From IMG/VR virus record IMGVR_UViG_3300045141_000232, positions 1 to 28,272 of that record: a stretch of DNA of 28,272 nt; one strand, written 5' to 3'. A model generated the notes under the pieces. The model was not told the origin of the DNA. It did no database searches and saw nothing but the letters and a program-made list of their open reading frames with translations. The position numbers were made by a program, and so were the translations under genes. Shown here one piece after another: positions 1 through 28,272 of the stretch (positions are counted from its first letter, which is position 1; each line of letters opens with the position of its first letter). This stretch comes from a virus.

Positions 1-1245
1 GCCAGCTACCAGGACGAGTTGCCCGACTACGTCAAGAACGGCCCTGGTGGATGTCGCGGCGACGAGGACTGTGAGGGTGCGTACCTGCTCACAAAGAAGA
101 TCCTCGTAACCCTCGAGACGCAAGGAGTTGTCGAGCAACGTGACGGCGTGCCAACGGGCACCGAGGTCACGGATTTCATCCGTGACTCGAACCGTCTCTG
201 GCGTGTCACCGACACCTATCGCGCCATTCACCAGCTTCCGACTGGCGGGATCAGGTTCGCCTACAACGTCGACGGCAACTGGACGACCTATGACGCGCAG
301 CCGGCCGAGATGCGCGCGTCGCGGCGCCAGGCCGACACCGACCGGCTGAACACGGCGGCGGCGATCAACGCGGCAGCGAGCTACCAGCGGCCCGTACAGA
401 CCGCCGAGGAGCGATCGCCGAAGTACGCGACCGCGAGGCAGTCCGCGTTCGAGCTGTACGAGTCGCTGCTCCGACACGGATACCTGGATGCGTTCCCGGT
501 CACGATCAACCAGGACGCCCGCATCGTGTCCGGCAACCACCGGCTCCGCTTCGCAGAGCTGGCTCGTGTCGAACTGGTCGCCGAGCTCGAACATGAACGG
601 CAGAACGGGAGCGACCCGATCACGATCGCCGACCTCGAGCGACGCATCGGCAGCCTCGAACGCGACCGGATCATGCGGAACGCGATCGTCGTGACCAGCA
701 ACGCCGACGAGGTCAGGGTGACAACCGCGAGCGAGATCCAGATCCCGTGGGCCGAACATGAGCGCAAGCAGCTCGCGAAGCGGCTCACGGTCGACGGGCT
801 CAGCGTCCGCGAGATCGCCGACCAGCTCGGCCAGAGCGACCGGACGATCCGCGAGTGGACAGCCGAGCAGCGCACCGACGTGAAGGCCGTCCAACAAGCT
901 GAAGCAATACGCCTCGGCGATGCAGGTTGGACACGCCGGAGAATCGCGGAGCACCTCGGTACCGCCAAAGGAACAGTCGACAACTGGCTGGCCAATTCCG
1001 GCAAGCCCGCCAGAATTGGCCAATCCGTTTCGGCTCCGAAAACAGCGGTCGTGTCTGAAGGCAAGGAGACCTTGCCTCCCACCGAGCCGAAGCCCGACAA
1101 GGACGCGAGCCCGCTCGGGGCCGCCAGTCGGCAACGTGAACGGCTCGAGCAGGTCAAGCGTCTCGACGGCCGCATCCGACCACGCTGGACGCTCGGAGAC
1201 GTAGAGGACGCCGAGATGATTCGGCGCCTCGCCGGACTCGACTAA
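1..1245 (+). CDS. ParB-like domain protein with two HTH motifs (5' end cut by window edge)
   Basis: The frame is open from base 1, so the start lies outside the window; the first possible start (TTG at 19) has no convincing ribosome-binding site. A ParB/sulfiredoxin-like segment is visible near residues 150-185 of the visible part (VTINQDARIVSGNHRLRFAE), the region that in ParB-like nucleases holds the conserved G-N-H-R box. Two helix-turn-helix segments follow (around LSVREIADQLGQSDRTIREW and TRRRIAEHLGTAKGTVDNWL), then a charged tail. The likely role is DNA binding and regulation rather than true partition, since no ParA is present. It is followed at once by a terminator, so it ends a rightward operon. 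If the window is circular, the gene starting at 28108 is its 5' end, giving about 469 residues. The ParB-like call is from motif pattern only. Confidence 0.75.
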   Translation, partial: ASYQDELPDYVKNGPGGCRGDEDCEGAYLLTKKILVTLETQGVVEQRDGVPTGTEVTDFIRDSNRLWRVTDTYRAIHQLPTGGIRFAYNVDGNWTTYDAQPAEMRASRRQADTDRLNTAAAINAAASYQRPVQTAEERSPKYATARQSAFELYESLLRHGYLDAFPVTINQDARIVSGNHRLRFAELARVELVAELEHERQNGSDPITIADLERRIGSLERDRIMRNAIVVTSNADEVRVTTASEIQIPWAEHERKQLAKRLTVDGLSVREIADQLGQSDRTIREWTAEQRTDVKAVQQAEAIRLGDAGWTRRRIAEHLGTAKGTVDNWLANSGKPARIGQSVSAPKTAVVSEGKETLPPTEPKPDKDASPLGAASRQRERLEQVKRLDGRIRPRWTLGDVEDAEMIRRLAGLD

Positions 1246-1269
1246 CACTGCGGCACCCCCGATTGGCCC

Positions 1270-1294
1270 AAAACCCTGCGATATGCAGGGTTTT
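1270..1294 (+). terminator. Intrinsic terminator after the rightward ParB-like operon
   Basis: A perfect 10-bp stem (AAAACCCTGC, loop GATAT, GCAGGGTTTT) lies 24 bases after the stop codon. The T-run at its 3' side fits rho-independent termination of the rightward operon; the A-run on the other side means it could also stop leftward transcripts. An outer GGCCC/GGGCC pair extends the structure. Confidence 0.8.
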
Positions 1295-1317
1295 GTGGTT
1301 TTCGGGCCTTATGCCTG

Positions 1318-1348
1318 TAACAGCGGTTCGAATCCGCTAGGCGCCTTG
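1318..1348 (+). other. attP-like site: tRNA 3'-end sequence (repeat copy R9)
   Basis: Bases 1322-1338 form a perfect T-arm (AGCGG, TTCGAAT, CCGCT) followed by AGGCGCC, which matches the T-arm and acceptor 3' strand of a tRNA. No matching 5' half (GGCGCCT) exists nearby, so it is a fragment, not a gene. Phages that integrate into tRNA genes carry such 3' ends as the attP core next to int, and the integrase gene ends only about 80 bases away. The same core recurs, with changes, as R1-R8 at 25.3-27.0 kb. The exact core borders cannot be set without the host attB. Confidence 0.65.
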
Positions 1349-1425
1349 CCTGACGCAACCATGCGGGTTTGCGAGACGGCCTATCGGAATGATTTAACAT
1401 GCCGTCGTCTCACGTGGCGACAGGG

Positions 1426-2550
1426 TCACGGCTGGCGCCTCGCACGCGCGAGCTTCGCCGCAACAGACTCTTTCCGTTTCGTCGACGAGTGCAGGTACAG
1501 CTCGGTCGTGCGGATCGACGCGTGCCCCATCAGCTCCTGGACGCCGTAGATGTCGCCCTCGCTCGCGTCGACCGCGTCGGTCCCGAACGTGTGCCGCGTC
1601 ATGTGCGGCTTGCGGTACTCGACGTTGATGTGGCTCATCAGCCGGGACCACCAGTCGTGGAACCCGCGCTCGAGCATCGGCCGTTCCGGGTACTCCGCGG
1701 TGATCTGCCGGACGCGGCCCTTGTAGGCGCCGGCGACGCGGGCGGGGAACCAGACGTGGTCATCGGGCGCGGGGAGCCGTTCCAGCTTCACGTACGGCTC
1801 GAGCAGGTGCCGTTCCCAGGCGATCCAGAACGGGCCGTGGATCGGGATCACCCGCTGCTTGTCGCCTTTCCCGGTGACGGTGATCTGACGGCGGCCGGGG
1901 TCGACGTCGCGGTTGCGCATCCCTTGCGCCTCCGCTTTGCGGATCCCGGCGTCGAGGAGCAGGTGGGCGCGGACGAGCTCGCGGGGCGGGTCGTCCATGT
2001 AGCGGCTCGCGTCGAGGATCAGCTCGCGCTCGCGCTCGTCGAACACCTGGTAGACGCGTTTCGCTGTTGGCCGTAGCTTCGGCAGCCGCCGGGTCGGGTT
2101 CTTCGCCGACCGCCGGGGCGGGTCCGTCTCGTTGATCGCCCACTCGAGGAACTGGTTTATGTGGGACCGGTGCGTTCGCCACGACGGCTCCGGCACCTCG
2201 TCGAAGTAGAGCGCGAGGTGCTCGTAGGCGATCTCGGCGACGCCGACGCCGGGGGGGAGGTTGACCGCGAGCCGGGCAAGGATGTAGAGCCGCGCCTTCC
2301 GGGTCTTCGGGCTGCCGTGCGACAGCCGGAGCCAGCGGAGGTGCTCGTCGATGTCGGGGCCGAGCGCGGTGTCGAGGTAGCGGTTATCGGCCACGGGATC
2401 CGCCAGGATCGCCTTGGCCTGCGCGAGCGTGAACAGCTGCGTCGTAAGATCGATCGTGCATGGGAGTTGATGCCTCCTGTGCCGAGCCCGGGCCCCGCTC
2501 ATCGGGGCGCCGGGATTTATGTTGTCGGCACGGAGGATACTCCCTGTCAC
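1426..2550 (-). CDS. int: Tyrosine-family integrase
   Basis: A 374-residue tyrosine recombinase for site-specific integration and excision. The N-terminal SAM-like core-binding part lies near residues 60-145, and the catalytic part near 165-360 shows the full set: Arg204 (LLLDAGIRKAE), Lys in the GKGDKQRVIP hairpin, His316-x-x-Arg319 (PHMTRHTFGT), His343 (ELMGHASIRT) and the nucleophile Tyr352 (ELYLHSS). The GTG at 2550 was chosen because it overlaps the stop of the upstream XRE gene as GTGA; an in-frame ATG 16 codons later is the alternative. A perfect AGGAGG further downstream has no in-frame start behind it. The gene sits beside the tRNA-like attP sequence, the usual arrangement for integrases of tRNA-targeting phages. 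It is probably co-expressed with the regulator upstream. Confidence 0.93.
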   Translation of the reverse strand: MTGSILRADNINPGAPMSGARARHRRHQLPCTIDLTTQLFTLAQAKAILADPVADNRYLDTALGPDIDEHLRWLRLSHGSPKTRKARLYILARLAVNLPPGVGVAEIAYEHLALYFDEVPEPSWRTHRSHINQFLEWAINETDPPRRSAKNPTRRLPKLRPTAKRVYQVFDERERELILDASRYMDDPPRELVRAHLLLDAGIRKAEAQGMRNRDVDPGRRQITVTGKGDKQRVIPIHGPFWIAWERHLLEPYVKLERLPAPDDHVWFPARVAGAYKGRVRQITAEYPERPMLERGFHDWWSRLMSHINVEYRKPHMTRHTFGTDAVDASEGDIYGVQELMGHASIRTTELYLHSSTKRKESVAAKLARARRQP

Positions 2551-2798
2551 GGCAGCAGGTCTCCGAACATCAGGTAGGCGGCGCTGGCGCGGCACGCTTT
2601 CGCGACCCGGACGAGGTGGTGGTCGTCGGGGAAGCGTTGCTCGTTCTCCCAGCGGCAGACGGTGGCGTACGTCACCTCGACGGTCTCGGCGAGCTCGCGC
2701 CGGGTCTTGTTGACGGCGAGCCTCGCGGCCCGGATCCGGCGCCCGTATCCGGGGTTCGGTTCGGTCGCGTTTACGGACGCTTCAGCCAGCGTTTCCAT
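2547..2798 (-). CDS. XRE-family HTH regulator (repressor/Cro-like)
   Basis: A small 83-residue protein with one Cro/C1-type helix-turn-helix at about residues 18-70 (IRAARLAVNKTRRELAETVE, then YATVCRWENEQRFP). It lacks the cleavable C-terminal domain of long lambda-type repressors, so it is the size of Cro or of minimal immunity repressors. The ATG at 2798 is preceded by AGGAGGG and GAGAGGGG stretches. It is co-directional with and overlaps int by four bases, while a rightward regulator starts about 200 bases away on the other side; this head-to-head pair with a shared spacer is typical of a lysogeny switch. Whether it is the lysogeny repressor, an excisionase-like controller, or both cannot be told from sequence alone. 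Confidence 0.8.
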   Translation of the reverse strand: METLAEASVNATEPNPGYGRRIRAARLAVNKTRRELAETVEVTYATVCRWENEQRFPDDHHLVRVAKACRASAAYLMFGDLLP

Positions 2799-2999
2799 CC
2801 CCTCTCAACCCTCCTACTGCCGCATGTCGCAAGTCAGTGGATGGGCTGTTTCTACACAGCCTGGGCGCCTGCCGCAACCAGGTTTTATCGCTATGTGCGG
2901 GTAGTTTCCCGTGAGCTTGCAACTAAACGTACATAGACGGTAACTAGGCGTCATACCGGGTGGTGGGGTACCCTCGCTTGTACGTGATCGCGGACGGCC
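2799..2999. promoter_or_regulatory. Divergent control region between XRE gene and rightward genes
   Basis: No gene is seen in this 201-base spacer, which is less GC-rich than its surroundings. It holds an inverted pair CTATGTGCG (2891-2899) and CGTACATAG (2928-2936), a possible operator dyad, and a weak rightward promoter candidate (TTGCAA at 2917-2922, 18-base spacer, TAACTA at 2941-2946). Function is inferred from position between divergent regulators. Confidence 0.4.
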
Positions 3000-3239
3000 G
3001 TGTCAGCGGACGAACGGAGTAGCAACACTGTGGCGAGGATGGCACGGAAGCACCTCGACGCCGTCCGTCGAGCCGTTAGCCGGAGGGCTGCAGCGGACGC
3101 GCATCTCGAAGACGCAATCCTCGCCGCGAAGGAGTCCGGCGAGACGACCGAAGACATCGAGGCCGCCGCCGGGTTCGGCCGCACCAAGGTGTACGAGATG
3201 ATCCGGCGGGCGAAAGCGCGGCAGCGACGCGAAGAGTAA
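3000..3239 (+). CDS. Small HTH DNA-binding protein
   Basis: A 79-residue basic protein whose C-terminal half reads as a resolvase-type helix-turn-helix (ETTEDIEAAAGFGRTKVYEM) followed by a basic tail (IRRAKARQRREE). It diverges from the XRE regulator across the control region, the position of Cro, excisionase or an early activator. The start is uncertain: GTG at 3000 is used here, but GTG at 3030, with GGAG ten bases upstream, or ATG at 3039 would also keep the HTH. No partner gene of a toxin-antitoxin type is recognisable beside it. The DNA-binding call is fair; the exact role is unknown. Confidence 0.6.
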   Translation: MSADERSSNTVARMARKHLDAVRRAVSRRAAADAHLEDAILAAKESGETTEDIEAAAGFGRTKVYEMIRRAKARQRREE

Positions 3240-3411
3240 GAGGGCCGGCGCCAAGCACTGGACAGGGCTCGGCGGCCGACCCGACCTCGTACCGTAGCCC
3301 AGCCCCGGTCACCCCAGATGGGGGATACACCACGGCCCGGCGGCCCGGTACTTTCCTGAGTGAACCCCGGCGGATCAACCGACCGGGGGAACTGGACAAA
3401 GGAGAGTTTCA

Positions 3412-3741
3412 ATGAGTAAGGATCTCGCGCACCGGCAGCAGTCGGAGCGGGTCATCATCAACTCGCCGATGAGTTTCGCCGGGTCGGCGCAGCGGTTCTC
3501 CCGCCTCGTCCCGTGGGGCGACCGCCACGTGTCGCTACGGATCGCCGGTTGGGTCGTCGCAGCGCTTGCGATGACGGTCTGGTGGGCTGTGATCGTCGTC
3601 TGGTACGCGGTCTCGATCGGGCTGTTCTGGTTCTTGACGATCCCGTATCGGCTCTTGCGTCGCGGTGCGAGACAGCGGAAAGCGCAGGCGTTGCGGCACC
3701 GCGAGACGCTCGCCGCGCTCGAGCGGTCGAAGTCGAGTTAG
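3412..3741 (+). CDS. Membrane protein of unknown function
   Basis: A 109-residue protein with a strong ribosome-binding site (GGAGA seven bases before ATG). After a polar N-terminus with the segment INSPMSFAGSAQRFSRL come one long or two short hydrophobic helices at about residues 42-82 (IAGWVVAALAMTVWWAVIVV and WYAVSIGLFWFLTIP), then a basic cytoplasmic tail. Its position downstream of the small HTH gene, in the lysogeny region and outside the late operon, would fit a prophage-expressed membrane protein such as a superinfection-exclusion factor, but that is only a guess from place. Its stop codon overlaps the stop of a convergent 22-codon gene, so the two transcripts meet tail to tail. The 172 bases before it hold no gene or clear promoter. 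Confidence 0.7.
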   Translation: MSKDLAHRQQSERVIINSPMSFAGSAQRFSRLVPWGDRHVSLRIAGWVVAALAMTVWWAVIVVWYAVSIGLFWFLTIPYRLLRRGARQRKAQALRHRETLAALERSKSS

Positions 3742-3806
3742 CGCCGCATCGACGCGACGACCGCGACCGCGAGTAGCAGCGCGAGCACGAACAGCAGCCA
3801 CGTCAC
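3738..3806 (-). CDS. 22-residue single-helix membrane peptide after holin
   Basis: A GTG that overlaps the holin-like gene's stop as GTGA opens a 22-codon frame reading MTWLLFVLALLLAVAVVASM followed by two Arg. This is one hydrophobic helix with a positive C-terminal end. It is the last gene of the leftward late operon and meets the convergent rightward gene at their stop codons. The size, position after endolysin and holin, and coupling suggest an auxiliary lysis peptide (antiholin or pinholin-like). No separate ribosome-binding site is visible, so translation would depend on re-initiation. A chance frame cannot be excluded, but overlaps of this exact type mark most real genes in this operon. 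Confidence 0.55.
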   Translation of the reverse strand: MTWLLFVLALLLAVAVVASMRR

Positions 3807-4138
3807 CCCGGCGGGGGTTTGGGGGGGATTTCGGCGGTGTCGTGGCGGTCGGGCCAGTTCGGCAGCGCGGTGTGCGGCGACGGCAACGGCTCCGGCCACT
3901 CCTCGAGCTCCTCGGGCGGGTGGCCGTCGCCGGCCCTGTAGCCGATCCAGGCGCCGAGGATCCCGGCCATCGCGCCGAACGCCGTCGTCAGCACCGCCGA
4001 CTCGTTCTCCGACAGCGAGCTGGCGGTGTTGCCGTGCGAGATCGCGGCCCAGATCACCCCGATCACCAGCGCGACGACCGCGAAGGAGAGCCCGCCGGCG
4101 AGGATGATCGCGACCCAGTCCGACGACGACCGTTTCAC
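3803..4138 (-). CDS. Putative holin (two membrane helices)
   Basis: A 111-residue protein started by the GTG that overlaps the endolysin stop as GTGA. It has two hydrophobic helices, about residues 8-33 (WVAIILAGGLSFAVVALVIG onward) and 49-70 (VLTTAFGAMAGILGAWIGYR), joined by a short polar loop, then an acidic, proline-rich tail (PPEELEEWPEPLPSP, PPKPPP). Two-helix membrane proteins directly after the endolysin gene are usually holins or holin partners in actinobacterial phages. The family itself was not recognised; the call rests on topology and position. The proline-rich tail of about 40 residues is longer than a typical basic holin tail. Confidence 0.65.
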   Translation of the reverse strand: MKRSSSDWVAIILAGGLSFAVVALVIGVIWAAISHGNTASSLSENESAVLTTAFGAMAGILGAWIGYRAGDGHPPEELEEWPEPLPSPHTALPNWPDRHDTAEIPPKPPPG

Positions 4139-4899
4139 GCGGCGACCCTCACGAACGCGGACACCTGCGACAGGTACCGGGTGCCGCGCTCGACGGATCC
4201 GCCGTTGTTGAAGCTCGAGCTGCCGGTGTTCCCGCCGACGGTGCTGAACGTCGAGCCCTGCACAACCCATTTCTCGAACAGCTCGATGTGGGCGTCCCTG
4301 ACCCCGCTGAAGTTGAAGCAGACGAGGTCGCCGGGCTTGGGTGTGCGGACAACCGAGAGCCGGTTCCTCGCGGCGGTCGCGTCACCGTGGACGAACGGGA
4401 CGTACGCGTACCGGAACAGGCTGTAGCCGCCCTGCGCGAAACACCACGAGCAGAAGATCGCGCACCACGGGACGCCGTCCATCCCGTACCACAACCCGTA
4501 CTTCTGCCGGTTCGACCCGGCCGGGGACTCGTGGTTCCCGAGCTGCGTGACCGCCTGATCCAGGGCTTTCATCCCCGGGGTCGAGACGGCCGCCAAACGT
4601 GTCTCACGCCGCGCCACATAGTCGGGGGGGAGCGTGATCCCTTTCGGGAGCAGGTACTCGTACAGCGTCTGCCCGAAGCTCTTGTCGAGGCTCTTGTCGG
4701 GGTAGCCGAGCCAGAACTTCGCCTTATGGGTGGCCTGCGCGGTGAGGGGGCCGTAGTCGCCGTCGACGGCGCCGTCCTTGTAGGTCGCGAGGCCCGGGTA
4801 GCGGTTGTGGCCCGCCATGAGCCACTGCGCGTCCTTCACTTTCTGCCCGAGCATGTGCGGGGTGGTGAGCTGCAGCGGGGTGTCGTACTGCTTCGCCAC
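4135..4899 (-). CDS. Endolysin: peptidoglycan-binding plus CHAP domain
   Basis: A 254-residue lysin. Residues about 15-85 resemble a peptidoglycan-binding domain (VKDAQWLMAGH, DGAVDGDYGPLTAQATHKAK, then LGYP). Residues about 110-254 resemble a CHAP amidase/endopeptidase, with candidate catalytic Cys146 in GVPWCAIFCSWCF, His204 in RDAHIELFEKW and a polar Asn224 in VGGNTGS. The start GTG follows directly on the TAA of the tail gene upstream. No signal peptide is seen, so release would need the adjacent holin. The cell-wall-binding domain is N-terminal, the reverse of the most common order. It acts on host peptidoglycan at the end of the lytic cycle. Confidence 0.85.
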   Translation of the reverse strand: MAKQYDTPLQLTTPHMLGQKVKDAQWLMAGHNRYPGLATYKDGAVDGDYGPLTAQATHKAKFWLGYPDKSLDKSFGQTLYEYLLPKGITLPPDYVARRETRLAAVSTPGMKALDQAVTQLGNHESPAGSNRQKYGLWYGMDGVPWCAIFCSWCFAQGGYSLFRYAYVPFVHGDATAARNRLSVVRTPKPGDLVCFNFSGVRDAHIELFEKWVVQGSTFSTVGGNTGSSSFNNGGSVERGTRYLSQVSAFVRVAA

Positions 4900-5895
4900 T
4901 TAGAGGCGCCCGTAGATGCGGAGCTGGGATCCGGTCGCGAACGTGAACGGGGTCGCCGCGAGCGACGCCTGCACCCTCGTGATCGCGGCGGTGCTGTTCC
5001 AGAGGCCGCCGCCGATGTACTCGTCCGCCGCGGCCCCGGTCGAGGGCATCGAGTGAGTCTGGTACCGCAACGCTTTCTTCCAGGTCGTGGACGCGTACCC
5101 GTAGAGGGTGACCTCGACGATCCCGAAATGGTTCGCGGTCCCGGACGCGCACGGCATCCGGCCGGCGATGCAACCGACGGCGGTGTTCCGGAGCTCCGCA
5201 GCGGACGCGGTCGACCCGTTCCCGCGCAACCAGCCGGCGTTGTAATTCGCGGCGGTGTCGCCGTTGAACAGCCAGACGGTGTCGTCGGACGCGCTGGACG
5301 CGGTGCCGCGGCCGATCAGGACGAGGATCAGGTCGTTGTAGCTGCCCGAGATGCTCGAGACGTCGAACGTCCCGGTCGCGCCGAGGGTGGTCGTGTTGAG
5401 CAATGTCCAGGCTCCTCCGGCGGCGGCGGCGGCCCACTTCACGCCGGTGGTTTGGGTGCTGTCGGCGGTGAGGATCTGCCCGTTCGACCCGACGGGGAGC
5501 TTCGCTGCGGTGTCGGCCGCGGTGGCGACGGCGAGGTCGCCTTTGGTGTCCCACAGCGTGTCTGCGGCCATCCCGCCCGACGCGACCGTCGACCATTTGA
5601 TCCCGGCGGTCTGGGTCGAGTCAGCCGTCAATACCTGGCCGTTCGTGCCGACCGCGACCCTGGCGGCGGTGTCGGCGCCGGTCCCGGCGACAACGTCGCC
5701 TTTCGCGTCGTAGATCGTGTCGGCGGCAGCGCCGACGCCCAATGTCGCGTACGTCGTCCAGGAGGTGCCGTCGGACTGGTAGATCAGCTGGTGGGTGGTG
5801 CAGCTGTACAGGGTCCCTGCGGGCACCGCAGACGCCGCAGGACGCGCGGAATGGATCCCGGTGAGCAAGTGGTCCGCGAACCGTGTCGTCGCCAT
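4900..5895 (-). CDS. Minor tail/tail fibre protein with repeat modules
   Basis: A 331-residue protein with a strong GGAGG site five bases before ATG. After a short N-terminal region (GTLYSCTTHQLIYQSDGTSW, seen in many tail-tip proteins) come two copies of a module of about 42 residues: D(A/T)KGD, then (R/K)(V/L)(A/P)VG.NGQ(V/I)LTADSTQT, ending in (I/V)KW, at about 60-102 and 110-152. The remaining 180 residues look like a beta-rich tip domain (SGSYNDLILVLIGRG, then WLFNGDTAANYNAGWL). The gene lies between minor tail genes and the endolysin, so a distal tail or receptor-binding role is likely. The binding target cannot be read from sequence. Confidence 0.7.
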   Translation of the reverse strand: MATTRFADHLLTGIHSARPAASAVPAGTLYSCTTHQLIYQSDGTSWTTYATLGVGAAADTIYDAKGDVVAGTGADTAARVAVGTNGQVLTADSTQTAGIKWSTVASGGMAADTLWDTKGDLAVATAADTAAKLPVGSNGQILTADSTQTTGVKWAAAAAGGAWTLLNTTTLGATGTFDVSSISGSYNDLILVLIGRGTASSASDDTVWLFNGDTAANYNAGWLRGNGSTASAAELRNTAVGCIAGRMPCASGTANHFGIVEVTLYGYASTTWKKALRYQTHSMPSTGAAADEYIGGGLWNSTAAITRVQASLAATPFTFATGSQLRIYGRL

Positions 5896-5904
5896 TACGC
5901 CTCC

Positions 5905-6288
5905 TTAGAAGCTCACGAGGGTCGGGATGAGTGAGTGGTCGGCGTCGAACACCAGGACGTCGTCGCCGCTAACGGTCGAGGTGAGCGGCAGCCAGCACGC
6001 GGTGTCGGCCGGGGACGCCCCACCGCCACCACCTCCGCCTGCCGGGTCGGCCCACGCGATCCCGGTGTCCGCGGTCGAGTCGGCGGTGAGGACTTGCCCG
6101 TCGGCCCCGACGGGGAGCCGGGCGGCGAGGTCGGTGTCGGTGGCGGTGAGGAGGTCGCCTTTCGCGTCGAGCAGCCCGCCGACGGTGTTCGCGATCTCGA
6201 CGTCGAGGACGGCCGGGTCGCCCGGGTTCGGCCCCGTCTGGACACTGATGCCTTCCCCTTCGACGAAGTTGAGGGTGTGGGCGGTCAC
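5905..6288 (-). CDS. Short minor tail protein sharing the KGDL repeat module
   Basis: A 127-residue protein started by the GTG overlapping the previous stop as GTGA. It carries one copy of the same module as the next gene (LLDAKGDLLTATD, LPVGADGQVLTADS, GIAW) at about residues 40-82, then a run of glycines (AGGGGGGGAS) and a short C-terminal domain. One module here plus two in the next gene suggest module duplication between adjacent tail genes. It probably forms part of the tail tip with its neighbours. No enzymatic motif is visible. Confidence 0.65.
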   Translation of the reverse strand: MTAHTLNFVEGEGISVQTGPNPGDPAVLDVEIANTVGGLLDAKGDLLTATDTDLAARLPVGADGQVLTADSTADTGIAWADPAGGGGGGGASPADTACWLPLTSTVSGDDVLVFDADHSLIPTLVSF

Positions 6289-7910
6289 AGCCAGGTGCTC
6301 CACGGCGGACCCCACGACGTGTCAGCGGTCGCGTTCAGAACGAAATGGGGTTTGTAGCGGGTGCCGGGGACGGTGCTGAACGTCAACGGGACCGATGCGT
6401 CGTGCCAGCATTGCGCGACGAGCCGCATCCCTTTCTTGAGGGTGTGGCCGCCGTCGGGGAGCCAGTCCTCACCGATCGGGTAGAACGCGAGGCCGGCGTT
6501 CGGGGCGAAGAAGATGTCGTCGTGGCCGCCGGTGTCGAGGCCGCCGGTGTCGCCTTCCGCGAACAGGTCGACCGGGCCGCCGCGGAAAACGTTGACGATG
6601 CCGCCCTCCGCGGTGGCCCCGTCCGCCATCTCCGACTCGACCAACAGCAGTGTTTTCATGTGGGTCGTCTCGAGGACACGGAGGGCGCGGTGGGAGGTGG
6701 TGCCCTCCACGATCGGGTAGTCGATCCTCAGGCAGATCTGGACGACGGCTTCGAGCCCCGAGAACGTGACGTCGTGGGGGATCGTGATCCCGTGCGGGAA
6801 GTCGTTGTGGAGCCAGCCGCCTGCGTCGGGGTCGCTGATCGGGATCTCGGCCCATTCCGTCAGCCCGGTTTTGTCGCTCATTCGTTCCATCAGCGGGGTC
6901 GTGAACGGGATCGTCGTCCACGTTTTCGGCTGCACCACGAACGTGCCGCCGTTGTAGGTGAACGGCTGGTCGATCATCAGCACGTCGACGGGGTCGGTAT
7001 CGGGTGGTGGTGGCGCCGGGGGTGGCGGCTTGGGGGTTTCTGCGGCCTTCGGTTCCTTCCCGTTCACCGTCACCTCGGGGACCGGGGGGGCGTCCCAGAC
7101 CGGGACGCCGTCGGGGCCGACCTGGAGCACGTCCCCGGCGCTGATGTCGACACCGCCGGCGTGGATCCCCTCGATCTCGGACTGGGTGAGTGCTTCGTTG
7201 AACAGCGCGACGTGCGCGACCCGCCCCAGGTAGGAGTACGTGTACCCGGACGCGTCTGTTGAGTGGCCGACGGTGAACGGGGTGGTGCCGTGAACCGCCT
7301 CGGTGGTCTGGGTCGCAACGAGGACGCCGTTGAAGTAGATGTAGAGGCCGGTGCTGTCGCGGGTGCACGCGACATGCGTCCACTCGACGAGGGGGACCGC
7401 GACCGCGGTCTGGGCCTGCTGGGTGGCGGCGACCGACCACATCACGGTCCCGTCGGCGCGGAGCTGCGCGTAATGGCCTGATCCGGCGGAGCCGCCGGCC
7501 TGGGTGATCCCGCCGAGCAGGAACGGCGGATAGCTGGTGGGGTAGATGTAGAACATGACGGTGACGTCGCCGCCGCCGAGCCCGAGGCTCGTGTAGGTGC
7601 CCGTGAACGCGTCATCTGTGCCGGAGCCGAACCCGTGCCCGCCCTCCACCAGGATCGACGTCTGGGCGCTATCTGTTAGCGGCCCGGGCTGCCCGTAGGT
7701 GGGTGTCCCGACCGGGTGCAGAGGCTGGTCGTACACGGATTCGTCGTGGGCGTCCCCCGACGGGTCGTCGAACGGCCAGTACCCGGTCAGCGACGGGAAG
7801 TCGAGGATCCGCTCCAGGAACGACCCCGTGCCGGGGAGGAGGCCGGGGACGGGGTCGGGCCCCCCGGCGACGTGGGTGATCCCGTGCATCCGGGGGTGCG
7901 GCGCCGGCAT
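6285..7910 (-). CDS. Minor tail protein with LamG/concanavalin-like domain
   Basis: A 541-residue protein. Residues about 40-255 read as a LamG/concanavalin A-like jelly-roll (LTGYWPFDDPSGDAHDES, VTVMFYIYPTS, WTHVACTRDSTGLYIYFNGV, LGRVAHVALFNEALTQSEIE), a fold often used for carbohydrate binding in phage tails. A proline-rich linker (TPKPPPPAPPPPDTDP, about 288-304) leads to a C-terminal domain of about 235 residues rich in aromatic and beta-prone segments. The ATG at 7910 comes three bases after the stop of the upstream tail gene. The sugar-binding domain makes it a good candidate for host-surface recognition. The C-terminal domain was not recognised. Confidence 0.8.
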   Translation of the reverse strand: MPAPHPRMHGITHVAGGPDPVPGLLPGTGSFLERILDFPSLTGYWPFDDPSGDAHDESVYDQPLHPVGTPTYGQPGPLTDSAQTSILVEGGHGFGSGTDDAFTGTYTSLGLGGGDVTVMFYIYPTSYPPFLLGGITQAGGSAGSGHYAQLRADGTVMWSVAATQQAQTAVAVPLVEWTHVACTRDSTGLYIYFNGVLVATQTTEAVHGTTPFTVGHSTDASGYTYSYLGRVAHVALFNEALTQSEIEGIHAGGVDISAGDVLQVGPDGVPVWDAPPVPEVTVNGKEPKAAETPKPPPPAPPPPDTDPVDVLMIDQPFTYNGGTFVVQPKTWTTIPFTTPLMERMSDKTGLTEWAEIPISDPDAGGWLHNDFPHGITIPHDVTFSGLEAVVQICLRIDYPIVEGTTSHRALRVLETTHMKTLLLVESEMADGATAEGGIVNVFRGGPVDLFAEGDTGGLDTGGHDDIFFAPNAGLAFYPIGEDWLPDGGHTLKKGMRLVAQCWHDASVPLTFSTVPGTRYKPHFVLNATADTSWGPPWSTWL

Positions 7911-7913
7911 CTC

Positions 7914-9341
7914 TTAGGGGCCCGGGTCGGGGTCGATGACGAACGGGTCGTTGAGGAAGTTCGCCCGCGGTGAGACATCGAGGCTGAGCTCGACGATCGG
8001 GACGACACCACCGGGGCTGCAGGTGTAGTGGAGCCCTTCGATGTAGAAGTCGGTCCCGGTGCCGGGACCGACGTAGTCGGTGAACCCGCCCCCGCCGGGA
8101 TGACCCGTGAACAGCGTCAGCAGATCGGAGATCTCGGCCTGGCAGAGGAACCCCCATAACGCGTTCGCGTGCGTCTCACCGGGGCGGCGCGACTTGAACA
8201 CCATCCGGCTGATCCGCGGGGCGGGATCCTTGTAGTTGTCGACGTAGTACTGCGCGAACAGCCTGGTCTCGGCCATCGAGTCGTTGTGGGTGTAGAGCCC
8301 GTGAATGGTTTGGAGCTGGTCGAACGTGATCGACCGGAGCCCGTACGCGGCGATCGAGGTGTCGTCTTTGACGTACTGCCCCGCGACGTCGTCTTTGGCG
8401 GGGTCGAGCATCCGCCACTCCGCCCCCTGCCCGACACCCTGCGGAGTCGCGGAGGCGGCGTTGTACAGGTTGTCCTGCCCGTTCGACCATTCCAGCTCCG
8501 CGAGGGGGACGATCCCGTCGGCCCACCCGGAAGGGTCGGCGACGTTGTAGCGGCCGATCCCGTACTCCGCGACGTCGGGGCGGAACCTGGCGAGGCGGCC
8601 GTGGACGGTGACGTGCCCGGTCTTCGACATCCACGCGTTGCTGACCCCGGGGAACTCCCCATCGACAGCGTCGAAAAGGGCGTCGAGGGCGCTGGTGCCG
8701 GGCCCGTAGGCTTTCGGTCCGAACTGGGTGTTCAGCGAGAACACGTCCGTGCCGGATTCGCGGAGCTCGTCGGGCCAGCCGACGTCGCCGAGGATCGCCT
8801 GGACACGGTCGGCCCCGGTCCCCTCCGTCTCGCCGTAAAGGACGTTCCCGGCGGCGAGCGTCGCGAGGGCGGCGCGTTTGTCGGGGTCGGTGAACTCCGC
8901 GAACGGCGGCAGTGTCCCGTCGATCCCGACGCGCAGCTCGGCGCGGGCGAGCATCGCGAACCCGTCGACGAGCTGGAGCTCGAGCTCCATGAATTGGCGG
9001 GTGATGTCGAGCTTGTACTGCCACGACTCGATGAACCCGCGGAACACCAGATACCAGTTGCTGTTGGTGGGGTTCTGCAGCGCGACGGCGGCCTGTTTCC
9101 CCGGCAGGATCTTGTCGTTGTAGGGGCTCGAAGGGTTGGTCGGGTCGAACAGCCCGGCGAGGTCGACGATATGAACGACGGCGGTGCCCGGCCCGGTCTT
9201 GTCGAACTCGGTCGGGCGGCCGCGGTCGACTGTCCAGTCCCGGACACGGCAGCCGGTGAGGGTGTCGATCCGTGTCCACGTCGGGTCGGGCTCCAGGGGC
9301 GGGTCGTCGAGCGCGATCGACACGCCGGGGGGGTCAGCCAC
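7914..9341 (-). CDS. Minor tail protein (distal tail/hub-like)
   Basis: A 475-residue protein directly after the tape measure gene, with its GTG start overlapping the tape measure stop by eight bases. This is the position of distal-tail and hub proteins in siphophages. The early region (GCRVRDWTVDRGRPTEFDKT, then GTAVVHIVDLAGLFDPTNPS, YLVFRGFIESWQYKLDI) has the look of the hub-like minor tail proteins common in actinophages. The middle and C-terminal parts (ALDALFDAVDGEFPG, VTVHGRLARFRPD, IVELSLDVSPR) are beta-rich. No catalytic motif was noticed. It probably forms the ring or hub at the tail tip to which the LamG and repeat-containing proteins attach. Confidence 0.75.
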   Translation of the reverse strand: MADPPGVSIALDDPPLEPDPTWTRIDTLTGCRVRDWTVDRGRPTEFDKTGPGTAVVHIVDLAGLFDPTNPSSPYNDKILPGKQAAVALQNPTNSNWYLVFRGFIESWQYKLDITRQFMELELQLVDGFAMLARAELRVGIDGTLPPFAEFTDPDKRAALATLAAGNVLYGETEGTGADRVQAILGDVGWPDELRESGTDVFSLNTQFGPKAYGPGTSALDALFDAVDGEFPGVSNAWMSKTGHVTVHGRLARFRPDVAEYGIGRYNVADPSGWADGIVPLAELEWSNGQDNLYNAASATPQGVGQGAEWRMLDPAKDDVAGQYVKDDTSIAAYGLRSITFDQLQTIHGLYTHNDSMAETRLFAQYYVDNYKDPAPRISRMVFKSRRPGETHANALWGFLCQAEISDLLTLFTGHPGGGGFTDYVGPGTGTDFYIEGLHYTCSPGGVVPIVELSLDVSPRANFLNDPFVIDPDPGP

Positions 9342-11745
9342 GGTACCCGGACGTCTGCGACGCCGTCCGCCTGCTCGAGCGGGCCTGCTGCTTCGCGACC
9401 ACGCTGCCGATCTCGCGGCCGTCGACGTTCACATGCACGTGGAGGGGTTGGATCTCGGCGCCGGCGATGTTCATCCCCAGGATCCGGCGGCCCTCCACAC
9501 CCAGGCCGGTGCCCTGCGCGAGGATGTTCGCGAGCTGCTTCGACGAGACCTGCATCAGCCCAGCCAATGGGTCGATCGCGCCGGCGATGTCCTTCCGTTT
9601 TTGTTTGATCGCGAGCTGAACCTGGAGCAGCGCGGTCATCAGCGCCAGGGTTCTGCCCTGCGTCCGAATCGTGTCCTTGACGATTTTCTGTTGCGACTCC
9701 AACGCTTTGAGGTCGTCCTGGAGGTTGTCGGTGAGCGCGGTCCGGTCGACGCCGTACTGGGCCCAGTCGAGCTTGTTCTGCGACAGCTGCGCTCGGTCCG
9801 CTTGCAGCGGCCGGGTGACCTGGTCGAGCAGCGTCTGCTCGAGCGTCAACTTGCGCGTGACGTCCCTGGTGGCGGCGATCCGGGCGGTGATCAGCGCACC
9901 GACGGCTTTCAGCTTCGTGATCTGCTGCTGCAATGTGCCGTCCTGCGCCTGGTCGAGGAGGCGGCTGATCATGTTGTCGAAGAACGTGTTCCGTTGGCTC
10001 TGGCTGATCCCCCGCGGCTTCTTCCCTCCGGAGCCGGTGGCGATGTCGGGGGCGGCCGGCTTGTACGGCTGCGTCGCCGGGGTCACGGAACTCGCGCCGG
10101 AGACGACATCGGGCAGCTGGATCGCGGAGACCGACCCGAAGAAGTCCTGGAACGCTTTCACGATCGTCGCCTGGTCCGCCTGGAGCTGGGTCACGTACCC
10201 CACCGCGATCTGGTGGGCCGCCTGCTGCGCGAACGTCTGCCCCTCGGTGCCGAGGCTCTGAAGCTGCGTCTGCAGCGTGTTCTGGAGGTCCTGGAAGGTG
10301 CCGCCGCCGAGGAACTGCGGCAGGTGGGTGAACGGCTCCACGATCTTCAACGCGATCCGGAGCGCGGTCGCCTCGAGCGACCTCCCGGCGGCGTCGAGTC
10401 CTTTCTCGAGCCCGGCGAGGATGAACCTGCCGATCTCCTTCGAGATCCCTTCGAACAGCGCCCCGGCGGCGTCGGCGGCGGCGGCGAGCCCCCGGACGAG
10501 CGCCCGGATCACTTTCGACCAGTCGACGTCGGCGAGGAACTTCGCGACCGCCCCGACCGCGAGCGCGATCCCGTCCGCGATCGTCTTCCCGACCTTCTCC
10601 CAGTCGACCGCCTGCAGCGCGCGTGTGAGGGTGTTCAGGAGACCGGTGACGGCGGTGGTGAGTCCGGTGGCGGCGTCCTGGATCACGGCGCGCCAGTTGA
10701 CGGCTTTGATCCGGTCGCCGATCATGCGGCCGAGGGAGGTCCAGTCGACCCGCTGCACCTGCGCCTGGATGGAGGAGAGCAGCGACCCGGCGATGTCGCC
10801 GATCCGGTCGAACAGCTTCGACCAGTCGATCTGCTCGAACCCGGCCTTGATCGTGTCGAACACCTGCCGGCCGAGGTTCTTCAGCCCGGCGGTGACGATG
10901 TGGAGTTTCGCGGCGGCGCCGTGCGCCTCTGTGAGCTTGACCACGAACCCGGCGAGCCCGTTCACGGCGCTGGTGAGCGCCGGCGCGACCGCTCCGACGC
11001 CCTCGCCTGCGAGATCACGGAACCGCTCCTTCAGGATGCTGAGCGCCCCCGGCAACGTCTTCCCCGCGGCCGCTGCGGCACCGGAGAACCGGTCGGAGAG
11101 GTCGCCGAGAAGGATCTTCTGCGCCGCGAGGATCCCCTGCCCCGCCTCGACCGATTTCAGGTAGTCGGTCTGCGACTTCGTCAGCACGACACCGGCGCGG
11201 GCGAGGATCCCGACGCGTTTCGCGGGGTCCTGCAACGCCTTCCCCAACAGCACCGCCGCCGCGGGGGCGTCCTTCCCTGTCCGGGCGGAGAAGTCGACGA
11301 CGGTCTTGGTTGCGCGGGTGAAGACGTCGTTGTTCTTCCCGAGCGAGTCACGGATGTTCGTGAACGACAACAGCACGTTCTCGGCCGCCTGGATCGACTC
11401 GTCCGACTGCCCCGACAGGTTCGACAGCTCGAGCGACAGCCCGTGGATCTGGTCGGCGGTCTTCCCCGAAATGTCCCCCGTCGACTTCAACGCCGCCGCG
11501 GTTTGCGCCTGGATCTGCGTCGACTCCCTGAACTCGCCGATGCCGGAGTGGACGGCTTCGGTGAGCCCCTCGAACGCCTTGTTGAGCACCTCGAGCTCGA
11601 CGAAGCTTTTCGCGAGCGTCCCCAGGCCGACACTGAGACCCTTCACGGTCCCCGTGAACGCTTCCGTTGCGCGTTCGGCGCCGGCGATCCCGCGGGTGTA
11701 GCCGCTCGAGTCGGCGACGATCTCGACGATCAGTTTCCGCGCCAC
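9334..11745 (-). CDS. Tape measure protein
   Basis: At 803 residues this is the longest gene and follows the frameshifted chaperone pair, as tape measure genes do. It is helical and alanine/glutamine-rich, with hydrophobic stretches and a beta-rich end. A motif of the form (I/V)(D/N)W plus hydrophobic positions occurs five times between residues 306 and 410 (QIDWSKL, RVDWTSL, AVNWRAV, AVDWEKV, DVDWSKV). By the usual rule of about 0.15 nm per residue it predicts a tail near 120 nm. No lysozyme or peptidase motif was seen, so any wall-degrading role would have to come from another tail protein. The GTG start lies one base after the upstream stop. Confidence 0.92.
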   Translation of the reverse strand: MARKLIVEIVADSSGYTRGIAGAERATEAFTGTVKGLSVGLGTLAKSFVELEVLNKAFEGLTEAVHSGIGEFRESTQIQAQTAAALKSTGDISGKTADQIHGLSLELSNLSGQSDESIQAAENVLLSFTNIRDSLGKNNDVFTRATKTVVDFSARTGKDAPAAAVLLGKALQDPAKRVGILARAGVVLTKSQTDYLKSVEAGQGILAAQKILLGDLSDRFSGAAAAAGKTLPGALSILKERFRDLAGEGVGAVAPALTSAVNGLAGFVVKLTEAHGAAAKLHIVTAGLKNLGRQVFDTIKAGFEQIDWSKLFDRIGDIAGSLLSSIQAQVQRVDWTSLGRMIGDRIKAVNWRAVIQDAATGLTTAVTGLLNTLTRALQAVDWEKVGKTIADGIALAVGAVAKFLADVDWSKVIRALVRGLAAAADAAGALFEGISKEIGRFILAGLEKGLDAAGRSLEATALRIALKIVEPFTHLPQFLGGGTFQDLQNTLQTQLQSLGTEGQTFAQQAAHQIAVGYVTQLQADQATIVKAFQDFFGSVSAIQLPDVVSGASSVTPATQPYKPAAPDIATGSGGKKPRGISQSQRNTFFDNMISRLLDQAQDGTLQQQITKLKAVGALITARIAATRDVTRKLTLEQTLLDQVTRPLQADRAQLSQNKLDWAQYGVDRTALTDNLQDDLKALESQQKIVKDTIRTQGRTLALMTALLQVQLAIKQKRKDIAGAIDPLAGLMQVSSKQLANILAQGTGLGVEGRRILGMNIAGAEIQPLHVHVNVDGREIGSVVAKQQARSSRRTASQTSGYRG

Positions 11746-11746
11746 C

Positions 11747-11962
11747 TCAGTTCGCCTGCGCTTTCACCCAGGCGTGGCACCCCTCGAGCTGGGCGGGGGT
11801 CATCCGACCGAGATCCTTGGGGGCGAGGTGGCACCAGTGGCCGAGCCAGGGCTGCCAGAACCATTCGCCGGGATGTGTGCCGGGGCCGGCGCCCCAGTGG
11901 CTGGTGAAGTCTCGCCAGAACCGCTGGTCGGCGAGCTCGCGTCTGGCTCGTTGGGAGGAGGG
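11747..11962 (-). CDS. Frameshift extension of tail assembly chaperone (GT product)
   Basis: The minus-one frame of the chaperone gene continues past its end as a sensible reading (RELADQRFWRDFTSHWG, HPGEWFWQPWLGHWCHLAPK, then LEGCHAWVKAQAN), stopping one base before the tape measure start. It has no start codon of its own. A minus-one slip near the codons CTC-CCT-CCT-CCC (about 11956-11964), for example CCT to CCC at 11959-11961, would join about 96 residues of the upstream frame to about 70 residues here. This matches the programmed frameshift of lambda G/GT and related phages. The slip site is not a canonical heptamer, so the exact point is inferred. Confidence 0.7.
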   Translation of the reverse strand, partial: PSSQRARRELADQRFWRDFTSHWGAGPGTHPGEWFWQPWLGHWCHLAPKDLGRMTPAQLEGCHAWVKAQAN

Positions 11963-12246
11963 AGCTCCTCCACCTCTTCGCTGATGTCGGTGAAGATCGC
12001 TTCGAGGTCGGCGACCTTGATCCGCCCGACGGTCTTCCTGATCGTCTTCGACGTCTCGCCGGTCTCGGCGCGGGCGACCGCGATGTGGATCAGCGCGGCG
12101 ACGACGCCGGGGTGGAACCCTTCGAGGTCTGCGATCTGGTCGAGCGAGAGTTTCGAGTACTCCCACACCACGATTGCTTCATCGAGGGTGAGCTCGTTCA
12201 GCGGGACGAGCTCGTAGGTTCTGCCGTTCACGGTGATCTCTGCCAT
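11800..12246 (-). CDS. Tail assembly chaperone (G-like)
   Basis: A 148-residue protein with a GGGAG site seven bases before ATG. It is acidic and mostly helical for the first 95 residues (YELVPLNELTLDEAIVVWEY, LDQIADLEGFHPGVVAALIH), then turns into a low-complexity Pro/Ser/Gly tail. Such a tail often marks the part of the zero-frame product beyond a programmed frameshift. It lies between the tail completion gene and the tape measure. By analogy with lambda gpG/gpGT it would bind the tape measure and recruit tail tube protein during assembly, and be absent from the virion. Confidence 0.8.
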   Translation of the reverse strand: MAEITVNGRTYELVPLNELTLDEAIVVWEYSKLSLDQIADLEGFHPGVVAALIHIAVARAETGETSKTIRKTVGRIKVADLEAIFTDISEEVEELPPPNEPDASSPTSGSGETSPATGAPAPAHIPANGSGSPGSATGATSPPRISVG

Positions 12247-12257
12247 GGCTCGCTCCC

Positions 12258-12647
12258 TTAGTGGTTGAAGTCGTCGGCGACGTGGTCGAGGAGCTCCTCG
12301 AACCGCGCCACGATCTCGCCGGTGTGAGCGTCGAGGGCGGGTTGCATCGCGCGGTCCATCAGGAGCGTCCCGAGGTTCGGGCGGCGCTTGCTGCTGCGGC
12401 CGCGGAGCCCGCGCTCCCTCGGTGCGACGTAGACGAGGTCGCGGGTGACGCCGATCCGCATCCTCGACCAGCGCGGCGACCGACTCATGTTCGGGATCGC
12501 CGATATCGCGAGCTCCTCCGCGCCCCGCTGGACGGGTTCGGCGATCTTGCGGAGGCCACCGCGGACCCCTAACCGGGTTTCGCGGTCAGCTTTTGCTAGC
12601 GCTGCTTGGAGTTCGTGCAGCCCTTCAACCCGGACCACCCCGGCCAT
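12258..12647 (-). CDS. HK97 gp10-like tail completion/neck protein
   Basis: A 129-residue basic protein with an opening typical of the HK97-gp10 family (VRVEGLHELQAALAKAD, then RGGLRKIAEPVQRGAEELA) and a middle YVAPRERG segment. Members join head and tail or complete the tail. It is usually found before the tail terminator and major tail genes; here it comes after the major tail protein. The ATG lies four bases after the major tail stop, and the stop is 11 bases before the chaperone start. The call is from pattern and position, not from a search. Confidence 0.65.
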   Translation of the reverse strand: MAGVVRVEGLHELQAALAKADRETRLGVRGGLRKIAEPVQRGAEELAISAIPNMSRSPRWSRMRIGVTRDLVYVAPRERGLRGRSSKRRPNLGTLLMDRAMQPALDAHTGEIVARFEELLDHVADDFNH

Positions 12648-12651
12648 GGGG

Positions 12652-13083
12652 TTAGCTCGGGACGGTGCTTGCCCACGCGAACCTCGACCCGGGGGCGGGC
12701 TTGAAGTTCACGGTCATGTCCGACGACGCGTTCAACGCCCCGGCGAGGCCGTTGTAGTCGTACATCGTCGCGGAGCCCCCGAACGTCGGGTTCGTCGCCG
12801 ACGGCGTCCCCGAGGTGGGTTGCACGTAGACGGTGAACACCGACCCGCCCGCGTATAGCGGCTGCAGCGTCGCGTGGACCTTGGCGGCGGCGAAGTCCTG
12901 GCGGAACTGGACGGTGATCGTCTGGTCCGCGAGTCCGGGGAGGTACTCGGTGGTCGCGTTCGGGTTGAACCCGGACACGTCGACCTGGGGCTTCACCTGC
13001 GGGGTGTCCACGTTGAACGCGTGGTCCGACAGGTCGACCCCGTTCACGACGACTTTCGCGTCGGTGAGAAGGAACTTGCTCAT
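12652..13083 (-). CDS. Major tail (tube) protein
   Basis: A 143-residue protein with AAAGAGGT six bases before ATG, and its ATG overlaps the stop of the upstream glycosyltransferase as ATGA. Its opening (FLLTDAKVVVNGVDLSDHAF) and beta-rich body (GLADQTITVQFRQDFAAAKV, GSVFTVYVQPTSG, SSDMTVNFKPAPG) fit the major tail tube proteins of siphophages. It is short compared with many actinophage tube proteins, which often carry an extra Ig-like domain; none is seen here. Tight coupling with two glycosyltransferases makes this protein a plausible glycosylation target. Confidence 0.8.
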   Translation of the reverse strand: MSKFLLTDAKVVVNGVDLSDHAFNVDTPQVKPQVDVSGFNPNATTEYLPGLADQTITVQFRQDFAAAKVHATLQPLYAGGSVFTVYVQPTSGTPSATNPTFGGSATMYDYNGLAGALNASSDMTVNFKPAPGSRFAWASTVPS

Positions 13084-13718
13084 GTTTTGACCTCTTTCTT
13101 GACCAGGGCGCGTACCCGCTCCTGGTATCGCTGTTGGTTGGCTCGTGATGCTGCTTCGGTTTCCTGCGGTGTTCGGGCGGCTTTGGTTGCGCCTTCGCGG
13201 TGGAGGAGGCCGGTGTCGATCTGCCGCAACGTGAACCCGCGGGCACGGGCTTCGAGGCAGAGCAGGTTGTCTGAGTAGTAGGCCGGCTCTTCGAGGCTGG
13301 TGTCGAACCCGCCGAGCTCGAGTAGGTCTTCGCGGAGCCCTGCCAAACACCAGCCGTCGATGTAGGGGTAGACACAGTGGTCGACGATCGCGTGCCCGTC
13401 CGAACGGATCCGGGCGCCGACGAGCACCGAGGGGGCTACGGCGTCGTGTAGCACCTCGAGCCAGCCGTGCTCGGTGGCGCTGATGTCGTTGTTCAGGAAC
13501 ACGACCACGTCGCTGCCGGCGGCCTCGAGGCCCTGGTTGGAGGCTTTGCAGAACCCCAGGTTGTCGTCGTTGCGGATCGCGGCGAACTCCAACGGGGGGC
13601 TGGAGCCGTTGTCGACGATCAGGAGCTCGTCGGGCCACGGGCCCAACTCCAACGCGCGGTCGTAATCGGCCTGCAGCTCGAGGTGGCGGTACCACGGGGT
13701 GACGACGGCGACGGTCAC
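13080..13718 (-). CDS. Family 2-type glycosyltransferase (GT-A fold)
   Basis: A 212-residue protein with classic GT2 features: an opening beta strand (VAVVTPWYRHLEL), the nucleotide-binding VDNGSS at about 35-40, NLGFCKASNQGLEAAGSD at about 53-70, and the metal-binding FLNND at 74-78. Late LAGLREDLLELGGFD resembles the usual GxxE/GGFDE acceptor-side region. The C-terminal 40 residues are basic. It starts at a GTG overlapping the upstream stop (GTGA), and its stop overlaps the major tail ATG (ATGA), so it is translationally tied to virion genes. A role in adding sugar to a virion protein is the simplest inference; modifying the host surface is the alternative. The sugar donor cannot be told. 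Confidence 0.88.
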   Translation of the reverse strand: MTVAVVTPWYRHLELQADYDRALELGPWPDELLIVDNGSSPPLEFAAIRNDDNLGFCKASNQGLEAAGSDVVVFLNNDISATEHGWLEVLHDAVAPSVLVGARIRSDGHAIVDHCVYPYIDGWCLAGLREDLLELGGFDTSLEEPAYYSDNLLCLEARARGFTLRQIDTGLLHREGATKAARTPQETEAASRANQQRYQERVRALVKKEVKT

Positions 13719-14899
13719 GCGAGCACCCGCGCCTCGTGGAGCGGCTTCACTTCACGGGGCCCGTCGAGCGCCTCCAGGGCGGGCTCCCAGTACGCCCGTG
13801 TGACGTTGTCGGCGTCGTAGCGGGCCGCGAACGCGGCGACGGTGTCTTTGAGCTGCTGGTTGCCGCGCTGCTCGTACGCGGCCTCGAGCGCGGCGTGGAT
13901 CGCGCCTATGGACGGGTTGGTGAGCCACGCGTCCATGTGGGCGTCCCACCAGGGGTCGCCGCCGACGAGCCAGCCGCCGCGGGCGAGCTCCGTCATCGCG
14001 GAATGGTCCGAGGCGATCACGGGGACACCGCACGCCTGCGCTTCGAGGATCGGGACACCGAACCCCTCCCCCATCGACGGGCTCAACAGCACGTCGAATG
14101 CTTGGTAGAGGTTCGCGACGTTCTCGGCGGGCCAACCCAGATGGAAGATCGCCGGGGGCGGGTACCTGACCCGGTCGGTGGGGCAGTCGGTCGCGAGCGT
14201 CAGCGTCTCGAGGTTGATCCCGCCGCCCTTCCCCGGCTGCGTCAGGGTGTGCCCGTAAAACCACGCGTCGTCGTGGTCGGCGGCGAACCGTGAGAACGCC
14301 ATCAGCGCCGGCGGGAACGCCTTCCGTGGGAGCGCGGGGTTGCCGCTGTTGGCGGCGACCATCCCGACCAGGAACGCGTCGGCGGGGATCCCGAGCTCCT
14401 CCCGGATCGCGGTCTTGTCGTCGGGGCGGGGATAGAAGACGGTGCGGTCGACCGCGTGAGGGACATAGAGCGGTTCCAGGCCGGCTGAGGTCATGAGCCG
14501 TTCTCCGAACCTCGACATCGCGATCGGCCGCACCTTCTCGTGCGCCAGCACCGCCAGAACCGCGGGCGGCAACGGGTAATGGTCGACGGGCGCCCAGACA
14601 GCCATCCGGAGGTCGGCCGGCCAGTCGTCGGGGCGCAGCACCCACGCGTCGCACAACGCGACCACGTGGTCGGCGCGGAAGTGCTCGGCGTACGTGCCGA
14701 CCGTCCTGTTGCCCCAGTCCGAGTCGGACGGGTAGTAGGTGACGGGCCCGGCCTCCAAACACATCCCCTGGAGGCCGTAGTTGCACGCGACGGCGAGCTC
14801 GTGCCCGAGTGCTTGCAACCGGGGGATGAACAGCCGGGCCTGCTCGCCGTAGCCGGAGCCGACCCCGGGCGGGTTCCCCAACCACAGGATGCGGCTCAC
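13715..14899 (-). CDS. Family 4-type glycosyltransferase (GT-B fold)
   Basis: A 394-residue protein. The N-terminus has a glycine-rich loop (ILWLGNPPGVGSGYGEQARL) and the C-terminal half carries the GT4 EX7E motif (Glu278 and Glu286 in MGEGFGVPILEAQACGVPVI). VYVPHAVD-like and PSMGEGFG segments fit retaining sugar transferases that use nucleotide sugars. The start is the GTG overlapping the tail terminator stop as GTGA; the same frame is open further upstream, but that part is a shadow of the terminator gene. It is followed, again with a GTGA overlap, by the GT2-type gene. The pair between tail terminator and major tail protein suggests stepwise glycan building on tail or capsid protein. Confidence 0.88.
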   Translation of the reverse strand: MSRILWLGNPPGVGSGYGEQARLFIPRLQALGHELAVACNYGLQGMCLEAGPVTYYPSDSDWGNRTVGTYAEHFRADHVVALCDAWVLRPDDWPADLRMAVWAPVDHYPLPPAVLAVLAHEKVRPIAMSRFGERLMTSAGLEPLYVPHAVDRTVFYPRPDDKTAIREELGIPADAFLVGMVAANSGNPALPRKAFPPALMAFSRFAADHDDAWFYGHTLTQPGKGGGINLETLTLATDCPTDRVRYPPPAIFHLGWPAENVANLYQAFDVLLSPSMGEGFGVPILEAQACGVPVIASDHSAMTELARGGWLVGGDPWWDAHMDAWLTNPSIGAIHAALEAAYEQRGNQQLKDTVAAFAARYDADNVTRAYWEPALEALDGPREVKPLHEARVLA

Positions 14900-15354
14900 A
14901 GCAGGATCCTTGTGCGCCACTCGCACCCGACCAAATAGCCCTCGCCGCCGACCGGGGTGTACACGATCACCCCGGACGGGCCCGACGGGAGCAGGTCCGA
15001 GACGCGGCCGCCCAGGGTGCGGTCGGCGATCAAAGCGGCGAACACCGACGTCGACGAGCGCGGGTCCATCAGCTGGAGGAGGAGCTGCTGGGAGGCGTCG
15101 ACGTCGGTGGGGCTGACCCTCGCGCGGACGGTGAACCAGATGTCGCGTTCGGTCCTGGGGCCGTAGTCGGTCTGCTCGCTGAACGGGTCGGCGGGGTAGA
15201 TGTCGACGCACGGCGGCGTCGGGGACAGCACCAGGAACGGCCACACCTGGAGGGCTTCGCCGGCGAGGTCCTCGCTGGCGACCTGGTCGGTGACCTGGTC
15301 CGCGATCGCGTTCACGATCTCGACGAGCGACGCGCCGGCGACGGTCGTGGTCAC
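14896..15354 (-). CDS. Tail terminator protein
   Basis: A 152-residue protein after the head-tail connector and before the tail genes. It has an N-terminal helix (LVEIVNAIADQVTDQVASED) and a pattern of alternating beta strands (ERDIWFTVRARVSPTD, SQQLLLQLMDP) with a late GYLVGCEWRTRILL strand. This is the usual look and place of the protein that caps the tail tube and joins it to the head. The GTG start lies one base after the connector gene's TAG. The family call is by pattern and order. Confidence 0.65.
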   Translation of the reverse strand: MTTTVAGASLVEIVNAIADQVTDQVASEDLAGEALQVWPFLVLSPTPPCVDIYPADPFSEQTDYGPRTERDIWFTVRARVSPTDVDASQQLLLQLMDPRSSTSVFAALIADRTLGGRVSDLLPSGPSGVIVYTPVGGEGYLVGCEWRTRILL

Positions 15355-15355
15355 C

Positions 15356-15970
15356 CTAAGCCAGCCCGAAGCCTTGCTTCAGGGAGAGCAGCTTGAACGC
15401 GTGCCGCGCGAACGTGTCGCGGGCGATCACGACCGCGCCGATCGCGCCTTCCCAGATCCCGAACGCGACCTCGGACTGCTGCCAGTGCTCCCGCGCGATG
15501 TCGTAGACGGCGTTCGTGACGAGCTCGAGCTGCCGCTCATCCGTGAACGGGGTGGTGCGGGCCATGTACGAGTCGGCCTGCCAGCTCGCCGCCTCGAGGC
15601 ACCGGCTCATAGCCGCCGTCTGCGCCACCGTAGGAGCCGAGATCTTGAGGATGCGGGCGAGCTCGTCGACGCTGCCGTAGACGCTCCCGGGGGTGCCGAA
15701 CGTGACGACGAGCTCCTCCGCCGTGACGGAGCCGGGGTCGGTGCTGCCGTCGATCGACCAGAGCAGCGTGTACTGCCCCTCCACGGCGGGGCTGGTCCGG
15801 TTCGCGACGTAGATCCCGGAGCCGGACGGGGTCTCGATGATCCCGGTGGTGTCGAGCGGGTCGGTGTAAGCGCCCTGATTGTCCAAAAGGCCGAGGGCGA
15901 CGGTGCCGACGAGGCCGGGGAGGCCGGACTGGAACACCGCCTCATACGGGAATGCGGGCGGGACGTTCAT
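15356..15970 (-). CDS. Head-tail connector with extra N-terminal domain
   Basis: A 204-residue protein starting at an ATG that overlaps the preceding stop as ATGA. The C-terminal half (SVDELARILKISAPTVAQTA, then AASWQADSYMART, LVTNAVYDIAREHWQQS) is helical and reads like gp6-type head-tail connector/adaptor proteins. The first 90 residues form a beta-rich domain (LVGTVALGLLDNQGAYTDPL, GIYVANRTSPAVEGQYTLLW) not usual in such adaptors, so this may be a fusion of a surface or Ig-like domain to the connector. It would sit in the neck ring between portal and tail. Confidence 0.65.
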   Translation of the reverse strand: MNVPPAFPYEAVFQSGLPGLVGTVALGLLDNQGAYTDPLDTTGIIETPSGSGIYVANRTSPAVEGQYTLLWSIDGSTDPGSVTAEELVVTFGTPGSVYGSVDELARILKISAPTVAQTAAMSRCLEAASWQADSYMARTTPFTDERQLELVTNAVYDIAREHWQQSEVAFGIWEGAIGAVVIARDTFARHAFKLLSLKQGFGLA

Positions 15971-16518
15971 CCGCCGACCGAGAAGTTGATCCCGCTGAGC
16001 GACAGGTACTGGATGTCGCCATCGGCGCCGAATATCCCCTTGTACATGAGCGTGCCGTCCGCGTAGACATCGACGCGGGCGAGGTACTGAACGTGGGTAG
16101 GGCAGTCGAACCAGAGCGCCATCCCCGGCGCGCACTCGGGCGGAAGCTGCGCAATCACGAGCGGCGCGTCCGCTTCCGTCAGCAGCGTGTCGTGCACGAC
16201 CAGCCCCTCGATGTGGACGACGTTGTTCAGCGTCAACCGGTAGCGAGCGGGCGCCCACACGATCCCGTCGAGATCCGGTTGGCCCTCGAAGCTGCGGAAG
16301 CCATGCTGCAGCTCGATGTCGTGCCATTCCACGGCAGCGACGGAGGCGAGGATCGCGTCGAGGTCGGCGCGGGTGGGCACCTCCGTCAGCGTGAACAGCG
16401 ACCCGGTCTGGTCACCGATCGGTGATTTGTTCGGCCCCGTCGAGCCGGACACGTCGGTCAGGTCGGTCAGGGTGGTGGCGCCACCACCCTGACCTGATGG
16501 AACCCTGACCGCGACCAT
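15967..16518 (-). CDS. Fibre/appendage-like protein encoded in the head module
   Basis: A 183-residue protein. After a flexible N-terminus (SGQGGGATTLTDLTDVSGST) the rest reads like the C-terminal domain often found at the end of phage fibre and appendage proteins: a Trp start (VEWHDIELQHGFRSFEG), a beta region with VHIEGLVVHDTLL, a proline turn (IAQLPPECAPGMALWF), a strand with YADGTLMY and the closing LSLSGINFSV. It lies between the capsid and connector genes, far from the tail fibres, so it could be a head decoration or head-fibre protein. Its ATG directly follows the preceding stop. The domain similarity is judged by eye only. Confidence 0.55.
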   Translation of the reverse strand: MVAVRVPSGQGGGATTLTDLTDVSGSTGPNKSPIGDQTGSLFTLTEVPTRADLDAILASVAAVEWHDIELQHGFRSFEGQPDLDGIVWAPARYRLTLNNVVHIEGLVVHDTLLTEADAPLVIAQLPPECAPGMALWFDCPTHVQYLARVDVYADGTLMYKGIFGADGDIQYLSLSGINFSVGG

Positions 16519-16692
16519 CTAGCGGTTCTCTTCCGTGACGGCCTGCTCGGGCTCGCCCGCCTGCTTCGGCGGGCGGCCGCCCTTGTTCTTCGGTGTGGCT
16601 GTCTCGCCGCCGGAGCCGCCGTGGCCTTCGTCGGCCGGACCGGACCCGTCGGCGCGGACGACCTGCTGGTTGGGTGCGTCGTAGGTGCTCAT
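16519..16692 (-). CDS. 57-residue AT-hook-like protein after capsid gene
   Basis: A short frame whose ATG overlaps the capsid stop by one base (TGATG) and whose TAG is directly followed by the next ATG, so it is tightly packed between two real genes. The protein is hydrophilic, rich in Gly, Glu, Gln and Pro, with PKNKGGRPPKQ, which resembles an AT-hook (GRP core flanked by Lys/Pro). It could be a small nucleic-acid-binding or capsid accessory protein. No hydrophobic core is present, so it is probably unstructured. Its function is unknown. Confidence 0.65.
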   Translation of the reverse strand: MSTYDAPNQQVVRADGSGPADEGHGGSGGETATPKNKGGRPPKQAGEPEQAVTEENR

Positions 16693-17879
16693 CAGCGGAC
16701 GATCTTGATGATCCCGGTCGGCTCGATCACCAGCGGCGTGTAGTAGCCCGCGTAGGCGACCTGGACACCGAGCACGGACGGCTCGACGACCTGCAGGCTG
16801 CCGATGCGGTCCTCGTACACCTCGACGGCGGCGGTCGAGAGGACAAGCATCTCGTTCGCGGCCAATCCGTTCGTGACGACGACCTGGACACCCGAGATGG
16901 CGCCCATCGCGCCGGTCCCGAACTGCCCCGCGTTGAACCCCGACGATTGCGCGTTGAACGGGTTGACTGGTGCGAACAGCGGCCCGACGAGGCCGAGCAT
17001 GTCCGGGGGTGCGGCCAGGATCAGGCGGCCCTGCCCCTTCGTCGCGGCGTACACGGACCCGGCAGCGCCCCAGATCGCGCCGGTGACGTCAGCGGCGGTC
17101 GCTGTGCCCGGCAGATCCGTCCCGGCCGACGCGGAGCCGACCAATGCGGACCCGAGCGCGGCCTCGGTCACCTGCGCGTAATAGCCGGCGAGATCTGAAA
17201 TAACGATGTCCATTATTCCGGGCGTCGTCCAGTCGATGTCTTGCCTGGATACGTTAACGTAACCACCATAGGTAACGGCATTCACAGGGATTTTCGCGAT
17301 GGTAAGCTTGCGAGAAACCAGCTCGGTTTTTTCTCCGCCTTGTGCGGCGACGTTGGTGTGCTGCGTGATCCTCGGCCGCGACCACGTCCCGGACGGCAGG
17401 TTCCTGGGCCCGAGCGCAGTCGTGAGCGGGCGGGACTCGTCGACGAAGTTGATCACCGGGCCGAGGATCTGCTCGGGGAGCAGGCCGGGGTTGTCGGCGG
17501 TCGTCTGGTGCGCCGCGGCGCGGTTGAAGATGTCGAGGCGCCGCTCGGCGTCCTCGCCGCCCAGTCCGGCTTTCCACACGTCGAGGACGTAGGCGCCGGC
17601 GGAGCGGTACTCGACCTCTTTCGGGGTCGGCTTCTCGGTCATGTACCTGGCGATCTGCGCGATCCGTTTCGCGGAGTCACCCGAGATGCGGCGGGCCTCT
17701 TCGAGGGGGCCCATCAGGTCGTTCACTTTCGCGATCCGGTTCCGTGTTTCGGTGACGAGCTCGAGCTGCTCGTCGCTGAGGTCTTCGCCTTTGGCGGACT
17801 CGACGATCCCGTCGATGAACGCTTGGCGGTCCTCGATCTCGCCGACGTACCGGGCGAGCATCTGGTCGGTTGGGCCCAT
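16692..17879 (-). CDS. Major capsid protein, HK97 fold
   Basis: A 395-residue protein with a GGAG site seven bases before ATG. The first 90 or so residues are a charged helical region (DLSDEQLELVTETRNRIAKV, LMGPLEEARRISGDSAKRIA) like the HK97 delta/scaffold domain removed by the prohead protease encoded just upstream; mature protein may begin near residue 92 (SAGAYVLDVW). The rest shows the HK97-type order: N-arm, IPVNAVTYGGYVNVSRQDID, DLAGYYAQVTEAALGSALVG and the C-terminal NEMLVLSTAAVEVYED plus VAYAGYYTPLVIEP. No separate scaffold gene is visible, which fits an in-cis delta domain. Confidence 0.9.
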   Translation of the reverse strand: MGPTDQMLARYVGEIEDRQAFIDGIVESAKGEDLSDEQLELVTETRNRIAKVNDLMGPLEEARRISGDSAKRIAQIARYMTEKPTPKEVEYRSAGAYVLDVWKAGLGGEDAERRLDIFNRAAAHQTTADNPGLLPEQILGPVINFVDESRPLTTALGPRNLPSGTWSRPRITQHTNVAAQGGEKTELVSRKLTIAKIPVNAVTYGGYVNVSRQDIDWTTPGIMDIVISDLAGYYAQVTEAALGSALVGSASAGTDLPGTATAADVTGAIWGAAGSVYAATKGQGRLILAAPPDMLGLVGPLFAPVNPFNAQSSGFNAGQFGTGAMGAISGVQVVVTNGLAANEMLVLSTAAVEVYEDRIGSLQVVEPSVLGVQVAYAGYYTPLVIEPTGIIKIVR

Positions 17880-17949
17880 TCGGGGGCTCCTTTCAGGGTT
17901 ACGCGAACAGAGGGAAAATGTCCCTTGCTCGAGCGCTTAACCCCTGCTA

Positions 17950-17986
17950 CAGCCGTCCCGCCCTGCGGTTTGGTCTCTAACGGCTG
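17950..17986. repeat. Inverted repeat in protease-capsid spacer
   Basis: CAGCCGT (17950-17956) and ACGGCTG (17980-17986) are perfect inverted arms with a 23-base loop, with looser pairing outside them. The spacer 17880-17995 also has AGGGA-AAATG-TCCCT closer to the capsid start. It is one of the few real gaps in the late operon, so an RNA structure tuning capsid output is possible; no clear promoter is seen. Confidence 0.4.
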
Positions 17987-17995
17987 AGGAGCCTG

Positions 17996-18664
17996 CTAAC
18001 TCGCAGCGCGAGTATAACCGAGCCAGCGGCGGTTCAACTGTTCGAGCTGTTCGCGTTGCTGCTCGAGCAGCAGCCGCCGGCGGTTCGGGGTCGCGACCCC
18101 GGGCGGGATCTCGGCGGTGCCGCGGACGTCGATCACGGGCACGTCGTCACCGTACGCGGGGTTCGGGACGAAAGCGAGGTGGTCGAGCCACAGCCGGTTC
18201 AGCCTGCGCACGGAGCGGCTCTGTTCCCACACTTCGGCGTCGTCCCAGACGCGGCCGTCGTCGCGGCGCAGCAGCCCGAACCCGGCCGAAGCGGACAGGA
18301 TGTCGTCGTCGCACAACTGCAAAGTGTCGTCCCCGAGGTTCGTCGCCGAGATTTTCACTTCCGCGACGAGTCCTTCTTTCCGGGACGGGTGGAACCCGAC
18401 GACTTTGCCGACGGGTTTATCCCAGGAGTGGTCGCGGTTCGCGCGCACTTTCCCGGCGCGCTTCTCGATCCCGTCGAACGCGTTCCTCGAGACGACCTCG
18501 GTGAACGCGCGGCCGCCCTCGATGATCCTCGCGGGCCGCTCGTACGGCATCGCGACCACGGTCACGATCCGTTTCGGGTAGCTGACGTCGGAGACCTGGT
18601 ACTCGATCCCCGACCTGATCTCGATCCCGATCTCAACACTGGTTTCTACAAGGGTGGCAGTCAT
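17996..18664 (-). CDS. Prohead protease, HK97/S78-like
   Basis: A 222-residue serine protease of the type that matures HK97-like proheads. The candidate catalytic His79 lies in NRDHSWDKPVGKVVGF and the Ser in LSASAGFG (about 123-130); DHLAFVPNPAYGDDVPVID is the typical closing segment. It precedes the capsid gene and follows the portal gene, whose stop its ATG overlaps as ATGA. Its C-terminal tail (about 45 residues, rich in Arg, Gln and Leu) is probably helical and could contact the capsid delta domain. Expected substrate: the N-terminal region of the capsid protein. Confidence 0.88.
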   Translation of the reverse strand: MTATLVETSVEIGIEIRSGIEYQVSDVSYPKRIVTVVAMPYERPARIIEGGRAFTEVVSRNAFDGIEKRAGKVRANRDHSWDKPVGKVVGFHPSRKEGLVAEVKISATNLGDDTLQLCDDDILSASAGFGLLRRDDGRVWDDAEVWEQSRSVRRLNRLWLDHLAFVPNPAYGDDVPVIDVRGTAEIPPGVATPNRRRLLLEQQREQLEQLNRRWLGYTRAAS

Positions 18665-19926
18665 CTGAGTACCCCGCTCGCTATGTCGGAAGGTGTGCTG
18701 TTGTCGAGCCGTTCGGCGTCACGGATCTCGCTGACCGTCAGTGCCGGCTGCCCCGTTGCCGGGTCGACGATCGCGTTGAGGATCTGCGCTGTCTGGGCGC
18801 GTTCGAGGGGTTCGGCGGCGACGTACTCGTCGCGGTTCAGCTCCACGCTCGTCCCCCGCGGTAGCGCCCATTGCGACAGCGCGGCCATGACGTGTTGCGC
18901 TTTGGGGCGGAGGCCGGAGCGCCAGTGCATGTCGAACCACATCGTCACGTTCTTGTAGGTCATCGGGTCCGTGGAGGTGGGGATCCCGACCAGCTCGGAC
19001 GGGACGCCCAACAGGTGCGCGATCCTGCCCTCCGCTCTGTCCAGCAGGGCGGTGAGGGCCATGTCGGCGGGGTTGATCTGCGTCGGTGTCCACGTGATCC
19101 CGCCGCTCAGGACGGCCGGCTCGCCGATCGCCGACAGCCGCGACTGCACCCAGTCGGCCTTCAGCAGCGCCGCCTGGTCGGGGGTCAGCTCCAACGGGTG
19201 CTGGAGGACACCGGTGGGGATCCCGCCGCCGGCGGCGAGCTTCGTCCCGTACTGCAACAGCATCTGCGCCGCCACCATCCGGTAACGCCCGGCTTCCAAC
19301 GGGCCGATCCCGTGCGCGTACCCGACCTGCGACTTGTACCTGACGTGGAGGATCTGGTCGGTTACGTCCTCGCCGCCCATCTCGTACCGCCGCAGGCCGT
19401 CGTCGACCTCGACCGACACCCACCACGGCGGCACCACATGGAACCGGGCGGGCCAGCCCGTCGAGTACCACGCCGTCGCCAACACGAACGCCTCCCCGAC
19501 CGCCTGGTAGTCCCAGAACAGCTGATGCAGGAACTCATCGACGCTTGTGTACTGGTCGGGGTCGGGGTTGTTCAACCAGTCCGCGGACAGCGTCGACGCG
19601 GCGTTCTTCAGATAGGGCGGCATCGTCGACAGCTGTTGCGCGTTGTAGTCGACGCACATCCACGCCGTCTCCGTCAGCGGCGCCACCACCCCACCACTCG
19701 ACCAGTTCGGCGTCGACCACTCCTCTGGCCACCCCGACCACGCAGACGGCGTAACCCGCAGGGGCGGCCAGCCGGGCCCGTCGTTGCCGATACCCGTGTC
19801 GAACAGCACGCCGTGCGGGTCCCCCGGGTTCACGTTCGGCGGCCCCACGCTCCCCGGTGCCGCCGTCACGGGGTCGTTCTCGTTCGGGATCTCGGGCGGC
19901 CGGATCGACCTGCTGAACAGGCCCAT
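18661..19926 (-). CDS. Portal protein, HK97-type
   Basis: A 421-residue portal that starts at the ATG overlapping the terminase stop (TGATG). Features of the phage portal family include the early MGLFSRSIRPP, the middle AWMCVDYNAQQLSTMPPYLK, FLHQLFWDYQAVGEAFVLAT, VPPWWVSVEVDDG, the loop HVRYKSQVGYAHGIGPLEAG and the C-terminal LLGVPSELVGIPTSTDPMTY. It forms the dodecameric ring at the head vertex through which DNA enters, with the terminase encoded directly upstream. Frames further upstream on this strand belong to the terminase gene. Confidence 0.9.
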   Translation of the reverse strand: MGLFSRSIRPPEIPNENDPVTAAPGSVGPPNVNPGDPHGVLFDTGIGNDGPGWPPLRVTPSAWSGWPEEWSTPNWSSGGVVAPLTETAWMCVDYNAQQLSTMPPYLKNAASTLSADWLNNPDPDQYTSVDEFLHQLFWDYQAVGEAFVLATAWYSTGWPARFHVVPPWWVSVEVDDGLRRYEMGGEDVTDQILHVRYKSQVGYAHGIGPLEAGRYRMVAAQMLLQYGTKLAAGGGIPTGVLQHPLELTPDQAALLKADWVQSRLSAIGEPAVLSGGITWTPTQINPADMALTALLDRAEGRIAHLLGVPSELVGIPTSTDPMTYKNVTMWFDMHWRSGLRPKAQHVMAALSQWALPRGTSVELNRDEYVAAEPLERAQTAQILNAIVDPATGQPALTVSEIRDAERLDNSTPSDIASGVLR

Positions 19927-21674
19927 CAGAACACCGCCGGGACAGGCGCGGGTTTGTGGGCGGCGGCGACGGCCCACACCGCTGCCTTGATGACATGCCT
20001 GGGGCCGTCGACGATCATCAGGCCCGTCGCTGCCTCACGGACCACCGTCCGGCTGATCGCGTCGTCGAGCTCGCCCGTGGTCTGGTCGTGAACGATCTGC
20101 CCGCCGGCGGCCAAATCCCGGAACACGGAGAGACCGACCCTCGTCAGGGTCGCTCCCACCGGCTGCGGCGGCGGCGCCATCCCGGACGGGATCCGGTCGA
20201 TCATGCTCGCGCCGACGAGCAGCTGCCCGATCGGCCGGTGCAACGCGAGCCGCTGCACCTCGAAGATCGCGGTGTCCCAGTCCGGCGGGCTCCACGCCTC
20301 CACCTCGAGCCGCCCGTCTGGGAGTTTCCCGACCGCGGCGACCGCAGCTCCGCGGCCCCACTCGTCCTCGACCGCGACCCACACCGGCCCGAGCGAGCAC
20401 ACGCCCGGCTCGGTCAGCTCCTCCCACAGGCCGCCCGGCAGCAGCGGCTGCGGGCCCGCGCTCCAGACCGGCTCCGTCGGCCACTGATTCAGCCACTGCG
20501 ACCGGAACGACGCGACCGGGTCAGGCTCCGTCGGGTCACGATACGCGCCAGCCCGGACCCTCTCCAGTGTTTTCCTGATCGTGCGTTCCCGCCGCGGCGT
20601 CCAGTGCGCCGACGCCTGCCGCCACCCCGCCATGTCGTCGAGCTCCGCCGCCGGCGCCGCCGACCACTCGAGCAGCAGCGTCCCATCAGGAGCCTCGAGC
20701 TCGTCGAGCGCCAACGCGCGCCGCGCCAGCATCAGCGACGTCGCCAACCGGTGCGCCGTCGACACCAGCAAAAGTTGCGGCTGCGCCCGCTCGACCATCG
20801 TCGGCTCCAAACCCTCCTCGATCACCGCCGGCTTCACCGCCCACGCCTCATCAGCAGCAGCCAGCGACGTCGACCAGCCGTACATCGATTTCGTCGAGTG
20901 GATCAGCCACCGCGACTCGGTCTCGAGCAGCTTGATCTCCTCTTTGCCGTTCGCCTCCTTCACCGCGTACACCTCCGGCAGACCCTTCGCCCACAACCTG
21001 GCCGGCAGCTGCACCTCCATGCAGATCCGCAGGTCCTTCCCGGTATGCACGACGTTCTGCGGCTCGCCGAACCGGCCCGCCTGGTGGAGCCGCCACAACA
21101 TCAGCTCCCGCAGAAGCCACGACTTCCCGAGCTGCCTCGGCGTCGACAACAGGACCGTGTCCCACAACAGCTCGCCCCGATCGTCGACCTCGAGCATCCT
21201 GGTCGCGGCCAGCTTCTGCCACCACCGCAACGGCCTCCCCTCACGCCTCTCAGCCTCAGCCACGAACTCCATCCCGAGCGAACCCGCCGCCCTAGGATCC
21301 GGGACCGACATCAACCGCGGCCACGTCGCATCAGCCGGCGGCGGCAACAACCCCTCGAGCCACGGAACCCGCCACCGCTGATCCGCCACCGGCAAACCGT
21401 CACGCTCGGGCTCCCGCTCCAGCATCGTCGCCTGCTGCCACCGCGACCGGCCAGCCGTAGCCCGGTTACACGCCCGGTGCTCCGGCCCCGAATACCGGCT
21501 CTTGTCCCCGTCAACGTGCCCCAAATCCCACGGCTCGCCCGGACGGATCAGCTCACCGCAACGAACACACCGGACGCTCCCGCCGAGAACCAGCGGCGCC
21601 AGACCCTCCCGGATCCGCTGATGCTGGCCGCCGTAGCCCCGAACCGTCGTCGCTGCGATGACCTGCCCGCCCAT
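19926..21674 (-). CDS. terL: HNH endonuclease-large terminase fusion
   Basis: A single 582-residue frame. Residues about 12-78 form an HNH nuclease-like zinc domain: Cys36-x2-Cys39 (VRCVRCGEL), His53 (WDLGHVDGD) and His66/Cys69/Asn70 (SGPEHRACNRATAG). The rest is a large terminase: Walker A-like STPRQLGKS at 177-185, Walker B LAAADEAW with Asp275-Glu276, coupling motif LLLVSTAH at 301-308, and a C-terminal RNase H-like nuclease region starting near VWVAVEDEWGRG and including TGELDDAISR. It drives ATP-dependent packaging into the portal. HNH proteins encoded beside terminase are known parts of packaging machines of cos phages; here the domain is joined to TerL. No small terminase subunit was recognised. 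ATG at 21674 is used; its ribosome-binding site is weak. Confidence 0.88.
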   Translation of the reverse strand: MGGQVIAATTVRGYGGQHQRIREGLAPLVLGGSVRCVRCGELIRPGEPWDLGHVDGDKSRYSGPEHRACNRATAGRSRWQQATMLEREPERDGLPVADQRWRVPWLEGLLPPPADATWPRLMSVPDPRAAGSLGMEFVAEAERREGRPLRWWQKLAATRMLEVDDRGELLWDTVLLSTPRQLGKSWLLRELMLWRLHQAGRFGEPQNVVHTGKDLRICMEVQLPARLWAKGLPEVYAVKEANGKEEIKLLETESRWLIHSTKSMYGWSTSLAAADEAWAVKPAVIEEGLEPTMVERAQPQLLLVSTAHRLATSLMLARRALALDELEAPDGTLLLEWSAAPAAELDDMAGWRQASAHWTPRRERTIRKTLERVRAGAYRDPTEPDPVASFRSQWLNQWPTEPVWSAGPQPLLPGGLWEELTEPGVCSLGPVWVAVEDEWGRGAAVAAVGKLPDGRLEVEAWSPPDWDTAIFEVQRLALHRPIGQLLVGASMIDRIPSGMAPPPQPVGATLTRVGLSVFRDLAAGGQIVHDQTTGELDDAISRTVVREAATGLMIVDGPRHVIKAAVWAVAAAHKPAPVPAVF

Positions 21675-21754
21675 CAGCCCGTCTCGCCTCGGGGAGAGAA
21701 ATTTCTGACTGCGGGGGTCACCGGGGTGTCACCACCAAAAAAACGCGCCTCATT

Positions 21755-21844
21755 TCAGCCCCACCCGTTGAAGTAGGCGAGCACGACGAAGACGGCGATG
21801 ATGACCATCGCGATTTCGCCGATGGTGATGGTGCGGATGTTCAT
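21755..21844 (-). CDS. 29-residue membrane peptide before terminase
   Basis: An ATG overlapping the stop of the glycosyltransferase-like gene as ATGA opens a 29-codon frame with a hydrophobic helix (AMVIIAVFVVLAYF) after a short polar start (MNIRTITIGE). Single-pass topology is expected. About 80 bases separate it from the terminase start; that spacer contains a run of seven T in the direction of transcription but no clear stem. The function is unknown; it may anchor or accompany the enzyme encoded just before it. Confidence 0.5.
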   Translation of the reverse strand: MNIRTITIGEIAMVIIAVFVVLAYFNGWG

Positions 21845-22326
21845 CGTGGCCACCTCGGTGTGACGGTGGCGATGACGTGGTTGTGGAGGACGGGTGTGTC
21901 GCCGCGTCGTTCGAGCGTTGACTTGGCGAAGTCGTAGTCGCCTTCGTAGCGTTGGCTCCAGGTGCCGAGCATCCCTTTGGTGTTGGGGACGACGATCATG
22001 GGTGTGCCGACGTACCCGATCTCGAGTGGCCAGCGTGGCTGGACGGTGCGGCCGTCGTCGTATTGCATGGCGAAGAGGTGGACGCGGCGCGGGTGTTTGG
22101 TGACCTCGGCGCGTATGTGGGCGAGCGCGTCTTCGGTGTGGGTGTCGTCGTCGTCGACGAACAGGATGTGTGTGCCGGCACAGCGCGGGATCGCTGTGTT
22201 GCGTGGGGTGTTGCCGTGGTCGCCGGTGTTGTCGCGTTCGATGAGGATCTCGTCGCCGGGTTGGAGCTGCGGGGTGAGCGCAGCCAACGTGTCGGTGATG
22301 GTGGGGCGGCCTGAGGTGGCGATCAC
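21841..22326 (-). CDS. Glycosyltransferase-like protein (GT-A type)
   Basis: A 161-residue protein with the layout of a compact GT2-like enzyme: an opening strand (IATSGRPTITDTLAALTPQL), GDEILIERDNTGDHGNTPRN in the nucleotide-binding position, the metal-binding HILFVDDDDTHTEDAL, and later YDFAKSTLERRGDTPVLHNH. The in-frame start is GTG at 22326; the preceding codons (TTC TCG ATC) would complete a standard first beta strand but no start codon precedes them, so the true start may be non-standard or the strand shortened. It lies before the terminase, apart from the two other glycosyltransferases, so the phage carries three such genes. Confidence 0.65.
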   Translation of the reverse strand: MIATSGRPTITDTLAALTPQLQPGDEILIERDNTGDHGNTPRNTAIPRCAGTHILFVDDDDTHTEDALAHIRAEVTKHPRRVHLFAMQYDDGRTVQPRWPLEIGYVGTPMIVVPNTKGMLGTWSQRYEGDYDFAKSTLERRGDTPVLHNHVIATVTPRWPR

Positions 22327-22346
22327 GATCGAGAACGTGACCGGGG

Positions 22347-22472
22347 TTACTGGTCGGCCTCGTCGTCGTCGTCGTCGGTGTCGGGCTCTTCGGGCTCAGG
22401 AGTGGTGGGCTCGGTGGGCGGTTCGGGCTGCTCGACAACGGTCGTCGTCGTGATCGTTTCGGTGTCGCTCAC
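22347..22472 (-). CDS. Acidic low-complexity protein
   Basis: A 41-residue protein with GGGGA seven bases before its GTG. It is made of Thr, Pro, Glu and Asp runs (ETITTTTVVEQPEPPTEPTT, PEPEEPDTDDDDDEADQ) with no basic residue, so it is unfolded and strongly negative. Such proteins can mimic DNA or act as charged tails; no specific role can be assigned. An upstream in-frame GTG at 22547 would add 25 residues across a perfect palindrome and is considered less likely. It is followed by the glycosyltransferase-like gene after a 20-base gap. Confidence 0.6.
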   Translation of the reverse strand: MSDTETITTTTVVEQPEPPTEPTTPEPEEPDTDDDDDEADQ

Positions 22473-22506
22473 TCTGGGTTCCCCTTCGCTTGGGTGGGGT
22501 GGCTGG

Positions 22507-22677
22507 TTCCAGGCCGGTGAGCGCTGCAGGCCTGCAGGAACGCTCACGGGCGGAACTCGTTCGCGGTGAAGACTACATGCGGGTGCGGCGGGGTGTTTTC
22601 CAGGCCGGCCCCCGCGCCTGGCTCGGAAGTGCAGCGCGGGGGGGTCACGGGCTGCGGCCCCCGCCCGGCCTGGAAAC
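22507..22677. repeat. Structured spacer with three copies of TTCCAGGCCGG
   Basis: TTCCAGGCCGG occurs directly at 22507-22517 and 22598-22608 and inverted at 22665-22675. The last two form a 12-bp perfect stem (22597-22608 with 22665-22676) enclosing a second stem, CCCCCGCGC (22609-22617) with GCGCGGGGG (22634-22642), and a small third hairpin, a three-way junction shape. It overlaps the 3' end of the Zn-finger gene and lies upstream of the terminase genes, so a packaging site, origin or RNA element are all possible. Confidence 0.5.
22517..22547. repeat. Nested palindrome (cruciform-like)
   Basis: Outer arms GTGAGCG (22517-22523) and CGCTCAC (22541-22547) enclose the perfect 14-base palindrome CTGCAGGCCTGCAG (22524-22537). 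It lies between the structured spacer and the ribosome-binding site of the acidic gene. Confidence 0.6.
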
Positions 22678-22830
22678 TTGTGGTTTGCAGGCTATATGCC
22701 ACGCCTCGTTCGTATGCGCTACGTGGTCGACGTGGTGTTGGTACGCCTGCTTCGACGTGAGGATGCGTTGGCCGCAGATGGCGCATGTTTTCGGCATGTC
22801 CTTCGCTGGGGTGGCGTGCGATCCGGTCAT
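22645..22830 (-). CDS. Small Zn-finger-like protein
   Basis: A 61-residue protein whose ATG overlaps the upstream stop as ATGA. It has a likely zinc-binding set: Cys16-x2-Cys19 (MPKTCAICGQRIL), then His32/His33/His36 and His39 (QAYQHHVDHVAHTNE), His45 and Cys48 (WHIACKP). The Cys-Cys/His-Cys arrangement resembles short treble-clef or HNH-type fingers, but no clear catalytic HNH order is seen. A flexible tail (QVSRPGGGRSP) is encoded over one arm of the structured spacer. It probably binds nucleic acid; its place before the packaging genes would allow a packaging role. Confidence 0.65.
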   Translation of the reverse strand: MTGSHATPAKDMPKTCAICGQRILTSKQAYQHHVDHVAHTNEAWHIACKPQVSRPGGGRSP

Positions 22831-23000
22831 CGGCGTTGGAGGCGGGCTTTCGCCAACGCGAGTTGTTTCCCGAGCTTGTAGGCGCGGTCCCGCCAGGCTG
22901 TCGCACGGCGGCGCTGCCGTTGTTCGCGCTCGAGCGCTTTGTCGCGTTCGTCGGCGAGCTGGTCGATGCGTTGTCTGAGGCGGTACTCGCGGTCGTTCAT
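22827..23000 (-). CDS. Small basic coiled-coil protein
   Basis: A 57-residue protein linked on both sides by ATGA overlaps. The whole sequence is one long amphipathic helix (LRQRIDQLADERDKALEREQ, then RQRRRATAWRDRAYKLGKQL) ending in basic residues (KARLQRR). It could dimerise as a coiled coil and bind nucleic acid. A small terminase subunit or replication accessory protein are possible but unsupported. The tight packing between two credible genes is the main evidence that it is real. Confidence 0.65.
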   Translation of the reverse strand: MNDREYRLRQRIDQLADERDKALEREQRQRRRATAWRDRAYKLGKQLALAKARLQRR

Positions 23001-23578
23001 GCGAGCATCGCTCGGAGCTCGCTGATCTGGGTTTCGGTGAGGTGGTGGTCTCCTGAGCGGAGCTCTGCGTCGAGGTCGACCTGGTCGTGGATGGTTCTGC
23101 CGATGAGCCGGCGTAGCTGGGTGAGCGAGTCGGTCGGCTTGTCGTAGGGCCGGTGCTCGAGCTGTTGGCCGTTGCTCGTTGGTCCTTCAAGAGCAAGATC
23201 TTTTAATTCTTCTTCTACATCTACGTCTTGGACCACCGGATCCGGTACCGGATCCGGTACCGGACTCGCGCCGCGACGCTTGCTCTTGGTTTGGCTCAAC
23301 CATCCGCCTTTCAGGAGCAGCGGCAGCATCGCGCCTATCAGTTCAGGTTCGATTCGGGTTTCCGCCCAGAGCCAGTTCAGATCGGCTTCAAGAACGTTTG
23401 AGTATCGAGTCGCGACCGCCAGGATCTCGTAGAAGAGGAGACGCGCTTCGAGCGGCAGAGCGTCGAGCTCGATGTCCCGATGGACGTATTGCTTGAACCA
23501 CGGCGGATGGGTCTTCGCCTTCTTCCAGGCGTTCTTGTCCTGGTACTTCCAGAAGTTCGTGACGCTCAGATAGCTCAC
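22997..23578 (-). CDS. Replication organiser/initiator-like protein
   Basis: A 193-residue protein started by the GTG overlapping the upstream stop (GTGA). Residues 1-100 read like the N-terminal winged-helix region of phage replisome-organiser or DnaD-type proteins (LSVTNFWKYQDKNAWKKAKT, HPPWFKQYVHRDIELDALPL, LLFYEILAVATRYSNVLE, LWAETRIEPELIGAMLPLLL). A low-complexity linker (SPVPDPVPDPVVQD, then acidic) is encoded by a 12-bp tandem repeat, and the C-terminal part (LTQLRRLIGRTIHDQVDLDA) is helical. The protein would bind the origin and recruit the host helicase. Its linker DNA has the make-up of a phage origin, as in the lambda O gene. Family assignment is by pattern. Confidence 0.65.
   Translation of the reverse strand: MSYLSVTNFWKYQDKNAWKKAKTHPPWFKQYVHRDIELDALPLEARLLFYEILAVATRYSNVLEADLNWLWAETRIEPELIGAMLPLLLKGGWLSQTKSKRRGASPVPDPVPDPVVQDVDVEEELKDLALEGPTSNGQQLEHRPYDKPTDSLTQLRRLIGRTIHDQVDLDAELRSGDHHLTETQISELRAMLA
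23195..23265. other. Candidate replication origin inside the initiator-like gene
   Basis: Two perfect tandem copies of the 12-mer GGATCCGGTACC (23238-23249 and 23250-23261), each half itself a palindrome, lie beside a strikingly AT-rich tract (about 23196-23225, about 27% GC by eye) in an otherwise very GC-rich genome. Iterons plus an AT-rich melting zone in the middle of the initiator gene is the lambda O/ori arrangement. Evidence is positional only. Confidence 0.45.
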
Positions 23579-23874
23579 TGGTCCATCGCCATCTGAGCGA
23601 CGTAATCCTCGATCTCGCCTGTGTCGTCGAGGAACCACTCGGTCTTGCCTTCGAGGTCGCCGCGGTAATGGCTCAGGTGCGCGAACTGGTTGTGCAGCTC
23701 CCTCTCGCGCCACCTGCCGCCGTCCTCGACCGTCAACAGCTCCGCTTGGCACTGTTGGGCCCGCTGGTGCGGGTCCCGTGAGATCCCGATCTTGTAGACG
23801 TAGACCAGTGTGTCCGGGTCAAGCCTGCGGAGGACATACACCCATCTCGCGGGTTCGGCATCCCACCAGGTCAT
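23575..23874 (-). CDS. GIY-YIG/T5orf172-like protein
   Basis: A 99-residue protein starting at an ATG that overlaps the upstream stop (ATGA). It resembles the T5orf172/Mug113 branch of GIY-YIG nuclease-like domains: WVYVLRRLD and VYVYKIGISRDPHQRAQQCQ match the VYV...YKIG(x)(T/S) opening, with Arg in the following helix, ERELHNQFAH as the later Glu-containing helix and GKTEWF at the end. Such domains occur alone in many phages; the enzymatic activity is not well established. A role in DNA cutting or repair is possible in this replication/recombination cluster. Confidence 0.75.
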   Translation of the reverse strand: MTWWDAEPARWVYVLRRLDPDTLVYVYKIGISRDPHQRAQQCQAELLTVEDGGRWRERELHNQFAHLSHYRGDLEGKTEWFLDDTGEIEDYVAQMAMDQ

Positions 23875-24038
23875 TCGGCGTCCTCGGGCCGTTGCCGATC
23901 CGCCTCGTAGAGCTCCTCGAGGCGTTCCCAGCGCGGGTCCGGTCGCATCCACCAGCCGGCGTCGTCGAGGCGGTCGCGCCAGCGGTCGTACTCGTAGTCG
24001 GGGTTGCCGGGGCCGTACTCGGGGTTCTCGCCGTCCAC
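23871..24038 (-). CDS. 55-residue acidic hypothetical protein
   Basis: A GTG-started frame three bases after the Rad52-like stop, ending in an ATGA overlap with the GIY-YIG gene. The protein is rich in Asp, Glu, Trp, Tyr and Arg (PEYGPGNPDYEYDRWRDRLD, DAGWWMRPDPRWERLEELYE) and looks like a small folded or partner-binding protein. No known motif is recognised. No ribosome-binding site is visible, so translation probably depends on coupling. Codon use is like that of its neighbours, which supports a real gene. Confidence 0.6.
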   Translation of the reverse strand: MDGENPEYGPGNPDYEYDRWRDRLDDAGWWMRPDPRWERLEELYEADRQRPEDAE

Positions 24039-24041
24039 GAT

Positions 24042-24725
24042 TCAGAACGGGACCGCTTGGGCCTGGACAGCTTCGATGATCAGGTCGTACTTGTCCTTCG
24101 GGATCTCCGTGGTCGACTCGACACCCGCGATGTCGAGCACGATCTGGCGTAGGAGGTCCTCACCGACGGTGTTCTCGGTCGCGACCGCCCACAACCTCTT
24201 GCGTTGCGGGTTCGTGATCACAGGAGCAGCCTCCCGCGAAGCGGGAGGCTGCTCCTGTGCGTCCGCGACGGTGTCAGCGTCCCCGCGGAGCCCGTCCTTC
24301 GCCCACAAGTCGAGGGCGACCCCGAACCGCATCGCGGCGTTCCGGATCGCGTCCGAGATGCACTCCTTCGCGTTCTTCCCGTCACCCACCCCGACCCTGG
24401 TCACGCCGCACACCGTGAGGCGGATCCACAGGTTCCCCGCCCGATCCAATGCTGGTAATCCGTCCGGTGTGAGTGCTAACGGCTCCCACACCCAGGCCGG
24501 ATCAACCTGCAACAACCTGTCGGTGACAGCGGCGTGGCCGACGTAATCCAACATGACGCCGCCCTTCGGGAGCTGCCCGATCAGGTGCTTCGGGAACGGC
24601 TCCCGTAGCTTCTTCGCGTTCGCGGCTGACATCCTGGTGTCGGCCGGCGCCTGGCGCGCCACCGCCGGGGGTCCCTTCTCAGGCAACGGTGGCGCCGGCG
24701 CCGGATCTACGGGCTGCTCGGTCAT
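24042..24725 (-). CDS. Rad52-like single-strand annealing protein
   Basis: A 227-residue protein with GGTGAG before its ATG. Residues about 43-142 match the Rad52/Rad22-type annealing core: FPKHLIGQLPKGGVMLDYVG, WVWEPLA, LTVCGVTRVGVGDGKNAKEC and ISDAIRNAAMRFGVALDLWA. The N-terminus is a flexible Pro/Ala region. A low-complexity linker (about 148-170) leads to a helical C-terminal domain (NPQRKRLWAVATEN, PKDKYDLIIEAVQ) seen in many phage annealing and replication proteins. It would pair complementary single strands during phage recombination. Linker residues 156-169 are encoded by a perfect 19-bp inverted repeat. No separate exonuclease partner was found. Confidence 0.82.
   Translation of the reverse strand: MTEQPVDPAPAPPLPEKGPPAVARQAPADTRMSAANAKKLREPFPKHLIGQLPKGGVMLDYVGHAAVTDRLLQVDPAWVWEPLALTPDGLPALDRAGNLWIRLTVCGVTRVGVGDGKNAKECISDAIRNAAMRFGVALDLWAKDGLRGDADTVADAQEQPPASREAAPVITNPQRKRLWAVATENTVGEDLLRQIVLDIAGVESTTEIPKDKYDLIIEAVQAQAVPF
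24219..24259. repeat. Perfect 19-bp hairpin inside the Rad52-like gene
   Basis: CACAGGAGCAGCCTCCCGC (24219-24237), loop GAA, and its exact reverse complement (24241-24259). The centre reads GCGAAGC, a sequence known to form an unusually stable DNA mini-hairpin. It lies in the linker region between the two domains and stays in frame. Confidence 0.9.
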
Positions 24726-24731
24726 GTCAGC

Positions 24732-25073
24732 TCACCGGAGCCCGCAAAGCCTCGAGGAAGTCGGCCACTCACGCCACGAGCCGCCGTCACGCGCCCAGAC
24801 CATCCAGGCGCGGTACAGCTGCTCACGCGCGGGTTGTTGGGACGGGCGGCCCTGTCCCCCGACGGACCGCCACGTCCCGGGGCTGAACTGCATCCCGCCC
24901 GAGTACCCGTTACCGGTCTCGGATGTCCAGCCCCCTTCGTACGAGTGTACGCACATGGCTTGCCGCATCCACCAACCCTCGGCCTGCCAGTTCTTCGGGA
25001 CGGCTTTCGCGTCGACAGCGGCGACAACCGTGAGCAGATACGCGGCGAATATGAGGTGGGCAACACGGAGCAG
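24732..25073 (-). CDS. Rpf-like transglycosylase, secreted (CTG start likely)
   Basis: The C-terminal 75 residues match the resuscitation-promoting-factor/transglycosylase domain: MCVHSYEGGWTSETGNGYSG with the catalytic Glu in YEGGW, GMQFSPGTWRSVGGQG, then AREQLYRAWMVWARDGGSW and REWPTSSRLCGL. It cleaves peptidoglycan glycan strands. The first ATG in frame (24968) would leave only the bare domain. Upstream in the same frame is a good signal peptide (LLRVAHLIFAAYLLTVVAAV then DAKA) with AAAGGA about nine bases before a CTG at 25073; no ATG, GTG or TTG exists in that part. Either CTG is the start, giving 113 residues, or a frameshift links the out-of-frame GTG at 25078. Two tiny membrane proteins precede it. 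Confidence 0.72.
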   Translation of the reverse strand: MLRVAHLIFAAYLLTVVAAVDAKAVPKNWQAEGWWMRQAMCVHSYEGGWTSETGNGYSGGMQFSPGTWRSVGGQGRPSQQPAREQLYRAWMVWARDGGSWREWPTSSRLCGLR

Positions 25074-25133
25074 ATCACCGTTCCTTTCATGCGCTGTCGA
25101 TGGCCTCGCGAGTCGCGTTTGCTCGCGGCTTTC

Positions 25134-25256
25134 TTATGGCTTGTTTTCATGCCGCCTGTCCCAGTGGAAGAGGAACAACCCGAGCATGTCGTTCAGCTTC
25201 GCGGTGAAGATGACGCCGGCTCCGAACCCGACGACGATGCAAAGGGCAGCGGTCAT
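25134..25256 (-). CDS. 40-residue membrane protein
   Basis: An ATG overlapping the stop of the 24-codon gene as ATGA opens a 40-residue protein with one hydrophobic helix (MTAALCIVVGFGAGVIFTAK) and an amphipathic, charged end (LNDMLGLFLFHWDRRHENKP). Single-pass topology with a cytoplasmic charged tail is likely. It lies upstream of the Rpf-like gene, so it could be a holin-like or antiholin partner in a second lysis-type cluster, or unrelated. No match is recognised. Confidence 0.6.
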   Translation of the reverse strand: MTAALCIVVGFGAGVIFTAKLNDMLGLFLFHWDRRHENKP

Positions 25257-25327
25257 CGCAGCAGGCACCACCAGCAGATGAACAGGCCGAGCGCAACACC
25301 GGCCGCGAGCTCGATCAGGGCGGTCAC
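25253..25327 (-). CDS. 24-residue membrane peptide
   Basis: A GTG placed inside repeat R1 opens a 24-codon frame (VTALIELAAGVALGLFICWW then CLLR), a single hydrophobic helix with a positive end, finishing in an ATGA overlap with the 40-residue membrane protein. The start codon sits at the same place in R1 as the start of the 92-residue gene sits in R4, which supports it. The function is unknown; the pair of mini membrane proteins resembles small holin/antiholin pairs in size only. Confidence 0.5.
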   Translation of the reverse strand: MTALIELAAGVALGLFICWWCLLR

Positions 25328-25360
25328 CGTTTACACCAGTTCGAGTCCGCAAGTCTCATC
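25326..25360 (-). repeat. Cassette-boundary repeat R1
   Basis: Core GTTCGAGTCCGCAAGTC (25339-25355, plus strand), 12 of 17 matches to R6, but its left flank CACCGTTTACACCAGTTC is identical to that of R4. The stop of the 52-residue gene and the start of the 24-residue gene lie at its two edges. Confidence 0.75.
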
Positions 25361-25514
25361 GCGCCCACCGCCGGATCTGCTCGACGCGGAACCTGACCAT
25401 CACGCGGAACGGCGGTCGCTGATCGCGGCGAGCACGCCGCCGATCCACACGGCGCATCCGCCATAGATAGACCCACCGCCAATGCCGGAACTCGGTGCGC
25501 CACGGTCGCCTCAC
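25356..25514 (-). CDS. 52-residue Arg/Trp-rich protein
   Basis: A GTG at the edge of R2 opens a 52-codon frame that stops (TGA) at the edge of R1, so the frame fits one repeat-to-repeat unit. The protein is very basic and aromatic (TEFRHWRWVYLWRMRRVDRR, then FRVMVRFRVEQIRRWAR), which suggests nucleic acid or membrane-surface binding. A second frame in the same DNA encodes a hydrophobic stretch (YGGCAVWIGGVLAAIS) ending at TGATG, so a two-peptide reading cannot be excluded. No family is recognised. Confidence 0.45.
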   Translation of the reverse strand: MRRPWRTEFRHWRWVYLWRMRRVDRRRARRDQRPPFRVMVRFRVEQIRRWAR

Positions 25515-25555
25515 GGCCGTTCACACCAGTTCGGATCCGCTAGACCGGTCACCGC
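25515..25555 (-). repeat. Cassette-boundary repeat R2
   Basis: Core GTTCGGATCCGCTAGAC (25529-25545), 15 of 17 matches to R6; left flank CCGTTCACACCA and right flank CCGGTCACCG match R4 closely. It lies between the 39- and 52-residue genes. Confidence 0.85.
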
Positions 25556-25668
25556 TTGTCCTTCGGAGTGCCGAACCAGTAGAACGCGAACAGGACCAGG
25601 AACGGGGCTACAGGGACGAGCGAACCGAGCACCAATGGCCACTCCGAAGTGGCGAACGACCCGGTCAC
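25549..25668 (-). CDS. 39-residue membrane protein
   Basis: A GTG preceded by GGGGAG opens a 39-codon frame with a hydrophobic helix (PLVLGSLVPVAPFLVLFAFY) and a short positive tail (WFGTPKDKR), stopping inside R2. One membrane-spanning helix is expected. It lies between repeats R3 and R2. No relative is recognised; the size and topology are like several other mini-genes in this array. Confidence 0.55.
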   Translation of the reverse strand: MTGSFATSEWPLVLGSLVPVAPFLVLFAFYWFGTPKDKR

Positions 25669-25682
25669 GCTCCCCGCCTTGA

Positions 25683-25716
25683 ACGCCAGTACGGATCCGC
25701 TAGGCGGGTCACGGCT
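25683..25716 (-). repeat. Cassette-boundary repeat R3
   Basis: Core GTACGGATCCGCTAGGC (25689-25705), 15 of 17 matches to R6; right flank GGGTCACGGC as in R4, left flank diverged. It holds the stop codon of the 92-residue gene. Confidence 0.85.
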
Positions 25717-25987
25717 TCACCGGCTGCGGCAACCGTGAAAGGGCGGCAGCTACGCACTTATCGATCTGGTTTTCCAGGTGCTGGATTGTCGCCCACTTCC
25801 CGCCGGGGAAAGCATCGTCGGGTAGTTGTCTGAGAATGAAAAATAGGAGCGCCGCAGTGTCAGCAGCGATGATCGAGTCACCCGATGGTGAGCCGTTGAG
25901 TTCTTCGACCAGTTGTTTGATCCACGGCTTTGAGACGGGCGTGAACCACTGCGAATCGACATAGTCGAGCGAGAGATCCTCTAGCAC
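25709..25987 (-). CDS. 92-residue hypothetical protein in repeat-bounded unit
   Basis: A GTG inside R4 starts, and a TGA inside R3 ends, this gene, so it fills one unit exactly. The protein looks soluble and mainly helical (FTPVSKPWIKQLVEELNG, IIAADTAALLFFILRQLPDD, IQHLENQIDKCVAAALSRLP). Codon use is less GC-extreme than in neighbouring genes (for example TCATCG and GAAAAATAG-like AT-rich stretches around 25840), which hints at recent acquisition. No family is recognised. Confidence 0.65.
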   Translation of the reverse strand: MLEDLSLDYVDSQWFTPVSKPWIKQLVEELNGSPSGDSIIAADTAALLFFILRQLPDDAFPGGKWATIQHLENQIDKCVAAALSRLPQPVKP

Positions 25988-26026
25988 CGTTTACACCAGT
26001 TCTGATCCGCTGGGCCGGTCACGGCT
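25986..26026 (-). repeat. Cassette-boundary repeat R4
   Basis: Core GTTCTGATCCGCTGGGC (25999-26015), 16 of 17 matches to R6, with the fullest flanks: CACCGTTTACACCA to the left and CCGGTCACGGC to the right. The stop of the 79-residue gene and the start of the 92-residue gene are at its edges. Confidence 0.88.
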
Positions 26027-26258
26027 TCGCCTTCGGGTGCTCGAACCGCACACGCTCGGGGTGCCGAAGCAGCGGCGCGATCCCGTCGATGGTCTTGCAC
26101 GAGCCGTCGCTACGGGACCGTTTGCAGAAGCACGTGATCGTGGTCCACTTCGACCGGTAGCCACGTACGGCGAGAAGCAGCGATCTCCCGCCGGTCTTCG
26201 AGTACGGATTCGGCGGCGTCAGGAACGTCACCCACGGCTTCGGCTTCTCGGCGCTCAC
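26019..26258 (-). CDS. 79-residue basic hypothetical protein
   Basis: A GTG-started gene that ends with TGA inside R4. The protein is basic, with Lys/Pro-rich ends (SAEKPKPWVTFLTPPNPYSK, FEHPKAKP) and a middle containing TTITCFCKRSRSDGSCKTID, three Cys that might bind metal. It looks like a small single-domain protein; nothing is recognised. Its last two codons before the stop (AAG CCG TGA) are the same as in the 92-residue gene, since both ends lie inside copies of the same repeat. Confidence 0.6.
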   Translation of the reverse strand: MSAEKPKPWVTFLTPPNPYSKTGGRSLLLAVRGYRSKWTTITCFCKRSRSDGSCKTIDGIAPLLRHPERVRFEHPKAKP

Positions 26259-26572
26259 GCTGACCGCCGTTTAGGCTGGTTAGTGGCACACAAGGTGGGG
26301 CGGGTCTGTATCCGTCCGGCTCTTTCACGCACGCCTAGCGTGCGATCCCCGAGCGCGGCTCCTGCCGCTGGCATCCCGCCCCTGCGACAAACGTTCACGG
26401 CCGTTGAAGCCAGCGAGCCGCACGCGGGTGTATCCGAGGCTTCGGGCCGCGTGCCCCCTCGGGAGTCCCGCGGTTGCCGCGACGTGATCTGCGCCGCGCC
26501 CGCTTCACCGCGTAGCGGCTCGCTCGCTTCCCGCCTCGAACGCTCGTTCTGATCCGCTAGGCGCGGCGTCAT
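26255..26572 (-). CDS. Doubtful 105-codon frame over a structured GC-rich segment
   Basis: The frame starts at an ATG overlapping the 29-residue gene's stop (ATGA) and ends with a GTGA overlap into the 79-residue gene, the same coupling style as real genes here. However, it runs straight through repeats R6 and R5, its product is Arg/Ala/Ser/Thr/Pro/Gly-rich with no hydrophobic core, and the DNA holds a large inverted repeat (26406-26426 with 26509-26530). It may equally be a non-coding structured RNA or a decayed segment. Nothing else is seen in this stretch. Confidence 0.25.
   Translation of the reverse strand: MTPRLADQNERSRREASEPLRGEAGAAQITSRQPRDSRGGTRPEASDTPACGSLASTAVNVCRRGGMPAAGAALGDRTLGVRERAGRIQTRPTLCATNQPKRRSA
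26264..26285 (-). repeat. Degenerate boundary repeat R5 (left half only)
   Basis: CCGCCGTTTAGGCTGGTTAG matches the left part of R8 (CCGCCGTTTAGCCTGGTTCT), then diverges; the GATCCGCTAGGC part is missing. Confidence 0.55.
26406..26530. repeat. Large inverted repeat, possible structured RNA
   Basis: The 21-base arm at 26406-26426 and the 22-base arm at 26509-26530 (starting CGCGTAGCGGCTCGCTCGCT) are reverse complements with one mismatch and one extra base. The 82-base loop holds smaller GC-rich hairpins such as GCGG-TT-GCCGC. No coding sense is clear on the plus strand. Confidence 0.55.
26536..26571 (-). repeat. Cassette-boundary repeat R6
   Basis: Core GTTCTGATCCGCTAGGC (26546-26562), the copy that best represents the consensus. 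The stop of the 29-residue membrane gene lies at its right edge; left flank CGAACGCTC is shared only with R7 (CGCTC). Confidence 0.88.
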
Positions 26573-26658
26573 CTGAGCCACCACGCGATGGCCGAAGTCG
26601 CCATGCCAAGGAGACCGCAGATGAAGATGAAAAGCATGATGCGGTCGCCCTGGTTCAC
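26569..26658 (-). CDS. 29-residue membrane peptide
   Basis: A GTG-started frame between R7 and R6 encoding a polar start (MNQGDRI) and a hydrophobic helix (MLFIFICGLLGMATSAIAWW) with a final Leu-Arg. One membrane pass is expected. Its TGA lies at the edge of R6, as for other leftward genes of the array. The function is unknown. Confidence 0.55.
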   Translation of the reverse strand: MNQGDRIMLFIFICGLLGMATSAIAWWLR

Positions 26659-26665
26659 GGCTGAC

Positions 26666-26700
26666 ACCGCTCGTTCTGACCTGCTAGGCCGACGCTGCCG
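26666..26700 (-). repeat. Cassette-boundary repeat R7
   Basis: Core GTTCTGACCTGCTAGGC (26673-26689), 15 of 17 matches to R6. It lies between a leftward gene and a rightward gene, so it is upstream of both. Confidence 0.82.
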
Positions 26701-26714
26701 CCATACTGCTGCGC

Positions 26715-26909
26715 ATGGCGAAGAGGAAGCTCGACAGCCTTCTGCTGCAGAACGTCGACCTGACGCAGCAGTTCACCGAGGCGTTCCCCGACGCGCCGCA
26801 GGTCGAAATCGAACTGATCGGCTACGAGGAACCGACCGACGAGGAACTGATCCTCGGTACGGCCGCGATGATGCGAGCCGCTGCGGCCGACCAGGCGCCG
26901 AAGAACTAG
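26715..26909 (+). CDS. 64-residue acidic protein, opposite strand to the array
   Basis: The plus-strand frame has clear coding character (GC at third positions, good codon mix) while the opposite frame is a shadow. The protein has a basic start (MAKRKLDSLLLQNVDLTQQF) and an acidic body (VEIELIGYEEPTDEELILGT, then AAMMRAAAADQAPKN), like a small partner-binding protein. There is no ribosome-binding site; a possible -10 (CATACT, 26703-26708) lies seven bases before ATG, which would fit a leaderless transcript, common in actinobacteria. It fills the R7-R8 interval in reverse orientation to the other units. The function is unknown. Confidence 0.65.
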   Translation: MAKRKLDSLLLQNVDLTQQFTEAFPDAPQVEIELIGYEEPTDEELILGTAAMMRAAAADQAPKN

Positions 26910-26910
26910 C

Positions 26911-26947
26911 CGCCGTTTAGCCTGGTTCTGTTCCGCTAGGCGATTCA
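26911..26947 (-). repeat. Cassette-boundary repeat R8
   Basis: Core GTTCTGTTCCGCTAGGC (26925-26941), 16 of 17 matches to R6; left flank CCGCCGTTTAGCCTG as in R5. It follows the stop of the rightward gene by one base and holds the TGA of a leftward frame at its right edge. Confidence 0.85.
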
Positions 26948-27031
26948 TGCGAGGGCGACCGCCTGGCGCACCAGGTCGCGGCCCGTCGGCCGGAGAAGCG
27001 CGAACATCTCATCGCCCTCACGCCTTGACAC
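26945..27031 (-). CDS. Possible 20-28-residue leftward gene at the array head
   Basis: A frame that stops with TGA at the edge of R8, just as other leftward genes stop at their repeats. The ATG at 27007, with GAGGGCG upstream, gives 20 residues (MFALLRPTGRDLVRQAVALA); the GTG at 27031 adds eight more but overlaps the rightward promoter's -35. The product would be one amphipathic helix. Support is the stop-repeat geometry only. Confidence 0.3.
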   Translation of the reverse strand: MSRREGDEMFALLRPTGRDLVRQAVALA

Positions 27032-27053
27032 CGTGACAGGCGGTGTGTACTGT
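27025..27053 (+). promoter_or_regulatory. Sigma-70-type promoter for the ParB-like operon
   Basis: TTGACA (27025-27030) is a perfect -35 box; after 17 bases comes TACTGT (27048-27053), a good -10. Transcription would begin near 27060, directly before the structured leader. It is the best promoter seen in the window. Confidence 0.8.
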
Positions 27054-27067
27054 CCGCCTAACACCAA

Positions 27068-27120
27068 GCGACGGCGGCCTACCTTAGTGAGAGGACGCGG
27101 CCGCCGTCGCACTAAGGAGG
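27068..27120 (+). promoter_or_regulatory. Structured leader (possible pseudoknot) over the Shine-Dalgarno
   Basis: Two perfect inverted pairs interlock in the order a-b-a'-b': GCGACGGCGGCC (27068-27079) with GGCCGCCGTCGC (27099-27110), and CCTTAGTG (27082-27089) with CACTAAGG (27110-27117). This is the order of an H-type pseudoknot, and b' runs into the AGGAGG site (27115-27120) of the next gene. Folding would hide the site, so it may control translation; as DNA it could be a protein-binding dyad. Confidence 0.6.
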
Positions 27121-27130
27121 ATAGCCAGTA

Positions 27131-28111
27131 ATGGCCCCAACACGTGACAGCGTCAAGCATGACGCCATCACTCGGATCCTCGTCGGGATCTTGGACGAGT
27201 TCGATCTCGAGTACACCGAGGCGCCGCAGTACTCGCTCGCGAACCTGAAGCGCTCGCAGGTACGGCAGGAGAAGAACGTCGCCCCGGCGGAAACCGTGCA
27301 ATGGCTTCGTGCCAAGCTGCAGGCCGGCGACCCGCTGCCCGCGATCGTGGCGACCGCAGATGGCGAGATCATCGACGGCAACACCCGCAACGCCGCCTAC
27401 ATGAAGGAGAAGCGGCCGACCGGTTACGTGATCACGACCACCAAGACGGCCGAACAGATCGGCCCGGCGCTGATGAAGATCCTCGGTCAGCGGATGAACG
27501 ATCACGGTAAGCGCCTCTCCAAGGCCGAGACCGAGTCGAGCATGCGCGTGCTGATCAGCGAAGGCGCGACCACCGAGCGGATCAAGCAGCACCTCTCGGT
27601 GACGGAGTCCCAGGTCGGCAACCTGCGGGCAGTCATGAAGGGCGAGGCGAAGCTCGCCGAGCTGGGCGTGGCGCCGAACAGCTTCAAGACCGCGCACATG
27701 AAGGCGCTCGGCCGCATCGACCTGCTCGCAAAGCCGTTCGCCGAGCTCGTCAACCTCGCCCACGACGCCGGGTTGAGTAGCGGCGACCTGAACAACATCG
27801 CCAAGCGCGTGAAGATGGAGACGTCCGAGGACGCGCAGCTCAAGCTGCTCGCGGACGAGCGCTCGGCGCTCGGTGACCAGATCAAGCAGCACAAGGAGAC
27901 AGGCAACGGGAAGCCGCCGGCGGCCCGGCGCGCGAAGCAGTCCCTGAGCCAGTTCCTCGCGGTCACCACGTCGCCGGAGCTGACGGTCGAGCGGGCCCCG
28001 GAACGGATGGAGGAGCAGCTCGCCGTCCTGCGGCGCTCGCAGGATCGGCTCGAGGCGATGATCGAAGCGCAGCAGCAGGCGGCTGTCGAAGCCGGGGTGG
28101 TCCTGCTGTGA
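27131..28111 (+). CDS. ParB-like domain protein
   Basis: A 326-residue protein with AGGAGG ten bases before ATG, expressed from the promoter at 27025. A ParB/Srx-like domain lies at about residues 35-105: PAETVQWLRAKLQAGDPLP, then IVATADGEIIDGNTRNAAYM with the G-N-T-R box. A helical DNA-binding-like middle follows (AETESSMRVLISEGATTERI, KQHLSVTESQVGNLRAVMKG), then a C-terminal coiled coil (PERMEEQLAVLRRSQDRLEA). No ParA partner is present, so it more likely acts as a phage regulator or ParB-type nuclease-like protein than in classic partition. Its stop overlaps the next start as GTGA. Confidence 0.82.
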   Translation: MAPTRDSVKHDAITRILVGILDEFDLEYTEAPQYSLANLKRSQVRQEKNVAPAETVQWLRAKLQAGDPLPAIVATADGEIIDGNTRNAAYMKEKRPTGYVITTTKTAEQIGPALMKILGQRMNDHGKRLSKAETESSMRVLISEGATTERIKQHLSVTESQVGNLRAVMKGEAKLAELGVAPNSFKTAHMKALGRIDLLAKPFAELVNLAHDAGLSSGDLNNIAKRVKMETSEDAQLKLLADERSALGDQIKQHKETGNGKPPAARRAKQSLSQFLAVTTSPELTVERAPERMEEQLAVLRRSQDRLEAMIEAQQQAAVEAGVVLL

Positions 28112-28272
28112 ACCTGCTCGCGCAATCGCTGCGGGACTTCTCGAGCGACGCCTGGTGGGCGGTCTGTGATGCACTCGTCGACGGCGACCCGGTCGCCGAC
28201 GGGACCTACAACTGGATGCTCGAGCACCGTGTGGCTGAGCAGACGCGGCCCGGCGATCATCGCCCGGCCGCG
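28108..28272 (+). CDS. N-terminus of a gene running off the window (probably joins 1-1245)
   Basis: A GTG overlapping the ParB-like stop (GTGA) opens a frame of exactly 55 codons to the window edge without a stop (NLLAQSLRDFSSDAWWAVCD, then ALVDGDPVADGTYNWMLEHR). The phase at the last base continues directly into the frame open at base 1. Joined, the product would be about 469 residues: this N-terminal part, the ParB-like segment and two HTH motifs. If the window is not circular, it is just a truncated gene of unknown function. Confidence 0.7.
   Translation, partial: MNLLAQSLRDFSSDAWWAVCDALVDGDPVADGTYNWMLEHRVAEQTRPGDHRPAA

Follow-up and report, generated by a model that had tools for sequence, protein, structure and literature searches.

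A translated repeat family with ordered subtypes at accessory-gene borders in small, probably actinobacterial phages

Introduction

How mosaic phages cleanly swap accessory genes at their borders while leaving polycistronic expression intact is an old question. In lambdoid phages, for example in the ninR region, short conserved border sequences have been proposed as targets at which phage recombinases carry out exchange. The promoter early stem-loops (PeSLs) of T4-type phages are non-coding elements that combine a promoter with a terminator stem-loop. These elements recur at gene borders in the hyperplastic region and are credited with modular gene shuffling (Arbiol 2010 and Comeau 2014, as cited in PMC4503421). 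In cluster K mycobacteriophages, the start-associated sequence (SAS) is a 13-bp RBS-like element, GGGATAGGAGCCC, lying a few bases upstream of starts (PMC3203893). Integrons provide a precedent for coupling between cassettes in ORF-11 of attI1 and the short ORFs within attC (PMC8876359).

The repeat family described here resembles the lambdoid boundary or linker sequences in being a short, conserved sequence that borders exchanged genes and may serve as a target of homologous exchange, but, unlike those linkers, a single family recurs at many borders, in positional classes and with its own micro-ORF. In contrast to PeSLs, the present elements are translated and occur as ordered subtypes, and the stem-loop of a PeSL is lacking, as array copies do not fold. 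The SAS likewise repeats, with a mostly uniform orientation, where small non-structural genes of unrelated content start; the comparison is only a loose analogy. The suggestion of a start-associated sequence, made in a first-pass annotation of this DNA, did not hold, as the element is ∼45 bp long, has a different sequence, is not RBS-like or confined to a place upstream of starts, is translated, and sometimes ends a gene or lies between 3′ ends, whereas SAS is not known from gene ends. The likeness to integrons is an array of unrelated genes with shared borders, an adjacent tyrosine recombinase gene and a short border ORF that couples translation. The locus differs from an integron in its lack of attC-like folding, in its fixed subtype order, in its recombinase assignments (PF00589 and PHROG phage integrase), which give no sign of IntI, and in that the recombinase clade changes while the elements stay.

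Results and Discussion

The DNA analysed (the window) is an entire IMG/VR virus record of 28,272 bp, perhaps a fragment. Its capsid, terminase and integrase share ∼24-53% protein identity with mycobacteriophage and other actinophage relatives, which makes an actinobacterial host likely; a search for a host genome carrying the prophage found none. The integrase was assigned both to PF00589 and to the PHROG phage integrase group. The window comes from a small temperate phage belonging to an uncultured phage family, with hosts probably among the Actinobacteria.

Leftward early genes begin at ∼27,030. Here, a 17-mer core matched six array positions (25529, 25689, 25999, 26546, 26673 and 26925), all six on the minus strand. 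Together with a match at 1326-1342, the whole window held seven matches where 0.4 were expected, and seven were reached in 0 of 100 shuffles. The repeat array reported in the first-pass annotation was thus confirmed and proved larger than described, the element extending over ∼45 bp rather than 17 bp (Table 1). Start-to-start spacing of the copies is 127-547 bp, or ∼100-300 bp when half copies are included. Of the eight copies first described, R1 is full-length but diverged and R5 is a right half alone; a second right half and a further copy beside the integrase gene were also present. Some borders are free of any element. The 64-aa gene runs rightward (third-position GC of 0.88, compared with 0.67 for the leftward ORF opposing it), which places R8 where the ends of two genes converge instead of at the start of a gene.

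Table 1. Repeat copies, array genes and recombination genes of the window
Feature	Position	Strand	Basis or remark
Integrase-proximal palindromic copy, probable attP core	1312..1349	-	T-arm geometry, core common to G018
Tyrosine integrase gene	1426..2595	-	PF00589
Single-strand annealing protein gene	24042..24725	-	phrog_3290, E 1e-50
24-aa membrane peptide gene, beyond last element	25253..25327	-	ORF
R1, W-class micro-ORF MRLADSNWCKR-stop	25324..25359	-	profile match, sequence
52-aa Arg-rich gene	25356..25514	-	ORF
R2, W-class micro-ORF MTGLADPNWCERP-stop	25511..25552	-	profile match
39-aa membrane gene, common to G005 between different elements	25549..25668	-	sequence comparison
R3, W-class (WR) micro-ORF MTRLADPYWRSRRGA-stop	25665..25712	-	profile match
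92-aa gene	25709..25987	-	ORF
R4, W-class micro-ORF MTGPADQNWCKRC-stop	25981..26022	-	profile match
79-aa gene	26019..26258	-	GC3 0.88
R5 right half (..TNQPKRRSA-stop)	26255..26287	-	sequence
Right-half remnant (..WLQRP-stop)	26390..26416	-	repeat family D14 and reading of sequence
R6, E-class (MTPRLADQNERSRREA...)	26525..26572	-	39/39 identical to G004 element
Small membrane peptide gene	26569..26658	-	GC3 0.80
R7, diverged E-class (..VGLAGQNERCQP-stop), stop overlaps start of next leftward gene	26655..26696	-	sequence
64-aa gene between R7 and R8	26715..26909	+	GC3 0.88
R8, Q-class (MNRLAEQNQAKRR...), array entry element	26904..26948	-	profile match, sequence

A profile phased by codon was run on related IMG/VR phage contigs with reversed sequence as the control. 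The 16 contigs yielded 67 array copies, the control yielded none and, apart from the integrase-proximal copies, matches were confined to arrays. On the repeat strand, the consensus L-[AP]-[DE]-x-N-x-x-x-R appeared in a single frame, which was open in 67/67 copies, with stops in 58 and 36 copies in the other two frames. Most copies are micro-ORFs of 11-16 codons, such as R2, which reads GTG ACC GGT CTA GCG GAT CCG AAC TGG TGT GAA CGG CCG TGA. The micro-ORF start overlaps the upstream stop (GTGA/ATGA), the stop in most copies overlaps the start of the following gene, and many copies read GTGA...GTGA at their two ends. The element ORF ended in [AG]TGA in 56 of 67 copies, compared with 44% of 277 ordinary genes (p = 3e-11). 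Start overlaps were counted in 47/67 copies, a figure that is partly built in because the profile was seeded on copies beginning GTGACC; this does not apply to the stop overlaps. In W-class phages, including that of the window, the element is mostly a separate micro-ORF, whereas in P-class phages (e.g. G008 and G019) it forms the N-terminus of a gene, and in other places it is joined to the C-terminal end of the gene before it. Strong Shine-Dalgarno sites are few ahead of array genes. The repeat had been described as filling the intergenic space, which was not borne out given that it is a translated micro-ORF. This coding nature, the integrase-adjacent copy and the conserved subtype order emerged only on follow-up.

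Codon usage within the elements differs from that of window genes. CTA occupies 43/62 element Leu positions, GAT 47/60 Asp positions and AGT 22/23 Ser positions, whereas in the genes of the window these codons make up 1.4%, 10.5% and 2.8%, respectively, of those for the amino acid in question. The retention of codons that this GC-rich phage otherwise seldom uses implies that the DNA is constrained besides the reading frame. Of the 59 occurrences of the 8-mer CTAGCGGA in the contigs, 52 fall inside elements. A conserved functional peptide was not favoured, in that third codon positions were not the most variable and several residue positions differed freely; selection is therefore probably not for a specific peptide. 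The coding frame did not stand out when synonymous and nonsynonymous differences among copies were counted (values of 0.46, 0.53 and 0.12 for the three frames). Hairpin folding was not detected in array copies (mean fold z of -0.14, n = 67), and attC-like hairpins were rejected on the same value.

The overlaps on both sides of the element, its single orientation and the scarcity of strong Shine-Dalgarno sites would be expected of an expression element only, that is, a translational coupler or leader needed by each small gene and spread by duplication, with any role in exchange being incidental. As a complete explanation this is unlikely: constraint on peptide coding is weak but that on DNA is strong, neither R8 nor the fused terminal copies stand before a start in like manner, and homologous genes without an element occur in G013 and G018.

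The order of subtypes along the array is fixed, being Q followed by E and finally W, or Q followed by P. Q came first in 10/10 phages having a Q element (chance 6e-8). Among six W-class phages, element distance correlated with rank difference (r = 0.495, 0/2000 permutations); as these phages share ancestry, the test shows that the order is preserved and not how often it arose. The genes between the elements, by contrast, are almost all different across phages. They encode methyltransferases, Zn-ribbon proteins and membrane proteins, and MT-A70, N6_N4 and Dam methyltransferase genes lie in or beside the arrays of other contigs. The W-class arrays contain at least one inverted gene.

The proposal that the repeat is a border sequence allowing cassette exchange was largely supported by three comparisons. 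G001 and G004 have integrase-region DNA that is 93% identical and downstream regions that are 91% identical, but their array genes are unrelated. Within a class, elements of phages with unrelated flanking genes match at 98-100% across 49-54 bp, a stretch equal to the element, and can be fully identical over exactly 49 bp; this identity between phages could instead reflect strong selection at the DNA level. The window and G005 have the 39-aa membrane gene in common (86% identity over 194 bp, from element to element), with the adjoining element halves swapped. The right halves of the flanking elements differ between G000 and G005; exchange may thus sometimes take place at gene starts rather than inside the element. 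Among near-identical phages, no cassette exchange was observed.

On balance, we favour, with somewhat better than even confidence, the interpretation that the locus is a hypervariable array of accessory genes and that the elements, as its fixed scaffold, are translated recombination linkers, by means of which these genes are swapped without breaking translational coupling. The elements would act as patches of shared homology where incoming phage or prophage DNA recombines, with a single gene or several in a row being exchanged from one element to another. The micro-ORF would then pass ribosomes from gene to gene by termination-reinitiation, whatever gene had been inserted. One family of elements with ordered subtypes appears to be both homology patch and translated coupler, separating genes that include several DNA methyltransferases.

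One palindromic copy follows the integrase gene in most contigs, with AGCGG-N7-CCGCT in most. The palindrome has GCCTAGCGG in common with the array copies and, in one clade, ATTCGAAC too. On the plus strand, the copy in the window reads as a tRNA T-arm, AGCGG-TTCGAAT-CCGCT, followed by AGGCGCC, and this tRNA-like core is also found in G018, a phage with an integrase of only 33% identity. In one integrase clade the palindrome spacer forms a perfect tRNA T-arm, whereas other clades have a different spacer; the T-arm palindrome of that clade is probably a tRNA-type attP, judging from its sequence. A host tRNA matching the candidate attP would be expected to carry AGCGGTTCGAATCCGCTAGGCGCC. G003, G005 and G010 have another tRNA- or tmRNA-like sequence beside the integrase, and the G005 integrase is unrelated, yet the array elements are the same. 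The array is therefore related to attP in sequence without following attP identity, and integrase and attP as the sole driver of exchange were weakened as a candidate.

Several further observations were made near the integrase-proximal site. The 11-mer AACCATGCGGG, a candidate arm-type integrase site, occurs in exact or near-exact form, direct or inverted, at -78 and -15 from that site in G001, G004 and G006 and at -18 in the window, G013 and G019. A block of ∼110 nt adjoins the site, just before or after it, in L134 (8087-8195) and the G008 contig (∼14725-14830); it is 82% conserved between phages that are otherwise diverged and has no Rfam match. In the G003 contig, a sequence like a tmRNA 3′ end follows the integrase near 9341 and is likely a separate attP. 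A site-precise junction in L134 was considered and dropped, as the alignment break falls before the palindrome.

The arrangement of integrase, palindromic copy and array, in this order and the same orientation in most contigs, raises the question of an integron-like platform, in which the elements would be half-sites of the phage tyrosine integrase derived from attP. Translatable half-sites would have arisen from integrase and attP, with cassettes inserted or excised next to the integrase-proximal site and genes captured into ordered slots beside attP. The sequence in common between palindrome and array copies, the constant arms and varying spacers of the palindrome (as in crossover sites), the nearby candidate arm-type 11-mer and the ending of G001/G004/G006 homology at the integrase-proximal site are all consistent with such a scheme. 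However, the array elements are the same in phages that differ beside the integrase (G003, G005 and G010), array copies have no second arm, do not fold and have spacers that mismatch the proximal site, and ordered subtypes are unlike freely shuffled cassettes. We consider this reading quite unlikely. The elements may have an integrase origin, but for present-day exchange an annealing protein seems a likelier agent than the integrase.

A selfish mobile micro-repeat, with gene overlaps (GTGA/ATGA) as its insertion sites and a duplication of these four bases on insertion, would account for the GTGA...GTGA ends and for homologous genes both with and without an element, but is very improbable given that profile matches fall in arrays (integrase-proximal copies excepted), that subtype order is conserved, that no filled/empty pair was seen in which both neighbours are conserved, and that no transposase was recognised in the partly annotated arrays.

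If the elements are recombination linkers, the agent of exchange is likely, though with less certainty, the RecT/SSAP annealing protein that the phage itself encodes a short way downstream. An annealing protein (SSAP/RecT-like) was detected by profile downstream of the array in seven contigs (G000, G001, G003, G007, G008, G013 and G019) and was not identified in G002, G005, G006, G009, G010, G011, G014, G017 or G018, only a minority of which were searched; as a sign of recombinase-dependent exchange, the downstream genes are circumstantial. Redbeta requires ∼30 bp (PMC3945230), so a linker of 45-50 bp would suit as a natural substrate. The locus offers a defined system, in that element, annealing protein and integrase could each be removed to learn which drives exchange.

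The element had no convincing match in 50,697 phage records, and two element queries found no match among known phages. Matches of 29-30 nt between Brevundimonas phages and one element query (E = 3) were taken as chance, as were the two exact-pattern matches in bacterial genomes, from Krumholzibacteriota (a single weak profile match) and Saccharibacteria (no profile match). No Rfam family was matched in the window, L102, L134 or L089. The sequence of the element can serve as a handle by which to gather the hypervariable accessory genes of uncultured phages.

Elsewhere in the window, the large terminase ORF (19926-21674) is a fusion in which an HNH endonuclease domain (phrog_1808) lies N-terminal to the terminase part, and two glycosyltransferase-like ORFs, recognised by reading the sequence alone, lie inside the structural gene block (13080-15244). 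A gene for a ParB-like protein is present at the left end of the record (19-1245), and the right-end ORF (27131-28111) has a DGNTRNAAY motif and was read as ParB-like, with no Pfam or PHROG match. If the genome is circular, both ParB-like ORFs fall between integrase and array. Where this rightward ParB-like gene and the leftward array diverge (27033-27131), the DNA has boxes resembling TTGACA/TACTGT, the inverted repeat GGCGG-N10-CCGCC and AAGGAGG as a strong Shine-Dalgarno sequence, and looks like a regulated early promoter.
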